Virus record (IMG/VR): IMGVR_UViG_3300020281_000035
Span: 1-52,078 of that record
Length of the DNA stretch: 52,078 bases
Source: a virus
Direction: 5' to 3' (one strand)
Part shown: positions 1 to 52,078 of the stretch, piece after piece
Position numbering within the stretch: position 1 is the first letter of the stretch
How the letters are laid out: the number at the start of each line of letters is the position of its first letter
The notes under the pieces: generated by a model
What the model saw: only the letters and a program-made list of their open reading frames with translations
Database searches by the model: none
What the model was told of the DNA's origin: nothing
Position numbers and translations under genes: made by a program

Positions 1-33
1 TCGTCTGAAACATGGACAAATAAGGTGGTATAA
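1..33 (+). CDS. C-terminal end of a small virion protein (continues from 51713-52078)
   Basis: Frame 1 reads ten codons (SSETWTNKVV) and then TAA at 31-33, with no start inside the window. The open gene at the right edge (51713-52078) holds exactly 122 codons, so its frame continues into base 1. The two pieces are most simply one 132-residue gene cut by the arbitrary break in a circular assembly. The next gene starts at base 34, directly after this stop, which fits a continuous late operon. Confidence 0.75.
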   Translation, partial: SSETWTNKVV

Positions 34-687
34 ATGGCAAGTACCTTTACAGCTTCTAGTGGTCTTGAAAAACCAGGTTCTGGTGAACAAGCTGGTTCTT
101 GGGGCGAGACCGTAAACAATAACTTTGATATTATTGACAGGGTTTCATCTGGGTTTTTTAATTTAATTTTAACAGGCTCTTCAAGCACTTTAACAGCAAC
201 AGACGGAACCCCCTCAAATGGACACTATAAAGTTTTATTTTGCACGGGAACTTTAAGTTCTTTACACACCGTAACGATAGCCCCAAACAATAAGTCAAAA
301 CTTTATCTTGTAAACAATGCTACAACAGGAAATCAATCCGTTAAGTTTCAACAGGGTGGCGGTTCAGGTTCAACTGTTACTGTTGCCTCTGGTGTCACAG
401 CTTGGATATATGCTGATGGAACGGGTGGTAATGCAAATGTTCGTGCACTGTCCACAGAACTTGTAAATGATTTGCTACCAAAATTAGGCGCAGATTTAGA
501 TGCAAATGGTAACAATATCCTCATGGGTAACCAGTCTATAAAGTTTGGTACAAGTAAGTGGGAAATCGTGTTAGACACAGGCGATAATGATCTGTTGTTT
601 AAATACAATAACGTAACAGTTTTTAAATTATCTAGCACAGGGGCCGTGGTTGCTTCTGACAATATTACAGCTTTTGGATCACCGTAA
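34..687 (+). CDS. Tail fibre-like virion protein
   Basis: This 217-residue protein is probably part of a tail fibre or spike. Its N-terminus contains GSGEQAGSWGETVNNNFDII (residues 15-34), a pattern common at the start of marine phage tail fibre proteins. The rest is rich in Thr, Ser, Gly and Asn with alternating hydrophobic residues, as expected for beta-structured fibre or trimer segments. No enzymatic motif is visible. It starts at ATG 34, just after the previous stop, and its TAA overlaps the next ATG by one base (TAATG), so it is translationally coupled to another fibre-like gene. The exact role (shaft or receptor binding) is inferred. Confidence 0.6.
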   Translation: MASTFTASSGLEKPGSGEQAGSWGETVNNNFDIIDRVSSGFFNLILTGSSSTLTATDGTPSNGHYKVLFCTGTLSSLHTVTIAPNNKSKLYLVNNATTGNQSVKFQQGGGSGSTVTVASGVTAWIYADGTGGNANVRALSTELVNDLLPKLGADLDANGNNILMGNQSIKFGTSKWEIVLDTGDNDLLFKYNNVTVFKLSSTGAVVASDNITAFGSP

Positions 688-1721
688 TGGCTTTACCAGC
701 ATCTGGAAACGCTATAAGTTTTGCTGACCTTAGAACCGAATATAACACGGGCAGCAACACAGCCATCTCATTTGCGGACTACCGTAGAGGTGGGTCATTA
801 GTTCGTGCAAAAGCATCGAACAATAACGGTGTAAATTTATCTGCTAATGTGCCCACAGGCACTACAATTTCTTTAGGAGACTTTCATTCTCAAGAACGGG
901 GTTTTCAAAAGACGTTTTCTTCTAATGATTCTGATCAGAATGTAGCAACAATCTTTGGGGATGATTATGCTGTAGACTACCCCAAAAGATTGGTTATAGA
1001 TAATGGTATTACCGTTTCGAGCACTCAAGGTGTGGACGCAATTAAGTATCCATCTGGTGCAAGTGGAACGCTGACCATACTTAACAACGGTACGATAACT
1101 TGGTCAGGTGCATACGGAATAAATAATTTAAGTTCTGTAACGGTTGCTGTTACAAACAATGGTTCTGTGTCAGGTTCAAACACTGAAGCATTTAACTCTA
1201 CTTTTTCTGGTAACGGCTCTGCAAAGATAGATTTTGTAGGTGGTCAGGGTGGTGCCTCTGGTCCTGATATTTATCACAGCGATTATGGTGGTTATGGTAA
1301 TTTTAACTGTAAGCTTACACGTTCTGGTAACACATTTACAGCAAGTTGGACTTACAATGAGCTATATTATACAGACCAAGGCGGTGGTTCTGTAGATTGC
1401 ACCGGTATCTTTCCGCTTAACGGTTCGGGTGAATTGGATATTACTAACACATCAGAGTATGTTATAAATACATCTGTTGGGGGATATTATGGTGGAGATA
1501 TTAGAGACTTTGGATTTGGTTCTAAAATAATAAATGGTCAACGTCACTTTTGGTTTGCATCAAACATCAAACCTACCAACATGACTTTGGGAAGCAGTAT
1601 GACTTGGCATCAACCTGGTTGGACAACTGTTTACTTGTCCACAAGTAATAGTCGTAGAAGTAGTCTTTTAGTAACTCAAACAGGTGCTGACACTAACGGT
1701 GATGTAACAGGAATCTCATAG
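687..1721 (+). CDS. Putative tail fibre / receptor-binding protein
   Basis: This 344-residue protein has a virion-adaptor-like N-terminus: two similar short segments, GNAISFADLRTEYN (8-21) and NTAISFADYRRG (24-35). Such G-x-I-S-F-A-D-L repeats begin many marine phage baseplate and fibre proteins. The middle and C-terminus are Gly/Ser/Asn/Thr-rich with many Tyr and Trp residues, consistent with a beta-rich ligand-binding domain. It lies between a shorter fibre-like gene and the tail stabilisation gene. A receptor-binding role is inferred from composition and position; no catalytic motif was seen. Confidence 0.5.
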   Translation: MALPASGNAISFADLRTEYNTGSNTAISFADYRRGGSLVRAKASNNNGVNLSANVPTGTTISLGDFHSQERGFQKTFSSNDSDQNVATIFGDDYAVDYPKRLVIDNGITVSSTQGVDAIKYPSGASGTLTILNNGTITWSGAYGINNLSSVTVAVTNNGSVSGSNTEAFNSTFSGNGSAKIDFVGGQGGASGPDIYHSDYGGYGNFNCKLTRSGNTFTASWTYNELYYTDQGGGSVDCTGIFPLNGSGELDITNTSEYVINTSVGGYYGGDIRDFGFGSKIINGQRHFWFASNIKPTNMTLGSSMTWHQPGWTTVYLSTSNSRRSSLLVTQTGADTNGDVTGIS

Positions 1722-1722
1722 A

Positions 1723-4700
1723 ATGCCCCTTACTAAGTTACAGTTTAAGCCCGGTGTAAACAGAGAAGTCACTTCGTATTCTAACGAAGGAGGCTGGCGC
1801 GACTGTGACAAAATTAGGTTTCGGTTTGGTTATCCTGAAAAAATGGGTGGCTGGCAAAAATACACGAGCAGCACTTATTTAGGCACAGTTCGTGCTTTGC
1901 ATAACTGGGTTGCTTTGGATGGTTCTAATTACTTAGGACTAGGTTCACATATTAAGTATTACATTGAAGAGGGTGGTCAGCTAAATGATATAACCCCCGT
2001 TCGTTCTATAACGTCACAAGGGGATGTAACTTTTTCAGCCGTTACATCTAATCCATTTTCAAGCACAATAACTGTAACAGATATAGCCCATGGTGCTAGT
2101 GAATCTGATTTTGTAACTTTTGCTAACGCGGAAAGTCTTGGGGGCACCATAACTGCTGCTGTTCTAAATCAAGAGTATCAAATTGATAACGTAGTTAATG
2201 CAAATACATATGAAATTACTGCTAAAAATCCCACTACCGGAGCCGCTGTATTCTCCACTGCTTCTGACACAGGTGTAGGCGGACAGGGTGTAGGCACTGT
2301 TTCAGTATCAGGCACAGCCGTTGCAGCGTCTGGTATAAATGCCGTGACTGTAACAACCAATGCTACAGGTGTTGGAGTGTTTACTTCCTCAAACCCTAGC
2401 GGCACAGGTGTTGGTAATTTTACTATATCTGGTGCTTCTACAGGAAGTGCGACCACCAACAACGTAGTTCAAACAAGCACGAGTGGTTCTGGAACCAGTG
2501 CTGAATTTACTGTAGTGGCTAGTTCTGGGGACTATACTGTAACAGTTACAGATGTTGGTTCTGGGTACGCTGTTGGAGACACAATATTAATTGAAGGTCA
2601 AAACATTGGCGGCACACAAGGAACACATGACCTAACCTTGACAATAACTCATCTTCAAGGTGCTTCTGTCGGAACAGCAACGCATACAGGTGAAACTCAA
2701 ACAGCTACAAGTGGTAGCGGGTCAAATGCACAGTTCACCGTTGTAACAGACGGAGAGGGTAACTATACAGTTGACGTTACTACAGTTGGCTCTGGATACG
2801 CTGTCGGTGATACGATTACCATCGCAGGCACTGGGATAGGGGGCACCTCACCCGCTAATGATTTAGTTCTTACAATCACTCAGCTTTCCGGTACTTCCAC
2901 TGGTCCTGTTAATATTTACACAGGTGTAACGCAAACAAGTACAAGTGGCAGTGGGTCTAACGCCGAGTTTTCTGTTGGCGTTGATTTAATAGGTGGTTAC
3001 TCTGTGGCTGTTACAGCAATTGGTTCGGGTTATGCTGTTAACGATACAGTGACAATAGCTGGAACCAGTTTAGGTGGTAAGACTCCAGCAAATGATTTAA
3101 CTTTCACCATCAATTCGCTTGTCTCTGTTAGCCACACATCTGTTACTCAGTCTGCAACAAGCGGCTCTGGTGCAGGTGCTTCATTCGATTTAACCAGAGA
3201 TGGAAGTGCGGCATATACAGTCGATTCTGTTGTGTCAATCGGACTTGGTTATAACGTAAATGACACCATAACTTTGCCCGGTGCTTCGTTGGGTGGTAGT
3301 ACACCCGCTAACAATGCTACCCTTACCGTTACATCATTAAGTCATCCTACTATTGCTACATATCAAATAAACGTAGGACTAGACACAACCGTTGGCGGTA
3401 CAGGTTGGGGTGCTGGTCTTTATTATGGAGTTACCAACGGGGCGGCGCAAACAACTTTAAATCAGGGTGGTACTTTATCATCGAGTGCTACTACGGTTAC
3501 TGTGACAACGTCTGCCCCTGGGGGCCATCAGATTGCAATAAATGATGTAATACAAATTGAAGATGAATTAATGCTTGTTACAAATGTTTCAAGTAATAAT
3601 TTAACAGTTATTCGAGGTTTTGATGGCACAGGCACAGGGGCTACAAATTCAGATGGTACTTCAAATGTGAATACTTTAGGACCTACCGCAGCCAAATCAC
3701 ATGTTGACGGTTCTGTTGTACGACTGGCAACTGGAAATGCAAATTCAACAGACGATTTTTCTGGGTGGGGTGATGCTGCATCTGGTGGTCTAACAACAAC
3801 TACACAGATACGGTTGTGGTCTCACGATAACTTTGGTGAAGACCTGCTTCTCAATCCTCGTGATGATCAAATTTATTATTGGGATAGAACAAACAATTTA
3901 ACTACTCGTGCAGTAAAGTTAAACACACTTTCTGGAACCAAACTTTCCGTGCCAACAAAGTGCAAACAGGTCATGGTCTCTGATCGAGACCGTCATGTCA
4001 TAGCTTTTGGGGCAGACGATGTTATAGTTGAGAGCACGCCAACGCAAGAAAATGGCGATGGTGTGCAAGACCCGTTGCTTATTAGATTCTCTACTCAAGA
4101 GAATCCTTTGATATGGTATCCTTTAGCCACAAACACAGCAGGTAGTTTAAGGTTAGGTTCTGGTTCTACCTTTATGCAAGCCGTAGAAACAAAACGTGAG
4201 ATACTAGTATGGACTGACACTGCTCTTACGTCCATGCGTTTTATCGGTCCACCATTTACTTTTGGTCTACAACAACTGTCAAACAACATTACAATCATGA
4301 GTCCAAATGCTGCGGTGGCAACGGAAGATTTTGTATTCTGGATGGGCATTGATACGTTCTATGTTTATGCTGGTCAGACACAAACACTTCCTTGCACAGT
4401 CAGAGACAAAGTATTTTTAGACTTTAATATTGAACAAAGAGACAAGGTTGTAGCTGGAGTAAACACAGAGTTTAGTGAAGTAACTTGGTTCTATCCTTCT
4501 TCTGATGCTTCAGATAACGATCGATATGTAACATATAATTATGGTCAAAAGATTTGGTACTTTGGCACACTTTCTAGAACAGCATGGTTAGACCGTGGAA
4601 CTCGGACCTTTCCTATAGCCACTGCCAATAGCTTAATTTATAATCATGAAATAGGTTATGATGATGACGGTTCGGCTATGGATTCATTTATTGAATCAGC

Positions 4701-5025
4701 AGCCATAGACATCGGAGATGGTGACAAGTTTTTATATTTAAGAAAAGTTATACCTGATTTAACATTTGAAGGTTCAACTAACTTATCGACTCCACAAGCT
4801 ACGTTTACTGTTAAAGCGCGTAACAATCCGGGGGCGGACTTCGACAGCACACAATCCGGTACAACTATACGAACGCAATCGACTCCAGTTGAAAAGTTTA
4901 CGGAACAGCTAGATTTAAGAGTTCGTGGACGTTCCTTTGCACTTCGTGTAGAATCAAATGCATTAGGGTCTAAATGGAAGTTAGGTAGCCCTCGTGTGGA
5001 CATAAGGCAGGACGGTAGAAGATAA
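1723..5025 (+). CDS. P22 gp10-like tail/DNA stabilisation protein with tandem beta-rich insert
   Basis: This 1100-residue protein is probably the tail hub that closes the portal channel and holds packaged DNA. The N-terminus (LQFKPGVNREVTSYSNEGGW, then RDCDKIRFRFGYPEKMGGW) is the signature start of the P22 gp10 stabilisation family. The C-terminal 400 residues carry the family's conserved region (a stretch near RDKVFLDFN, then WFYPS, YNYGQKIW and WLDRG). P22 gp10 is about 470 residues. The extra length comes from a Gly/Thr/Val-rich insert that includes four tandem repeats at residues 248-542. The gene overlaps its downstream neighbour by one base (TAATG). Confidence 0.75.
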   Translation: MPLTKLQFKPGVNREVTSYSNEGGWRDCDKIRFRFGYPEKMGGWQKYTSSTYLGTVRALHNWVALDGSNYLGLGSHIKYYIEEGGQLNDITPVRSITSQGDVTFSAVTSNPFSSTITVTDIAHGASESDFVTFANAESLGGTITAAVLNQEYQIDNVVNANTYEITAKNPTTGAAVFSTASDTGVGGQGVGTVSVSGTAVAASGINAVTVTTNATGVGVFTSSNPSGTGVGNFTISGASTGSATTNNVVQTSTSGSGTSAEFTVVASSGDYTVTVTDVGSGYAVGDTILIEGQNIGGTQGTHDLTLTITHLQGASVGTATHTGETQTATSGSGSNAQFTVVTDGEGNYTVDVTTVGSGYAVGDTITIAGTGIGGTSPANDLVLTITQLSGTSTGPVNIYTGVTQTSTSGSGSNAEFSVGVDLIGGYSVAVTAIGSGYAVNDTVTIAGTSLGGKTPANDLTFTINSLVSVSHTSVTQSATSGSGAGASFDLTRDGSAAYTVDSVVSIGLGYNVNDTITLPGASLGGSTPANNATLTVTSLSHPTIATYQINVGLDTTVGGTGWGAGLYYGVTNGAAQTTLNQGGTLSSSATTVTVTTSAPGGHQIAINDVIQIEDELMLVTNVSSNNLTVIRGFDGTGTGATNSDGTSNVNTLGPTAAKSHVDGSVVRLATGNANSTDDFSGWGDAASGGLTTTTQIRLWSHDNFGEDLLLNPRDDQIYYWDRTNNLTTRAVKLNTLSGTKLSVPTKCKQVMVSDRDRHVIAFGADDVIVESTPTQENGDGVQDPLLIRFSTQENPLIWYPLATNTAGSLRLGSGSTFMQAVETKREILVWTDTALTSMRFIGPPFTFGLQQLSNNITIMSPNAAVATEDFVFWMGIDTFYVYAGQTQTLPCTVRDKVFLDFNIEQRDKVVAGVNTEFSEVTWFYPSSDASDNDRYVTYNYGQKIWYFGTLSRTAWLDRGTRTFPIATANSLIYNHEIGYDDDGSAMDSFIESAAIDIGDGDKFLYLRKVIPDLTFEGSTNLSTPQATFTVKARNNPGADFDSTQSGTTIRTQSTPVEKFTEQLDLRVRGRSFALRVESNALGSKWKLGSPRVDIRQDGRR
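2464..3348 (+). repeat. Four tandem 69-78-residue repeats within the stabilisation protein
   Basis: Four copies start at 2464, 2692, 2926 and 3142 (residues 248, 324, 402 and 474). Each opens with [VE][VT]Q[TS]xTSGSG, continues to a core such as VGSGYAVGDTITI, then [IL]GG-x5-[ND]-[LA]-x-LT[IV]T. Protein similarity is clear while the DNA has diverged, so this is an old tandem duplication. The units look like beta-sandwich or adhesin-type modules displayed on the tail (inference). Confidence 0.85.
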
Positions 5026-5252
5026 TGTCAAGTAATCAGGTTGCACCACCAAGGCTCCCAGAACCGCCGATCGAGTATACACAACAGTATATGGCGGACC
5101 TTATACGTTCACTGGAAGTATTTATTGAACAGGAGCGTAACCCCGGTGAGATGCGGGGGACTAGGTTGACGCTGACGGATCTACCTACTTCAGCGACGGA
5201 CCTCGAAACTGGGACCTTGTATAATGATGGCGGAACGGTAAAGGTTGCGTAA
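5025..5252 (+). CDS. Small conserved-type virion-region protein, unknown function
   Basis: A 75-residue protein, proline-rich at the start (PPRLPEPPIEYTQQYM) with a short acidic helix (YMADLIRSLEVFIEQER). It ends in a strand-rich segment that reads like the last part of a fibre or tail protein (LETGTLYNDGGTVKVA). It is coupled on both sides by one-base TAATG overlaps, so it belongs to the tail and ejection operon. No domain is recognised. Confidence 0.6.
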   Translation: MSSNQVAPPRLPEPPIEYTQQYMADLIRSLEVFIEQERNPGEMRGTRLTLTDLPTSATDLETGTLYNDGGTVKVA

Positions 5253-6118
5253 TGGGTTTATTTAAAAAATTTAAAAAACTTTTACCCACAATTGGTGGCG
5301 TGGTTGGTTTTGCAGTAGGCGGCGGACCAATGGGTGCTGCAATTGGTTCTGGTATTGGGTCACTAGCAGCAGGTAAATCAGTTGAAGATGCTTTAACAAA
5401 TGCAGCTATTGGTGGTGCTATAGGTTACGGGGCGGGTAAGCTTGGCTTTGGAGCAGGCACTGGGTCAGGTATTGAAAGACTGTTGCCAAGTTTTACAAGG
5501 AAAGGTGTTACAACAAGTGCTTTGGGATTTGGTCCAACCTCTACCAGTGTAGTTCGAAGCCTTGGTGCAGGTATGCCTGAAGGTACTGCTCTTATGCCCG
5601 GACAAAAGAAGGGCATCTTTTCTTTGTTTGACGACATGAGTGGTGCACAAAAACTTGGTTTAGGATTGGCTGGAGCTTCTTTATTAGGTGGCTTGATTGG
5701 TGAAGAAGAGGAAGACGGTGGTGGAAGAAGACCAGAAGGTCCGCCGGGTCAGGCTTTTGGATCAGTTGTCGGACGTTCAGGAAAAGAGTATGATGTGAAT
5801 GACCCGACGGATATGGAACAATATGCAGATGAACTTAGAGAACTCCAGAAGCCGGGGTATAACTATTATACTGACCAGTATCGTCCCGTTCGTCGCTCTT
5901 CTGGGTATATTGGGCTTGCTCATGGTGGGGATGTACATGCAGGCGGTGGTGAGGTTGATGGACCGGGTACAGGAACATCAGACTCTGTGCCAGCAAGACT
6001 CTCCGACGGTGAGTTTGTTTTAACAGCTAAAGCTGTTCGGGGTGCAGGCGGTGGAGATAGAGATATCGGTGCCGCACGTTTATATGATATGATGTCAGAA
6101 CTAGAGGCAACAGCATAA
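5252..6118 (+). CDS. Putative internal virion / DNA-ejection protein with glycine-zipper segment
   Basis: This 288-residue protein has a basic start (MGLFKKFKKLLP) and then a long Gly/Ala-rich hydrophobic stretch with small-residue spacing (residues 12-70), typical of glycine-zipper membrane-inserting helices. A second hydrophobic patch lies near 130-150, followed by an acidic EEEEDGGG linker. The C-terminus has GGEVDGPGTGTSDSVPARLS followed by DGEFVLTAKAV and ends in MMSELEATA, a motif I associate with phage virion proteins. Position before two other candidate ejection proteins suggests it is packaged and inserted into the host envelope (inference). Confidence 0.55.
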   Translation: MGLFKKFKKLLPTIGGVVGFAVGGGPMGAAIGSGIGSLAAGKSVEDALTNAAIGGAIGYGAGKLGFGAGTGSGIERLLPSFTRKGVTTSALGFGPTSTSVVRSLGAGMPEGTALMPGQKKGIFSLFDDMSGAQKLGLGLAGASLLGGLIGEEEEDGGGRRPEGPPGQAFGSVVGRSGKEYDVNDPTDMEQYADELRELQKPGYNYYTDQYRPVRRSSGYIGLAHGGDVHAGGGEVDGPGTGTSDSVPARLSDGEFVLTAKAVRGAGGGDRDIGAARLYDMMSELEATA

Positions 6119-6918
6119 TGTCAACACAAACTGTAATACAAGAACAAAGACTTCCCGGTTTTCAGGAAAAATTCCTGAAAGACATTTTTGCACAGGCACA
6201 AGCTCTTAAAGGAACGCCGCAGCCATTTGCACCACAGCAACTTGCGGGGCTATCGGAAGGGCAGCAACGAGCAATATCTTTGGCGCAGCAGGGTGTTGGT
6301 TCTTATCAACCATTTCTTGACCGGGCGGCTCAGTTCGCAGGACCGGGCGGTGCCTCACAGTTTATGAATCCGTTTGAAAATCAAGTTGTCCAGCAAACAA
6401 TGCAAGACATTGCAACTCAGGGGCAGAAAGCACAGGCTGGACTCGGTGGGTCTGGAGTTGCCTCTGGTGCATTTGGTGGCTCACGATTTGGTGTGGCGCA
6501 AGCAGACCTAGCAGGTAAGACACTAGAACAGCAGGCACGTTCTGCTGGTCAGCTTCGACAACAAGGTTTTCAACAGGCGCAGCAGGCCGCACAAAACGCT
6601 GCACGTTTACAAGCAGGGCTTGGTCAGGCGCAGCAGCAAATGGGAATGCAAGACATTAATACGATGATGGGCATAGGTAGTCTGCAACAGCGGCAGCAAC
6701 AGTCTGAGTTTGATGTTGCTAGAGCAAACGAACTTGCCCGACAGGCATTACCTTTCCAACAGATTGGTTTCATGTCGGACTTGTTCCGTGGTGTTCCAGC
6801 CATGCAGTCAACATACACAACATCGCAGGCACCTTCACCGAACTTGATGACCACAGGCATTGGACTACTTGGTGCTGGATTGTCAGGTGGTTTCTTCAAC
6901 AACATGTTCGGAGGCTGA
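6118..6918 (+). CDS. Putative internal virion protein, Gln/Ala-rich
   Basis: This 266-residue protein is about one-fifth Gln, with long Ala/Gln helices (about residues 128-195) and a Gly-rich hinge SGVASGAFGGSR (111-122). The C-terminus is hydrophobic and Gly-rich (GIGLLGAGLSGGFFNNMFGG). These features resemble small DNA-ejection proteins such as P22 gp7/gp20 types, though no homology can be shown by eye. It overlaps the previous gene by one base and ends two bases before the next start. Confidence 0.5.
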   Translation: MSTQTVIQEQRLPGFQEKFLKDIFAQAQALKGTPQPFAPQQLAGLSEGQQRAISLAQQGVGSYQPFLDRAAQFAGPGGASQFMNPFENQVVQQTMQDIATQGQKAQAGLGGSGVASGAFGGSRFGVAQADLAGKTLEQQARSAGQLRQQGFQQAQQAAQNAARLQAGLGQAQQQMGMQDINTMMGIGSLQQRQQQSEFDVARANELARQALPFQQIGFMSDLFRGVPAMQSTYTTSQAPSPNLMTTGIGLLGAGLSGGFFNNMFGG

Positions 6919-6919
6919 C

Positions 6920-8029
6920 ATGGTAATGCGTAACCCATCACTTGCAAAAAACGAAATACTTCGGCGTAGAATGTTTAGAAATCCTGCGGTGTATAATCGA
7001 AATGATCCTGTTGGCATCATGGGGTCTAGCGAACTGTTGAGGCAGGCGGTGATAAACAATCGGCCTCGACTAACTGAAGCTGACGTGAAACGAATAGAAC
7101 AAGAAACACAATTTATGCCTGATGAATCTGACCCACAGGGCGGCGCGGGTGGACAGATACTGCCTCCACCAGTAACAATACCTTCAGATAGAGGAACAGG
7201 CGGTGGTCCTGAACAACAAAACGAACGAAGTACAATAGTTCCGACTCCAAAAATCAGACCAGAGGGTCTAGGTCCAAAGAAGAAGAAGGACGATGATAGT
7301 AACGACCCCATAATTACAGCACAAGAGCTGTCGGATGACCCGTACAAAGTTGTTGAAAAACTTTTGGGTGGTAGAAAAAGCATCGACGACCTTGTCAAAA
7401 AGAACAAAAGAATTCTTGACGAATACGCACCTTTGGCTAAAAAACCAGATGAAAAGCGTCGTGCATTCACAGACTTTTTCTTGCGTGTTGCAGAACGTGG
7501 TGCAGCAGGGGAAGACCTGCTTGCTGCTGCTGCTAAGTCTGCAAGACCTGCTGTTGAAGGCTTTACAGCCAGAAAAGACGCGGCTGAAGCAAAACAAGAA
7601 CAGCGTGATATGGTGGCTCTTACCTTGGGTCTTGAAGAGAAAAAGACACAAGATGCTGCGCTGCAAGAGGCAGCATTAAAGCTACTAGAGGACAAAGATC
7701 CTGCAACCTTGAAACTAGCCAAAGCTGTTCAAGCAGAAGCAGCAGCAAAAGGTGAACAAATTTCACTTTCTGAAGCCATAAAAAGAACCTATAGACAAAC
7801 CACTCCAGGGTTCCAGTCTAAAGCCTTTGATTCAATTATGGCAGAATACCCTGATGCTAATCCCTTGCTCGTGTCTGCTTTCTTAAATGGTTCTATTGAT
7901 GTTAGTGACCTTGCTCTTGGTATTGGAGAGGTTAGCGATATTCAAACAATAATTGAAAGACTTCAAAGAATATTACAAGAAGGAATCGGTGCAGATGCAG
8001 ATGCAGATAGCGGGACTGTACTAGAATAA
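6920..8029 (+). CDS. Putative virion/ejection protein, unknown function
   Basis: This 369-residue protein starts at ATG 6920, six bases after GGAGG. The frame is open further upstream, but that extension would run inside the preceding gene and lacks a ribosome-binding site. The N-terminus is basic and the middle is Pro/Gly-rich (about 70-125), with a KKKKDDD tract. The C-terminal half is largely helical, with Ala/Glu/Lys-rich coiled-coil-like segments (about 180-290). It sits between the Gln-rich protein and the 1362-residue internal protein, suggesting a packaged protein. No known domain was recognised. Confidence 0.55.
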   Translation: MVMRNPSLAKNEILRRRMFRNPAVYNRNDPVGIMGSSELLRQAVINNRPRLTEADVKRIEQETQFMPDESDPQGGAGGQILPPPVTIPSDRGTGGGPEQQNERSTIVPTPKIRPEGLGPKKKKDDDSNDPIITAQELSDDPYKVVEKLLGGRKSIDDLVKKNKRILDEYAPLAKKPDEKRRAFTDFFLRVAERGAAGEDLLAAAAKSARPAVEGFTARKDAAEAKQEQRDMVALTLGLEEKKTQDAALQEAALKLLEDKDPATLKLAKAVQAEAAAKGEQISLSEAIKRTYRQTTPGFQSKAFDSIMAEYPDANPLLVSAFLNGSIDVSDLALGIGEVSDIQTIIERLQRILQEGIGADADADSGTVLE

Positions 8030-8038
8030 AGGCAGGTC

Positions 8039-11000
8039 ATGGCAAGAGAAAAATACATATATAAGGGGGAAACTTACTTTCTCCCTGAAGGCACTGGTCC
8101 TGAACTTGCCAAGGAAAAGATACTTGCTCATCTTTCCAAACAAGCAAATATAGAAAACCCGGAACTTGAACCTTGGTACAAAGAGTTTGGTGAAGGTATA
8201 CTTGGCGGCTTTATTGAAATGGGGTCAGGTGTGGCACAGACAGGTGCGCTTGCATACGATCTTGCCAACGGTACTAACTATGCCGGGGCCATTGAAGACG
8301 CAACCAATAAATTTAAGGCGGAGCAGGGTATAGATCCTGCTGGTGGTGTCGGAACTGTAACCGAAACATTGGTTCAATACCTTACTCCTGCTCTTGGTGT
8401 TGCAGGGCTTATCGGCAAAATAAGTAAAGCTAGAAAATTAGGAACTGCACTAACACGTTCATCACAAGTCGCAGGAGCAGGTGTTGCCGACGGTGTTGTT
8501 TATACCGACGGGCAAACAACACTTGGTGATTTTTTTGGGGTGGGACCGACCGTTTCATCTAAAAACGTCGGGCAGACAGGAGCAGAAGAAACAGGTCGTC
8601 AAATATCAAACAAACTTAAAATAGCTACAGAAGCTGCTGCGGCTACTGTAGCGATACCCGCTGCTCTTACAGCAACCGCCACTGCCTTGGGTGCCACATA
8701 CTACGGTGTAAAAAAGGGCATGTCCCCTCTCACCGCTAAATTTGTAGAAAAACCAATGGTGGACAACATACTGTCGTACTTTCGTTCACGCGGGTCGCTA
8801 CCACAAAACGCCTTTGAAGAGCAAAGCGGCATTAGGGGCAAAATAGAAGCTGAAACAAACTTTGCTGGGCGGGTTGCTACAAGTTTAGAAAGAGAAATAG
8901 ACAAGATATTTAAGGAAAACGAAACTATCTTTGTTGCTGGCGAAGAAACTGATAAAGTAAAATTTATTAACAGTCTGTATGGCTATCTTACAAAAGACCC
9001 TAGCTTTGTGGAACAGGCGCGGCTTGACGCAGGCAGGCGCGGCTTAACAGGTTTGAACTTTGACAGCCCAGAAGACTTGGCAAAGTTTTTACCAGAAAGC
9101 ATCCAAACAAACGCTATTAACATGCGGGGACAGATTGACCTTCTAACACGAAGGATTGCCCGTTCTGACTTCGTTAACTCCGGTGCTTTACCAGATATTG
9201 AAAACATTGTGACTGCCAATCTTGGCGAGTACATGCGACGCAAGTATCAGATTTTTGAAGATGCTAACTGGATAAACACACCTGAGTTCAGACAAGCTAA
9301 AGACGAAGCAGTTCAGTTTTATGTGGACAATCCATCTGCTGCTGAAGAACTATACACAAAAACAATTGGACCCGCTCCCGAAAACTTTACCGTTGGTCAG
9401 GGCATCACCACAAGAACAGACAGACGATTTGCGGAAGACGCTGTTGATGCTTTTGTTCGTAGGTATGACAGCACAGGACTTTTTGCAACGGGTGTTGGTG
9501 ATGGGTCACGTTGGCGCGCAGCGCGAAACAAGTTGCGAACATCTTTACTGACAAGACAACAGCTTCAAGAACCCGTTCTTCGATCTATTCTTGGAGAAGT
9601 AAAAGACCCGCTTGACACATATGTGTCAACCATAGCTGATTTAGCTGAGTTTAAAGCTACAAATGATTACTATGATTACTTAGCTAAAAACTTTGTTGAT
9701 GTGGATGACGCGGCAGGGGCAGCAGCAAGACGCGATCTTCTTTTGTCAGAAGAAGCAGCAGCTTTGCTACCAAAAGACATTCTTCAAAAAGAATATGTTC
9801 AGCTTGGCGATACTCCTCGTGCGCTTCCTGATGACGCGGACGCTGCTGACATATCTAAGATGCAAGGTCGTGACTTATCATATGGCGCGTTACAAGGAAC
9901 TTACGCAAGAAAAGACCTGCATGGAACAGGAGGTCTTACAAGACTAACACTTGCTCAAGATCATCCTGCTATGAAGTATACATATGGTGCGTATTTGTTT
10001 GGCAAAGGTTCGGTGCAGTTTGCAAAAACAGTTCTTAGCCCGATTACACAGATACGAAATGTTACTTCTGCTGCATTGTTTGCCGCTGCTCAAGGTAATG
10101 TTGGCAGGGGTAATATGTCTGTGATGGAATCATTCAAAACTGTGTGGAATGATATTAGTAGAGGTGGAGATGACGCAGTCGCAGCTAAGTTTCGTGAATA
10201 CCAAGAACTTGGCGTTGTTGGAACGCAGGCACAAATAAGAGAAATAGAAACACTTCTTGAAGAAGGTTTAGGATCTGTTGCAAAAACAGACCTAGACTCT
10301 TTTGGTGTTGCTGTTAAAAGACGACCCGGTGAAGCTGGTGTGGTAACAAGAACAAAACAAAAATTATCTAGACTTCCTGGGGCGGGGGCAGTTGGTGATT
10401 TTTCAAACTTTATGCGTCAGACATATCAAGGCGGGGACGACGTATGGAAGATTTACAATTATGAGTTTGAGCTTGGTAAATTAGAAAGCGGACTTGGGGG
10501 CAGAGCAGCAGCCGACGAATACGCCCGTAGTGTTGGATTTAGAAACGCTAAAGAATACGCAGCAGACATTGTTAAGAATGTGGTGCCAAACTATGAACGT
10601 GTGCCTGAAGCAGTTCGTCTTCTTCGTAAAGCACCACTTGGTGACTTCATAGCTTTTCCCGCTGAGATTATTCGCACAAGTGCTAACACACTTGAGTATG
10701 CTATCAAAGAACTTCAATCTCCTAATCCTGCAATTAGGCAGATAGGTCTTAGACGACTGGTTGGATTTACCACAACAGCAGCAGTCGCTGGGCCTGCTAC
10801 AGCAGAACTTGCTAGACTCGGTGCAGGTGTGACCAAAGATGCTTACGATGCATTAACAAGAACACAGCCAGAGTGGAGTCAAAACAATAATCTAGTCATA
10901 ACATCAGTCGAAGAAAAAGAAGTTGATGGCAAAAAAGTTAACGTGCCAAGAGGCTACATAGATTATGATTTTATCAATCCTTACAGTTACTGGGCTAAAG

Positions 11001-12127
11001 TTGGAAATGGACTCATCAGAGCTTACAACAACGGTCAGCTAGAAGGAAAAGACGCAAGCACAATAATTAGCGATGCCTCTGCACAAGTGTATAACGAAAT
11101 GTTCCGTCCGTTTCTTGATGAATCCATTATCACAGAAAGAATACTTGATGTAACTTCTAGGGGCGGTATAACACAAGATAAAAGAGTTATATACAGGGGT
11201 CCAAGCGGCGATTTTCCCGGTGAAAGCAGGGGCGATATAGCAGCTAAATCTTTTGTTCATATAGCTAGTGCGTTCAATCCCGGTTTTGTAGAACAGCTTG
11301 TTGGTACAGTAGCCCCGCTGCCAGAACTAGGCGGAGAACTAGGTGTTAGAAAAAGCAGATTATTAGAAGCCATGCTTTCCCCAGACGGGCGTGACGCTCG
11401 TGGTAATATTCGCGAAACTGAAGATGAAATTGCACGTTTGTTTACAGGCGTAACGGAACAACCTGTTGAAGCAAACAAAATTATAAAGTACACATCTTAC
11501 GAATATAAAAAAGCAATTCGGGCTGCATCAGCACCATACAACAGGGCACTTAGAGTACAGAATAAACTTGAGCCAGAAAACCTATTAGAGGCATATCGCC
11601 TGTCAAATGAAAGAAAGTTTTTGGCACAGAATCAAATGTACATGATAGTTCAGGATATGAAGGCCCTTGGTATGTCAAAGGGTGAAATATATCAGGCTTT
11701 GAGAGAACACGGCGTACCCAACTACAAGAAACTTTACGGTGGTATCTTTGAGCCACAGGCGATTGACAAAGACGAACTAAAAAAAGCAATCGTAAGACAA
11801 AAAGAATTTGGTGGTAAAATACCAACCAGAGAACTGTACGCAATACAAAGACAATCAAGAAAAGAAAAGAAATTTTCTATACTAAGAAGACGCGAAGAAC
11901 GCGAACGGTCAAAAGAAATACCCGTGTCTTTGGTCGATGAGCCACAGATTCAAGAACAGTCAGTTGCAGCAGCCGTCCCTCCTCCAGCGGCAGCGCAAGC
12001 GGGGGTCGCACCTGCCCAAATGGCGGCCCCCGCACCTCGAACCGCGAACCTTGATCCTTCGTTGCTAGGCAGTGGACCTGAAGACATACTGAAAAATCTA
12101 CAAATTCAACAAAGGATGCTAGGATGA
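8039..12127 (+). CDS. Large internal virion protein (ejectosome-like)
   Basis: This 1362-residue protein is probably packaged with the DNA and ejected into the cell, by analogy with T7 gp16 or P22 gp16. The N-terminus (KYIYKGETYFLPEGTGPELA) is followed by a helix and two Ala/Gly-rich hydrophobic segments (about 112-127 and 198-222) that could insert in a membrane. Most of the rest is long helical sequence. The tail is a Pro/Ala/Gln-rich linker (about 1300-1335) ending in NLQIQQRMLG. I saw no lysozyme or transglycosylase catalytic motif; cell-wall cleavage is probably supplied by the lysozyme gene that overlaps its stop (ATGA). Function is inferred from size, position and composition. Confidence 0.6.
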   Translation: MAREKYIYKGETYFLPEGTGPELAKEKILAHLSKQANIENPELEPWYKEFGEGILGGFIEMGSGVAQTGALAYDLANGTNYAGAIEDATNKFKAEQGIDPAGGVGTVTETLVQYLTPALGVAGLIGKISKARKLGTALTRSSQVAGAGVADGVVYTDGQTTLGDFFGVGPTVSSKNVGQTGAEETGRQISNKLKIATEAAAATVAIPAALTATATALGATYYGVKKGMSPLTAKFVEKPMVDNILSYFRSRGSLPQNAFEEQSGIRGKIEAETNFAGRVATSLEREIDKIFKENETIFVAGEETDKVKFINSLYGYLTKDPSFVEQARLDAGRRGLTGLNFDSPEDLAKFLPESIQTNAINMRGQIDLLTRRIARSDFVNSGALPDIENIVTANLGEYMRRKYQIFEDANWINTPEFRQAKDEAVQFYVDNPSAAEELYTKTIGPAPENFTVGQGITTRTDRRFAEDAVDAFVRRYDSTGLFATGVGDGSRWRAARNKLRTSLLTRQQLQEPVLRSILGEVKDPLDTYVSTIADLAEFKATNDYYDYLAKNFVDVDDAAGAAARRDLLLSEEAAALLPKDILQKEYVQLGDTPRALPDDADAADISKMQGRDLSYGALQGTYARKDLHGTGGLTRLTLAQDHPAMKYTYGAYLFGKGSVQFAKTVLSPITQIRNVTSAALFAAAQGNVGRGNMSVMESFKTVWNDISRGGDDAVAAKFREYQELGVVGTQAQIREIETLLEEGLGSVAKTDLDSFGVAVKRRPGEAGVVTRTKQKLSRLPGAGAVGDFSNFMRQTYQGGDDVWKIYNYEFELGKLESGLGGRAAADEYARSVGFRNAKEYAADIVKNVVPNYERVPEAVRLLRKAPLGDFIAFPAEIIRTSANTLEYAIKELQSPNPAIRQIGLRRLVGFTTTAAVAGPATAELARLGAGVTKDAYDALTRTQPEWSQNNNLVITSVEEKEVDGKKVNVPRGYIDYDFINPYSYWAKVGNGLIRAYNNGQLEGKDASTIISDASAQVYNEMFRPFLDESIITERILDVTSRGGITQDKRVIYRGPSGDFPGESRGDIAAKSFVHIASAFNPGFVEQLVGTVAPLPELGGELGVRKSRLLEAMLSPDGRDARGNIRETEDEIARLFTGVTEQPVEANKIIKYTSYEYKKAIRAASAPYNRALRVQNKLEPENLLEAYRLSNERKFLAQNQMYMIVQDMKALGMSKGEIYQALREHGVPNYKKLYGGIFEPQAIDKDELKKAIVRQKEFGGKIPTRELYAIQRQSRKEKKFSILRRREERERSKEIPVSLVDEPQIQEQSVAAAVPPPAAAQAGVAPAQMAAPAPRTANLDPSLLGSGPEDILKNLQIQQRMLG

Positions 12128-12585
12128 AATCAACAACCATAGATCAGTTACGTCAGGAGCTTGCTTCTGACGAGGGCTGCAAGTACGAAATATATTTGGA
12201 TCACCTAAATTTACCAACTTTCGGAATTGGTCACCTGATTAAAAAGGATGACCCTGAATACGGCAAGCCTGTTGGTACAGTCATTGAACAGGAACGTGTG
12301 GACAACGTGTTCAAGTTGGATATCGCCGTTACACTTGAGGACTGCCATCGCCTGTACCCAGACTGGGATGACCTGCCAGAAGAATGTCAGCTTATCATTG
12401 CAAACATGATGTTCAACCTTGGATACCCCCGCCTGTCAAAGTTCAAAGGTATGAAGGCTGGCGTAGACGCACGACAGTTCAATTCCGCAGCAGACGAGAT
12501 GGTCGATTCCAGGTGGTATACGCAGGTGCCGAACCGCGCACGTCGTTTGGTAGCAAGGATGAGGGCACTGGCAGATGGAGAGTAA
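12124..12585 (+). CDS. Endolysin, T4-type lysozyme (GH24)
   Basis: This 153-residue enzyme should hydrolyse the MurNAc-GlcNAc bond of peptidoglycan. The catalytic triad of T4 lysozyme (Glu-x8-Asp-x5-Thr) is intact: E17 in DEG, D26 in YLD and T32 in PTFGIGH. Further family blocks follow (MMFNLG near 96-101, RWYTQVPNRARRL near 131-143). Length matches T4 lysozyme (164). No signal peptide or membrane anchor is present, so a holin is needed for access to the wall. The candidate holin lies 26 kb away (38163). The start overlaps the previous stop by ATGA. Confidence 0.93.
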   Translation: MKSTTIDQLRQELASDEGCKYEIYLDHLNLPTFGIGHLIKKDDPEYGKPVGTVIEQERVDNVFKLDIAVTLEDCHRLYPDWDDLPEECQLIIANMMFNLGYPRLSKFKGMKAGVDARQFNSAADEMVDSRWYTQVPNRARRLVARMRALADGE

Positions 12586-12742
12586 AGAACACTGCTCACC
12601 CCGCTGCCCACGGTGTCAGGGTAATCTGAAGACAGTTTATGTACACGGACACGAACAATGTGTTACATGTGGTCAGATAGTTGATGACTGCTGTCAAGGA
12701 GAGGTAGCATGCGAACCAAAAACCCAGTCGCAAGAAGCCTGA
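12575..12742 (+). CDS. Small zinc-ribbon protein
   Basis: This 55-residue frame starts at ATG 12575, inside the lysozyme 3' end, and ends at TGA 12740-12742. It contains two metal-binding knuckles, CPRC (residues 11-14) and CVTC (29-32), separated by 14 residues, plus an extra CC pair at 39-40 and C46. Two CxxC pairs at this spacing are a classic zinc ribbon. Function is unknown; such tiny proteins may bind DNA, RNA polymerase or another protein. It closes the rightward late operon together with the following basic protein. Confidence 0.65.
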   Translation: MESKEHCSPRCPRCQGNLKTVYVHGHEQCVTCGQIVDDCCQGEVACEPKTQSQEA

Positions 12743-12885
12743 AACTACGACGATTCAGGCTCAAAATAGTCAAGCCCCGCAAAGGTAAGGGGTCTTACAC
12801 AAGGAAGGGCAAGCCCCTTCCTTTTTCTATGTGCTTGTTTTTATTGATTTTTAACATCGATTCTCAGGGCGTTCATGAACGATAG
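12709..12885 (+). CDS. Small very basic protein, last gene of the late operon
   Basis: A 58-residue frame that starts at ATG 12709 with a strong AAGGAG ribosome-binding site. Residues 2-35 are extremely basic (for example RTKNPVARSL, FRLKIVKPRKGKG, YTRKGK). The N-P-V-A-x-x-L start and R-K-G-K end are a pattern I recall from small proteins in other marine phages. The 3' part runs through an intrinsic terminator (12801-12828) and becomes hydrophobic, so the functional protein may be only about the first 35 residues, or the frame may be extended by chance. It overlaps the convergent leftward gene by 45 bases. Confidence 0.5.
   Translation: MRTKNPVARSLKLRRFRLKIVKPRKGKGSYTRKGKPLPFSMCLFLLIFNIDSQGVHER
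12801..12828 (+). terminator. Intrinsic terminator of the rightward late operon
   Basis: A perfect 9-base-pair stem (AAGGAAGGG paired with CCCTTCCTT, 12801-12809 with 12815-12823), loop CAAGC, followed by a T-rich tail (TTTCT). It sits where the rightward late genes meet the leftward early genes. On the opposite strand the hairpin is not followed by a T tract, so it should act mainly on rightward transcripts. Confidence 0.85.
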
Positions 12886-13035
12886 CTGTGTCATAGTACC
12901 TTCAGGTCGCTGAGAATCACGTTTTTTTCTTTCTTGTTGCCTAATCACCCTACATTCTGCATGAACATAGGTATCCCAGAAGGGTGCGCCGCCATCTCGC
13001 CAGCACTTTTGATAATACCATGTTTGTGTTGTCAC
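12841..13035 (-). CDS. Small unknown protein, GTG start
   Basis: This 64-residue protein has its start codon (GTG at 13035-13033) overlapping the TGA of the zinc-ribbon gene upstream as GTGA, a translational coupling that supports it. It is aromatic and Cys-containing at the start (TWYYQKCWRDGG, then PFWDTY) and has a basic RQQERKKRDSQR stretch. No family is recognised. It is the last gene of the leftward replication operon. Confidence 0.5.
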   Translation of the reverse strand: MTTQTWYYQKCWRDGGAPFWDTYVHAECRVIRQQERKKRDSQRPEGTMTQLSFMNALRIDVKNQ

Positions 13036-13199
13036 TGATCTGGTCCTTCTAGGGGCTGATAGTACAGGTAAAACGCATCACAGTTGGGGCAGGACAGGTT
13101 TGATTGAATGTATTCCCTGTCATCTGCATCTTCATAGTCGTGGTCACCGCCCCATATCAAATCATGTCCACACGACCAGCACTTAGGTTTCTGATACAT
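13032..13199 (-). CDS. Small zinc-ribbon protein
   Basis: This 55-residue frame starts at ATG 13199. It has two knuckles, CWSCGHDLIWGGDHD (C7, C10) and CPNC (C37, C40), with an acidic DYEDADDREY stretch between them. CxxC-x26-CxxC fits a zinc ribbon. The CWSCG-x-DLIWGGDHD pattern is one I recall from other marine phages, always as an unknown small protein. It overlaps the preceding gene by 17 bases and the following one by GTGA. Confidence 0.7.
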   Translation of the reverse strand: MYQKPKCWSCGHDLIWGGDHDYEDADDREYIQSNLSCPNCDAFYLYYQPLEGPDQ

Positions 13200-13392
13200 C
13201 TCTTTTACAGTTCCATCCTGTTACAACTAACGGTGCTTTGTGATCAAGCCACACTCTTATTGTGTTAGCTAACATCTCATCGATGCGTTCTTCACACTGT
13301 TCCATAGTTTTGTATGGGCCTCTGTCGTCAGTCAGCATAAAGCAGCCCACATTTGTGTATGCGTGGCAGGCTACCAAGATTGCGGTAAACAT
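13183..13392 (-). CDS. Small unknown protein with hydrophobic N-terminus
   Basis: This 69-residue protein begins MFTAILVACHAYTNVGC, short and hydrophobic, possibly a weak signal or membrane segment. Helical MEQCEERIDEMLAN and a terminal GWNCKRD follow. Four cysteines (9, 17, 33 and 62) could form disulfides or bind metal. It starts three bases after the polymerase stop, so it is co-transcribed with DNA polymerase. Function is unknown. Confidence 0.55.
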   Translation of the reverse strand: MFTAILVACHAYTNVGCFMLTDDRGPYKTMEQCEERIDEMLANTIRVWLDHKAPLVVTGWNCKRDVSET

Positions 13393-13395
13393 TTT

Positions 13396-15270
13396 TTACT
13401 CCACCTCCCCCCAGTTATCTACGATTGCGGAATCAACTTCAAATGGTATGTTCAAATTAGGGACGCAGGTTGTCATGATTTCTGTTATTCGCTTCACCTG
13501 CTTGTCGTTCTCTATGTTAAAACAAAGTTCATCGTGCACTGTCAGCATTGGAAGCAGCCCCTCTGCATAACAATCAACCATTGCTTTCTTTGTTTGGTCT
13601 GCACTTGACCCTTGAATTAATCTGTTCAATGCCTTGTATGTAAAAGCACGTTTGATGGCAGCTTTACCACCATATTCTTTCGCTGCTTCTTCCAGTGGTA
13701 AGGCTTTATTATAACCGTATGACTTAGGTTGCCACATGTCAAACCTACACTTACGGCCCAAGCACGTTCGGATATGTCCTATGGTTTGTGCCCTGTCCAT
13801 TGCAAAATCAGCTATGCCTTTTACAAAAGGAACTTTGTCATGGTACTGACCTAACAATTCTTTGGCTTCATCTTCTGTGATATCCATCACACCAGCCAGC
13901 TTGCCGCGCCCCATGCCGTACATAATTCCAAGGTTAACTGTCTTAGCTTGCTTGCGGCTGATACCAGCAATGTCAGCCACCATCTGATGAAAGTCAGCTT
14001 TACCTTCGTTGTACATTTTTACAACGTCATCAATTTGTGGATGACGATTTGCACCTTTTAGTGTAGAACAATAGTGGGCAAGCCAGCGTGGTTCTTGTGA
14101 GGCATAGTCAAATGAACCCCACTTACATCCCTCTTCTGGGATAAACAAACCACGAATCATCGCTTTGATTTCTGGGTCTCTTGCCGGGATTTGCTGGAGG
14201 TTCGGGTTGGACGAAGAAAATCGTCCTGTGACTGTGCCCCCTTCATCTGAACGAAGAGGATTAAAATCACAATGGATACGACCATTATGCGAATGCTGAA
14301 GTATAGTCTCAACAAAAGTCGTGTTGGCTTTATTAAACTCACGAAGTCGCAGAATCTTTTGTGGAAGTGGGTGGTCATGGTTCGCAAGAAACTGTTTTGT
14401 AAAGGCAGGCGCATTCGTTTTTTCTGTCCTATCATACGTCAACCCAACGGCATCGAACGCCTTTGCTATAGATGTAGCGACCCACGGTTCGACATTGACT
14501 TGGGTAAGATCCTTTATTTCCGCTAACAAGACATCTTCACGTTGCTTTAAATCTTTCTGCACACGTTCAGCTTTGTCAATGTCAACCCGTACACCACGAG
14601 TTTTCATGTCCAAAAGAACTGGCAACAGGCTTGACTCTAGATCAAATATTCCTGTGCATTCGTCGTTTACAAGGTCAGCCCTTAACCTATCCCACAGACG
14701 TAAGGTGACAGACGCATCTTGTTCTGCGTACCTGCCCACAAATGTGGAGTCCAACTTCCACATCTCAGCCTTTGGGTCCACGCCATACATGTCTGCCGCA
14801 GACCGCAACATCTTTTCGTTCTTCCATTCGCCCAGATATTCACCGGACAAAGAGTTCAGATTGTAGTATCTTCTGTGTTCATTCAGAAGTGGCGCGGCTA
14901 TCATCGTGTCGATAATCTTGCCCTGCACTTCAATGCCTGCCCAACGCAGCCAACCAAGGTCATACATACAGTTGTGCATGACCTTTTCTATGTGAGGTGT
15001 AGCCAACTGTTTCTTCAACCAGTTTACCACAGTTTTTTCTGGTAGGTTTCCTGACTTGTGTCTTACGGGGAAGTACCCAACAAAGTCTCCCGCAGCAACC
15101 GCATACCCTATGACATATCCATCATCACGACACCAGCCTGGGCCTAACGTAGTTAGGTTTGGGTCTTTTGTTTCCAAGTCTATGGCTATCCTGTCACACC
15201 CTGTCAGGTCTGGAAAACTTGATGGCGGCAACCAGTCTTCGTTTTCTGGATCAAACAAATCAACCTTCAT
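13396..15270 (-). CDS. DNA polymerase, family A (Pol I-like) with 3'-5' exonuclease
   Basis: This 624-residue enzyme should be the replicative polymerase. Numbering uses ATG 15270, which overlaps the previous gene by 11 bases; the frame is open ten codons further up. The proofreading exonuclease is intact: D31 and E33 (AIDLET), D104 (HNCMYDLGW) and Y181/D185 (YAEQD). Polymerase motif A is D388 in SFDYASQEPR, motif B is RKQAKTVNLGIMYGM (K443, L447, Y451), and motif C is VHDE (579-581). No 5' nuclease domain is present, as in T7 polymerase. Leucine at 447 replaces the usual Phe/Tyr (E. coli Pol I position 762). It ends an operon with helicase, primase and SSB-like genes. Confidence 0.96.
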   Translation of the reverse strand: MKVDLFDPENEDWLPPSSFPDLTGCDRIAIDLETKDPNLTTLGPGWCRDDGYVIGYAVAAGDFVGYFPVRHKSGNLPEKTVVNWLKKQLATPHIEKVMHNCMYDLGWLRWAGIEVQGKIIDTMIAAPLLNEHRRYYNLNSLSGEYLGEWKNEKMLRSAADMYGVDPKAEMWKLDSTFVGRYAEQDASVTLRLWDRLRADLVNDECTGIFDLESSLLPVLLDMKTRGVRVDIDKAERVQKDLKQREDVLLAEIKDLTQVNVEPWVATSIAKAFDAVGLTYDRTEKTNAPAFTKQFLANHDHPLPQKILRLREFNKANTTFVETILQHSHNGRIHCDFNPLRSDEGGTVTGRFSSSNPNLQQIPARDPEIKAMIRGLFIPEEGCKWGSFDYASQEPRWLAHYCSTLKGANRHPQIDDVVKMYNEGKADFHQMVADIAGISRKQAKTVNLGIMYGMGRGKLAGVMDITEDEAKELLGQYHDKVPFVKGIADFAMDRAQTIGHIRTCLGRKCRFDMWQPKSYGYNKALPLEEAAKEYGGKAAIKRAFTYKALNRLIQGSSADQTKKAMVDCYAEGLLPMLTVHDELCFNIENDKQVKRITEIMTTCVPNLNIPFEVDSAIVDNWGEVE

Positions 15271-15532
15271 CGTTAATAATCTCCCCACCCAGTGCGGCAT
15301 AGCCTATGATATCTACCCATGAATCGTCTTTGCTGATATCTTCTGCCAGACGTGCCAACTTTAGCCCCACCATACAGGCAACAACTTCTTCAGGTGTTAT
15401 CTCACGCTCAAGAATAATCCCCCATATCTTTGCAATACGCTCATGGTTCATCTTTGCCGGACCATATTCCTTGGCCCTCGGTCCATTGATCAACCCTTCG
15501 GCTGTGTCCAAAAAATACTTTCTGTCTTTCAT
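15260..15532 (-). CDS. DUF6378-like conserved phage protein
   Basis: This 90-residue protein has an N-terminus (GPRAKEYGPAKMNHERIAKI) and centre (ITPEEVVACMVGLKLARLAE) ending in DSWVDIIGYAALGGEI. That matches the pattern I know as DUF6378 (an E-Y/H-G-x-x-x-x-N-x-x-R-I-A start, M-x-x-L-K-x-A-R and D-x-W-x-D-I-x-G-Y-A). The all-alpha layout is reminiscent of MazG-type nucleotide pyrophosphohydrolases, but I see no clear metal-binding EExxE motif, so activity is uncertain. It overlaps helicase and polymerase genes by 4 and 11 bases, indicating tight coupling to replication. Confidence 0.7.
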   Translation of the reverse strand: MKDRKYFLDTAEGLINGPRAKEYGPAKMNHERIAKIWGIILEREITPEEVVACMVGLKLARLAEDISKDDSWVDIIGYAALGGEIINDEG

Positions 15533-17043
15533 ATCGCAAATCCGTATTGTGATGTCGATTCAATAAGATGCAATGTCTTTTTAGCACGAGTTATGCCAAC
15601 ATAAAAGGTGCGAACCTCACTGTCTTGATCTTCGCTTTCGACACAAAGTTTTGATGAGTCTAAAAGAACGGCGACGTTATCCGCCTCTCCACCCTTTGCT
15701 TTGTGTATCGTTGATATCTTGATCCTCGGCTTGTCCGTCAGTATCTTCTCTCCCATCCGACGGACTGAACTGATGTATATTCTCTCCTGCTCTGCCACTT
15801 TCAATACTTCGTACCAAGGCTTCTCTTTCAAGTCGTTCGTACAGAAGTTCCCTTTTACGTCGTCTAGAGCGTAAGGCGTTTCGTTGTCGAGGGTGGCTAA
15901 GTTCTTCCTTCCAGATTTGGTCACGATATCCGATTTTAATAATGTAGATAATGTCTTTAGTTCTGTCGCTGTGACGGTCAAACCTTTGCATAATTTAAGC
16001 CATACCTCTATTCCAGTTAGCACATTGGGTGAGATGGACCAACCAGAACCTTCACGCCAGAACAGATATCCCTGTTCCTTGAGGTCTGTAGCAACCTTAT
16101 TAGCAATGTAGTTTGTTCGAGCAAGAATCAGCCACTCGCCGCTGTTAAAGTTGAGGTCCATGATATCGTGATGCCAGACAACTTGCCCAGCCTCACTTAC
16201 AGGTGACCACACTTTTGGCTGTCGCACAACCACTCTATTTACCAGAGAATCCGCTATGTTATATATGTTTCGTGGAAGACGATATGATTTATCTAACACC
16301 ATCTTATTGTCTGATGCGTCCAAGAAATCACGCACGTTCACACCCATCCAAGAGTAAATGCACTGGTCATCATCTCCTGCAAAATAGATACGCTTTGCCC
16401 GTGGCTTTAGTACGTCATGAACCATGCGCCACTGTAGCGGAGCCAAGTCTTGCGCCTCATCGACTATCAGGACATCCAACCTCGGACCTTGGCCCTCGGC
16501 TATGAAGCGGTCAATCATATCTACAAAGTCCAGCTTACCTGTGTCGCGCTTGTAGTCCCGCAACACTTCGTCCACCACCTTCAGTTGCTGATAATGAAGA
16601 TGCCTGTTGTTTGTATCACTGAACTGTTGTTCGAGGGTGACTCCACGCACCCTAGCCAACTGGATCATGGATAGATAGGCATCCCCACCCTTGCCCGGTG
16701 AGAAGAGCCGCCCGTCTTCCATACGGATAGAGGCGTTGGATGAAAACTCTAACCCCAGTATGTGACTAAGTTGCGTGAAGTCTTTCCCTTTCAACACCTG
16801 TCTACTGTTAAGACCTTGGTATTGAAAAGCCATTGAATGAAGAGTACGAAACCAGACCATCTGGTCGGGGTTCATACTCAGCGCAGCCGAAGCACGATTG
16901 CGCGCCTCTTCTGCTGCCTTACGGCTAAAGGACACAAACGCTATGTCCTCTGGCCTTGTGCCATCTTCAAGTTCCTGCTTGACGATAGATATAAGCTTGG
17001 TTGTTTTGCCTGTCCCTGGTGGACCAAAGATTGTTGTCTGCAT
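15529..17043 (-). CDS. UvrD/Rep-like superfamily 1 DNA helicase
   Basis: A 504-residue ATP-dependent 3'-5' type helicase by family. Motifs run in order: Walker A GPPGTGKT (7-14), Ia FVSFSRKAA (36-44), II VDEAQD (194-199), III AGDDDQCIYSWMG (222-234), IV-like SYRLPRNI (about 256), V STIHKAKGGEADNV and VI YVGITRAKKTLHL near the C-terminus. It is shorter than E. coli UvrD (720) because the 1B/2B insertions are reduced. It overlaps the primase gene by one base and DUF6378 by four, so it probably works at the replication fork or in recombination. Confidence 0.93.
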   Translation of the reverse strand: MQTTIFGPPGTGKTTKLISIVKQELEDGTRPEDIAFVSFSRKAAEEARNRASAALSMNPDQMVWFRTLHSMAFQYQGLNSRQVLKGKDFTQLSHILGLEFSSNASIRMEDGRLFSPGKGGDAYLSMIQLARVRGVTLEQQFSDTNNRHLHYQQLKVVDEVLRDYKRDTGKLDFVDMIDRFIAEGQGPRLDVLIVDEAQDLAPLQWRMVHDVLKPRAKRIYFAGDDDQCIYSWMGVNVRDFLDASDNKMVLDKSYRLPRNIYNIADSLVNRVVVRQPKVWSPVSEAGQVVWHHDIMDLNFNSGEWLILARTNYIANKVATDLKEQGYLFWREGSGWSISPNVLTGIEVWLKLCKGLTVTATELKTLSTLLKSDIVTKSGRKNLATLDNETPYALDDVKGNFCTNDLKEKPWYEVLKVAEQERIYISSVRRMGEKILTDKPRIKISTIHKAKGGEADNVAVLLDSSKLCVESEDQDSEVRTFYVGITRAKKTLHLIESTSQYGFAI

Positions 17044-18575
17044 TAGAAGGGCACCTCACTTTCAAGTTCGATACTTGGAACTTGGACCTCGGCATTGAAC
17101 GCTGGCACCCACCAAACGCGCAGAGGTTTAGTATCACCTTTTGTAGTGGCAAACCTTTTTAATCCATTAGCTGTGCCATTGTCGTTCAGTTCTTTTAACC
17201 GCTCCTGAATCTGACCACGGCTATAACTGTCGAACTTCTGGTTGCGCAGGTATTTTAGAAGTGCCTCTAGCTTGAAATATGTGAGACCCTCTTCATCGTC
17301 CGTGAAGGGCTTGCCAAGTGCGATCTCTTCAGCGGACTGGGCTTGTACCCGACCGTCACAAAAGCCCTCTAGCAGGTCCATAAACTGGCCCTTATAGGTA
17401 AGTTCTTCTGGTACATCTATCTCACTCATGCTGTCCATCAACATGGACACAATCACCTGCCAGTCTGCCATCTTCATCATCGGTGGCATGACGTGTATCT
17501 GTTCCATACATGCTTTCTGAAAACGCTGCGGTGTTTGCAGGTCATCAGTTGTCAGTTCGACACGACGACCACCCACGTCACAGAACCACACAGGTGGTTC
17601 AGACTTGACTACACAAAGGCCGGTGATTTCTACATGTTGAACGTGACTGCCTATCCCACACGCTTTTGTTTTGCAGAGCGTTTTGTTGCAGAACGACTTG
17701 AGGGGTTCTTGATCACAGGGGAAACCATATTCCTTCTTATCGTGTTGAGACTGAATAGTGACGATTTCAGAAGCTGGTAAAGGGGGCGTACAGTATTTGA
17801 CATTAATTTCTTCAAGACGTTCTCTCCATTTCTCAGGCTGTTCTTTCTTGGCACCGACAGCAGCAGCAAACATAACTGTGTTGCGGGTGCCCTCTGGTAT
17901 GCCCTGACTAAACATGTGCGACAGACACGGTGCCCACTGGTCAAACTCATCAACAGGGTCGCCAAGCTGTAGCTTTTCAAAATGTTTGGGTTCGGTTCTT
18001 CTGGCCTCTACTAGATCCAGAAATTCGGTAAGGTCCGCTTCGTTTCCATCTTCTTTGATAGCGTAACGCATTGTCTGTTCCGCATCAAAGTACGGAAGGT
18101 TGATAAAGTTACCAATGTCACCACGCTCGACAAGAATCTCTTCTTGTTTCGGGAATATTTCGCAACCACCATATCCAAGATAGGCTGCAATTTCTGTGGC
18201 TTTGTCACGGAAAACACCTGCGCTAAAAAACTTAGTGAAGAAAAAGAATATATGTGCTCCACCTGACTTCGAGCGGCAGACCACACATGGAATATCGTTG
18301 TCGCGCAGCTTCTTGTCAAGTGCGACAAGGTCTAGCGGATACTGGTCAATGTCCAGTGCACCAAACTTACATTGGCTGTTTTCGTTGATAGGTATAGAAC
18401 CTACGCCATGCTTACCTTCAAGGTGTGCGACAATAAGTTCTAACGTAAGAGGCTTTCTAATGATGCGAGACTCTGCCTTTTGTTTTCCAGCACGTCTCTC
18501 ATCTGATATCTGTGTCTGTCCATGTGCGGTGCTGAAACCTTCAAACGCCGCCATGAACCGTTCGGCTTGGTTCAT
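17043..18575 (-). CDS. Archaeo-eukaryotic-type primase (AEP / TOTE-primase-like)
   Basis: This 510-residue protein probably makes primers for the phage polymerase. The AEP catalytic core is visible: DxD motif D75-I-D77 in CKFGALDIDQY, the S-x-x-x-H motif in CRSKSGGAHIFFFF (H108), and the third block CEIFPKQ...GNFINLPYF (136-161). A four-cysteine cluster follows (C285, C294, C299 and C304; FCNKTLCKTKACGIG), as in AEP proteins that carry a zinc or Fe-S binding region. The C-terminal 120 residues look like a winged-helix domain and end in the acidic tip ELESEVPF. No DnaG-type TOPRIM or T7-type helicase domain was seen. It lies between SSB-like and helicase genes. Confidence 0.85.
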   Translation of the reverse strand: MNQAERFMAAFEGFSTAHGQTQISDERRAGKQKAESRIIRKPLTLELIVAHLEGKHGVGSIPINENSQCKFGALDIDQYPLDLVALDKKLRDNDIPCVVCRSKSGGAHIFFFFTKFFSAGVFRDKATEIAAYLGYGGCEIFPKQEEILVERGDIGNFINLPYFDAEQTMRYAIKEDGNEADLTEFLDLVEARRTEPKHFEKLQLGDPVDEFDQWAPCLSHMFSQGIPEGTRNTVMFAAAVGAKKEQPEKWRERLEEINVKYCTPPLPASEIVTIQSQHDKKEYGFPCDQEPLKSFCNKTLCKTKACGIGSHVQHVEITGLCVVKSEPPVWFCDVGGRRVELTTDDLQTPQRFQKACMEQIHVMPPMMKMADWQVIVSMLMDSMSEIDVPEELTYKGQFMDLLEGFCDGRVQAQSAEEIALGKPFTDDEEGLTYFKLEALLKYLRNQKFDSYSRGQIQERLKELNDNGTANGLKRFATTKGDTKPLRVWWVPAFNAEVQVPSIELESEVPF

Positions 18576-18599
18576 TGGTTACTCCGGGCAAGAGAGGGT

Positions 18600-18636
18600 G
18601 GGGGCAGGGCGAAAGGAAAATAAACTCCCCGCCCCC
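18600..18636 (-). other. G/C-rich hairpin between SSB-like and primase genes
   Basis: GGGGGC-A-GGG (18600-18609) can pair with CCC-C-GCCCCC (18627-18636), leaving one mismatch and a 17-base loop. It fills the only sizeable gap in the operon between the SSB-like gene and primase. There is no T tract after it on the leftward strand, so it may be an mRNA stability element or a partial attenuator that lowers primase relative to SSB. Confidence 0.4.
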
Positions 18637-18643
18637 TACTGGC

Positions 18644-19438
18644 TTAAAACGGTACGTCGGTGTCATCAGACGAAGTGGTTGTCTGACTTTCTTCCCCTGT
18701 ACTCATCTTAATTTCTCCTGCACGGTATGAGTTGTACAAGTCACGCGCTTCCTGCAACGCTGGCATTGGCACGGACTCCATCTCAAGCCCCGCCAGTTGG
18801 TAGTTGAACCACGAACCTTTGTCGTTGGACTCTTGGATCGAGGTCAGCTTCCACGGGGTAGACCACATAGGTGGATTAAACAACCCTTTGGTCGGGTGCA
18901 TAATCTTCAGACCAGCGCGTCTGGTATTCCATTGCTTGGCTACCTTCATCTGAGTCTTCTTCATGTCACAGATCATTTGCGTGGTCATACCGTTATCATC
19001 GTATGCCAACACAAGAAACTGTGCGGACCGAACAAGTTCGTTTCCATTCGGCAACATTTCACTGCTACCTACACGCTCCGTCTTACGAACGTCTGGATTG
19101 TTTGGTTCCAGTTCGCCCATAAAACCACCACCGTTTTCACGCAACTGAAATTCCAGAAGCTTGGTGGTATACGCACAAGGCAGCACGTTAATACCTTCTT
19201 CAGCCTCCCAAAACTGACCCGTAACAGTGTTGAAGATATCGCCAGCGGATGCACCTTTGATAAACTTCGGGTCATTCTTAATCAACTGCGGTGACAGCGG
19301 CTGAAGAATCCGCAAGAACGGTATCTGCATATCCTCTGCCCCAATGGTTTCCATGCCCTGACCTGCCGCTTCGTACAGATCGTCCATGATATTAGCAACT
19401 GCTGTGCTTTCTTTTCTTGCTACTGCTGCTTCAGCCAT
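18644..19438 (-). CDS. Putative single-stranded DNA-binding protein
   Basis: This 264-residue protein ends in TTTSSDDTDVPF, a short acidic tail with a terminal hydrophobic Pro-Phe, like the DDDIPF tip of bacterial SSB that binds partner proteins. The body contains IPFLRILQPLSPQLIKNDP and WFNYQLAGLEMESVPMP, with a strand-rich centre that would fit an OB fold, but I cannot prove the fold. It is first in a cluster with primase, helicase and polymerase, which supports the role. Start ATG 19438 has AGGAG eight bases upstream. Confidence 0.65.
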   Translation of the reverse strand: MAEAAVARKESTAVANIMDDLYEAAGQGMETIGAEDMQIPFLRILQPLSPQLIKNDPKFIKGASAGDIFNTVTGQFWEAEEGINVLPCAYTTKLLEFQLRENGGGFMGELEPNNPDVRKTERVGSSEMLPNGNELVRSAQFLVLAYDDNGMTTQMICDMKKTQMKVAKQWNTRRAGLKIMHPTKGLFNPPMWSTPWKLTSIQESNDKGSWFNYQLAGLEMESVPMPALQEARDLYNSYRAGEIKMSTGEESQTTTSSDDTDVPF

Positions 19439-19440
19439 GA

Positions 19441-20004
19441 CTAGCTCCTCTTAATTGTAGCTTCAGTTCCGACGTACACACCGAAGGTATCAAAGTCGAT
19501 ATCCTTACCTGCCTCGATGCGTCCTTTGACCCACGCCTTTAACGTCTGTGGATGGACGTGTGTCTTCTGCGCTGGCTCAAGACCCTGATTGCGGAGGTCG
19601 TCTACGACAGCCCCTGCCATATTATCTTGACCAGAACCGAAGGACACGACGACATCATTCTTGATGATGTCACCTTCTCCGATAGAACGAAGCCAGTTGT
19701 ATGCTTCATCTTTCTTTTCTTCTGGGATACGCGCATGAACGAACTGCCGCAAAGCAACCTTGTTGCCATCGACCGTAACAGAATCCATGCCCATCTCCTG
19801 CATCAGGCTTGGGATATCTTCTTCATTCACTTTGCGTTTCTTGAATTTAAGATCCTTCAGATACTGCTCTGCTTGTGCAATCTCTTCATCGATCTTCATA
19901 GACTGGCGGATGAGATCGGACAATGTCTTGCCCTTATCTTCATTTACCTTGTCGAACTTAGAGGCATCGACTTCCTCATCAAATAGCGAAAACACATCGC
20001 TCAT
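19441..20004 (-). CDS. Conserved-type phage replication-cluster protein, coiled coil
   Basis: This 187-residue protein starts at ATG 20004 with AGGAG nine bases upstream. The N-terminus is acidic (SLFDEEVDASKF), followed by a coiled coil (about 28-62: LIRQSMKIDEEIAQAEQYLK). The second half has IPSLMQEMGMDSVTVDGNKV and a C-terminal block with HPQTLKAWVKGRIEAGKDID. The arrangement (helix hairpin, then 'x-V-x-V-D-G-x-x-V') resembles Gp33-like and related phage proteins found beside single-strand binding or recombination genes. Function is unknown. It starts the operon after the RHH regulator and ends two bases before the SSB-like gene. Confidence 0.6.
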   Translation of the reverse strand: MSDVFSLFDEEVDASKFDKVNEDKGKTLSDLIRQSMKIDEEIAQAEQYLKDLKFKKRKVNEEDIPSLMQEMGMDSVTVDGNKVALRQFVHARIPEEKKDEAYNWLRSIGEGDIIKNDVVVSFGSGQDNMAGAVVDDLRNQGLEPAQKTHVHPQTLKAWVKGRIEAGKDIDFDTFGVYVGTEATIKRS

Positions 20005-20039
20005 CGTACATTCTCCTGTACTTTCTACGTTAAAGTTTA

Positions 20040-20078
20040 ACCCCTTCGGGTGTGGTGGAGAGTCTTAACCCACTCTCC
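20040..20078 (-). terminator. Two stacked hairpins downstream of the RHH gene
   Basis: In the leftward transcript the first hairpin pairs GGAGAGT with ACTCTCC (20072-20078 with 20057-20063, perfect 7 base pairs, 8-base loop). A short ACCC/GGGT hairpin follows (20040-20051) and then TAAACTTTAAC. There is no long T tract, so this is a weak terminator or attenuator between the regulator gene and the replication genes. Confidence 0.45.
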
Positions 20079-20087
20079 TTGGGTATG

Positions 20088-20231
20088 TCAAGCGGCTTCT
20101 TGTGCACGTTTTTCCTTCAGTATGTGTGTCAATTCCTTGCTCACACTTCTGTCGTTTTTCTGCGCACGTTTCTTGAGATACTCATATATCTGTACCTCAA
20201 CCGCGATTGATTTCCATTTAGTCGTGTCCAT
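20088..20231 (-). CDS. Ribbon-helix-helix (Arc/CopG-like) regulator
   Basis: This 47-residue frame starts at ATG 20231. The sequence fits the RHH fold: a short strand WKSIAVEVQIY (6-16), helix 1 EYLKKRAQKND (17-27), a turn RSVSKE (28-33) and helix 2 LTHILKEKR. Such dimers bind operator DNA through the paired strand. It is the first gene of the leftward replication operon, just downstream of a predicted promoter and followed by hairpins, so it may repress its own promoter (inference). The length suits a minimal RHH protein. Confidence 0.7.
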   Translation of the reverse strand: MDTTKWKSIAVEVQIYEYLKKRAQKNDRSVSKELTHILKEKRAQEAA

Positions 20232-20247
20232 GTTTGCAACCTAACTG

Positions 20248-20295
20248 ATTATATGTTACTGTCAGAGTCTAGCCGATAACAAAAACAAAAGTCAA
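20248..20295 (-). promoter_or_regulatory. Leftward promoter for the replication operon
   Basis: On the minus strand TTGACT (20295-20290) is followed at 18-base spacing by TAGACT (20271-20266), a sigma-70-like pair. A perfect TATAAT also lies at 20253-20248, closer to the gene, without a well-placed -35. The TTGTTGAC context is shared with promoters near 27095 and 30185. The region is the gap between the RHH gene and the divergent nuclease gene. Confidence 0.55.
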
Positions 20296-20302
20296 CAATA
20301 AA

Positions 20303-20866
20303 ATGAGACCAGATCATAAAGTTCGTGAAGGTAAAAGATCTGAACTGCTTGCTGCTGAGTGGCTTATGGCCCAAGATTGTTATGTCTACACTCCATTCAT
20401 TGAACAAGGCCCGATAGACCTTATTGCACTAACCCCGAAGGGTGAGTTTCTGTTGTTTGACGTGAAGACTGTAGGCCGTAGAAAGAACGGCTCAATAATC
20501 TCACGTCTGCTAACAGACACCCAAAAGAAACTGGGTGTCCGACTTCTGTATGTGGACCTCGAAACTGGGTCCTGTGCCTTGTACCCGTATCAGCTATCCC
20601 GTTCGCCCATGTCAAAGCAACAGAATCACGCTGTGAAATATGCAGAACGACAGGCATCTAATCGCCACTTTTACGGGGGTCAAGTTCCAACCATTGACGG
20701 GCTTGTTCACCCAAGGTCTTCGCAGACAGATCAATCTTGTTCTGAAGAGTCTTCACAATATGGACATCAACTGTGCCCTTTGTCATCAGATCAACATACA
20801 GAACAGGATGATGCTGACCAATCCGATGCGCCCGATCCTCAGACTGAACACGGGTCTCAAGATTAA
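20303..20866 (+). CDS. PD-(D/E)XK nuclease-like protein with overprinted tail
   Basis: This 187-residue protein stands alone on the plus strand inside the leftward early region. The N-terminal domain has GKRSELLAAEWLMAQDCYVY (E14), GPIDLIAL (D39) and LLFDVKT (D53, K55), the E...D...[DE]xK pattern of small PD-(D/E)XK nucleases such as archaeal-type Holliday junction resolvases. The domain reads naturally to about residue 119. The last 69 residues are Ser/Gln/Asp/Glu-rich, without visible fold, and lie antisense to the SNF2-like helicase 3' end (209-base overlap). The tail may be an accidental extension. Role (repair, resolution or DNA degradation) is inferred. Confidence 0.7.
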   Translation: MRPDHKVREGKRSELLAAEWLMAQDCYVYTPFIEQGPIDLIALTPKGEFLLFDVKTVGRRKNGSIISRLLTDTQKKLGVRLLYVDLETGSCALYPYQLSRSPMSKQQNHAVKYAERQASNRHFYGGQVPTIDGLVHPRSSQTDQSCSEESSQYGHQLCPLSSDQHTEQDDADQSDAPDPQTEHGSQD

Positions 20867-22115
20867 AGTCATTCGCATAATAGATTACATTAGTTGCCGC
20901 CGTCAGCGTCAGCCCATAACCTGCTGTTTGTGGATTTGCCACGAAGAATCTTGCGTCTCCAGACTGAAAGGCTTCGATGGCACTTTGTCTGTCAGCATCT
21001 GACGTGTCACCAAAGTAACTGACTGTAGATCCTGGCCCGTACTTTGACTCCAGCATTACGGTTATCTTTCGTATGTCGTACCTGAATCGTGACCAGATGA
21101 TTACCTTGCCTGACATCTCTTCGATTGTGTCCATCAATGCATCCATGCGCCTTGTAGGGAACTCCACCAGTTCACCGTCATCGGTCATCAGATGACCACA
21201 CAATACCTGCTGTAATCGTAATAGCTGTGTCATGATTGATGGTGCTGATACCAGTTCGCCTTCATCAAGCAACGCCATAGCTGCTGTCTTTATCGAATGA
21301 TAATAGGTTAGCTGTTCGTTGGTCACCCCAACTTCACGAACGGTGTAGATCTTGTCGGGTAGGTCAAGGGCTTCTTCTTTCGTGACCCTGAAAGAAAATC
21401 TGTCTAGCTTGTCACTCAGTTCACTCAAGTTACGGTAGCCCACAATCTGTTGAAAGCTGTGCGAACCCATGCGCTGAGTCCTTGTAATAGCGTAGCGTCC
21501 TTGGAACGAATAATAGCTGTCGAATCCCAACAGGTTCTTGTCCATGAATCCGCATTGCGCGTAGAGATCCATAGGCGATTTCGTAACGGGCGATCCGGTA
21601 AGAATGCGTTTGTACGTTGCACCCTGACCAAGTTTAACCAGAGCCTTAGTCCGCTTGGCCTTGGGGTTTTTAATAGTTGTGCTTTCATCGACCGCAAGTA
21701 GGAAAGTCGAGTCGCGTACAAAGTGTTCCATATATTGAAGCACCTTCTTCGACGCTCCAAATGCTTCGACGTTGACAAGCAGAATGCGAAGAGTCCGTGT
21801 CTTATTAACACCTTCCGACAATCTTTCACGTTGACCCTTGTTCGGGTTCGCACTCCAAACATATATCTGGGTGTCAATGTCTTCTGGTAGATGAGTCGGT
21901 ATCTCTGACATTTCCCAGTTTCGATACACGCCCTTCGGTGCAACGATAACTGCCGTATCAATGTGTCCGTTTTCATATAGCCATGTGATATTGTCGAGTA
22001 ACACTTTTGATTTACCGCACCCCATTTCCATGAAGTATGCGAAGTTAAGTTTGTCGTACGACTTTTGTAGCGCAGCCTCTTGGTGCGCGTACGGTCTCGT
22101 CTTATATTTAAACAT
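20658..22115 (-). CDS. SNF2-like superfamily 2 helicase / DNA translocase
   Basis: A 485-residue ATPase. Motifs run in order: PYAHQEAAL (Q-like), Walker A MEMGCGKSK (29-37), Ia VIVAPKGVYRNW (57-67), II VDESTTIKNP (142-151), III LTGSPVTKSPMDLY, then in the second domain KVIIWSRFRYDI, V NPQTAGYGLTLTAA and VI QSEDRAHRIGQ. D-E-S-x-x-I-K-N and R-A-x-R-I-G-Q identify the SNF2/RapA-type group. Proteins like this occur in many phages with family A polymerase and may remodel or unwind DNA. It overlaps the plus-strand nuclease tail by 209 bases and follows small unknown genes directly. Confidence 0.93.
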   Translation of the reverse strand: MFKYKTRPYAHQEAALQKSYDKLNFAYFMEMGCGKSKVLLDNITWLYENGHIDTAVIVAPKGVYRNWEMSEIPTHLPEDIDTQIYVWSANPNKGQRERLSEGVNKTRTLRILLVNVEAFGASKKVLQYMEHFVRDSTFLLAVDESTTIKNPKAKRTKALVKLGQGATYKRILTGSPVTKSPMDLYAQCGFMDKNLLGFDSYYSFQGRYAITRTQRMGSHSFQQIVGYRNLSELSDKLDRFSFRVTKEEALDLPDKIYTVREVGVTNEQLTYYHSIKTAAMALLDEGELVSAPSIMTQLLRLQQVLCGHLMTDDGELVEFPTRRMDALMDTIEEMSGKVIIWSRFRYDIRKITVMLESKYGPGSTVSYFGDTSDADRQSAIEAFQSGDARFFVANPQTAGYGLTLTAATNVIYYANDFNLETRVQSEDRAHRIGQHHPVLYVDLMTKGTVDVHIVKTLQNKIDLSAKTLGEQARQWLELDPRKSGD

Positions 22116-22352
22116 CTACGCCTCGTCGTCATTTATGCCACCTGACATGATGGCGAACTTGGCAGACTCAAGATAAAATAATATTTCAGCGGGGTCGGGT
22201 TGTGTTGTCATCATCTTGACCGTTCCGTCTTCTGCTTCCCCCAAAATAACCACGTCCTTCAACATCTGTCCTGCCACTTCACAGACGGTGGGCACGGGGT
22301 CTTTTTTAAAGACAAGTTTACTGTGAAGATAAATCACATTATCTTTTGACAT
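22116..22352 (-). CDS. Small conserved-type protein, unknown function
   Basis: A 78-residue protein (ATG 22352; a GTG one codon earlier is also possible). It has a C-terminal block PDPAEILFYLESAKFAIMSG, which resembles a family of small phage proteins that end in 'W-L-x-x-A-K-x-x-L/I-L'. The centre is strand-rich (DVVILGEAEDGTVKMMTTQ). It lies directly between the zinc-ribbon protein and the SNF2-like helicase. No activity can be assigned. Confidence 0.55.
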   Translation of the reverse strand: MSKDNVIYLHSKLVFKKDPVPTVCEVAGQMLKDVVILGEAEDGTVKMMTTQPDPAEILFYLESAKFAIMSGGINDDEA

Positions 22353-22354
22353 CA

Positions 22355-22705
22355 CTACCCCTGTAAGATTCTATGCCATGCATTACGGACGTTGGTCTCT
22401 ACCTCACCACCCACGTCACCACCATCAGTCAGCCAGTCTTCTATGACTTTATCAATAGTGGTTACCGCTTCTTGCCACTGCATCCTCGGTTCTTTAGCCG
22501 CAATAGCATCTTCATTTGGCATCAGATGTGTTTCCATCTCACCTTCCTTGTTACTGTCTGGCATCCTATCAGATGGTATGTCACTGTCAACAATTTGCAG
22601 ACCACACACAGCACACACGATGTTTCCGTTTGTCTTGTTCAAAGACAACACGCTCATACATTTTGGGCATTCGCCCCCAAGTTCAATGGTATTTTGGGTG
22701 TTCAC
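22355..22705 (-). CDS. Zinc-ribbon protein with acidic C-terminus
   Basis: This 116-residue protein has an N-terminal zinc ribbon: CPKC (13-16) and CAVCG (31-35), 14 residues apart. A flexible acidic and Met-rich linker follows, then a helical end (WQEAVTTIDKVIEDWLTDGG, then NVRNAWHRILQG). The ribbon likely binds nucleic acid or a partner such as RNA polymerase (inference). Its start lies 22 bases inside the end of the preceding gene, as is common in this tightly packed leftward operon. Confidence 0.6.
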   Translation of the reverse strand: MNTQNTIELGGECPKCMSVLSLNKTNGNIVCAVCGLQIVDSDIPSDRMPDSNKEGEMETHLMPNEDAIAAKEPRMQWQEAVTTIDKVIEDWLTDGGDVGGEVETNVRNAWHRILQG

Positions 22706-22940
22706 CTTTATTATCCTCCATGTCTATTATGTTTTGATTTGCAACCATCATGGCTGAAGCCAATAACTGGTTTACAATAATCGGACTATTTCTGTTGCCC
22801 AAAACAGCCAGCCCAAGACCCGCACACAACATCAGGTAAGCTGCAAAGTCCTGCTCAACACCCAACTCCTGCAAAGTGTTAACAGTATCTCTTACGATTT
22901 CCCCTGCCGCATCGCTTAGTTCTTCATTTTTTTCTATCAT
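22683..22940 (-). CDS. Small helical protein, unknown function
   Basis: An 85-residue protein, starting at ATG 22940 with GGAG seven bases upstream (an ATG at 22955 is possible but lacks a site). It is helical, with a mildly hydrophobic centre (DFAAYLMLCAGLGLAVLG, then VNQLLASAMMVANQNI) that could be a membrane segment or a buried helix pair. It overlaps both neighbours slightly. No family is recognised. Confidence 0.5.
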   Translation of the reverse strand: MIEKNEELSDAAGEIVRDTVNTLQELGVEQDFAAYLMLCAGLGLAVLGNRNSPIIVNQLLASAMMVANQNIIDMEDNKGEHPKYH

Positions 22941-23160
22941 TCGTCTGCTCCGCATCCACTACTTCAATGTCACCAATAGAAAAGCCAAGACTATTCATCA
23001 AGCCTGTACGCCTACGCAGTCTATTCTCAGCTATTTCTTTGGCTTCTTCTTCGTCAATCGCCTTCACGAACTGGTCTTTGTAAAACTCCACGACCAGACC
23101 TACCCTGTATTGGGACAGCTTTGCTGACGGAAATTGACTTACAGTTTTTAACTTTGTCAT
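22924..23160 (-). CDS. Small unknown protein
   Basis: A 78-residue protein, basic at the start (MTKLKTVSQFPSAKLSQYRV), with YKDQFVKAIDEEEAKEIAEN forming a charged helix and a C-terminal GFSIGDIEVVDAEQ. Its first 107 bases overlap the zinc-ribbon gene upstream in another frame, so one of the two may be translated at low level. Function is unknown. Confidence 0.5.
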   Translation of the reverse strand: MTKLKTVSQFPSAKLSQYRVGLVVEFYKDQFVKAIDEEEAKEIAENRLRRRTGLMNSLGFSIGDIEVVDAEQTNDRKK

Positions 23161-23269
23161 GATTATATACTTTCGTAAACAATTTGAACCAACATTTGGG
23201 GCAGTAGTACTGCCCCTGTTCTACTACTATCGCCTGTGCAGCACACTCTGTGCAATGATAATTGGTCAC
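23054..23269 (-). CDS. Zinc-ribbon protein, GTG start
   Basis: A 71-residue protein. GTG 23269 overlaps the TGA of the HNH gene as GTGA. The N-terminus has CTEC (6-9) and CPKC (23-26), 13 residues apart, a compact zinc ribbon preceding WFKLFTKVYNHD. The C-terminal third (GRSGRGVLQRPVREG) overlaps the next gene and may be non-essential. It is one of several small zinc ribbons scattered over this genome. Confidence 0.55.
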   Translation of the reverse strand: MTNYHCTECAAQAIVVEQGQYYCPKCWFKLFTKVYNHDKVKNCKSISVSKAVPIQGRSGRGVLQRPVREGD

Positions 23270-24483
23270 GGCTTCGCTTTCTTTATTACGTTATCATAGA
23301 ACATATTTTCCCTGTGCCACTTCAGGTAACGCTTGCGTCGCTCACCTTCTCCACCTTGCAACAAATGTGCGATGGAAACAGTCCACCAATTTTTAGGCAA
23401 GCCAAGAGCCAGTAACTCTTCGTTTGTAACCTTGGTGCTACGCATCACCCTGCCTTCATCATTAAAGGAAATGAACGCCACCCGTTGGAATCCTTCCACT
23501 GCCTCACAGTCAAACAATTTGTCTGGTAGAATAGACAGCATAAGAATGTTAGCCGGGTCTGCCCCTTCGCCACCCTCGCACTCAGAATCAGGCTTGATGT
23601 GTGACACCCTCAAAAACTCTGGGCTTGATATGTTTGTAAAGGGGCACACAGGATTTCTTTCCAGCATTTTTTTACGCAGTGTCTTTTGATCATACGGCCT
23701 ACCCTTCACGACTGTTTCTTTTCGTTCGCCCACAGCTACCTCCGCTTCCGCCTGTTGCTTCCATTCTTCTGGCACATGATGTCCTTTTGCAAACTGACCG
23801 TTTGGTTTTCTCTCAACATCAGGTTTAACAGGTTTACGCAGAACCAGCCTGCCGTCGTCCATAAAAAGCTGTTTGCTTGAATCAACAAAGCCACTTTTGA
23901 CCGCAGGAAACGGGCCGTCCAACACCTGTTTGGATGGGATCATCATTGCATATTTGTGCAACGATGATAGAGCCTCTGACCTTTGTCTTAGATTACCTTC
24001 TATAAATTGTTCAGTACCAAACACAGCAAGAAAGTTTAGTATTACCTTTGCCCCAAGTGGGGTACACAAAGTTTCTCCCCTCTTGCTGACAGGAAAGGCA
24101 AGCGAATACAATTCCTGTTCTTCCTTGGTGCGTTCCTTCTGCTTGAAAAAACCCGTCAATTCATAGCTAAGTTTTGTGGACCGAGAGTTATGCCCTTTGT
24201 CCGTTCGTATCACGCCATCAATTAAAAAGAACGCATAAGTCCGTAACAAGGCTAGGTCTTCGTCAGCCATCTCAGCCATCAACCCTATGGCCCTTGCATA
24301 AGTTAAGTCCTGTTGCGTGATTCCCGCAAACACGTCTGCGTTTTCAAACGCAGGGATAAGATCATGCAAAACCTTGGGCATAGAAATAAGATGTTCTTTT
24401 AGCTTTCTAGCATACTCAGCACGACGTTGCTTGTCTTCCTTGTCCGCCTGTTCAAGAATCTGCTTTTCTAAATCAATAGTCAT
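23266..24483 (-). CDS. HNH-type nuclease domain protein
   Basis: A 405-residue protein, numbered from ATG 24483, where the start overlaps the previous gene by 11 bases. The open frame continues upstream, but inside that gene. The C-terminus (about 276-330) carries an HNH fold: NPVCPFTNISS, LRVSHIKPDSECEGG (H295), DPANILMLSILPDKLFDCE (N312), with the 'S-H-I-x-P...D-P-x-N...D-x-L-F-D' pattern of the HNH_2 family. The N-terminal 260 residues are helical, with a basic linker DVERKPNGQFAKGHH. It could be a DNA-binding nuclease acting on host or phage DNA. No intron or intein is seen around it, so homing is not indicated. Confidence 0.75.
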   Translation of the reverse strand: MTIDLEKQILEQADKEDKQRRAEYARKLKEHLISMPKVLHDLIPAFENADVFAGITQQDLTYARAIGLMAEMADEDLALLRTYAFFLIDGVIRTDKGHNSRSTKLSYELTGFFKQKERTKEEQELYSLAFPVSKRGETLCTPLGAKVILNFLAVFGTEQFIEGNLRQRSEALSSLHKYAMMIPSKQVLDGPFPAVKSGFVDSSKQLFMDDGRLVLRKPVKPDVERKPNGQFAKGHHVPEEWKQQAEAEVAVGERKETVVKGRPYDQKTLRKKMLERNPVCPFTNISSPEFLRVSHIKPDSECEGGEGADPANILMLSILPDKLFDCEAVEGFQRVAFISFNDEGRVMRSTKVTNEELLALGLPKNWWTVSIAHLLQGGEGERRKRYLKWHRENMFYDNVIKKAKP

Positions 24484-24868
24484 ACGGTTCCTCCCATTCG
24501 TCTGTAAAGACACTATCCAGATGTTTGGTGATGTCGTCCGGTAGATACAGACGTGGCTCTTCGTAGCCCAGCGGCTCAACGTCTTTGCGTGTCGCGCTTC
24601 GATCCTTAATCCTTTGTTCTACCTCTGGCAACCAGTCATCCAAATTGTGCCCATGTTCTTTGTCTTCTGGAAACAGGATGGATTTGCCGTCCTTCTTAAT
24701 GTCAAGAATCATGTAATTGTGACAGCCCCATGTGTCCGTCACGACCTCATAGCCAAGGCTTTCAATCTCACCCTCGACCTCGTGCGTTCCGTTCCAGCCA
24801 TCGCCATCACCGAACCCGAACTTTGAGAAGGCATCTTCCCATTGCCATGTTATGATTACTCTAGGCAT
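24473..24868 (-). CDS. Acidic protein, unknown function
   Basis: A 131-residue protein from ATG 24868, overlapping the upstream stop by 8 bases. It is acidic, with Gly/Asp/Trp-rich start (FGFGDGDGWNGTHEVEGEIE), GYEVVTDTWGCHNYMILDI in the middle and a charged end (TDEWEEPYDY). No domain is known to me. It belongs to the string of small acidic genes from 27.0 to 24.5 kb. Confidence 0.55.
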   Translation of the reverse strand: MPRVIITWQWEDAFSKFGFGDGDGWNGTHEVEGEIESLGYEVVTDTWGCHNYMILDIKKDGKSILFPEDKEHGHNLDDWLPEVEQRIKDRSATRKDVEPLGYEEPRLYLPDDITKHLDSVFTDEWEEPYDY

Positions 24869-25073
24869 CGTAAGTCTCCAGATATTTTTCTTTGAAAGCT
24901 TGGTAGGCCAGCAGTTGATACGCATGATAGTGGATGGTTTCCCAATCTGCTACGGGGTCAATGCCACCACCATAATTAAATATGGACTCCAAATCACTTT
25001 CCATCATCAGCATGATTGCATTCGCCTGTTCTTGTGGTAATTCAATTACCATTGATTTCTGTTTCTTTGCCAT
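24861..25073 (-). CDS. Small acidic helical protein, unknown
   Basis: A 70-residue protein starting at ATG 25073, one base after the TGA of the previous gene (25077-25075). The start is basic (MAKKQKSMVIELPQEQANAI) and the rest acidic and aromatic (DPVADWETIHYHAYQLLAYQ). The frame is open much further upstream, but that part lies antisense to frame in the neighbouring gene and is Cys/Trp-rich, unlike a real protein. Confidence 0.5.
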   Translation of the reverse strand: MAKKQKSMVIELPQEQANAIMLMMESDLESIFNYGGGIDPVADWETIHYHAYQLLAYQAFKEKYLETYDA

Positions 25074-25074
25074 G

Positions 25075-25353
25075 TCAGTACACTCCAAATAAAAATTCGT
25101 TGATTGTTTCGATGTCTTCCAACACCACGAATACTTTGTCGAAACCTCCACCCATGTGAATGGCTGTGCATTCTTGCTCCAAGTCTCCTGTCCTGACTGT
25201 TTTCGGGCGCAGAACAAATTGCCCGTCACCAAAATAAAACACGCACAGTTCTGTGTCCCGTAGGTCATAGCCACCGCCCCATGATTCAGCAACCATGTGC
25301 AACGGCATACGTCTACGCTGTATGCGCGTAAGTGATTTTTCAACTTCAGACAT
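25075..25353 (-). CDS. Small unknown protein
   Basis: A 92-residue protein with a basic N-terminal helix (KSLTRIQRRRMPLH) and a strand-rich remainder (YDLRDTELCVFYFGDGQFVL, then KVFVVLEDIETINEFLFGVY). It overlaps its upstream neighbour by 8 bases. It is part of the 27.0-24.5 kb string of unknown early proteins. No motif for an enzyme is visible. Confidence 0.55.
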   Translation of the reverse strand: MSEVEKSLTRIQRRRMPLHMVAESWGGGYDLRDTELCVFYFGDGQFVLRPKTVRTGDLEQECTAIHMGGGFDKVFVVLEDIETINEFLFGVY

Positions 25354-25759
25354 AAATTAACTCCCCAAATAAACCACGTTGAATAATCTGGTCTGCAATC
25401 TCAGCATCGATGTCACCCTGCATAACAGACGATATAATATGCCATGATTCCAGCATATGAATGCCTTTCTCGATGATTCTCAGTGACGTGCCGTGTGCCA
25501 CTTCACTTTCAGTATCACCCCAACCATCACTGCCATGATGAATTGTCACCGGAAAGTTTTGCAGTATCTGCTTGCCCACCTTCAGGTCTTTGCCCTTCGT
25601 GTGGATATAATCTATCCAGTGTGTACTGCCCCCTTCGAGTGCAGTGATCCAAATATTTTCGGCAGTATCTGCCCACCATTCAAACGGATACTGATGCGCT
25701 ACCGTCAGGATTGGCGGAGCCAGCATACCTGTTGACTCTGTCCATTGTTGATTATTCAT
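25346..25759 (-). CDS. Trp-rich acidic protein, unknown function
   Basis: A 137-residue protein from ATG 25759, which overlaps the previous TGA as ATGA. It is rich in Trp and His (FEWWADTAENIWITALEGG, THWIDYIHTKGKD, IHHGSDGWGDTE) and mildly acidic. The 'E-W-W-A-D-x-A' and 'T-H-W-I-D-Y' blocks look conserved, but I do not recognise the family. Early position suggests a host-takeover role (inference). Confidence 0.55.
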   Translation of the reverse strand: MNNQQWTESTGMLAPPILTVAHQYPFEWWADTAENIWITALEGGSTHWIDYIHTKGKDLKVGKQILQNFPVTIHHGSDGWGDTESEVAHGTSLRIIEKGIHMLESWHIISSVMQGDIDAEIADQIIQRGLFGELIYV

Positions 25760-26061
25760 ATCCACATTCCCTTCCATTCTGTGTCCTTTTCTTTCCACTG
25801 AATTTCAATGCCATTCTCTGGCGGCTTCTCTTGGCTGTTCGACATGAAGTCCCAGCCAGCATTGTGATAGCTTTTGACTGCGATAATCTCACGATCCATG
25901 AGTTCGTAGTATTGATGCAATCTGTCGATAAACATTTTTAAATCACCCCACTTTATGTGGTCAGTCGGGTGGGTGGTGAACATGATGCCGTCACCCATTA
26001 GATCACCATGCTCAGTTGCCATGTCCATTTCTTCAATCATCAACTGTTTTAGCTTTCCCAT
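25756..26061 (-). CDS. Acidic protein, unknown function
   Basis: A 101-residue protein rich in Met, Asp and His (MIEEMDMATEHGDLMGDGIM, then FIDRLHQYYELMDREIIAVK). It overlaps the previous gene by 13 bases and the next as ATGA. A helical N-terminus followed by a Trp-containing end (EIQWKEKDTEWKGMWI). No recognised domain. Confidence 0.55.
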   Translation of the reverse strand: MGKLKQLMIEEMDMATEHGDLMGDGIMFTTHPTDHIKWGDLKMFIDRLHQYYELMDREIIAVKSYHNAGWDFMSNSQEKPPENGIEIQWKEKDTEWKGMWI

Positions 26062-26360
26062 TCTGTTCTCCTAAACATCCAGTTATATTCTTTTGACTTG
26101 TCGAAATCGTCCAGCCATTCAGCGTAGTCCGCACGATATCTATATTTAATCTTATCACCCCAGACTTTGTTCTGGTGACGGACATACACTGCCGCCCGAC
26201 CTTCGTTTACACAGAAGCGGTCATCATCACCAATACCAGCAACAGCCTGACCGTTGATTGATACGGCTTCGGTAATGGGAAACCACTTCTCAGCTTCCCA
26301 TTCCTTTTCACCCTTCAGCTTGTACTCAACAACCCAGCAATTTTTCTTTTGCTTGTCCAT
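26049..26360 (-). CDS. Charged protein, unknown function
   Basis: A 103-residue protein with a strand-rich start (NCWVVEYKLKGEKEWEAEKW) and a middle block (AVSINGQAVAGIGDDDRFCV) that ends in an aromatic, charged stretch (YRYRADYAEWLDDFDKSKEY). It shares one base with the upstream stop. No motif was recognised. It belongs to the string of coupled early genes. Confidence 0.55.
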   Translation of the reverse strand: MDKQKKNCWVVEYKLKGEKEWEAEKWFPITEAVSINGQAVAGIGDDDRFCVNEGRAAVYVRHQNKVWGDKIKYRYRADYAEWLDDFDKSKEYNWMFRRTEWES

Positions 26361-26782
26361 CAGCTTGCCTCCGCATATGCCCGTAGCATTTCGCTGTGCC
26401 TCATGCTGGCAGTCTCATGCCAGTATTGAGTTTCTAGTTTTTCGTCATAGCGTTTTTCAAAAATTGTTACGAACATATCTTTGTCGAAATCATCCCAACT
26501 GATGAGGTAATAGAAGTCGCACCAGTCGTATTCTTCCATCATCATGGGAATTGATGTATGTTCAAAGTTTGGAAGTAATCGAACCTCACCGCCTTTGGGG
26601 TTTTTGTTTGCCGCAACAAATGCTGCCGCAAATTCATCAGCTTCCCACCTTGGCAAAGGCCAAGCATATGCCTTGGCATCCTCAATGTGCGCTGCCGCAC
26701 CCTGTGGATAGCCGTCATAATGTTTGTAGACACCATAAATGTCTTTGCCGTCGTCGAAAAAATATACCGCTCTTGTACCCAT
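26360..26782 (-). CDS. Conserved-type protein with 'GTRAVYFFDDG' start
   Basis: A 140-residue protein. The N-terminus (MGTRAVYFFDDGKDIYGVYK then HYDGYPQGAA) matches a pattern I recall from phage and bacterial proteins of unknown function in which 'V-Y-K-H-Y-D-G-Y-P' is the hallmark. The middle is Trp/Ala-rich (AYAWPLPRWEADEFAAAFVA), and an acidic core follows (MMEEYDWCDFYYLISWDDFD). The hallmark suggests a real conserved family, but the activity is unknown. Confidence 0.65.
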   Translation of the reverse strand: MGTRAVYFFDDGKDIYGVYKHYDGYPQGAAAHIEDAKAYAWPLPRWEADEFAAAFVAANKNPKGGEVRLLPNFEHTSIPMMMEEYDWCDFYYLISWDDFDKDMFVTIFEKRYDEKLETQYWHETASMRHSEMLRAYAEAS

Positions 26783-27030
26783 TAGCTTACCCTCCAGCCT
26801 TCATTATCCAGATAGATTAACATGTGATCCATGTACCTCGGTTCGATGACCAAAGACCGACCAAAGAATTGCCAGTCTATACCAGCTTCAAATACTATTC
26901 TTGATTCTTCTTCCAACCAATCAGCCGCACTATCGTTCATAGGCTGAACCAACATGATTGAACCTTCGTTGATGAACTTGAAATCACCGTCCTTGATCCA
27001 CGAACCTTGGTCCTGTGTTTGTGTTGTCAT
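26782..27030 (-). CDS. Small acidic protein, first gene of its operon
   Basis: An 82-residue protein with Gln-rich start (MTTQTQDQGSWIKDGDF), then EGSIMLVQPMNDSAADWLEE and IDWQFFGRSLVIEPRYMDHM. The 'G-S-I-x-L-V-x-P...A-x-x-W-L' and 'F-G-x-x-L-V-I-E-P-R-Y' arrangement looks like a conserved two-block phage protein. It is the promoter-proximal gene, 41 bases after the predicted -10 box region at 27071, so it should be expressed early and strongly. Confidence 0.55.
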   Translation of the reverse strand: MTTQTQDQGSWIKDGDFKFINEGSIMLVQPMNDSAADWLEEESRIVFEAGIDWQFFGRSLVIEPRYMDHMLIYLDNEGWRVS

Positions 27031-27070
27031 ATCACTTGTCCTCCGATATACTGAGATAACTTCATATCTA

Positions 27071-27098
27071 ATCCTATAGGATTACATGGGATAGTCAA
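27071..27098 (-). promoter_or_regulatory. Leftward early promoter
   Basis: On the minus strand TTGACT (27098-27093) and TAGGAT (27076-27071) are 16 bases apart, a sigma-70-like pair preceding the gene that starts at 27030. The surrounding bases TACATGGGATA (plus strand, 27084-27094) also occur beside the promoter near 30190, a possible shared regulator site. Confidence 0.6.
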
Positions 27099-27106
27099 CA
27101 ACAAAA

Positions 27107-27242
27107 TGCATCTGACTATAATGTTTTTTTTGCCTTTTAATTTTTTGAAAAAATTTTTGAGAAATGCCGTTACAAACGTTACAAACGTTACAACCCTTAT
27201 CACACAAGGGATACAGCTGTAACACTTCTGTAACGTTGTAAC
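27107..27242. promoter_or_regulatory. A/T-rich tract plus mirrored GTTACAA iterons: candidate operator or origin
   Basis: An A/T-rich tract (27107-27165, with runs of T and A) is followed by three direct copies of GTTACAA at exactly 9-base spacing (27169, 27178, 27187). A CCCTT/AAGGG hairpin comes next (27194-27210). Three inverted copies TGTAAC follow (27218, 27229, 27237). Direct iterons beside an A/T-rich tract are typical of replication origins, while mirrored copies are typical of operators. The region lies between divergent early and small-terminase genes, so either role fits. Confidence 0.6.
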
Positions 27243-27257
27243 ACTTACGAGGGGGCC

Positions 27258-27857
27258 GTGAGACGAAAAATGGAAAAACAAAAGACTGAACCCACAGAAA
27301 ACACTATAGGCAAAGTTGGTAGACCTGCTGGATTGACGGAACGCCAAAAGACTTTTGCCAAGTTTTATGTCGAGGGCAGACACAGTAACGCTGAGTGTGC
27401 AAGAATGGCTGGCTACTCTGACAAGTCTTCTATTACCATGGCATCCAAACTTCTGAATGGTAGAGACTTCCCTGATGTTGTCGAACTGATAAAAGAACTG
27501 CGACAGGCGGCTGAACGCAGATATGGCGTGACCCTGATGCATCAGCTTAAACGGCTGGATGAATTGTCGAGGGGTGCAGAAGAGGCTGGACAATATTCTG
27601 CCGCAATCAACGCTGAAAAAATCCGTTCCGCTTTGGGTGGCCTGACTATTGACAGGCGAGAACAGCAACACGTCCACCAGTTGGACAGCATGACCAAACA
27701 GGATATTGTCGCACGTCTGGCAGAATTGCGGAAATCCTATCCACACGCTTTTATCGAGGGGGAAATATCTGATGCCAAAATCATCGAAGACAGAGAAAAA
27801 CCTTTGGCAATCACTGAAGAAACACTTGCCGAAAAAGACACACTGCCAACGGATTGA
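27258..27857 (+). CDS. terS: Terminase small subunit
   Basis: This 199-residue protein should recognise phage DNA for packaging. The N-terminal half contains a helix-turn-helix-like region typical of small terminases: LTERQKTFAKFYVEGRHSNA, ECARMAGYSDKSSITMASKL, LNGRDFPDVVELIKELRQ (about 27-78). A helical oligomerisation region follows (to about 125), and a Lys/Glu-rich tail. Starts are GTG 27258 (GAGGGGG directly upstream) or ATG 27270. It lies 2.5 kb from the large subunit, separated by a leftward island. Confidence 0.8.
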   Translation: MRRKMEKQKTEPTENTIGKVGRPAGLTERQKTFAKFYVEGRHSNAECARMAGYSDKSSITMASKLLNGRDFPDVVELIKELRQAAERRYGVTLMHQLKRLDELSRGAEEAGQYSAAINAEKIRSALGGLTIDRREQQHVHQLDSMTKQDIVARLAELRKSYPHAFIEGEISDAKIIEDREKPLAITEETLAEKDTLPTD

Positions 27858-28209
27858 GAATCGTGTAGCAGAGGGAATGCCCGATGTATATATGTGCATC
27901 GATGGCGCACCAGTATGGGTTGAATTAAAGATAATAAAAAGAAATGGGATAACCCTACAACCGTCCCAAATTGCTTGGCATTTATCGCATTCTAGGTGCG
28001 GTGGCGTTTCTTTTTTTCTTGCTTCGACGGCCTCCGAGCCTGATGTATTTTTATTTGAGAGCGGAAAAGCTTTGGAAATCCAAGGTGCAAGGGCTGATGA
28101 CCTGCGGCCCATGTCCATCTGGCAGGGCGATATTAAATCTGCGCCCGACGCTCTGCGATCTGCGGCCTGCGAACGATGGTCTGCGGCCTGCGGCCTGCGA
28201 ACGATGTAG
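27772..28209 (+). CDS. VRR-NUC / PD-(D/E)XK nuclease with repeat-derived tail
   Basis: A 145-residue protein from ATG 27772 (GAGGGGG ten bases upstream), overlapping the small terminase by 86 bases. The nuclease core is R-I-E-N-R-V-A-E-G-M-P-D (D38), VWVELKI (E51, K53) and LQPSQIAWH (Q66), the VRR-NUC pattern of phage Holliday-junction-type nucleases. The last 18 residues (RSAACERWSAACGLRTM) are encoded by the CTGCGGCC repeats at 28160-28206, so the natural C-terminus may have been replaced or extended by repeat sequence. It may trim packaged DNA or process junctions (inference). Confidence 0.8.
   Translation: MPKSSKTEKNLWQSLKKHLPKKTHCQRIENRVAEGMPDVYMCIDGAPVWVELKIIKRNGITLQPSQIAWHLSHSRCGGVSFFLASTASEPDVFLFESGKALEIQGARADDLRPMSIWQGDIKSAPDALRSAACERWSAACGLRTM
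28099..28112 (+). repeat. 14-base direct repeat, left copy (with 30297-30310)
   Basis: GACCTGCGGCCCAT occurs here inside the nuclease gene and again at 30297-30310 upstream of the large terminase. The two copies flank the leftward gene island that separates the two terminase genes. Confidence 0.75.
28160..28206 (+). repeat. CTGCGGCC repeat cluster, left side
   Basis: Two exact 19-base copies of CTGCGGCCTGCGAACGATG lie at 28160-28178 and 28188-28206, with an extra CTGCGGC unit between. Related copies occur at 28913-28947. The G/C-rich repeats differ from the surrounding coding DNA. Confidence 0.85.
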
Positions 28210-28223
28210 TAGGATTCGCGCAT

Positions 28224-28255
28224 AAAAAAACTAGCGCAACCTGACGGCTGCGCTA
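28224..28255 (-). terminator. Intrinsic terminator after the GP88-like gene
   Basis: On the leftward strand TAGCGCA and TGCGCTA pair perfectly (28249-28255 with 28232-28238, 10-base loop) and are followed by G and seven T (28230-28224). It lies seven bases after the GP88-like stop, so it should end that single-gene unit. Confidence 0.85.
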
Positions 28256-28261
28256 TGTGCC

Positions 28262-28849
28262 CTAGTGTTTGTGATATGAAACTGTTTTAACATCACGCGA
28301 CCAGCAAGCGCGGCATTCGCCACACTTTCCGCCTTGCGTTGGTGCTGGGCATTCGTGACCAATTGGCGCGGCATTCTTTACGACTGCGCTTGAGTGTTCC
28401 CAATCTTGCGGTGGCGTGTCGTCAATCATTGTTGCGCTGTATCTGATAACAGCATTATCTGGCAACGCTTCAAGCTTCAATGCTTCCTGCCAAATTTTGC
28501 GTTCTTTTGTGGGGATCCAGTGTTTCTTTTCTGGTGTTGCTTTGATTACGTCGATAATGTTTAACGCCATGCGGACGTTCTGCACGTCGCCTGAATCGAA
28601 CCAACGGAAATAAGGCGACCTTGTCTTGTTCAACATAGCGACCATTTGCGGGACAAAATCAAGAGCATTAAAAAACTTTAACCGCTCTTCCATTTTGTCA
28701 ACCACGTTCGGCATATTGTAGCGGCCTTTTCTAGCGTAGCAGTCATGGCAGACTGAGCCTTTAATCTTTGCTAGCTTGTCGCCTGTTTTACACTTCCATG
28801 CTGAAAGGCTAACAGAATAGCCTGGCATTTTACTGGTGTTTGATAACAT
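28262..28849 (-). CDS. GP88-like / Cys-rich metalloprotein-like phage protein
   Basis: A 195-residue protein from ATG 28849, with AAGGAA eight bases upstream and a promoter just before. The N-terminus reads NTSKMPGYSVSLSAWKCKTG, then GSVCHDCYARKGRYNMPNVV, then a conserved-looking FRWFDSGDVQ and HWIPTKERKIW. It ends in a second Cys block, CPAPTQGGKCGECRACW. A C-x-x-C-Y-A motif near the N-terminus plus C-terminal cysteines is the pattern of phage GP88/DUF7227-type proteins, possibly a Fe-S or zinc protein. The function is unknown. It has its own promoter and terminator, like a self-contained accessory gene. Confidence 0.7.
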   Translation of the reverse strand: MLSNTSKMPGYSVSLSAWKCKTGDKLAKIKGSVCHDCYARKGRYNMPNVVDKMEERLKFFNALDFVPQMVAMLNKTRSPYFRWFDSGDVQNVRMALNIIDVIKATPEKKHWIPTKERKIWQEALKLEALPDNAVIRYSATMIDDTPPQDWEHSSAVVKNAAPIGHECPAPTQGGKCGECRACWSRDVKTVSYHKH

Positions 28850-28877
28850 AGCTTTTCCTTTCTTATTATCTTTTCCC

Positions 28878-28905
28878 ATTTTATCCCAACCACAGAATAA
28901 GTCAA
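28878..28905 (-). promoter_or_regulatory. Promoter of the GP88-like gene
   Basis: On the minus strand TTGACT (28905-28900) and TAAAAT (28883-28878) are 16 bases apart, close to the sigma-70 consensus. The downstream ATG at 28849 lies about 20 bases after the expected transcription start. Because an ATG at 28879 is inside the -10 box, the longer reading frame start (28972) is not used. Confidence 0.7.
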
Positions 28906-28912
28906 CTTTAAT

Positions 28913-28947
28913 CTGCGGCCTGCGGCCCACGCCTGCGGCCTGCGAAC
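28913..28947 (+). repeat. CTGCGGCC repeat cluster, right side
   Basis: CTGCGGCCTGCGGCCC at 28913-28928 and CTGCGGCCTGCGAAC at 28933-28947 match the units at 28160-28206 in the same orientation. Together the two clusters bracket the GP88-like gene and its promoter and terminator. Confidence 0.8.
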
Positions 28948-28970
28948 TTCGGATGCGCGACGCGCACAAC

Positions 28971-29009
28971 AAGGAAGGCAGGCCCAGCTACGCTGGGCCT
29001 GCCTTCCTT
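28971..29009 (-). terminator. Perfect 17-base-pair stem-loop
   Basis: Bases 28971-28987 pair perfectly with 28993-29009 around a five-base loop CTACG. An outer CACAAC/GTTGTG pairing (28965-28970 with 29013-29018) extends it past a three-base bulge. It follows the leftward genes from 30.1 kb and could end them, but it lacks a long T tract on either strand, so it may instead block exonucleases or act as a bidirectional barrier. Confidence 0.6.
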
Positions 29010-29082
29010 AAAGTTGTGTGATACACAGATACACCGTGTAGATCATGAGTGCTGAGATAGCGGCATGGGCTTGAATGTTCAT
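29008..29082 (-). CDS. Possible 24-residue membrane peptide
   Basis: A very short frame from ATG 29082, six bases after the upstream gene's stop: MNIQAHAAISALMIYTVYLC then ITQL. The 16-residue hydrophobic run (AAISALMIYTVYLCIT) would span a membrane. It sits in an operon position directly before the stem-loop, but the ribosome-binding site is poor, so it is only a candidate. Confidence 0.3.
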   Translation of the reverse strand: MNIQAHAAISALMIYTVYLCITQL

Positions 29083-29088
29083 GGTCAA

Positions 29089-29301
29089 CTACCCGTGCAG
29101 AATGTCGCTAAGTTCACCGTCCCAAAAATCATCGTTGGCACACTCAATCGCAGCGCGTGGGGTCATGCCCGTATCAAAGTAATCGCGCCAGCTTGCATCT
29201 GCTAAATCATGAATGCCCAGTCCTGCCATGTTGGTTACCTGACGGTTGCACTCTTTCTCAAACTGTTCATATGTTGGGTTTTCAATTTCTTCATATTTCA
29301 T
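29089..29301 (-). CDS. Small acidic protein, unknown function
   Basis: A 70-residue acidic protein: NPTYEQFEKECNRQVTNMAG, then GIHDLADASWRDYFDTGMTP and AAIECANDDFWDGELSDIL. The 'Y-x-x-F-x-x-E-x-N-R-Q-V...L-x-D-A-x-W-x-D-Y-F-D-x-G-x-x-P' layout recalls small phage proteins of unknown function seen elsewhere. A hairpin separates it from the upstream gene. Confidence 0.6.
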   Translation of the reverse strand: MKYEEIENPTYEQFEKECNRQVTNMAGLGIHDLADASWRDYFDTGMTPRAAIECANDDFWDGELSDILHG

Positions 29302-29311
29302 ATCAGTAAAT

Positions 29312-29329
29312 CGGGGGCTTTCGCCCCCG
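29312..29329 (-). other. Intergenic hairpin in the leftward operon
   Basis: CGGGGGC (29312-29318) pairs with GCCCCCG (29323-29329) around loop TTTC, between the stop at 29335 and the start at 29301. The leftward strand continues ATTTACT, a weak T tract, so it is a possible partial terminator. Confidence 0.5.
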
Positions 29330-29334
29330 CTCCT

Positions 29335-29517
29335 CTACTTTGCTTGTTGTTTTAAGTTATCCAGCTTCACTGCTTTTAATGCTGGATTGATTCCGTTTAT
29401 GATAGCGTCAAGCTTCACGAGGTGATGCTTGGCCTCTTCATCCCGACCTACTGCGTTCATCAACAGATAAAACTGATAGGTAAACCGCAACTGGTCTTTC
29501 AAGGTTTTATACGCCAT
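29335..29517 (-). CDS. Small helical protein, unknown function
   Basis: A 60-residue protein from ATG 29517 that overlaps the upstream winged-helix gene by 11 bases (an in-frame ATG at 29547 exists inside that gene). It is nearly all helix: LKDQLRFTYQFYLLMNAVGR, then HHLVKLDAIINGINPALKAV. Probably a small dimeric or partner protein. No family is recognised. Confidence 0.5.
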   Translation of the reverse strand: MAYKTLKDQLRFTYQFYLLMNAVGRDEEAKHHLVKLDAIINGINPALKAVKLDNLKQQAK

Positions 29518-29881
29518 GACGACGGCCCCAATAACGATATTTACCATTACGACCTTTGACCTTTTCTATCTTATGACCGTTTTCACGCAGCAGATGGATA
29601 GCGGCAAAACAAGTCTGTACACCGTACCCAGTCAGCCTAGCCAATCCTTTAGGCGTGGCGTCTTTCTCGATTAGAATATCCAGAATAGCATCCTGACAAG
29701 TCATGCCGTTCAATAGCCGCTTGCGCTTGCCCTTAACTTTGGCGACCGCTCTAGGCTTGGCAACGGTCTCAAGCTTGCGCTGCTCAACTGCCTTTGGTGC
29801 TACGGTCTGGACGTTGACGCCAGCAGGCAGCCAGATTGTAGTGCCGTCTTTGCTGGTCTTAATTGTAATATATTCAGTCAT
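29507..29881 (-). CDS. Putative winged-helix DNA-binding protein
   Basis: A 124-residue protein whose C-terminal part (about 60-124) fits a winged helix: TCQDAILDILIEKDATPKGL, then ARLTGYGVQTCFAAIHLLRE (the 'helix-turn-helix') and NGHKIEKVKGRNGKYRYWGR (the wing). The N-terminus has a strand-rich start (EYITIKTSKDGTTIWLPAG) and a basic linker VAKVKGKRKR. It may regulate early transcription. The GAAAGGAT site upstream of ATG 29881 supports the start. Confidence 0.6.
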   Translation of the reverse strand: MTEYITIKTSKDGTTIWLPAGVNVQTVAPKAVEQRKLETVAKPRAVAKVKGKRKRLLNGMTCQDAILDILIEKDATPKGLARLTGYGVQTCFAAIHLLRENGHKIEKVKGRNGKYRYWGRRHGV

Positions 29882-29915
29882 CAGATTATCCTTTCGTTGA
29901 CTGTTAACCTTGAAA

Positions 29916-29935
29916 GGCGGGACTATTGTCCCGCC
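29916..29935 (-). other. Hairpin overlapping the end of the 64-residue-type gene
   Basis: GGCGGGAC (29916-29923) pairs perfectly with GTCCCGCC (29928-29935), loop TATT, spanning the last codons and stop of the first leftward gene. On the leftward strand it is followed by TTTCAAGG, a short T run. It may attenuate transcription into the winged-helix gene. Confidence 0.5.
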
Positions 29936-30105
29936 TGCTCTTCCATAAGACGCTCAATGCGCTTTGCCAAAACATGGGCCACATCTTCCAAGGTGTACAA
30001 CACCTGACCACAAGAAACATAGTGTTTATTCACCATGCTGTAGCCGTTGCCACGCTTGGTAAGATGCCAGCCAAGAGCCTTTGCAATTTGCTGAAGATGC
30101 TTCAT
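29923..30105 (-). CDS. Small unknown protein, first in leftward unit
   Basis: A 60-residue protein from ATG 30105 (an in-frame ATG at 30117 is also possible): KHLQQIAKALGWHLTKRGNG, YSMVNKHYVSCGQ, VLYTLEDVAHVLAKRIERLM. The strand-turn-strand start then 'T-L-E-D-V-x-x-x-L' helix is a common layout of small phage proteins of unknown function. AAGGTTTCC near the start is G-poor, but a promoter lies just upstream (30186-30157). Confidence 0.55.
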   Translation of the reverse strand: MKHLQQIAKALGWHLTKRGNGYSMVNKHYVSCGQVLYTLEDVAHVLAKRIERLMEEQAGQ

Positions 30106-30156
30106 GGAAACCTCCAAGGTTGATTGGGTTCACGGAAGTGTGATCCCTTCTTTGCC

Positions 30157-30186
30157 AGATTATCACGAAACATATAAGCTGGTCAA
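30157..30186 (-). promoter_or_regulatory. Leftward early promoter
   Basis: On the minus strand TTGACC (30186-30181) and TAATCT (30162-30157) are 18 bases apart. It precedes the leftward unit that starts at 30105-30117. TACATGGGATA just beyond its -35 (30190-30200) is also found at the 27.09 kb promoter. Confidence 0.6.
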
Positions 30187-30241
30187 CAAATACATGGGAT
30201 AATCTTTTCCATTATATGAAATAATCTGGGGTTACTTGGGA

Positions 30242-30270
30242 TTGACTGGGATTTGGGTTTATGCTCTAAT
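30242..30270 (+). promoter_or_regulatory. Rightward late promoter upstream of the large terminase
   Basis: TTGACT (30242-30247) and TCTAAT (30265-30270) are 17 bases apart, diverging from the leftward promoter at 30186. A second possible -10 TATTAT lies at 30351-30356, only ten bases before the terminase ATG, which would give a nearly leaderless transcript. The gene has no clear Shine-Dalgarno site. The intervening leader (30271-30365) holds the 14-base repeat at 30297. Confidence 0.5.
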
Positions 30271-30296
30271 ATACCCCCACCCCCGCAGGTACACCG

Positions 30297-30310
30297 GACC
30301 TGCGGCCCAT
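30297..30310 (+). repeat. 14-base direct repeat, right copy (with 28099-28112)
   Basis: GACCTGCGGCCCAT, identical to 28099-28112, in the leader of the large terminase gene. See the left copy; the pair brackets the leftward gene island. Confidence 0.75.
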
Positions 30311-30365
30311 ACTGCATGCATGTTGCAGGGTTGATAAATTCATTCGCGTATATTATCGTTCGAGC

Positions 30366-31853
30366 ATGGAGAACCTTGGACTAGAGCTACTTCCTGATGA
30401 TGTATTGAAGGAAATTTACCTGCTAGAAGAGCAGGCGAAGCGACTTGACCTGCGTGACAAAGCACAAGAAGACTTTATGTCTTATGTTCACCACGTCTAT
30501 GACAATTTCATAGAGGGGACCCATCATAGAATCATAGCTGAAAAGCTAGAGCGGATTGCCAAGGGCGATTTGAAAAGACTGATTGTCAATATGCCGCCCC
30601 GACATTCAAAGTCAGAATTTGCATCCTATCTCATGCCCTCCTGGTTCTTGGGCCGAAATCCAAAGTTAAAGATTATTCAGGCTACCATGAATACCGAACT
30701 TGCTGTAAGATTCGGAAGAAAGGTCCGAGACCTGATCGCCGACCCGGTATATCGGGAGGTCTTTCCCAACACGGACCTAAAACAGGATAGCCAAGCTGCT
30801 GGTCGGTGGGAGACTAGCGTCGGCGGGGAATATTTCGCAGCAGGGGTGGGAGCGGCGATGACTGGTCGTGGCGCAGACTTGCTTATCATCGATGACCCGC
30901 ACTCGGAACAAGATGCGCTATCCGCGTCTGCTTATGATAATGCGTATGAGTGGTACACTTCGGGTCCTAGACAGAGACTCCAGCCGGGTGGCAGCATAAT
31001 TATTGTTCAAACCCGGTGGTCAAAGAAGGATATTACGGGCAGGTTACTGACCGCACAAGCCAAAGATGTTATGGCTGACCAGTGGGATGTTGTAGAATTT
31101 CCTGCGATTATGCCGTCGGGGGAACCATTATGGCCTGAATTTTGGCAAAAGGACGAGCTTCTCAAGGTCAAAGCTTCGTTGTCCGTGGGCAAATGGAATG
31201 CGCAGTGGCAACAAAATCCTACGTCCGAAGAAACCGCGATGGTCAAGCGGGACTGGTGGCAGGAGTGGGAAGAAGACGATATTCCTGATTTAGACTACAT
31301 AATACAGTCGTATGATACCGCGTATTCAAAGAAAGAAACCGCTGACTATTCTGCTATTACAACGTGGGGTGTGTTTCGCCCGTACAAAAATTCTGAGGAG
31401 CATCTAATATTGTTAGATGCCAAGAAAGGTCGGTGGAACTTTCCAGAACTTAAAACCATAGCGCGTGAAGAGTTTGAGTATTGGGACCCAGAGTTGATGT
31501 TGATTGAGGCAAAAGCGTCTGGTCAACCGTTGGCTGATGAAATGCGGTTACTGAACCTCCCGGTTGCAACCTTTGCCCCCGGTCGTCGGAAGGGTGGGGG
31601 AGGTCTGGACAAGACTGCGCGTATGCATATTGTTTCGCCTATTTTTGAATCTGGCAAAGTGTGGTATCCTGTTGGAGAAAAATTTGCTGACGAAGTCATC
31701 GAAGAGGTTGCATCATTTCCTAATGGCGACCATGATGACTTTTGTGATAGTATGACTATGGCCCTGATGCGTTTTCGCCAGGGCGGTTTTATTAGATTGG
31801 ATGGCGAAGAGTTTGAAGACGACGCACCGCCACGCAAAAGAGAGTATTACTAA
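30366..31853 (+). CDS. terL: Terminase large subunit
   Basis: A 495-residue DNA-packaging ATPase and nuclease. ATPase: Walker A-like MPPRHSKS (76-83), Walker B LLIIDDPH (172-179) and a coupling motif IIVQTRWS (212-219). RNase H-like nuclease: D317 in SYDTAYS, E381 in LIEAKASG, D457/D458 in DHDDFCDS. The length fits the family. It starts the rightward late operon and overlaps the next gene by one base (TAATGG). Absence of a clear ribosome-binding site upstream of the ATG is unusual. Confidence 0.95.
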   Translation: MENLGLELLPDDVLKEIYLLEEQAKRLDLRDKAQEDFMSYVHHVYDNFIEGTHHRIIAEKLERIAKGDLKRLIVNMPPRHSKSEFASYLMPSWFLGRNPKLKIIQATMNTELAVRFGRKVRDLIADPVYREVFPNTDLKQDSQAAGRWETSVGGEYFAAGVGAAMTGRGADLLIIDDPHSEQDALSASAYDNAYEWYTSGPRQRLQPGGSIIIVQTRWSKKDITGRLLTAQAKDVMADQWDVVEFPAIMPSGEPLWPEFWQKDELLKVKASLSVGKWNAQWQQNPTSEETAMVKRDWWQEWEEDDIPDLDYIIQSYDTAYSKKETADYSAITTWGVFRPYKNSEEHLILLDAKKGRWNFPELKTIAREEFEYWDPELMLIEAKASGQPLADEMRLLNLPVATFAPGRRKGGGGLDKTARMHIVSPIFESGKVWYPVGEKFADEVIEEVASFPNGDHDDFCDSMTMALMRFRQGGFIRLDGEEFEDDAPPRKREYY

Positions 31854-34800
31854 TGGTTGCCCTGCCCGAACCAAGACCAGAGACTCCAAGACAAGCTGAA
31901 AGAAGACAAGCGATAGAAAACGTCCAGCGTAGTTTGCTGGGTCGTCAACTTTATGGTAGTGAACTTACTCCCGCAGGTCTTGCTGCTCGACGGCGTGAAG
32001 GCATAGAGGCTTTGAAGGGTATGGGCGTTGGTCTTCCTGCCGGGTTACTGGGACTTCCAGCAGACCTGCTTGCTTTACTTGTCCGTGACGCTCCTTCTTT
32101 ACTGAACAAGTTAGTGACCGGGGAACCGCTAGATATAGAAGAACGCGGACAATTCGCCAAGGCTTTTGATGCATTTCAGAAGGTCGCAGGTGCAGAGGCC
32201 ATCGCTCGTGGTATGGGATTCGGCGAAAACTTGGACGCAGAGTCCGAAGGCGGTGACGCAGCTTCTCGTGCAGGTATGAATCCATTTCGTCAGGGGATGT
32301 TGACTACTGAGCTTGTAGCCGATCCGTTTCTTGCGTTTAAAGGAATTAGTTCGTTATTGAAGGCAGGTTCAAGGACCGACACCCCCGCAACTCGGTCCAC
32401 GGACCTTGCACCTGTAGGCGCGACCGACGACACACCTACGACTACGACCACGGTCCCTGAACCTGCGGTCCCTGAACCTGAAAGAAGAATTATAGACTTC
32501 ACACCTGCGGATGCAGATCCTGACGATGAGATGGATATCTTTTCGTTTGGGGTGGACATGTTTCACACGCCAACTGGAAGGAGAGTTCCGTCAGATACGA
32601 TTATAAGAGGCAGAATTAGCGAATTTGAAACAGCCGGGGGGCGCGATGCTAGTCTTGTGAACAGGACCGAATTCACTCAGCGCATGGCAACGCAAGCAGA
32701 GATGGATGAGTTTACCCGTGAGCAGTTTGGTCAGTCTGCACGTCTTCAGTCAACAGGTGATATTGGACCTGAAGTTCTTGAAGGTGAGTTTACATCCACT
32801 CCAGGCACTGCACCAGAAGGTGACGAGGCTAATCAACTGTTTGATGCAGCATCACAGGCTCGTGCTCTTGAGAATGTAGAAGACTCAGCCCAACAGGCAG
32901 CAGCATCAACCCAGCAGGTTGAAGCTTTTCCAGAAGTTGGTATTGGAACTATGCCATCTGCTGACGAAGCATTGGGTGACCTTGATTCTGCTGTGCCAGA
33001 ATTCACCTATGATTCGTTAATGTCTATTCCGGGATACCAAAGAAAGCCCGACCGCAAGTCTCAGAATCTGGTTTATACTGTGGATGACACAGGTGAGTTT
33101 AAAGAAAAGGTTGATAACTTTTCACCAGTCCTGACAAATCTTCATGCGCAAGAGGAAACTAAGAAGATAGGTAAAAAGGGCATTAGGCCGTCGGAGTTGG
33201 ACAAAAGACTTTCTCAAGGTGCCATGAAATCTGAGTACAAGGATAGCCCATTTCAGGATGAACTACTCCGGTTAGCTGATGAAGGTGATGAAAAGATTTC
33301 ATCAACAGCCGCGATTGTAATGGCTGAAGACTTACTGCCACAGGTCCGCAGCAGAATGTTTTTTGTTTCAAAAATAAAAGAGGACCACGCCGATGGTGTT
33401 ACCCCTTACGGTAACAACGATATTCCTCACATTGGTAATGTTACCAACGACGGTGCGGTAGACCAACTATCTACACAACAAATAACCAATGATGTAAGTG
33501 AGTCCGCTCAAGATGCAGCGGTTATTACGTTTTCAACAAACAAGCCCGACACAATTAATATTGGTGATGGAACCGTTATCGAAAATGTATCTTCTGCCAT
33601 CAAGGATAGCATCGATCACGGCTATCGTTTAGATAAGGTGCCCGGATGGTTTGGTTGGGCAAGAACTTCTGTTGTAGTGGGAGAAGATGGCAAAAGATAT
33701 TTAGTTGTAAACGAAATACAATCAAATGGTATTAGAGATTTTGAAGCTGGTTCTGGTGTAAATGGCTTTCCTAACGAACCGGGGACTTTTGAAGTGGATG
33801 CTATTCGCGGTGATGGCAGCGGGGACGTTATTGAAACGGTTACTTTTCAAGACACACCGGAAGGTCGGGCTGAATTTGACAGATTCGTCGAACGAGTTGA
33901 CCAGGAAGGCAATATACGAAGTGTAAAAAGGCCAAAACCAGGGAAAAATCCAAGAATTAAAACCTTAGACGAACGACTAAATGCTTTTTTTGAAGCGGAC
34001 CCACATCAGACTGGAAGAACGGCAGGTGAGGTAGGCAGAGTTAGAATACCTTGGAATGATGAAGCTAAAGCTTTTCAAAAAGCAATTGATGAACATTATC
34101 CAAAAGACGTGGTAAAAAGTGACCTACTAGACGCAGAGGCTGCTGATTTAGAACGAAAGCTAACAGAACTTTTAGATTTCGGCACCCCAAATAGTACCGC
34201 TTTTATTCGTGAGTCTGTTCACCCGCACATTATTTTAAATGAAAACATTTCTAGTGCTTATCGAAAACTGACCAGTGAAGCGACTATTTTTGGGGCAAAG
34301 CAGGAGCTTGACACACTACTTCCTGTTGAAGAAACAGATGTTTTTTACACTCGACTACGCGATGAAACTGGCTCTGGCGTAGCACTAGAAGTTGTAGATG
34401 ACTTTCTAACCGTAAACAGTTCATATGTTGAGGATGTAATAGAAAACATTTTAAGGTCAAGAAACCTTCCGACTACCGTTGAGTCTGTGTCTTTGTTTGG
34501 AAAAGAACTGCGCAAGCAATTAGAAAACACAGCGCGTCATTATAGGAACAACTACGCAACTGGTGAAATGACCACTCCACAAGATTTCAAAGATTATTTC
34601 ATAACTAAGTCTATTGGACGGGAAAAGACACCAAGGTCCAATATGATAGTCCAGGCTGCTGGTATACAAAAAGTGTCTGACACAAACTCAAAAGTTTATG
34701 ACTTTTTAAACAACCCTTCTCCTGAACAGGTTCAGGCTTTTGCGTCCAATGATGTCAATAAAATGACCGCAGTTTTAGATGACATCATGTCGTCTGTTTC

Positions 34801-35770
34801 TGATGAAGAAGTTAAAGCGTTTGTAAAAGGGGTAAAAGAACAAAAGCAGATGCTGCGTGAACGCTATGGCAATGTGATGGACGAGGCTAAAAATCCTTTA
34901 TATGTGGATATAGAAGAACTTATAACAGATTATGAAAATTCGCTTGCGGCTGATCAAATACGACCTGACTTTGCTAAACAACAATTTGAAGACTTTATAA
35001 GACAAACGTTAAAAAACATTGGTAACGAACATACAGACACTGAATACTATAATAAAGGTAGAGATGTTTTACAGTATATGGACACTGAAGCGCGTCTTTC
35101 TCAGTTAAACTTATCGGGTGAAAGACTAACTTCGGCGGAAAAACAAGAAAAACTTGAGGCTGCTCGTTCAAGTATGGAAGCCGTTGGTTTGGATTTAGAC
35201 AAGGTAGACGCCTTTAATAAAGTAAAAACCATGAGCGGCGAAGGTAGAAAAACAGGCTTTATACTAACGCCACCATTTAAAACACAGTCTGACTTTTTTA
35301 AGTATGCTACCCGTTCAATTCTTAAAAACGCACGAGAAGAAGAAGGCATTGATGGTGTTATCTTCTTGTCAGGTGAAGACATGCATCGAATACATGGACC
35401 CGGAAGACCTAAAGATGGGTATGTAAACACTTATGGAACAGCGATAGATAAAGCACTTAGAGAATTTGAAGGTGGTGCTGTAGGAGGCACTGTTCGCCGT
35501 AATGTTAATAAAAGAGATCAAGACAGAAACTTAGTCAGCGCAGAACCAGAAAAAATATTTAGGGTTATGCCTAATGTTCCTTCTGGTAGAACGGATCCTT
35601 TTTTAATAGAATCACAAGGCGATGGTCTTAGAATCATAAATTTTGATGACGGCAGCAACATGTCGGCAACAACCCGTCCAATCCGCCGCGCAAAAGGCGG
35701 AGAAGTGGACTTGAGACCACGAAAGATGATACACTCAGGCATCGGTGCGATGGCAAAGGAAGTTATGTAA
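31853..35770 (+). CDS. Very large unknown protein between terminase and portal, polyvalent-protein-like
   Basis: A 1305-residue protein where phages normally have the portal directly. The N-terminus (to about 150) is helical, with a hydrophobic GVGLPAGLLGLPADLLALLV segment. A Pro/Thr/Glu-rich linker follows (about 185-210). Two blocks far apart, KRYLVVNEIQSNGIRDF (E621) and TRSILKNAREEEGIDGVIFL with SGEDMHRIHG (about 1155-1180), match a signature I associate with large phage 'polyvalent' proteins ('EIQSD' then 'GYDxIxW'). The usual Asp of EIQSD is Asn here. The end AKGGEVDLRPRKMIHSGIG is shared with phage virion proteins. It may be packaged and delivered to the cell (inference). Confidence 0.6.
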   Translation: MVALPEPRPETPRQAERRQAIENVQRSLLGRQLYGSELTPAGLAARRREGIEALKGMGVGLPAGLLGLPADLLALLVRDAPSLLNKLVTGEPLDIEERGQFAKAFDAFQKVAGAEAIARGMGFGENLDAESEGGDAASRAGMNPFRQGMLTTELVADPFLAFKGISSLLKAGSRTDTPATRSTDLAPVGATDDTPTTTTTVPEPAVPEPERRIIDFTPADADPDDEMDIFSFGVDMFHTPTGRRVPSDTIIRGRISEFETAGGRDASLVNRTEFTQRMATQAEMDEFTREQFGQSARLQSTGDIGPEVLEGEFTSTPGTAPEGDEANQLFDAASQARALENVEDSAQQAAASTQQVEAFPEVGIGTMPSADEALGDLDSAVPEFTYDSLMSIPGYQRKPDRKSQNLVYTVDDTGEFKEKVDNFSPVLTNLHAQEETKKIGKKGIRPSELDKRLSQGAMKSEYKDSPFQDELLRLADEGDEKISSTAAIVMAEDLLPQVRSRMFFVSKIKEDHADGVTPYGNNDIPHIGNVTNDGAVDQLSTQQITNDVSESAQDAAVITFSTNKPDTINIGDGTVIENVSSAIKDSIDHGYRLDKVPGWFGWARTSVVVGEDGKRYLVVNEIQSNGIRDFEAGSGVNGFPNEPGTFEVDAIRGDGSGDVIETVTFQDTPEGRAEFDRFVERVDQEGNIRSVKRPKPGKNPRIKTLDERLNAFFEADPHQTGRTAGEVGRVRIPWNDEAKAFQKAIDEHYPKDVVKSDLLDAEAADLERKLTELLDFGTPNSTAFIRESVHPHIILNENISSAYRKLTSEATIFGAKQELDTLLPVEETDVFYTRLRDETGSGVALEVVDDFLTVNSSYVEDVIENILRSRNLPTTVESVSLFGKELRKQLENTARHYRNNYATGEMTTPQDFKDYFITKSIGREKTPRSNMIVQAAGIQKVSDTNSKVYDFLNNPSPEQVQAFASNDVNKMTAVLDDIMSSVSDEEVKAFVKGVKEQKQMLRERYGNVMDEAKNPLYVDIEELITDYENSLAADQIRPDFAKQQFEDFIRQTLKNIGNEHTDTEYYNKGRDVLQYMDTEARLSQLNLSGERLTSAEKQEKLEAARSSMEAVGLDLDKVDAFNKVKTMSGEGRKTGFILTPPFKTQSDFFKYATRSILKNAREEEGIDGVIFLSGEDMHRIHGPGRPKDGYVNTYGTAIDKALREFEGGAVGGTVRRNVNKRDQDRNLVSAEPEKIFRVMPNVPSGRTDPFLIESQGDGLRIINFDDGSNMSATTRPIRRAKGGEVDLRPRKMIHSGIGAMAKEVM

Positions 35771-38161
35771 ATGGCATTACCCCCTAGATTAGTAGAAGCT
35801 GCAATGGGTGCAGGTGGCCCCGGCATGTCCGCAGAAGAACAAATGACCGAGGTCCAACTTCCACTAATGGATGACCTTCCTGAAGGTGTCATGATTGCTG
35901 GAGATGAGGAAACTGTTGAGGTCGAGGCTGAAGTCTACGACCACAATGCGAACTTGGCTGAAGTGTTGGATGACTCCATCCTTGGATCTTTGTCCTCGGA
36001 CCTTAGTGGCAAGATTGATGAAGACAAGTCTTCACGGGAAGATTGGGAAGAAGCTATTGCCAAGGGCCTGACACTGCTGGGTATCAACTATGAAGAGCGG
36101 AATGAACCGTTCATGGGTGCGTCTGGTGTGACACATCCGCTGTTGTCAGAAGCTGTGACACAGTTTCAGGCACAGGCATACAAAGAAATGCTACCGCCGG
36201 GTGGTCCTGTAAAGACACAGATAGTAGGTATGCAGTCTAAAGAAGTCGAAGATCAAGCCCAGCGGGTCAAGGACTTCATGAATTATCAGATTACAGAGGT
36301 GATGGAAGAGTATGATCTGGACACAGATCAGATGCTTTTCTATTTGCCCATTACAGGTTCGACGTTCAAGAAGGTATACTTCGACCCGATGAAGCAGAGA
36401 GCTATGTCGAAGTTTGTGCCTGCGGAAGATTTGATTGTGCCGTACAGCGCGACAGATTTACAGACTGCCGAGCGGTACACACATGTAGTTCGCATGAGCG
36501 AGAACGATATCCGAAAGCTACAAGTAGGAGGTATATATCGTGACGTATCACTCTCAGCTACTGAAGATGAAGAGGCTGATTCAACAATACGGGGTAAATC
36601 TGATGATATCCAAGGTCTCCGTCCGGGTTACTCTGATGAAATGTTTACAGTCCATGAAATCCATGTCGATTTGGACCTTGAGGGATTTGAGGATATGGAT
36701 GCGATGGGTGAGGCGACAGGTATCAAGCTGCCTTACATTGTCACAATGGACGAAGGCTCTGGGCAGATTTTGTCAGTTGTTCGCAACTGGCGGGAAACCG
36801 ATCCTCTTCGGCGTAAGCGTCAGTACTTTGTTCATTATAAGTTTCTTCCTGGTTTTGGTTTTTATGGCTTTGGCCTACTTCATATGATAGGAGGGCTGTC
36901 TCGTGCAGCAACTTCAATACTACGTCAGCTTATTGATGCTGGAACTTTGTCAAATTTACCGGGCGGTTTCAAGGCTCGTGGTGTTCGCATTCGCAATGAT
37001 GATGAGCCTGTTAATCCTGGTGAGTTCCGCGATCTTGACGCTCCTGGTGGCGATATTCGTAACGCCATTATTCCTCTTCCATACAAAGAACCATCTGGAA
37101 CGCTTGCCCAACTTCTGGGAGTTGTTGTTGACTCTGGTAGAAGATTTGCACAAGTGGCAGACTCAAAGGTCGCTGACGTTAATTCGCAAGCTCCAGTCGG
37201 TACAACAGTGGCTCTCATTGAGCAAGGTTCAAAAGTAATCAGCAGTATTCACAAGCGGCTGCATTATGCACAGAAAAACGAATTTAGACTACTGTCAGAA
37301 ATATTTGCACTTAATCCTGTACCTTATCCGTACATGATTGGCCCGAATGTCCCGCCCGAAATAATGGCGCAGGACTTCGACGGGCGGGTAGACGTTCTCC
37401 CAGTATCCGACCCGTCGATCTTTTCTATGGCGCAACGGCTGTCGCTGGCACAGACACAGCTTCAGTTGGCGCAGGCTGCGCCGCAGATGCACAATATGTA
37501 TGAGGCATACCGCCGTATGTATGATGCATTGGACATCAAAAATATTGATAGCATCTTGCCGCCACCGCAACCACCAATGCCAGTTGACCCTGCAACAGAA
37601 AATGCGAACATTTTAAAAGGCATGCCCGGAATGGCGTTTCAACAACAGGACCATGTTGCACACATTCGTGTTCATGCTGCCATGTTGCAGCAGCCAGCTA
37701 CTGCAACTAATCCACAAGCGTTCATGATGTTGCAGTCTCATGTACAAGAGCACATTGCTATGCATTCTCGTGATTTAGTACAAGACATGTTCCAAAAACT
37801 AGGCGCACAGGCTCAAGCACAAGGTGAGCCTATTCCTGACTTGAACCCGGACGCACTTGAAGCGGCTGTTGCACAGCAGGTTGCCGACACAACTGAAGAG
37901 TTAGCACCGTTGCTAACACCTCCACAGCAACCTGACCCGCTTGTTGCTATTCGTCAGCAGGAGTTGCAGAACGATACGCAAGAAATTCAGCGCAAGGCGA
38001 TGAACGATGCGATGGACTTCCAGATTGATCAGGCTCGGTTGATGCAGGCATATGAGTTGGCGCAGCAGCGTCAGAACTTACAGGAACAGATTGCGGAAGA
38101 CCGTAACTTGGTTAACGTGTACAGGATAGACACACAGGCTAATTTAAAGAGGAATCAATGA
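35771..38161 (+). CDS. Portal protein, P22-like
   Basis: This 796-residue protein forms the dodecameric channel for DNA at the capsid vertex. Conserved stretches fit the P22-type portal: GVTHPLLSEAVTQFQAQAYK (about 114-133), QMLFYLPITGSTFKKVYFDP (about 186-205), FVHYKFLPGFGFYGFGLLHM (about 356-375) and the region near PVGTTVALIEQGSKVISS. The C-terminus (about 640-796) is Gln-rich helix, like the barrel of P22 portal. Length is close to P22 gp1 (725). It follows the unknown 1305-residue gene with no gap (TAAATG). Confidence 0.9.
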   Translation: MALPPRLVEAAMGAGGPGMSAEEQMTEVQLPLMDDLPEGVMIAGDEETVEVEAEVYDHNANLAEVLDDSILGSLSSDLSGKIDEDKSSREDWEEAIAKGLTLLGINYEERNEPFMGASGVTHPLLSEAVTQFQAQAYKEMLPPGGPVKTQIVGMQSKEVEDQAQRVKDFMNYQITEVMEEYDLDTDQMLFYLPITGSTFKKVYFDPMKQRAMSKFVPAEDLIVPYSATDLQTAERYTHVVRMSENDIRKLQVGGIYRDVSLSATEDEEADSTIRGKSDDIQGLRPGYSDEMFTVHEIHVDLDLEGFEDMDAMGEATGIKLPYIVTMDEGSGQILSVVRNWRETDPLRRKRQYFVHYKFLPGFGFYGFGLLHMIGGLSRAATSILRQLIDAGTLSNLPGGFKARGVRIRNDDEPVNPGEFRDLDAPGGDIRNAIIPLPYKEPSGTLAQLLGVVVDSGRRFAQVADSKVADVNSQAPVGTTVALIEQGSKVISSIHKRLHYAQKNEFRLLSEIFALNPVPYPYMIGPNVPPEIMAQDFDGRVDVLPVSDPSIFSMAQRLSLAQTQLQLAQAAPQMHNMYEAYRRMYDALDIKNIDSILPPPQPPMPVDPATENANILKGMPGMAFQQQDHVAHIRVHAAMLQQPATATNPQAFMMLQSHVQEHIAMHSRDLVQDMFQKLGAQAQAQGEPIPDLNPDALEAAVAQQVADTTEELAPLLTPPQQPDPLVAIRQQELQNDTQEIQRKAMNDAMDFQIDQARLMQAYELAQQRQNLQEQIAEDRNLVNVYRIDTQANLKRNQ

Positions 38162-38162
38162 T

Positions 38163-38543
38163 ATGTTTCAGGCTCTTATTGGACCCATTGCTTCACTGGC
38201 TGGATCGTTTGTTGAGGGGCAAGTTTCCAAGCAAAAAGCGAAAGCAACTCTTGCGCAAACTGAGGCGGAAGCGAAAGCGGAGATAATGAAGACAGCAGCC
38301 ACCCACGATTCCAAGTGGGAATTGATTATGGCTGAGTCTACAAAATCTTCAATCAAAGATGAAATCGTCACGGTGATTATACTGATTCCCGTAATTTTAG
38401 TTTTCATTCCGGGCATGGAAGAAGTGGTAAAGAATGGCTTTGATCGTTTGAATGAATTACCGGACTGGTATCAATATTTGGTTTTTCTTGTGTGCAGTGC
38501 CGCACTGGGAATAAAAGGACTAGACAAGTTCAGGAAGAAGTAA
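38163..38543 (+). CDS. Holin, 3TM type (GTA-holin-like)
   Basis: A 126-residue protein expected to permeabilise the inner membrane for the endolysin. An N-terminal helical part with SFVEGQVSKQKAKATLAQTE is followed by 'W-E-L-I-M-A-E-S-T-K-S-S-I-K-D-E', a hallmark of the holin-of-3TMs family described for gene-transfer agents. Membrane segments are at about 69-86 (VTVIILIPVILVFIPG) and 101-118 (YQYLVFLVCSAALGIKGL). It precedes a set of membrane proteins, together a lysis cassette placed after the portal. Confidence 0.8.
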   Translation: MFQALIGPIASLAGSFVEGQVSKQKAKATLAQTEAEAKAEIMKTAATHDSKWELIMAESTKSSIKDEIVTVIILIPVILVFIPGMEEVVKNGFDRLNELPDWYQYLVFLVCSAALGIKGLDKFRKK

Positions 38544-38740
38544 TGGTATTTGATCATTCACAACGGACGACAGAAGAACAGGCGAGAAAGAATCGTGACA
38601 GAGATAACAATGGAAAGATTTCTCAAGTGGAAAATACTCCCCCGCTTGATGATGATTGGGATGTCAATATCGGCTTGGCGGGTAGTGGAATGGTTCATGG
38701 AATTGCCAGACCCTACTGCTCAACAGGCGGCTCTAGTTAG
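38543..38740 (+). CDS. Small EF-hand-like protein overlapping a membrane gene
   Basis: A 65-residue frame whose ATG shares one base with the holin stop (TAATG). Residues 19-30 are DRDNNGKISQVE, an exact match to the EF-hand calcium-binding loop (D-x-D-x-N-G-x-I-S-x-x-E). The frame then runs through a different-frame membrane gene (from 38610) and looks like random translation after about residue 45. The EF-hand and coupling favour a real short product of 40-65 residues. It may bind calcium in the membrane or virion (inference). A single EF-hand loop could also be chance. Confidence 0.5.
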   Translation: MVFDHSQRTTEEQARKNRDRDNNGKISQVENTPPLDDDWDVNIGLAGSGMVHGIARPYCSTGGSS

Positions 38741-38801
38741 TGTTGTAACAGGTGTTTTGGCTGGTGCCTTTGCAGTCTGGCTCAACCACGAGAAGAGCTA
38801 A
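38610..38801 (+). CDS. Small two-helix membrane protein, holin-associated
   Basis: A 63-residue protein from ATG 38610: basic start (MERFLKWKILPRL), TM 1 (MMIGMSISAWRVVEWFM), a PDP turn, and TM 2 (AALVSVVTGVLAGAFAVWLN). The 'W-R-V-V-E-W-F-M-x-L-P-x-P' block is one I recall next to 3TM holins in marine phages. Possibly an antiholin or second holin. It overlaps the EF-hand frame over most of its first two thirds and ends with TAAATG against the next gene. Confidence 0.7.
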   Translation: MERFLKWKILPRLMMIGMSISAWRVVEWFMELPDPTAQQAALVSVVTGVLAGAFAVWLNHEKS

Positions 38802-39200
38802 ATGCCAGCAAAGCTGAATGAGAACACAGAGGTAGCACTACCTTTACGAAATATCATAAGCATGGTTGCTGCTGCATCTTTGGCAACTTGGGCGTACTTT
38901 GGTATTATTGAAAGGTTAAACCAAATCGAGACAGGCATCACGATGATGAGGTCGGACGTTGAACACAACACAGAATTCAGAATAAAGTGGCCGAGAGGCG
39001 AGATGGGGAGCCTCCCGGCTGACTTAGAACAGTACATGCTAATAGAGCACCTAGCTGGAGAGTTAGAAAAACTTCAGGTTAATATCGAATCAGGCAAAGC
39101 ACCCTTTGACCAACAGCAGAAGCTGACATTAGATTTTTATGAGAAGCGTATAAGTAATCTTGAACAGAACATAGAGAAGTTGCGAAACGGTGGTCATTAA
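38802..39200 (+). CDS. Membrane-anchored coiled-coil protein, spanin-like
   Basis: A 132-residue protein with one N-terminal TM (about 17-38, NIISMVAAASLATWAYFGII) after a short polar head, then a long helix or coiled coil (about 39-132, ending LEQNIEKLRNGGH). This is the layout of an inner-membrane spanin, with the coiled coil reaching into the periplasm. The next gene overlaps it by 11 bases, as spanin pairs often do. Sequence family not proven. Confidence 0.55.
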   Translation: MPAKLNENTEVALPLRNIISMVAAASLATWAYFGIIERLNQIETGITMMRSDVEHNTEFRIKWPRGEMGSLPADLEQYMLIEHLAGELEKLQVNIESGKAPFDQQQKLTLDFYEKRISNLEQNIEKLRNGGH

Positions 39201-39408
39201 AACAATGACATTGTTGCTGTATCTAAGCGGTGGTATTATAGAGCACACCGGACCTATGAGCATGTCTGAGTGTTTGAAAGTCAAACGTCAGATAGAACGC
39301 AACGGTTGGAAAGACAGGAAAGACACACGTTATTCTTGTGAGAAACGACAGGTTGAAGTGGCTGTTGGCATCGACGGCAAAGAGTATATTGTAAAGCTGG
39401 TTGACTAG
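39190..39408 (+). CDS. Small unknown protein, possible spanin partner
   Basis: A 72-residue protein overlapping the spanin-like gene. A short hydrophobic start (MTLLLYLSGGII) is not a clear signal peptide and no lipobox is seen. Two cysteines (MSECLKVK and RYSCEKRQ) could form a disulfide. Start ATG 39190 or 39205. An outer-membrane spanin role is only suggested by position. Confidence 0.45.
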   Translation: MVIKTMTLLLYLSGGIIEHTGPMSMSECLKVKRQIERNGWKDRKDTRYSCEKRQVEVAVGIDGKEYIVKLVD

Positions 39409-39432
39409 AAAAAAATAGTGTAGGATAGGAAC

Positions 39433-39912
39433 ATGGTTAGAATTAAACAGTTTGCTGATGACCTTGGCATTCCATATAACGAAGCAAAGAAGTTGGTTAT
39501 GGCTGGTAGAAAAAAGAAAGATTCTGGCAAAGACCTTTTAGATAGGATGCGTGAACGCGCTAATAAACGCGTAGAAGATTTTACAGACGCAGCAAAAGAA
39601 GCCGACCGCATTGCAAATGAGGACACAAACATGAAGTTGAAAGCTAAAAAAGGTAGGTCAGTGACTGGACCAACTCCTCGTCCTAAACGTGGCGACTTGA
39701 ACGAAATGATGCCTTTTGATCGTGAGGCATATGAAAAAGCGTTAGAAGAAGAAGAAAAACTAGAAGAGTATATGCGGACAGCCCCAAGGCGAGTAGCTAA
39801 ACTAAAACGTCGTGGCGACGATAAAAAGGTTATTAAAGCCGCTGACGGTGCTTTTGTCCGTGGCATGGGCCGAGCCTACATGGGTAATCCCAGAGCAACG
39901 AAGCTAAGATAA
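39433..39912 (+). CDS. Basic virion-type protein, unknown function
   Basis: A 159-residue protein. The N-terminus IKQFADDLGIPYNEAKKLVM looks like a small helix-turn-helix or IF2N-type domain. A long charged helix follows (residues 28-75), and the end is ADGAFVRGMGRAYMGNPRAT, a Gly/Arg motif recurring at the C-terminus of marine phage proteins and possibly a virion-targeting tag (inference). It overlaps the next start by one base (TAATG). Confidence 0.55.
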   Translation: MVRIKQFADDLGIPYNEAKKLVMAGRKKKDSGKDLLDRMRERANKRVEDFTDAAKEADRIANEDTNMKLKAKKGRSVTGPTPRPKRGDLNEMMPFDREAYEKALEEEEKLEEYMRTAPRRVAKLKRRGDDKKVIKAADGAFVRGMGRAYMGNPRATKLR

Positions 39913-41195
39913 TGTCTACATTTGGTGACGATTTTGCTGATTTTGAAGGCGGAGGAGCCGACGCTCGTGGGGGCGGCACAAACTATGACCGCAGTCCAAC
40001 TGGTCAACAAGGCAGGACAAGAGATTTTAGCAGTGATGACGACAACAATCAAGCAATCGCGCAACAAGCAGCAGCACTGAAGGCTGCAAGAGATTCTAAT
40101 TTTGCAAGACAGCTTGCAACAGGTCGAACAACAATCGGATTTTCGGACCCAAGGGGCGGCACCACAATATCTGGTAACCTAATAAAAGGTGGCAAGATAT
40201 CTGGTTTTAATAAGCGTGACGTTCAAAAAGAACAATTATTATCTCAGTTTGGGTACGGCGATGAAAGGTCTGACGCATACAAATCGTTTTTATTAGACAC
40301 AGGCGCGAGTCTAAATAATCCATTCGGGGATAGCAATGTTCTCACTAGAGGAATTTTTGCTAATCTTTTTGATGCAAAAGATTTGGATTACAGTAGAAGT
40401 CTGACTCCAGAACAAAGAAAAGAAATACTTGAGAATAAATTTATAAATTATGTGACCCCTGCAACAAAGGAACGCTTTGGATCAATTTTAGGTAGCGCAG
40501 AGGGGGAAGCGTCTTTATACGGTGATCGTGTAAGAGGTGTAAGACCGCAAGGTTTTGAGGAAGGCATTGCTGGTCTTGCTTTGGGTACTATGATGCCCGG
40601 TCTTGGTACGTTGGAGGCGAGAAATCGCACACGTTTTGCTGCACCTGAAATGTTACCTCAAGGGTTTGAACAACCACAGGGTGGCTTTGTCGATCGGTTC
40701 TTGAGCGGATTCGGTGGTATCTTACAACCAACACCTGAAACCAGTATAAGAGCAATAGATAAGATAGGTGAGGCTGGTTCCGATCTTATGCAAAGAGGAC
40801 GTGACTTTGGTGCTGGTGTTCTTGAGACAGGACGTGATCTTGGTAGAAATTTGATGAGCGGTATTCGTAGTTTAATACCAGACGCAGAGGTAGACCAAGT
40901 AGTTGACACAGTTCGTCGTCCTGAGTTAAATCAAACAGTGTCAGGTGGTCGATTTGAAGATGAATCGGCTAGAACACAACAGGAAGCTGTGCCTACTGCT
41001 TTTCAAGACTTTTCAACAATGCCTGGGTCTATTACAAACGCCTATCCTGAATTATTTATTGAACCTGAAGTATTTACACCTAATACAACAACCATCACTT
41101 CGGGTGCGCCACCTTTTGCTAGAATGGAAATAGGACCCGCCGCAAGAGCAAATGTTTTACTTAATCAGTTGGATATGAGAAAGGGAATAAGATGA
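39912..41195 (+). CDS. Putative virion protein, unknown function
   Basis: A 427-residue protein. The start is Gly/Asp-rich and disordered-looking (DFADFEGGGADARGGGTNYD), then helical Ala-rich. The middle contains a glycine-rich stretch (GIAGLALGTMMPGLGTLEAR). The C-terminus is helical with Pro/Thr. No enzyme motif was seen. It lies between the coupled basic gene and the HiPIP-like gene in the head-gene region. Confidence 0.5.
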   Translation: MSTFGDDFADFEGGGADARGGGTNYDRSPTGQQGRTRDFSSDDDNNQAIAQQAAALKAARDSNFARQLATGRTTIGFSDPRGGTTISGNLIKGGKISGFNKRDVQKEQLLSQFGYGDERSDAYKSFLLDTGASLNNPFGDSNVLTRGIFANLFDAKDLDYSRSLTPEQRKEILENKFINYVTPATKERFGSILGSAEGEASLYGDRVRGVRPQGFEEGIAGLALGTMMPGLGTLEARNRTRFAAPEMLPQGFEQPQGGFVDRFLSGFGGILQPTPETSIRAIDKIGEAGSDLMQRGRDFGAGVLETGRDLGRNLMSGIRSLIPDAEVDQVVDTVRRPELNQTVSGGRFEDESARTQQEAVPTAFQDFSTMPGSITNAYPELFIEPEVFTPNTTTITSGAPPFARMEIGPAARANVLLNQLDMRKGIR

Positions 41196-41545
41196 AAATA
41201 GAAATAAAAATATCCCCAGAAAATCTTGATTTGCCAAAGGAAATACAAGACGGCATACCCGTTGACATGATGCAGGATGCTTGTCCAGTTGCTACGCAGG
41301 ATCCAGTAATCAACGCAGAGAATAAGCAAGTTGCGATTGACGACTTCAACTATGGCCCGTCAACAAATCCAGAGGAAGCTTGTGGAAGTTGTACTGCATA
41401 CAACATCACACCTGAAATGTTGGAATGTATTGGTGATGATAGTGGTATGATCGGATACTGTCAGATGTATAAATTTATGTGTGCTGCTGATAATGTATGT
41501 GACTCTTATGCTTCAGGCGGACCGATAGAAGATTTGGCTGCATAA
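41192..41545 (+). CDS. Cysteine-rich HiPIP-like protein
   Basis: A 117-residue acidic protein. The C-terminal half has six cysteines: C64 and C67 (CGSC), C79, C90 (GYCQMY), C97 and C103, after an isolated C31. The arrangement C-G-x-C-x-x-Y...G-Y-C-x-x-Y...C resembles the cluster-binding part of small high-potential iron-sulfur proteins. It lacks a Tat or Sec signal. An Fe-S cluster or zinc is likely, but spacing differs from classical HiPIP. Unknown role; it lies among virion genes and overlaps its upstream gene by ATGA. Confidence 0.55.
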   Translation: MKIEIKISPENLDLPKEIQDGIPVDMMQDACPVATQDPVINAENKQVAIDDFNYGPSTNPEEACGSCTAYNITPEMLECIGDDSGMIGYCQMYKFMCAADNVCDSYASGGPIEDLAA

Positions 41546-41830
41546 ATGATAAAACAAACTTGGGCACTAATAATGGATTCTGAAAAGAATCCATTACGCC
41601 ACATTCCTGACATAAATACACGCCACATGGTGATGCAAGTTCTTGCATGGATGTGGTGTATTATCTTTTCTATGTACATAGGAAGCATAGCTGCGTTTGG
41701 GATATCAGCTAGTATTCATGCTTTGTTGATAGCAGGAATCTTTATAACACTGGGTACTTTTGAAACAGCAAAACGCAGACCTCAGTATTTTGGTGGCCTG
41801 GGCAGGGGTCATGGTGGAGAACACGAATAA
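41546..41830 (+). CDS. Two-TM membrane protein, unknown function
   Basis: A 94-residue protein. It starts with a polar block (SEKNPLRHIPDINTRHMVMQ), then TM 1 (VLAWMWCIIFSMYIGSIAAF), TM 2 (ISASIHALLIAGIFITLGTF) and a basic tail (ETAKRRPQYFGG). The 'N-P-L-R-H-I-P-D' motif and 'E-T-A-K-R-R-P' end recur in marine phages as a small membrane protein of unknown role. It is directly coupled to the HiPIP-like gene (TAAATG). Confidence 0.65.
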   Translation: MIKQTWALIMDSEKNPLRHIPDINTRHMVMQVLAWMWCIIFSMYIGSIAAFGISASIHALLIAGIFITLGTFETAKRRPQYFGGLGRGHGGEHE

Positions 41831-41832
41831 AC

Positions 41833-42042
41833 ATGGATATCGTAGATTTTATTTCAAAGTATCAAAAAGTCTTGAATAATCGTATAGAAGATATTAGTGT
41901 CTCTATAACCAGTGGTAGTATTACTGATATTGAAGACTATCGCGCAAGAGTCGGTGAAATACAGGGTGTCACCTTTGCTCTTGATGAACTGAAGGCCCTG
42001 CTGACAAAGGCAAAATATATCAATGACGTTGATAGTACCTGA
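41833..42042 (+). CDS. Small head-region protein, unknown function
   Basis: A 69-residue helical protein: FISKYQKVLNNRIEDISVSI, then DIEDYRARVGEIQGVTFALD, ELKALL. The 'Y-x-x-x-x-G-E-I-x-G-x-x-x-A-L-x-E-L' pattern is typical of short proteins found between portal and scaffold in other phages. It overlaps the GroES-like gene by 20 bases. Confidence 0.55.
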   Translation: MDIVDFISKYQKVLNNRIEDISVSITSGSITDIEDYRARVGEIQGVTFALDELKALLTKAKYINDVDST

Positions 42043-42448
42043 ATACGTTCTCGCGCAACGCGAAGCGAAAGCAAAGGCCGAAAAGGCTGCAAAAGAAAAA
42101 TCCCTGACAGAACGAATCCCACAGCCTACTGGATGGCGCATACTTGTCATGCCATATATGGGTCGTGAAAAAACTGAAAGTGGAGTTTACGTTCCCGATC
42201 AATCAAGAGAGCGCGAGGCTCGTGCTACCGTTGTAGCTTATGTTGTTAAGGTAGGCCCCTTGGCGTATCAAGACCCTGATAAGTTTGGTGGTGAAGCTTG
42301 GTGTAAAGAAGGTGATTGGGTGTGTATTGGACGCTACGCTGGTTCTCGATTTCAAATTGAGGGTGGCGAAGTGAGAATCATCAATGACGATGAAGTCATT
42401 GCAACCATCGTTGATCCTGACGATATCAAAACGTATGGAGCGGCATAA
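42023..42448 (+). CDS. GroES-like co-chaperonin
   Basis: A 141-residue protein. After a charged Lys/Ala-rich helix (12-30), residues 33-135 read like a Cpn10 domain: QPTGWRILVMPYMGREKTES, GVYVPDQSREREARATVVAY (roof-loop and mobile-loop-like region), VKVGPLAYQDPDKF, WCKEGDWVCIGRYAGSRFQI, RIINDDEVIATI. That matches the pattern 'P-x-x-x-x-v-l-v...G-x-x-x-P...g-x-V...k-x-G-D-x-V...I.ddEvl'. Phage co-chaperonins (T4 gp31, Rb49 CocO) help fold capsid protein with host GroEL. Its place just before scaffold and capsid fits this role. Confidence 0.8.
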   Translation: MTLIVPEYVLAQREAKAKAEKAAKEKSLTERIPQPTGWRILVMPYMGREKTESGVYVPDQSREREARATVVAYVVKVGPLAYQDPDKFGGEAWCKEGDWVCIGRYAGSRFQIEGGEVRIINDDEVIATIVDPDDIKTYGAA

Positions 42449-43350
42449 TGTCCACCGACGCATTACAGCAAGAAGCTGAAGAAAAAGAAATTGTATTAGA
42501 AGAAGTTGAAGAGCAAGAGCAGCCACAAGCTGTTGAAGAACAACCTGAAGAACAACCTGAAGAGCAAGAGCAGCCACAAGCTGCTAATGAAGATGAGCTT
42601 CAAGAGTATTCTAAGAATGTTCAACAACGAATTAGTAAGCTAACAAAAAAATATCGTGATGAAGAAGCACAGCGCGTAGCGGCAGTTGAATTTGCTGAAG
42701 CTGTGAAGAAACAGAACGAAGAGCTTAAACAGCGTCTTAATGCATTAGACCAATCTTACACGTCAGAGTTTGGTACACGAGTCGACTCTCAGATTGAGTC
42801 TGCCAAGCAAGCGTATCAAAAAGCCTATGATGATGGCGATGCTGAAGCAATGTTCGAGGCGCAAAAAAATCTAAGCCGTTTGGCGTTAGACCAAGCGCAG
42901 CTTGAACAAGCTAAACAGCGTCAAGAACGCAAAGCTGAAGAACCAGCGCAGCAGCCTCAACAACCTGCTGCACCACCACCACAGCCTCCACAACCCGACC
43001 CAAAGGCGGAAGCGTGGGCAGAAAAAAATGAGTGGTTTGGTTCAGATCAGACTATGACATATGCTGCTTTTGGCTTACATAGGCAATTAATTGAGGACGA
43101 AGGATTTGACCCGCAGTCCGATGAGTACTATAATGAACTTGACAATCGCATAAAAAAAGAGTTTCCGCATAAGTTTGCGGCTCCTACTAAAAGCGATACA
43201 GGACCCAGAGTCGCTTCTGCTGAGTCCACGGCCTCACGGTCGAAGTCAACTAAGGGGCGCAGAACAGTCAAGCTGACTCCATCGCAGATAGCGATAGCAA
43301 AGCGGTTGAATGTTCCGCTCGAAGAATACGCTAAGTATGTTAAGGAGTAA
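42448..43350 (+). CDS. Scaffolding protein
   Basis: A 300-residue protein. An acidic Glu/Gln/Pro-rich start (8-55), a helical Lys/Glu/Gln-rich coiled coil (50-170) with NVQQRISKLTKKYRDEEAQR (about 57-76), a proline-rich linker (about 180-190) and a basic C-terminus (SRSKSTKGRRTVKL) are the usual layout for scaffolds, whose basic tail binds capsid protein. It sits before the major capsid, overlapping the GroES-like gene by one base. A 25-base direct repeat lies in its acidic region (42508-42583). Confidence 0.8.
   Translation: MSTDALQQEAEEKEIVLEEVEEQEQPQAVEEQPEEQPEEQEQPQAANEDELQEYSKNVQQRISKLTKKYRDEEAQRVAAVEFAEAVKKQNEELKQRLNALDQSYTSEFGTRVDSQIESAKQAYQKAYDDGDAEAMFEAQKNLSRLALDQAQLEQAKQRQERKAEEPAQQPQQPAAPPPQPPQPDPKAEAWAEKNEWFGSDQTMTYAAFGLHRQLIEDEGFDPQSDEYYNELDNRIKKEFPHKFAAPTKSDTGPRVASAESTASRSKSTKGRRTVKLTPSQIAIAKRLNVPLEEYAKYVKE
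42508..42583 (+). repeat. 25-base direct repeat in the scaffold gene
   Basis: Identical 25-base copies at 42508-42532 and 42559-42583, 51 bases (17 codons) apart, encode EEQEQPQA twice. It is an in-frame duplication that lengthens the acidic Gln/Glu/Pro region. Confidence 0.8.
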
Positions 43351-43355
43351 GACAG

Positions 43356-43820
43356 ATGGCTGATTCAAAAAGAGTTTCACGGGACTCACAAACTCGTGCA
43401 AAGTCCACAAGGCGTAAGCCGTGGACACCACCTTCCAAGCTAGAGGCTCCAGAGCCACCAGCAGGGTACTCACATCGTTGGATTCGCACTTCTCTTCGGG
43501 GGGAAGACGACACGATGAATGTATCCTCTAGATTGCGGGAAGGATGGGAACCTGTTCGTGCTGACGAATATCCTGAATTAAAGGGTCGATATCCAACAAT
43601 TGAGGATGGTCAACATGCAGGTGTTATTGGGGTTGGTGGCTTAATGTTGGCCCGAATCCCAGAAGAAACGGTAGAAGAACGAACTGAATATTTTCGGGAG
43701 CAGACCCGCACACAAATGGATGCCGTGGATCAAAACCTTATGAGGGAACAACATCCCTCAATGCCTATTCATAACGATAGGCAAAGTCGTGTATCATTTG
43801 GAGGCAAGGATAAACCCTAG
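43356..43820 (+). CDS. Conserved-type head protein, unknown function
   Basis: A 154-residue protein with a basic, disordered start (KRVSRDSQTRAKSTRRKPWT), then a conserved-looking block (PPAGYSHRWIRTSLRGEDDT, NVSSRLREGWEPVRADEYPE) and a Met/Gly-rich GVIGVGGLMLARIPEET. Proteins of this type occur between scaffold and capsid genes in marine podophages; the 'GY-x-x-R-W-I-R' and 'R-x-G-W-x-x-V' words are the recognisable part. AAGGAG precedes the ATG. Confidence 0.6.
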   Translation: MADSKRVSRDSQTRAKSTRRKPWTPPSKLEAPEPPAGYSHRWIRTSLRGEDDTMNVSSRLREGWEPVRADEYPELKGRYPTIEDGQHAGVIGVGGLMLARIPEETVEERTEYFREQTRTQMDAVDQNLMREQHPSMPIHNDRQSRVSFGGKDKP

Positions 43821-43847
43821 CCTTCTTAACTTGACAAGGAGTAAGCA

Positions 43848-44462
43848 ATGGCAAATGTTAATGTTGCCTTCGGCCTAAAGCCGATTAATACCGCTGGTAG
43901 CACTCCTGCTACTTCCGGTACTAATGCATACTTTATTGACAGCGGCGCAAGCGCGATCTTTCAGGGTTCAATAGTTAAGTGCGACAATGGCGGTGAAATC
44001 GTCATTAGTTCTGCTACTGCTGACACTCAAGCTCCTCTTGGCGTTTTTGCTGGCTGTGAGTATGTATCCTCAACTACAGGTAAAAAAGTATTCTCAAATA
44101 CATGGCCTGGGTCAGGTGCGGACACAAACTTCGACATTGTCGGATTTGTGTACGATAACCCGATGCAGCGTTACATTATTGCGACGGATGCTACATTTAC
44201 CGACAGAGCCACTGCCATAGCTGCTATTTTTGAAAATACGCAGTTAGATAGTGGTGCAAGTGGTAACACAACCACAGGCATTTCCAGTGCAAAGATGGAT
44301 GTCGCAACTCTTGACTCATCAAATGCTTCTCTTCCTTTGAAGATTGTAGGCATTCAAGATGACGTTGAGAATGAAGACTTCGCTGCTGCTGGCATTCCTA
44401 TGATTGTGATGCTTAACAATCACGCACTGCTTCAGGCTGATTCTGAAGCGGCAATTTCGTAA
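43848..44462 (+). CDS. Putative capsid decoration or minor head protein
   Basis: A 204-residue protein, beta-rich, beginning NVAFGLKPINTAGSTPATSG and containing 'G-x-F-A-G-C-E-Y-x-S-x-x-x-G-K', a layout recurring in small head or decoration proteins directly upstream of capsid genes. No HK97 motif. It is preceded by AAGGAG and closely followed by the capsid gene, so both are probably highly expressed. Exact role is inferred. Confidence 0.6.
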   Translation: MANVNVAFGLKPINTAGSTPATSGTNAYFIDSGASAIFQGSIVKCDNGGEIVISSATADTQAPLGVFAGCEYVSSTTGKKVFSNTWPGSGADTNFDIVGFVYDNPMQRYIIATDATFTDRATAIAAIFENTQLDSGASGNTTTGISSAKMDVATLDSSNASLPLKIVGIQDDVENEDFAAAGIPMIVMLNNHALLQADSEAAIS

Positions 44463-44475
44463 GGGAGTGTAGGTA

Positions 44476-45390
44476 ATGGCTATTTCTAGAGCACAACTCG
44501 CCAAAGAACTAGAGCCTGGTCTTAACGCTCTGTTCGGCATGGAATACGGTCGCTACGAAGGTCAGCATTCTGAAATCTTTGATACCGAAACATCAGATCG
44601 GGCATTTGAAGAAGAAGTAATGCTGTCAGGATTCGGCGCGGCTCCTGTAAAAAGTGAAGGTTCGGGCGTATCATTCGATGATGCGAACGAAGCATACACT
44701 GCTCGTTACAACCACGAGACAGTGGCTATGGCCTTCTCAATCACTGAAGAAGCTGTGGAAGACAATCTGTACGATCGTCTAGCTTCACGCTATACTCGTG
44801 CACTTGCACGTTCTATGGCACACACCAAGCAGGTTAAAGCTGCATCAATTCTGAACAACGCATTCTCTGCTGGCGCATTTGCTGGCGGTGACGGTGTTGC
44901 TCTTTGTGATGCGTCACACCCGCTGACATCAGGTGGCACATTCGCCAACGAACCATCAACTGCTGCTGATTTGAATGAAACTTCTTTGGAAGACGCTCTG
45001 ATTAGCATTGCTGGTTTCGTTGATGAGCGTGGCCTAATCATCGCTCTTCGCGGCACGAAGCTAATCATTCCACGTCAGCTTCAGTTCGTTGCGGAACGTC
45101 TGATGGTTTCCAACCTTCGTGTTGGTACAGCAGACAACGATGTAAACGCACTCAAGTCAATGGGCATGTTGCCTGAAGGCTACGTTGTCAACGACTACTT
45201 GGTTGATACTGATGCGTTCTTCATCAAGACAGATGCACCAAACGGCCTCAAGCACTTTGAGCGTACTGCACTGTCAACAGCAATGGACCCAGACTTCGAC
45301 ACTGGTAACATGCGCTTCAAGGCTCGTGAGCGTTACAGCTTTGGATTCTCTGACCCACGTTGTATCTTCGGTTCACCCGGCGCAGCGTAA
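44476..45390 (+). CDS. Major capsid protein
   Basis: A 304-residue protein with HK97-fold features: an N-terminal helix (LAKELEPGLNALFGMEYGRY), a long helix containing DNLYDRLASRYTRALARSMA (about 97-116), and a domain with LCDASHPLTSGGTFANEPST, then KLIIPRQLQFVAERLMVSN and the C-terminal FDTGNMRFKARERYSFGFSD. The 'D-x-S-H-P-L' and 'R-x-R-x-x-x-G' words occur in Mu gpT-like capsid proteins. It follows scaffold and decoration genes and is closed by a strong terminator. Confidence 0.85.
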   Translation: MAISRAQLAKELEPGLNALFGMEYGRYEGQHSEIFDTETSDRAFEEEVMLSGFGAAPVKSEGSGVSFDDANEAYTARYNHETVAMAFSITEEAVEDNLYDRLASRYTRALARSMAHTKQVKAASILNNAFSAGAFAGGDGVALCDASHPLTSGGTFANEPSTAADLNETSLEDALISIAGFVDERGLIIALRGTKLIIPRQLQFVAERLMVSNLRVGTADNDVNALKSMGMLPEGYVVNDYLVDTDAFFIKTDAPNGLKHFERTALSTAMDPDFDTGNMRFKARERYSFGFSDPRCIFGSPGAA

Positions 45391-45409
45391 AGTTAGAAAC
45401 ATCTTTTTT

Positions 45410-45438
45410 AAAGGGCGGGTATTCACTCGCCCTTTTTT
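45410..45438 (+). terminator. Intrinsic terminator after the capsid gene
   Basis: AAAGGGCG (45410-45417) pairs with CGCCCTTT (45428-45435), 10-base loop, followed by TTT-A-TT. It lies 20 bases after the capsid stop and should reduce transcription into the downstream tail and accessory genes, keeping capsid in excess. The 68-base gap to the next start is otherwise empty. Confidence 0.85.
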
Positions 45439-45505
45439 ATTGTATACTTAGGTATCCCTGACAGCCGCATGGTGTGGCTGACACTAGCCGAGACAGGAGA
45501 TAAAA

Positions 45506-46003
45506 TTGGCTAATACTACATTTAACGGTCCCGTCCGTTCAGAAAACGGATTCAAGACAATCATTAAGAACTCCACAACTGGTGCTCTTACTAATGAAAT
45601 GACCTTGTCTACCTATAGCACTTCAATAACAATCGCGGCATCTGGCACATCTTTTAAAGAGGCTGCTATTGGAATGCCTGCTCATTTCATTCCAATGGGC
45701 GTAGCTGTTACCGTAACAACTGCGGCGGCGAACAGTGTGACATTGGACGATATTGGCACAGACGCAGACCCAGATGGTTTTGTTGACGGAGCCTCTGGAA
45801 TTGATTTAGATGCAACAGGATTTAAAGGTTTCTATTTTTGTAATGGAGTCTTGGGTATGTCTGGTGGCACAACAGGTCCAGCAGTTAGCGCAACTGGTGC
45901 GGCAGATGAGATTGAGATTGCAATTTCTGGTGCAGCAGGTGGTAGCGGTTCTGTGGTCGCATTGAAATTCTTCGGCATTTCATCTAGCGCATCTACAGCC
46001 TAA
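45506..46003 (+). CDS. Putative virion protein, TTG start
   Basis: A 165-residue protein that begins with TTG at 45506 (AGGAGA five bases upstream), because no ATG or GTG fits. It is beta-rich and Gly/Ala/Thr-rich: NTTFNGPVRSENGFKTIIKN, then GVAVTVTTAAANSVTLDDIG and GTDADPDGFVDGASGIDLDA. The 'N-G-P-V-R-S-E-x-G-F-K' start is typical of small phage virion proteins close to capsid genes. It may be a head decoration or fibre-type protein. It follows the capsid terminator. Confidence 0.6.
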   Translation: MANTTFNGPVRSENGFKTIIKNSTTGALTNEMTLSTYSTSITIAASGTSFKEAAIGMPAHFIPMGVAVTVTTAAANSVTLDDIGTDADPDGFVDGASGIDLDATGFKGFYFCNGVLGMSGGTTGPAVSATGAADEIEIAISGAAGGSGSVVALKFFGISSSASTA

Positions 46004-46015
46004 TAGGAGGCTGAT

Positions 46016-46291
46016 ATGGCTGCTTCTATTACAGCAAAAACTGCTACAGCTACAGGCACATTGCTTGGTGGTCGAACCCGCTTAAAAGCGTTTGTGGTTC
46101 GTTCTGCTGGTAGTGGGTCTCCTGCGGCAGTTTTCAAAACTGGTGGCTCTGGTGGCACAACACTTTTAACTATGACATTTGTAGCAGGTGACGACACTCA
46201 AATAACTATTCCTGACCACGGAATAATATTTGATGACGGATGCCATGTTACATTGACAAACGTAGACGCGATAACTGCTTTCTTTGGGTAG
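46016..46291 (+). CDS. Small beta-rich virion-type protein
   Basis: A 91-residue protein starting after AGGAGG. It is beta-rich and Gly/Thr-rich (GRTRLKAFVVRSAGSGSPAA, then GGTTLLTMTFVAGDDTQITI). No domain recognised. Its position between two virion-type genes suggests a decoration or small structural protein (inference). Confidence 0.55.
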   Translation: MAASITAKTATATGTLLGGRTRLKAFVVRSAGSGSPAAVFKTGGSGGTTLLTMTFVAGDDTQITIPDHGIIFDDGCHVTLTNVDAITAFFG

Positions 46292-46295
46292 TCTC

Positions 46296-46580
46296 ATGGC
46301 TCGTAAAAAAAGTAAAATGCCGCCCCGTAATAAGAAAAACTTTCGTCCAACGAAAGCAGGGGCAGGCATGACCAAGGCTGGCGTGGCAGCGTATCGTCGC
46401 GCCAATCCTGGTTCTAAGTTAAAGACAGCCGTAACAGGTAAAGTTAAAAAGGGTAGCAAGGACGCTAAGAGACGTAAGTCTTTCTGCGCTAGAAGTGCTG
46501 GTCAGATGAAAAAGTTCCCAAAAGCAGCCAAAGATCCAAACAGCAGATTGAGGCAAGCGAGGCGGAGATGGAAGTGTTAA
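46296..46580 (+). CDS. DUF6321-like basic protein
   Basis: A 94-residue protein from ATG 46296 (an in-frame TTG at 46284 is less likely). It is extremely basic. Two blocks stand out: GAGMTKAGVAAYRRANPGSK and LKTAVTGKVKKGSKDAKRRK followed by SFCARSAGQM. The 'G-x-T-x-A-G...Y-R-R-x-N-P-G-S-x-L-x-T-A-V-T' and 'R-R-K-S-F-C-A-R' words are the signature I know as DUF6321. First of a group of small basic proteins that may bind DNA or the phage tail. Confidence 0.7.
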   Translation: MARKKSKMPPRNKKNFRPTKAGAGMTKAGVAAYRRANPGSKLKTAVTGKVKKGSKDAKRRKSFCARSAGQMKKFPKAAKDPNSRLRQARRRWKC

Positions 46581-46813
46581 ACGTGAACAGTTTTATTGGC
46601 GGCGCAACGCTCGGCTTCATCGGCTGGATAGCTTTTACTGTGGTTGATTTGAAGACCGAGACTGCTGTCATAGCGGTAAAGGTGGATCAGAACCATAAGA
46701 TGCTGGCTGAACTTTGGGATTATTACTTACAAGAAAGGGTCAATGATGGCAATCTCGCGTGGGTCACTCGCAAGCCAGATATCCAAACCACCGCAAAAAC
46801 GCAAGTGGAGTAA
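46568..46813 (+). CDS. Small membrane protein
   Basis: An 81-residue protein, one N-terminal TM (FIGGATLGFIGWIAFTVVDL, about 8-27), then a helix (KVDQNHKMLAELWDYYLQER) and a polar end. It overlaps the basic gene upstream by 13 bases and a small basic gene downstream by 71 bases. Function unknown. Confidence 0.55.
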   Translation: MEVLNVNSFIGGATLGFIGWIAFTVVDLKTETAVIAVKVDQNHKMLAELWDYYLQERVNDGNLAWVTRKPDIQTTAKTQVE

Positions 46814-46898
46814 GAAACGCAAAGCAAAGATAAACTGTAAGCGTCCGCGTGGGTTTAGCGAAAGAGCACACTGTGCAGGTAGGAAGAAAAAGAAATGA
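46743..46898 (+). CDS. Small very basic Cys protein ('CKRPRGFSERAHCAG' type)
   Basis: A 51-residue frame from ATG 46743 (second ATG 46746), with AAAGGG close upstream. It is mostly Lys/Arg, and the C-terminal block CKRPRGFSERAHCAGRKKKK has two Cys separated by 11 residues. It is a pattern I recall from small marine phage proteins of unknown function. The stop overlaps the next ATG as ATGA. Missed easily because it is short and overlaps the membrane gene. Confidence 0.6.
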   Translation: MMAISRGSLASQISKPPQKRKWSKKRKAKINCKRPRGFSERAHCAGRKKKK

Positions 46899-47167
46899 GT
46901 AAGAAAGATGCATGCTATCACAAGGTTAAGGCAAGATATAAGGTTTTCCCGTCGGCGTATGCAAGCGGGGCCATCGCCAAGTGCAGAAAAGTCGGTGCTT
47001 CCAATTGGGGCAACTCAGCAAAGAAAGCGCATGGTGGCATACACGACCAGAAGCCCAAGCGCGCCTTCAGAGGAAAAGCCGTCAAAGGGACAGCAGTGGC
47101 GCGTGGATGTGGTGCTATAATGAAGGGTAGACGTAAAAGAACAAAGGGGGCGGTAACGCAGTCATAG
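46895..47167 (+). CDS. Small basic Cys-containing protein
   Basis: A 90-residue protein: DACYHKVKARYKVFPSAYAS, GAIAKCRKVGASNWGNSAKK, then FRGKAVKGTAVARGCGAIMK and GRRKRTKGAVTQS. The 'F-P-S-A-Y-A-S-x-x-I-x-K-C-R-K-V-G' word is a recurring motif of small basic proteins in marine phages and large DNA viruses. Probably nucleic acid-binding (inference). ATGA overlap on the left; the next gene follows directly on the right. Confidence 0.65.
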   Translation: MSKKDACYHKVKARYKVFPSAYASGAIAKCRKVGASNWGNSAKKAHGGIHDQKPKRAFRGKAVKGTAVARGCGAIMKGRRKRTKGAVTQS

Positions 47168-47611
47168 ATGGATCCTGTTACATTAATCGCCACCGCCACA
47201 GCTTCATACCAGGCGATTAAAAAAGGATTCGCCCTCGGCAAAGAAGTGACATCAATGTCAAAAGACATTGGTAAACTTATGGGTGCCATAGGTGAAATTA
47301 AAGAGGGGCATGAGAAGGCAAAGGGCAGACGGTTTGGCAGTGTAGAGGAAGAAGCTTTACACACCTATGCTGCAAAAAAGAAGGCAGAAAAGATGGAAGC
47401 AGAGCTTCGTAACTTCTTGGTTGCCAATTATGGGTTTAATGCTTGGAGAGATGTGTTAAAGGTACAAGGTGAGTTACGAAAAGAACGACAGGCAAAGAAA
47501 AGAAAACGGGAGCGTTTGATAGAAGCAGTTATGGAGTGGACGTTAGTGTCAATTATAATTGCTATGTTAGTTGGGTTAGGAATATTCATAATTGTAAGTA
47601 TTAGAGGCTGA
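47168..47611 (+). CDS. Tail-anchored membrane protein, coiled coil
   Basis: A 147-residue protein. It is helical and charged through most of its length (EEEALHTYAAKKKAEKMEAE and QGELRKERQAKKRKRERLIE), with one strong C-terminal TM (about 123-144, WTLVSIIIAMLVGLGIFIIV). A tail-anchored layout suggests the helix stays in the cytoplasm. Function unknown; it separates two basic Cys proteins. Confidence 0.6.
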   Translation: MDPVTLIATATASYQAIKKGFALGKEVTSMSKDIGKLMGAIGEIKEGHEKAKGRRFGSVEEEALHTYAAKKKAEKMEAELRNFLVANYGFNAWRDVLKVQGELRKERQAKKRKRERLIEAVMEWTLVSIIIAMLVGLGIFIIVSIRG

Positions 47612-47621
47612 TGGGAAGAAT

Positions 47622-47900
47622 ATGGCTGTTAGAAAAACAAAAGCTGGTCTTGCTCTCAAACGGTGGTTCAAAGAAGACTGGAAGGACGTTCGCACGGGGA
47701 AAGCCTGTGGCAGACGCAAAGGTGAAAAACGGGGTACTCCATATTGTCGCCCCAGCAAAAGGATTTCTAGTAAAACACCCAAGACAACCAAAGAGATGAC
47801 GGCTACAGAAAAACGTAGTAGGATAGCACAGAAGAAACGAATAGGTCAGCCTGCTGGTAAGCCACGTCGTGTTAAGTCACTAAGAAGGAAGAAGAAGTAA
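47622..47900 (+). CDS. DUF5872-like basic protein
   Basis: A 92-residue protein: KTKAGLALKRWFKEDWKDVR, TGKACGRRKGEKRGTPYCRP, SKRISSKTPKTTKEMTATEK. The words 'L-K-R-W-F-K-E-x-W-x-D-V-x-T-G-x-x-C-G-R' and 'Y-C-R-P-S-K-R-x-S-S-K-T-P-K-T' match the signature I know as DUF5872, shared by phages and large DNA viruses. It is likely to bind nucleic acid (inference). GGGAAG precedes the ATG. The alternative frame from 47611 is a shadow. Confidence 0.7.
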   Translation: MAVRKTKAGLALKRWFKEDWKDVRTGKACGRRKGEKRGTPYCRPSKRISSKTPKTTKEMTATEKRSRIAQKKRIGQPAGKPRRVKSLRRKKK

Positions 47901-48094
47901 TGGCACTAAAAGATATACCCCCTGACAATAAAGGACTTCCAAAACTGCCTACAGATGTCCGAAACAAAATGGGTTTTAAGAAAAAAGGCGGCACCGTAAA
48001 AGCAAAAAAAGGTAAGTTTATGTGTGCACCGCGCAAGTTAGAAGCTGGTGCAATGGAAATGCCGAAAAGAAATGGACGTAAAAGAGGAGCTTGA
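47900..48094 (+). CDS. Small basic protein
   Basis: A 64-residue Lys-rich protein: PPDNKGLPKLPTDVRNKMGF, KKKGGTVKAKKGKFMCAP and KRNGRKRGA. TAATG overlap with the previous gene. Composition and position place it in the same group of basic proteins; no fold is recognised. Confidence 0.55.
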   Translation: MALKDIPPDNKGLPKLPTDVRNKMGFKKKGGTVKAKKGKFMCAPRKLEAGAMEMPKRNGRKRGA

Positions 48095-48572
48095 ACAGTG
48101 GATTGTTGAGGAACTTAGTGTTCCTGACCCAGATTTAAACAACATCTGGCCCTGTCCATACGCAAAGAAAGCTTGGTTTGAGAACCAAGTAAAGGTAATC
48201 GAAACAGAAGATGACTTCTGGGACGTTGTAAACGAAGAGGTTGATAATTTTAATGACGACCATGAGGTTGTCATTGTGGCACAGCAAGAACCGTTTTGTG
48301 AGTATGAAGACCTTGAAATCTCATGCATGGCACTAAACAAATGGTTTGCGCAAAAAGGGATGAACATCTGGTTATTGTCGTTTCAACACGACATAACTAT
48401 GGTGTTTATACAACGGTTGTCAAAACTTGATGATGCAAGTGCAAAGCTGCTGAAAAAAGGTTATTATGACAACTATGATGATGATGACTTTGACAACCTG
48501 ATAGCCGAGCGTTCGGCAAGGAGACTACAAGATGCCCATAAGAATAAGACAGAAAATGATAAAAGGTCGTAA
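48072..48572 (+). CDS. Acidic conserved-type protein ('PCPYAKKAW')
   Basis: A 166-residue acidic protein from ATG 48072 (GAAATGG region; a longer frame from 48048 is less likely). NNIWPCPYAKKAWFENQVKV (about 24-43) resembles the 'C-P-F/Y-A-x-x-x' word of DUF1415-type proteins and a family seen in marine phages. The C-terminal part reads FIQRLSKLDDASAKLLKKGY then YDNYDDDDFDNLIAERSARR. It contrasts with its very basic neighbours. Function unknown. Confidence 0.55.
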   Translation: MDVKEELEQWIVEELSVPDPDLNNIWPCPYAKKAWFENQVKVIETEDDFWDVVNEEVDNFNDDHEVVIVAQQEPFCEYEDLEISCMALNKWFAQKGMNIWLLSFQHDITMVFIQRLSKLDDASAKLLKKGYYDNYDDDDFDNLIAERSARRLQDAHKNKTENDKRS

Positions 48573-48717
48573 CGACACCACAAAGCGTAAGCCAAAAAAA
48601 ATGAGAATGATGCGTGGTGGTGCAGCTAAAAAGAAGATGATGCGTGGCGGCGGCAGCATGATGATGAAAAAACCTGTCATGGCTAAAAAAGGAAAGGCCA
48701 TGAGAAAGAAGAAGTAA
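48532..48717 (+). CDS. Extremely basic Met/Lys/Arg-rich protein
   Basis: A 61-residue protein with a repeated M-M-R-G-G motif (about residues 26-43) and many Lys/Arg/Met. No fold can be expected; it looks like a protamine-type nucleic acid-binding or condensation peptide (inference). It overlaps the acidic gene by 41 bases and is directly followed by the adaptor gene (TAAATG). Confidence 0.55.
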   Translation: MPIRIRQKMIKGRNDTTKRKPKKMRMMRGGAAKKKMMRGGGSMMMKKPVMAKKGKAMRKKK

Positions 48718-49386
48718 ATGGCAACTTCAGGTTCAACAGACTTCGACCTCGACGTAGCTGAGATAATCGAAGAAGCATATGAGCGGTGTGGACTTGAGGT
48801 TCGCACCGGATATGATGCCAAAACAGCACGTCGTTCTATGAACCTGATGTTTGCTGACTGGGCTAATCGTGGTCTTAACTTGTGGACAGTGAAGCAGGCA
48901 ACGCAAGCTTTAACACAGGGCACGGCTACTTACACTCTTGATGCTAACCACACAGACATTCTTGAAGTGTCTTTACGTCGTAGCGGAGTAGACCAAGAAC
49001 TTACACGGATGTCTCGTGGTGAGTATTTAGGCATACCCAACAAAACAACTCAGGGTAAACCTAGTCAGTTTTATTATAATAGACAGAGTGCCCCGCAGAT
49101 TACTTTGTGGGCCACTCCAGAAAACTCAACCGACACGCTTGTATATTATTATGTAAAGCGAATTGAAGATGTGGATACGTTAGCAAACACAACTGACGCA
49201 CCGTTTCGATTTTTACCTTGCATGGTTGCAGGACTGTCGTACTACTTGTCAATCAAAAGAGCACCAGATCGAGTACAACTTTTGAAGTCTGTGTATGAAG
49301 AAGAGTTCCAACGCGCAGCGGATGAGGATGAAGATAGAGTACCGTTAAAGTTACAGCCTAGTATTTCTTATCTTCGGGTAAACTAA
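48718..49386 (+). CDS. P22 gp4-like head-to-tail adaptor
   Basis: A 222-residue protein likely to form the adaptor ring under the portal. It begins DFDLDVAEIIEEAYERCGLE and RTGYDAKTARRSMNLMFADW (about 17-48), with later words LEVSLRRSGVDQELTRMSRG, PSQFYYNRQSAPQITLWATP, LVYYYVKRIED and MVAGLSYYLSIKRAPDRV. This pattern matches the P22 gp4-like adaptor family. Its neighbours are virion genes. Confidence 0.75.
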   Translation: MATSGSTDFDLDVAEIIEEAYERCGLEVRTGYDAKTARRSMNLMFADWANRGLNLWTVKQATQALTQGTATYTLDANHTDILEVSLRRSGVDQELTRMSRGEYLGIPNKTTQGKPSQFYYNRQSAPQITLWATPENSTDTLVYYYVKRIEDVDTLANTTDAPFRFLPCMVAGLSYYLSIKRAPDRVQLLKSVYEEEFQRAADEDEDRVPLKLQPSISYLRVN

Positions 49387-49964
49387 TGGCTAGATACGCA
49401 TCTGGAAAATATGCTTACGGTATATCAGACCGTTCTGGTTTTCGTTATCGTCTTGCTGACATGGTAACGGAATGGAATGGTCTTAAAGTAGGTCCAGATG
49501 AGTATGAGCCAAAGCACCCACAGTTAGAACCCATATCCCCTGGTTCAGACCCACAGGCACTTTTTGAACCTAGACCAGACACAAGTACAGAGGTGGCTGG
49601 TCAAAGACTTTTAATAAAGAATCCATTTCAATCAGGTTCTTCGGGTTCTGCGGTAATTACGGTGTTTGAACCTTCTCATGGTCGCAGCACATCAGATGCT
49701 GTTGTTTTTCGTAAAGTGGAGGCGTTTGATGGATTTTCAGAAGCTAGTCTTGAAAAAGCTACAGGGTATACAATCACGGTTGTCGATGCTAATTCGTACA
49801 CAATCACCATCACCGGAGGTGAAACAGCAACAATCGGTAACGCACGAGGCGGCGGTGACAATGCGACCTCTGGGCCGGGGACAGCAACACCATCAACAGC
49901 ATCGACCTTTGATGCAACAAATGTTACACTCGATTCGGCAACTAAGACTTTTGACGAGGGCTAA
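49386..49964 (+). CDS. Phage virion protein ('ARYASGKYAYGISDRSGFRY' type)
   Basis: A 192-residue protein. The start ARYASGKYAYGISDRSGFRY followed by RLADMVTEWNGLKVGPDEYE and PKHPQLEP is a motif of phage structural proteins near adaptor and tail genes. The C-terminal half is Thr/Ser/Gly-rich beta sequence (TITVVDANSYTITITGGETA). Exact role unknown. One-base overlap with the adaptor gene (TAATG). Confidence 0.65.
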   Translation: MARYASGKYAYGISDRSGFRYRLADMVTEWNGLKVGPDEYEPKHPQLEPISPGSDPQALFEPRPDTSTEVAGQRLLIKNPFQSGSSGSAVITVFEPSHGRSTSDAVVFRKVEAFDGFSEASLEKATGYTITVVDANSYTITITGGETATIGNARGGGDNATSGPGTATPSTASTFDATNVTLDSATKTFDEG

Positions 49965-50615
49965 ATGGCTAAACAAACAGTAGGAATCGGATCAAGCGCA
50001 AATGATGGCACAGGTGATACCCTTCGTGTCGGAGCGGATAAGATAAACGACAACTTCAACGAAATCTACAATGCGTTGGGTAACGGTACGACTTTAACTG
50101 ATCTCATCGACACAAATGGTCTTATTGATGTTAGCACTGGCGCAAACAAAATTGTTTTTTACTATGCTGCCCTGACTGATTTGCCCAGCGCATCAACTTA
50201 TCATGGTGCAATTGCTCACGTTCATGCAAATGGTGGTATGTATTTTGCCCACGGTGGTAATTGGATAAGACTAAATGATGAGGTTAGCGGTCCTACAACT
50301 AAGTACACAACAACAGCAGCTACAGGATCTGCCTATACCTTTTCTGGTCCAGGTGCTACTGCTGGTAACAATCCTAACTTTACCTTTTACAAAGGTCATA
50401 CTTACTTAATTGACAATACTTCTTACGTCGGTAGTCATCCTTTGCAGATACGAACATCTGCTGGAGGGTCTGCTTTTACGACAGGAGTTACGGATAATTA
50501 CAACAGCACCACCGGGTTGACTCAATTCATTGTGCCACATGAGCCTAGTGATACTTCGTTGGTGTATCAGTGCACTGTTCACGGCAGCATGGTTGGAAAC
50601 ATAACAATAGTATAG
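49965..50615 (+). CDS. Tail fibre-like protein with cupredoxin-like C-terminus
   Basis: A 216-residue protein. The start KQTVGIGSSANDGTGDTLRV with GADKINDNFNEIYNAL is a marine phage fibre N-terminus. The C-terminal 90 residues are beta-rich (NFTFYKGHTYLIDNTSYVGS, HPLQIRTSAGGSAF, FIVPHEPSDTSLVYQCTVHG). H158, C203, H206 and M209 have the order and spacing of type 1 copper ligands (His ... Cys-x2-His-x2-Met), which is why it looks cupredoxin-like. Copper binding is not proven. Confidence 0.65.
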   Translation: MAKQTVGIGSSANDGTGDTLRVGADKINDNFNEIYNALGNGTTLTDLIDTNGLIDVSTGANKIVFYYAALTDLPSASTYHGAIAHVHANGGMYFAHGGNWIRLNDEVSGPTTKYTTTAATGSAYTFSGPGATAGNNPNFTFYKGHTYLIDNTSYVGSHPLQIRTSAGGSAFTTGVTDNYNSTTGLTQFIVPHEPSDTSLVYQCTVHGSMVGNITIV

Positions 50616-50627
50616 TGAGCAGGTAAC

Positions 50628-51275
50628 ATGTCATTTACATACGCACAACTCAAACAAGCTATCCAAGATTTTGCAGAAAACACTGAAACATCTTTTGTTA
50701 CAAATCTACCTGTGTTCATTCGTGGCGCAGAAGATCGTATCTTTACACTTGTTGACCTTGAGTTGTTCCGTAAAAACGCCACGTCTGCTTTAACAAATGC
50801 TGACCCTTTTTTGTCTGTGCCATCAGACTATCTTGCACCGTTTTCTTTGCAAATAACAACGGCGTCAAACAAAGTATTTCTAGACTTTAAAGATGTTAAT
50901 TTTGTCCAGCAGTATTCTATAGACACAGGCGCGAATGCCAGACCAAAATACTACAGCATTTATGATGTGGATAATTTTGTTGTCAGTCCTACTCCAGACA
51001 GCAATTACACAGTAGAGCTTCACTATTACTATAGACCTGCCAGTATTACCGCTGGCGCAGATTCTGCAACATCGTGGTTGAGCGACAACGCCCCTAACGC
51101 TCTTCTTTACGGCTCACTTGTGGAAGCGTATACTTACATGAAAGGTGAGCAGGATATGATGCAACTGTACGAACAAAGGTTCGCGCAGGAGATTCAGCGT
51201 TTGAAGGATTTGGCAGAAGCCAGAGAAAACTCAGATGCGAATCGTAGGGGCTTACCTAATAGGCCAAGGACTTAG
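50628..51275 (+). CDS. Tail adaptor-type virion protein
   Basis: A 215-residue protein. FTYAQLKQAIQDFAENTETS, FVTNLPVFIRGAEDRIFTLV, DYLAPFSLQITTASNKVFLD, YDVDNFVVSPTPDSNYTVEL, HYYYRPASI and the ending helix (LLYGSLVEAYTYMKGEQDMM) match a tail or adaptor family common in marine podophages. AGCAGG precedes the ATG. Role inferred from family pattern and position near adaptor and fibre genes. Confidence 0.65.
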   Translation: MSFTYAQLKQAIQDFAENTETSFVTNLPVFIRGAEDRIFTLVDLELFRKNATSALTNADPFLSVPSDYLAPFSLQITTASNKVFLDFKDVNFVQQYSIDTGANARPKYYSIYDVDNFVVSPTPDSNYTVELHYYYRPASITAGADSATSWLSDNAPNALLYGSLVEAYTYMKGEQDMMQLYEQRFAQEIQRLKDLAEARENSDANRRGLPNRPRT

Positions 51276-51284
51276 GAGTAACAA

Positions 51285-51713
51285 ATGGCAACAAGTAACG
51301 CAGCAACCACTTACCTTGAGAATAAAATACTTAGTTTTATTTTCAAGAATAATGCTGGTTCATTCGCAACACCAGGCGACAGTATATATGTTGGCTTGGC
51401 AACAGCGGTCTCTGACGCAGAGGCTGGTTCTTTAACTGAGGCGACCTTTGGGTCTTATGCAAGGCAGCAGGTTACAGCGGCAAACTGGACATTAGCTTCT
51501 GCTAGTACAAATCAACAGACAGTTGTAAATGCAGCAAACATTGAGTTTCCAGCATCAACTGGAACCAGTAATACTGTGACTCACGCATTTCTTGTAGATG
51601 CGGCCTCAAGCGGTAACATTTTATTTGTTGGTGCATTGGACGCAAGCAAGACTATTGCTACGGGAGATATCTTCCGTATCAACGCTGGGAATCTTACAAT
51701 AGAGTTGAAGTAA
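51285..51713 (+). CDS. Small tail protein
   Basis: A 142-residue protein: TYLENKILSFIFKNNAGSFA, SIYVGLATAVSDAEAGSLTE, ARQQVTAANWTLASASTNQQ, and SGNILFVGALDASKTIATGD. The layout ('L-x-x-x-x-x-x-x-x-Y-V-G-L...W...G-A-L-D-x-S-K-x-V...G-D') is a recurring tail or head-tail protein of unknown exact role. Directly coupled to the next gene (TAATG). Confidence 0.6.
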   Translation: MATSNAATTYLENKILSFIFKNNAGSFATPGDSIYVGLATAVSDAEAGSLTEATFGSYARQQVTAANWTLASASTNQQTVVNAANIEFPASTGTSNTVTHAFLVDAASSGNILFVGALDASKTIATGDIFRINAGNLTIELK

Positions 51714-52078
51714 TGGCTCTTGTTCTGAAAGACCGAATTAAAGAGACTACGACTACCACTGGCACAGGCACATATACGCTTGCTGGTGCGCTAACTGGTT
51801 TTGAGGCTTTCAGTCAGATAGGTAATTCAAATACTACATACTATTGTTGCACAGACGGAACCGACTTTGAGATAGGTATTGGCACCTATACTGCATCTGG
51901 TACAACCTTGGCCCGTACTACAATATTGCAGTCTAGCAATTCTGATGCCGCTGTTAACTGGACATCAGGCACTCGCACTATCTTCTGTACGTTGCCAGCA
52001 CAGAAGATGATATTTAACAACGCAAGTAATGTAGCGCAGAACTTTACAGAACAAGACCCGAATGCGTTGGCATTCGCA
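51713..52078 (+). CDS. Small virion protein (partial; continues at base 1)
   Basis: Reads 122 codons from ATG 51713 to the window edge with no stop and in frame with bases 1-33, so the complete protein is 132 residues. It starts ALVLKDRIKETTTTTGTGTY, then AGALTGFEAFSQIGNSNTTY and TIFCTLPAQKMIF, a known pattern for small tail-region proteins in marine phages. The next gene would be the fibre at base 34. Confidence 0.75.
   Translation, partial: MALVLKDRIKETTTTTGTGTYTLAGALTGFEAFSQIGNSNTTYYCCTDGTDFEIGIGTYTASGTTLARTTILQSSNSDAAVNWTSGTRTIFCTLPAQKMIFNNASNVAQNFTEQDPNALAFA

Follow-up and report, generated by a model that had tools for sequence, protein, structure and literature searches.

Results

Genes and repeats at the locus

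The window analysed here is a complete linear viral record of 52,078 bases. At 27169-27242 it carries a mirrored array of short repeats, whose direct right neighbour is terS, encoding the terminase small subunit (27258-27857, plus strand; phrog_51, E 1e-13; Pfam Terminase_2); terL (30366-31853) lies to the right of terS. A leftward operon on the other side of the array encodes DNA polymerase A, a UvrD-like helicase, an AEP-type primase and a SNF2-like helicase, as well as two proteins with Pam3 phage relatives. A first-pass annotation had described this as a divergent early region; the leftward operon with its replication genes agrees with that description, whereas the neighbour on the right is terS. 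A sigma70-like promoter-like site faces the operon (TTGACT-16-TAGGAT, 27071-27098, minus strand; consensus match only). The motif TTGTTGAC occurs on the minus strand at 20290, 27098 and 30185, each time in an intergenic region that precedes leftward genes, with CATGGGATA beside two of these sites, which probably form a family of early promoters. The HNH-type gene at 23266-24579 (weak PF13391) is 96-97% identical in the relatives L013, L014 and L016 and absent from other close relatives; it is a sporadic and probably mobile insert. The gene at 28262-28972, the version of which is highly variable across relatives (about 51-98% identity), is bracketed by CTGCGGCCTGCGAAC simple repeats at 28150-28210 and 28915-28945. 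Elsewhere in the window, an Rfam RF03012 Mu-gpT-DE RNA (45456-45508, 65.6 bits) is found immediately 5' of the ORF at 45506-46003.

The left half-array (27169-27193, plus strand) consists of three direct GTTACAA iterons (27169, 27178 and 27187; 9-base period), and the right half-array (27218-27242, minus strand) of three inverted iterons that read TGTAAC (27218, 27229 and 27237); the spacings of the latter, 11 and 8 bases, are irregular, unlike the 9-base period of the former. The spacer between the two halves (27194-27217) contains a CCCTT/AAGGG dyad (27194-27198 and 27206-27210), and its sequence shows no conservation among relatives. To the left of the array lies an A/T-rich tract (27109-27168; 77% A+T), a candidate DNA unwinding element; this A+T content is reached or exceeded in just 0.17% of 60-bp windows. 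Repeats, dyad and tract are thus present as the first-pass annotation had them. Altogether, one 6-mer occurs six times within 110 bp, three times per orientation. When the window was shuffled 40 times with a Markov model, five copies with two in each orientation never arose, and the array is unique in the 52 kb when at least five copies of a 6-mer, in both orientations and at least two in each, are sought; the mirrored array exceeds chance. The array strand folds better than shuffled sequences (z -3.7), and an Rfam search gave no match at the array. Cumulative GC skew, which had been proposed as a check, has a minimum at about 29-31 kb; since skew tracks gene orientation, this minimum is not diagnostic of an origin.

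Array architecture and word variation in relatives

Through TerS we gathered 77 viral loci. At the syntenic position, most of those more than ~60% identical in TerS have short repeats, three of them direct and about three inverted. The exact words of the window are often absent from close relatives, which taken literally matches the refutation named in the first-pass annotation but is misleading, as the 3+3 array is present there in another spelling: the words include GTTACAA, GATACAA/GGTACAA, GTCTCAA, GTCTTAA, GTCACAA, GGGACAA, GTAACAG, GGGATGA, GTAACCA, GTACTGA, GTGACGA, GTAATGA, GGGACGA, GTAGCAT and GTAGAAA, and there are more. In 45 of 45 relatives an A/T-rich tract adjoins the array (mean of 78% A+T at the corresponding position), and the comparison establishes the architecture as shared. 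A change of word affects the left and right half-arrays jointly, with flanks that are nearly identical, and one and the same cassette can be found across lineages (e.g. L003 and L019; L009/L010 and L020/L028). This joint change, the near-constant flanks and the sharing of cassettes between lineages point to recombination of short cassettes.

A search for satellites found the exact GTTACAA triple in 14 viral contigs, 12 of which have it upstream of terS; in the two others it is the coding TNVTNV repeat of a structural protein. Among held-out loci of this phage family that have TerS, an array was detectable near terS in ten out of 12, and none was detected in L464 and L472; an array scan of DSL-LC04, HTVC027P and 023Pt_psg01 gave nothing convincing. 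In HTVC023P, TAGGAA copies preceding terS came up under looser scan settings. The GTAGCAT/GTAGAAA clade (L042-L051) has a gene for a second RHH-like protein directly to the left of the array.

The primase and its predicted wing

The primase of the leftward operon (510 aa; 17043-18575, minus strand), encoded ~9 kb from the array, is the protein that we take as the putative initiator reading the iterons. Its AEP catalytic domain matches PF22548 (AEP-TOTE, E 3e-16) and, by Foldseek, CAPP Prim-Pol (E 1e-9); the protein also matches phrog_21866. It has no match to any helicase family, the helicases being separate ORFs. AlphaFold2, run on 67 family members, predicts a C-terminal winged-helix domain (residues 398-491; 17103-17384, minus strand), with pLDDT block means mostly of 94-97 for the domain folded alone; the predicted fold comprises helices 436-445 and 453-462 and a beta-hairpin 470-476/482-491. 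This hairpin, the wing (residues 470-491; 17103-17168, minus strand), bears L472, R474 and P484 (codons at 17160-17162, 17154-17156 and 17124-17126, minus strand). These three residues occupy alternate positions on the two hairpin strands, and according to the model they should share one face of the wing, as DNA-contacting residues would. The C-terminal domain has no significant match in the PDB; the best hit (E 0.86) is the TcpK-like relaxosome accessory protein of pCW3, on oriT DNA.

Covariation of the word with the wing

For the covariation sample we used 45 non-redundant phages, each having both a complete primase and an array upstream of terS; they represent 19 word classes. The word triples were located by a script, and the register, in which the word starts at a conserved G, was set by hand for L007, L009, L028, L218, L319 and L332. 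Phage pairs were binned on primase distance outside the wing, a rough control for relatedness, and all 510 primase columns were scanned. With 5-base words, the top columns were 472 (r 0.504), 484 (0.386) and 474 (0.219), compared with a maximum of 0.238, over all columns, in 200 within-clade shuffles. When 6-base words were used (19 classes, L333 omitted), the same columns gave 0.52, 0.44 and 0.31, respectively, for a maximum of 0.28 in 1000 shuffles; column 474 alone is thus slightly under the shuffle maximum with the shorter words and over it with the longer ones. The mapping per base is only partly significant, linking 472 with word position 3 and 474 with position 4. When lineages less than 88% identical are compared, the core word is common to 30 of the 32 pairs in which all three residues are equal, and to 3.5% of the pairs in which none is.

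Other proteins behaved differently in the same comparison. No column was clearly over the shuffle maximum in ten other phage proteins, the 19441 protein having one borderline column (0.21), and TerL was left out because too few phages were available. No TerS column rose above shuffles; moreover, the first 100 residues of TerS are identical in L016 and in L017/L018, and likewise in L019 and in L020/L028, and in both cases the words differ. The first-pass annotation had put forward two binders, neither of which is retained: L012-L016 and L031, with three different words among them, all encode one identical RHH protein (20088), and the winged-helix protein (29507) was not found by tblastn (E 1e-3) in L012-L016, L022 and other array-bearing relatives. 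The sporadic presence of the HNH gene (23266-24579) bears no relation to the word, and the neighbouring genes 26782 and 26360 have no covarying columns among the 14 and 11 phages, respectively, that could be compared. From these comparisons, the primase wing, which would read the DNA, appears to be essentially the sole partner in covariation with the word among the phage proteins tested.

A proposed residue-to-word code and its exceptions

The residues at 472, 474 and 484 can be set against the words as follows. The L/R/P triple of the window goes with GTTACAA, Q/R/P with GATACAA-GGTACAA-GATACAA, H/R/Q with GTAACAG or GTAACAA, K/Y/Q with GTCTCAA or GTCTTAA, R/R/P with GGAACAA, and Q/K/N with GGGACAA. 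The triples beginning with valine go with GTAGCAT (V/K/N), GTAGAAA (V/K/S), GTAACC (V/K/T) and GTAACA (V/R/T). Closely related pairs illustrate the switch: between the primases of L250 and L252, residues 465, 467 and 472 are the only differences, while the word changes from GTTACAA to GATACAA; L317 and L319 are ~98% identical over most of 20 kb, their primases have seven differences, F472L and K474R among them, and the word changes from GTGACAA to GTTACGA.

More distant loci were fetched after the code had been proposed and were scored where their residue triple had been seen before. The predicted word was found in L427 (Q/R/P, GATACAA-GGTACAA-GATACAA), in L428 (V/K/T, GTAACCA; 69% identical) and in L441/L442 (V/R/T, GTAACA). 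Exceptions to the code also exist. L030 and L040 have equal residues at the three positions and the words GTACTGA and GGGACGA, and L007 and L009 have the same wing and words that are one base apart. L332 and L333 have identical primases and unlike words; some 2.2 kb from its own left end, L333 abruptly ceases to match L332, a break which suggests that L333 may be a fresh recombinant or a chimeric assembly.

Arrays of cultured phages

Homologues of the primase with 28-30% identity are found in phages of Acinetobacter, Klebsiella, Salmonella, Providencia and Pseudomonas. All 13 cultured phages examined have clustered direct and inverted repeats immediately upstream of the primase gene; the arrays are 5' of the primase and not of terS. 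The words are TGGAACC in Kokobel2; TGGAACG in PMBT28, PSA28, VLCpiS6a and K21lambda1; GAGCAACC in SH-Ab 15497, DMU1 and 2AB-P; GAGGAACC/GAGTAACC in Bhz9 and Bhz20; GAGAAACC/GAGTAACC in pB23; and GGGTAAC in Barton and JeffCo. The primase wings of these phages vary in accord with the words. Of the whole genomes put through an automatic scan, Kokobel2 and PMBT28 alone passed it clearly, and the remaining arrays were read by eye.

Discussion

We consider it quite likely, on comparative grounds, that the array is a replication origin bound by the wing of the phage primase and that an evolvable code relates wing residues to the word. The first-pass annotation had left the choice between an origin and the master operator of the phage; the origin half of this reading is well supported because the word covaries with the primase wing and no other tested protein, and the operator half becomes a rival explanation. 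What we infer beyond the comparison is physical binding, melting, priming and origin function. In such a scheme, copies of the primase would occupy all six 7-bp iterons, direct and inverted, via the wing of the C-terminal winged helix, with residues 472, 474 and 484 reading the variable bases of the word. The mirrored primase clusters would melt the A/T-rich unwinding element beside them, and forks would be primed together with the phage helicases and Pol A, perhaps one per direction, since the array is mirrored. To re-key the system, a phage would change two or three wing residues along with every iteron, and recombination of short cassettes seems to be the route.

Whichever protein reads the array might, in addition to or in place of replication, control transcription through it, and an operator role, the main rival, could coexist with that of an origin. 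As an exclusive or main function, regulation by the primase, or by a cofactor of the same specificity, of the leftward operon and/or terS seems unlikely to us. The array does sit between the leftward promoter-like site (27071-27098) and terS, and in the cultured relatives it is immediately 5' of the primase gene, as expected for autoregulation; however, it is a primase that covaries with the word, all 45 relatives keep the A/T-rich tract, and the array of the window is about 9 kb from the primase gene. Recognition by TerS, which would make the array a pac or cosB-like packaging signal, is a far less probable reading. Its position adjoining terS, constant across this phage family, would suit a packaging signal, but unlike words accompany identical TerS N-terminal regions, the scan, an indirect test of TerS recognition, shows no TerS column above shuffles, and the arrays of cultured relatives are upstream of the primase rather than of terS. 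Least probable of all is that only the pairing of the mirrored arms matters, in a cruciform or an RNA hairpin, while words drift with compensation: the strand does fold better than shuffles, but pairing alone needs no identity among the three direct copies and leaves the covariation with wing residues of a DNA-binding domain unexplained.

The proposed origin has counterparts in several known systems. The alpha protein of P4 binds origin repeats through a winged helix, then unwinds and primes (PMC4234260). The likeness lies in a replication protein with primase activity, in origin repeats and in a winged-helix domain; however, the primase of P4 alpha is of the Toprim type (PMC4234260) and fused to its own helicase, whereas here it is of the AEP/TOTE type and the helicases are encoded by separate genes. 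In lambda, the O protein binds iterons that adjoin an A/T-rich region (PMC4488673), and the present phages resemble lambdoid ones in having a putative phage initiator, iterons and an adjoining A/T-rich region. Lambda has four 19-bp iterons within the O gene; in contrast, the present array is intergenic, mirrored (3+3) and ~9 kb from the gene of its presumed binder. It has the clustered short non-coding repeats and the adjacent A/T-rich element of iteron-type origins, and with the array at 27169-27242 and the primase gene at 17043-18575, it is not the lambdoid case of an origin inside the initiator gene. In the PLE satellites of phage ICP1, the DNA-binding domain of RepA covaries with the origin, and experiments have shown replication in cognate pairs only; a nuclease that mimics RepA and is directed at the origin (Odn) is thought to have driven the origin swaps of PLE (PMC8263062). 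PLE have a RepA_N initiator, three ~30-bp iterons and two groups, whereas the present phages use, as far as can be judged from the comparison, the wing of an AEP primase and 7-bp words, with 19 word classes in 45 phages and switches of two or three residues. For PrimQH and PolpTN2-like AEP primases, which likewise have a C-terminal winged helix, origin recognition by this domain has been proposed as a speculation from modelling (PMC5862659). Here a comparative link ties wing residues to origin words, and the primase matches the AEP-TOTE Pfam family.

Origin repeats read by winged-helix or covarying initiators are thus already known, and this kind of system is not new. In the open literature that we searched, which is part of all literature, we found no published description of arrays of this kind. 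As far as that literature shows, three aspects appear to be new: the wing of an AEP primase as the putative reader across a large phage family, the many interchangeable 7-bp words, and the switching of words by two or three residues. To our knowledge, no specificity code is known for P4.

A broader reading, which we advance tentatively and hold to be rather less than an even chance, is that these lytic marine phages possess private, fast-diversifying origin barcodes. A simple code from primase-wing residues to bases, under selection against cross-use, would render near-identical phages incompatible in replication, the cross-use to be avoided being that by co-infecting phages, satellites or origin-directed nucleases. 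We can only conjecture that the words diversified to escape origin-targeting nucleases, or to keep co-infecting phages or satellites from cross-use. From the code one can derive a testable rule that matches primases to the origins on which they work, across a large family of uncultured phages, and the natural near-isogenic pairs are ready-made experiments. It also brings comparative support to origin recognition by the C-terminal winged helix of AEP primases, previously just speculated for some of them. A few substitutions can apparently re-key a phage origin, a possibility that matters for co-infection, for satellites and for defence aimed at origins, and sequence alone could locate origins and forecast cross-compatibility.

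Some of the cultured phages show additional features. Providencia phage Kokobel2 (L363, 14183 and 39187) and Salmonella phage PMBT28 (L364, 20887 and 43645) each have two mirrored arrays with the same word, one of which is upstream of the primase; both may be origins, or one may be an origin and the other an operator. SH-Ab 15497 and PMBT28 (L362 and L364) also encode a phage adenylosuccinate synthetase, as do phages with 2-aminoadenine DNA, and because of this gene the wings of their primases may read modified bases.

Follow-up and report, generated by a model that had tools for sequence, protein, structure and literature searches.

Background

The internal proteins of phage T4 (IPI, IPII and IPIII, and also Alt) are small and basic, are packaged in the head, with about 300 copies of each internal protein, and are cut by the gp21 protease after L/I-x-E (PMC9026906, in excerpt). 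The internal proteins show little conservation and have a propeptide that targets them to the capsid. P64 is a basic, DNA-condensing virion protein made of several two-cysteine modules, and the baculovirus protamine-like protein P6.9 is also small and very basic (PMC6163548, in excerpt); P64 contains Arg/Ser repeats too, and P6.9 is of the Arg/Ser-rich protamine type. In Chlorella virus PBCV-1, a set of basic particle proteins has been proposed to neutralise the DNA, and the same source states that evidence for a large contribution of basic proteins to the neutralisation of phage DNA is lacking (PMC3281028, in excerpt).

The locus studied here lies in a viral sequence of 52,078 nucleotides (IMG/VR record IMGVR_UViG_3300020281_000035), the whole of which is called the window. 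Its basic proteins resemble, by analogy, the T4 internal proteins more than protamines, but they differ from the former in being conserved two-cysteine modules, encoded separately or as a multi-module polyprotein and common to unrelated phages, and from P6.9 in their conserved aromatic and cysteine positions. The PBCV-1 proteins, likened to the present set by description, are large. The protein of T4-like cyanophage gene cluster T4-GC119 is homologous and carries three of the modules (D, C and A, defined below) in one chain; it differs in being fused (495 and 529 aa in two isolates) and is annotated as hypothetical or as "structural protein".

Gene content of the block

The original prediction described five or six short Lys/Arg-rich proteins within 2.4 kb, several with paired cysteines, as a protamine-like or nucleic acid-packaging set of the virion region, with a very acidic protein as possible partner. 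The six ORFs were recovered at the coordinates given below, flanked by the genes of the major capsid protein (MCP) and of an SU10-type adaptor, and their computed composition (K+R 27-41%, pI 10.7-12.0) and the acidity of the protein at 48072 were as described. Cysteines are paired in A, B and D, with three in C, one in E and none in F. Locus counts refer to the best 80 DUF5872-hit viral loci; the two membrane protein labels denote hydrophobic stretches judged by eye.

44476..45390, plus strand: major capsid protein (context); Phage_capsid_4 1.5e-11; phrog_371, major head protein
46296..46580, plus strand: A, DUF6321 protein, core; 94 aa, net charge +31, 2 Cys; Pfam PF19846 2.2e-13; triad HMM
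46568..46813, plus strand: putative membrane protein, hydrophobic N-terminus; no family above cut-off; 39/80 loci
46743..46898, plus strand: B, common member; 51 aa, net charge +18, 2 Cys; motif C-x2-P[KR]GFS-x2-AHC; 45/80 loci
46895..47167, plus strand: C, core; 90 aa, net charge +22, 3 Cys; phrog_727 2.4e-19; triad HMM; motif DACY-x-KVK-x-RY-x-V[FW]PSAYASGA-x2-KCRK
47168..47611, plus strand: putative membrane protein, hydrophobic C-terminus; phrog_32327 4.1e-14; 22/80 loci
47622..47900, plus strand: D, DUF5872 protein, core; 92 aa, net charge +29, 2 Cys; Pfam PF19197 5.7e-15
47900..48094, plus strand: E, lineage-specific basic ORF; 64 aa, net charge +14, one Cys; 13/80 loci
48072..48572, plus strand: acidic protein, pI 4.3, accessory, travels with F; phrog_28122 4e-26; 19/80 loci
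48532..48717, plus strand: F, low-complexity Met/Lys/Arg ORF; 61 aa, net charge +24, no Cys; 18/80 loci
48718..49386, plus strand: SU10-type adaptor (context); PF24175 2.4e-12; 76/80 loci

A simple gene call listed 79 genes in the window, B being absent solely through overlap with its neighbours. Six of the genes had a net charge of at least +0.2 per residue, and five of these lay inside the block; random gene orders placed five basic genes within a run of 8 in 7 of 20,000 cases.

Domain families and predicted folds

The predicted likeness of A to DUF6321 and of D to DUF5872 was borne out, with scores of 51.1 bits (Pfam cut-off 28.5) and 56.4 bits (cut-off 27.5), the latter covering positions 49-111 only of the PF19197 profile. 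C aligned to positions 12-66 of the DUF5872 profile below the cut-off (14.2 bits, E 0.07), and the profile search gave no such match in three further C-type proteins. The alignment of D contains 16 invariant columns, including W, F, C, G and P. Modules were predicted to fold with pLDDT mostly about 70-86, and the linkers between them were modelled at low confidence. These partly confident predicted folds and the conserved two-cysteine motifs speak against disordered peptides, and so against the protamine-like character first proposed.

No match to the virus 2-cysteine adaptor family (PF08793) was obtained at E<=1 for the window proteins and ten relatives, a further difference from P64. Sequence searches for relatives of solved structure gave nothing convincing (best E 0.65 and 0.92), and Foldseek against the PDB gave no match under E 0.001 for D or for a fused model; alpha-defensin matches to the fused model were set aside (about 22-25 columns, E>2). 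Against viral models, Foldseek returned five matches at E<=0.001, and a DUF5872 protein of the algal giant virus Chrysochromulina ericina virus was a relative at E 0.015. DUF5872 is named by one paper of the literature searched and DUF6321 was not found there; titles and abstract openings on cyanophage internal polyproteins, DNA-condensing basic proteins of marine phages and pelagiphage virion proteomics contained no description of the set.

Recurrence and linkage across viruses

Among the best 80 DUF5872-hit loci, A was found in 70, B in 45, C in 76 and D, the query, in all 80; because of this recurrence they are considered real genes and not chance ORFs. The conserved core is A, C and D, with B common, and E, F and the acidic protein are lineage-specific (13, 18 and 19 loci). 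The unit of six initially envisaged thus reduces to a core of three plus B. The acidic protein, proposed as a partner, occurs in far fewer loci than the core, so that a general partnership is rejected; it is accompanied by F in 16 of the 19 loci that have it.

Viral sets were each limited to the best 80 of 592-596 confirmed stretches, which biases them towards close relatives. Within them, A, C and D were co-located in 182 of 240 D-selected loci (best 80 of each set; domain E<=1e-3); in the three sets with separate genes, all three lay within 3 kb in 68/80, 52/80 and 62/80 loci (best 80 each), and where 3 kb was available on either side of D, the full trio was present in 19/19, 14/22 and 21/23. 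Co-occurrence, the check suggested for the six families, holds for A, C and D, and E and F are found in only part of the loci. A-selected contigs from cellular genome bins carried both C and D in 16 of 33 cases, neither in 17 and one alone in none; this supports the linkage of C and D, and A can occur without them. In 50,697 phage records, A matched 183; C matched 365 phage records, and D was found in at least 595 viral stretches. Hosts of phages with these domains are Pelagibacter, Roseobacter-type bacteria, Methylophilales and cyanobacteria, and in most annotated isolates examined the domain genes lie near MCP, adaptor, portal or terminase genes.

Fusions in T4-like cyanophages

A single ORF carries A, C and D in 54 of 80 T4-like cyanophage loci (best 80; domain E<=1e-3). 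The B motif was also found in 8 ORFs of this set, and in 3 of these it shares the chain with A, C and D. Modules in these fusions tend to follow [ILVM]-x-E|[GAS], a pattern which, judged by sequence, resembles the T4 prohead-protease site. The pattern, defined post hoc on sequences already inspected, occurred 172 times in 49 of the 54 fused proteins (near-duplicates removed) against 56.7±7.4 times after shuffling, and 59 against 17.4±4.2 times in 16 linker-dereplicated fusions. On unique 9-mers, the P3/P1' association was specific to E (OR 3.8, p 4.5e-20), with none for D, K or T and the opposite direction for N, and candidate sites were concentrated directly upstream of modules (76/138 vs 308/1070).

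Strict sites preceded 97 of 198 modules in the fused proteins, with none in S-SM1 gp23. Of 49 C modules, 41 gave cases of a wider-pattern site ahead, lying 0-3 residues from the module in 36; stand-alone C proteins start 1-2 residues ahead of the module in 24 of 46. The literal T4 rule [LI]xE, also tried, was only weakly enriched (z 1.8-2.4), and in the larger sets hardly more so than the reverse motif (z up to 2.0).

Interpretation

Virion mass spectrometry of cyanophage S-CREM2 recorded 4 unique peptides for ORF137 (coverage 4.1%, a weak detection) and 7 for ORF160 (Table 3 of PMC10665884). Domain mapping places A in ORF137 and D + C in ORF160, so that a virion location of the module proteins is supported by homology. 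The original prediction is supported in so far as the basic genes are linked and lie in the virion region.

In the reading that we favour (probability about 0.55), the core members and usually B are small folded basic proteins with two cysteines, enclosed in the head alongside the genome, where they would bind the packaged DNA through charge and might leave together with it. Podophages, including that of the window, would encode each mini-protein in a gene of its own next to that for the capsid, and such stand-alone products would not require cutting. T4-like cyanophages would bring these modules into the prohead as one polyprotein, which a T4-gp21-like protease would cut at [ILVM]-x-E|[GAS] into the same mini-proteins. 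Simple arithmetic, with 452 aa per set and 300 copies, sets about 15 MDa of protein against about 34 MDa of DNA; copy numbers like those of T4 would therefore be unlikely to neutralise the DNA in bulk. Such proteins probably form a shared kit packed with viral DNA that recurs in unrelated ocean viruses. In the fuller proposal, put forward tentatively, several unrelated lineages of marine tailed phages, and partly also algal giant viruses, would share basic two-cysteine modules as a portable head-nucleoprotein kit, with the T4-like polyprotein cut into podophage-type mini-proteins.

Virion detection and gene position in the head region fit equally well with proteins that are packaged and then ejected as early take-over or anti-defence factors. 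On the model of T4 Alt or IPI, their target would be the nucleic acid or ribosomes of the host and not the packaged genome; ejection of the T4 internal proteins is described, as is the block of a restriction system by IPI (PMC9026906, in excerpt). This reading appears unlikely, as the domains are shared by phages of Pelagibacter, Roseobacter-type bacteria, Methylophilales and cyanobacteria, D is also present in an algal giant virus, and divergence is low in A (median identity 86%) and in D (89%; the selection query) compared with MCP (79%) and adaptor (60%). Host-specific inhibitors usually vary faster. A role as cement, neck or assembly factors, with the charge binding an acidic scaffold or the shell, is distinctly improbable. 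It would agree with genes near MCP, adaptor, portal or terminase in most annotated isolates and the window family, and with the predicted folds of the two-cysteine modules; a net charge between +14 and +31 on proteins of 51-94 aa is nevertheless unusual for cement proteins. In phage P-SCSP1u, moreover, the A gene directly follows the MCP gene, yet the shell is described as MCP only and the portal-tail as four other proteins, with no mention of the A product in the excerpt of that structure paper (PMC10575957).

Non-virion helpers of replication, packaging or translation, sticking to DNA and so contaminating virion preparations, are also improbable. The low coverage in mass spectrometry would suit them, and a packaging function is suggested by the position of the A-bearing proteins of S-SM1, S-P4 and S-CREM2, encoded between the small and large terminase genes; against this, two separate domain-bearing ORFs were detected in the virion, and site-like motifs at module boundaries have no evident purpose outside a prohead.

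The common view is that packaged phage DNA depends on cations and polyamines. If the head-internal reading is true, proteins would make a general contribution to it, as a conserved component of the packaged genome in dsDNA phages; two domains of unknown function that are found across very common viruses of the ocean would have a role open to testing, and phage and algal giant-virus heads would be connected. The prohead-protease products then predicted could be present in existing cyanophage virion mass spectra, and A to D provide four candidate virion markers for marine viral metaproteomics. F, of low complexity, could fit the Arg-rich unstructured protamine type.

Basic gene block and protein families

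The six small basic ORFs that the original prediction had placed between window positions 46296 and 48717 were confirmed on the + strand, with three other ORFs interleaved that overlap or nearly abut them. The ORFs discussed here are:
46296, + strand, basic ORF A (DUF6321)
46743, + strand, basic ORF B
46895-47167, + strand, basic ORF C
47622, + strand, basic ORF D (DUF5872)
47900, + strand, basic ORF E
48072, acidic ORF
48532, + strand, basic ORF F
48718-49386, SU10-type adaptor

The basic ORFs have a pI of 10.7-12.0 and a K+R content of 27-41%. A simple gene call of the window yielded 79 genes, B being absent because it is masked by overlap; six of the 79 carry a net charge of +0.2 or more per residue, and five of those lie inside the block. 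Five basic genes fell within a run of eight in 7 of 20,000 randomised gene orders. The block is flanked by the major capsid protein (MCP) gene and the adaptor gene, in a window (a 52,078-base virus record) that also encodes terminase and portal. A Cpn10/GroES-like gene lies just 5' of the capsid genes (42023-42448), and phage HTVC023P has one too.

A and D exceeded the Pfam cut-offs for DUF6321 and DUF5872, respectively. C showed a weak likeness to DUF5872 and strong matches to phrog_727, phrog_38880 and phrog_3477; phrog_727 and phrog_3477 also matched A in a different part of the same profile, a first sign of fused domains elsewhere. For B, E and F, no Pfam or PHROGs family was matched at E<=1. 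Several unrelated proteins (window 46895-47167 and 39433-39912; HTVC023P gp51 and gp53) have similar Gly/Arg-rich words, such as RGCGAIM, RGMGRAYM and RGMGFKG, close to their C-terminus; these are a candidate shared terminal tag.

Conserved core and lineage-specific members

Membership was counted by tblastn over the best 80 DUF5872-hit viral contigs. The proposed set of six basic proteins plus the acidic one held in part: C (76 contigs, as for the adaptor) and A (70) are common, but E, F and the acidic ORF occur in only 13, 18 and 19 contigs and are thus extras of some lineages; B was found in 45. A and D (the latter the query, hence selected) have a median identity to the window of 86% and 89%; the values for MCP, C, the adaptor and the neighbour at 43848 are 79%, 62%, 60% and 40%.

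Three isolates encode A, C and D individually:
CRP-7: gp65 (A), gp64 (C), gp63 (D), upstream of the terminase gene
P-SCSP2 (T7-like): genes 19 (C), 22 (D), 23 (A), ahead of the MCP gene
HTVC023P: gp43 (A), gp51 (C), gp52 (D), scattered across 5 kb

Using iterated profiles on three D-selected sets, this triad was recovered as separate ORFs spanning <=3 kb in 68/80, 52/80 and 62/80 loci. Where 3 kb was available on each side of D, the whole triad was present in 19/19, 14/22 and 21/23 loci, and C in 19/19, 22/22 and 22/23. When A was searched for in 84,980 species genomes of bacteria and archaea, 33 loci emerged, 16 with both C and D, 17 with neither and none with exactly one; HTVC010P likewise has A without C and D. 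Homologues of window virion genes were present in 21 of these 33 loci, so the loci appear to be phage contigs placed in cellular bins. Module-bearing phage contigs (loci L331-L363) were binned with genomes of many bacterial and archaeal phyla (GTDB), likely through contamination or infected single cells.

Fusion in T4-like cyanophages

In S-SM1 and S-P4, the protein of T4-like cyanophage gene cluster T4-GC119 (GC119) joins D, C and A in a single chain, its gene sitting between the small and large terminase genes. Among 80 viral contigs recovered with the S-SM1 protein, 54 encode the whole triad as a single ORF, ordered D-C-A in 53, and 23 show A only. Many fused proteins carry an extra motif, CWxGY...C, between C and A. 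In the T4-like set, 8 ORFs carry the B motif, and in 3 it is fused to A, C and D; the motif in reverse matched no ORF. Between the CW motif and A, some fused proteins (loci L285, L289, L292, L296 and others) contain a further conserved module, TGN...WRGK...FFP...VYPG, likewise flanked by x-E-A/G sites; by eye, S-CREM2 ORF137 has a similar stretch.

Candidate cutting sites

T4 gp21 cleaves after L/I-x-E, according to an excerpt of PMC9026906. Linkers were scanned in 49 fused proteins left after removal of near-duplicates. The pattern [ILVM]-x-E-[GAS] was observed 172 times versus 56.7+-7.4 in shuffled linkers (reversed pattern, z 1.9; D version, z -0.1; K version, z 1.1), and 59 times versus 17.4+-4.2 in 16 linker-dereplicated proteins. 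The literal T4 rule [LI]-x-E was weakly enriched in the latter (57 versus 42.6+-5.9), and barely exceeded its own reverse in larger sets. In unique 9-mers, hydrophobic P3 and small P1' were associated around E (OR 3.8, p 4.5e-20), not around D, K or T, and the association was reversed for N (p 0.04). E sites of this type fell within 15 residues ahead of a module in 76/138 cases, versus 308/1070 for other E residues. Since the pattern was picked with the sequences in view, the proteins share ancestry and a strict site precedes only 97/198 modules, the enrichment is a strong hint of a cleavage signal, not proof.

With a wider pattern, the site ahead of C lies 0-3 residues from the module in 36 of 41 cases (49 C modules in total), and 24/46 stand-alone C proteins start 1-2 residues before the module, so the predicted cut would yield almost the stand-alone protein. 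D and A agree more loosely (site within 30 residues for 34/48 and 22/49 modules). S-SM1 encodes gp21, gp22 and gp23, with six strict sites in gp22 and none in gp23.

AlphaFold2 gave a mean pLDDT of 68.3 for D and also for a fused protein (locus L262), in which much of the modules reaches about 70-86 and values fall below 50 at residues 1-15, 89-107, 152-156 and 196-200. Of the four sites predicted in this protein, three (after residues 8, 108 and 201) lie in or beside these segments; the fourth, ahead of the CW motif, lies outside them. No solved-structure relative was found by sequence and structure searches.

Virion detection and possible role

In S-CREM2, A forms the C-terminal end of ORF137, and ORF160 holds D and C domains. 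Both were detected by virion mass spectrometry (4 unique peptides, 4.1% coverage, and 7 unique peptides, 13.1% coverage; PMC10665884, Table 3), on phage described in a section of that paper as CsCl-purified. N-terminal residues 17-70 of ORF160 (L088:6242-7135) hit phrog_696, a profile annotated "major head protein", and resemble by eye the N-terminal region of S-SM1 gp23; they could be a head-targeting tag. An excerpt of PMC3037559 puts the number of proteins in the S-SM1 virion at 41.

The most likely reading, with a probability of roughly 0.55, is that the modules are head-internal proteins that would sit on packaged DNA. One full six-protein set has a net charge of +138, and 755 copies would neutralise the genome; at T4-like copy numbers (T4 internal proteins are basic, with about 300 of each, in an excerpt of PMC9026906), only part of the DNA charge could therefore be offset. 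Room inside the head is also limited. According to the relevant passage of PMC3281028, evidence that basic proteins play much of a part in neutralising phage DNA is lacking. Ejected effectors, which could equally be virion proteins, are the leading alternative, though an unlikely one. It is more doubtful that the modules bind nucleic acid outside the virion, given the S-CREM2 peptides. Slightly less probable still are shell or connector parts: A adjoins the MCP gene in P-SCSP1u, but an excerpt on the published structure of that phage describes no such shell component. Literature on DUF5872/DUF6321, cyanophage internal polyprotein, and basic proteins with DNA condensation (titles and abstract openings) yielded no description of this set.

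Distribution

Chrysochromulina ericina virus has a DUF5872 protein that is a structural match (E 0.015, 35% identity), and an excerpt of PMC12085832 lists another DUF5872 protein in a second algal virus, CpV-BQ1. Among 50,697 phage records, A was found in 183, C in 365, D (window D as query) in 5 and any part of the GC119 protein in 491; the tallied organism names were those of aquatic phages.
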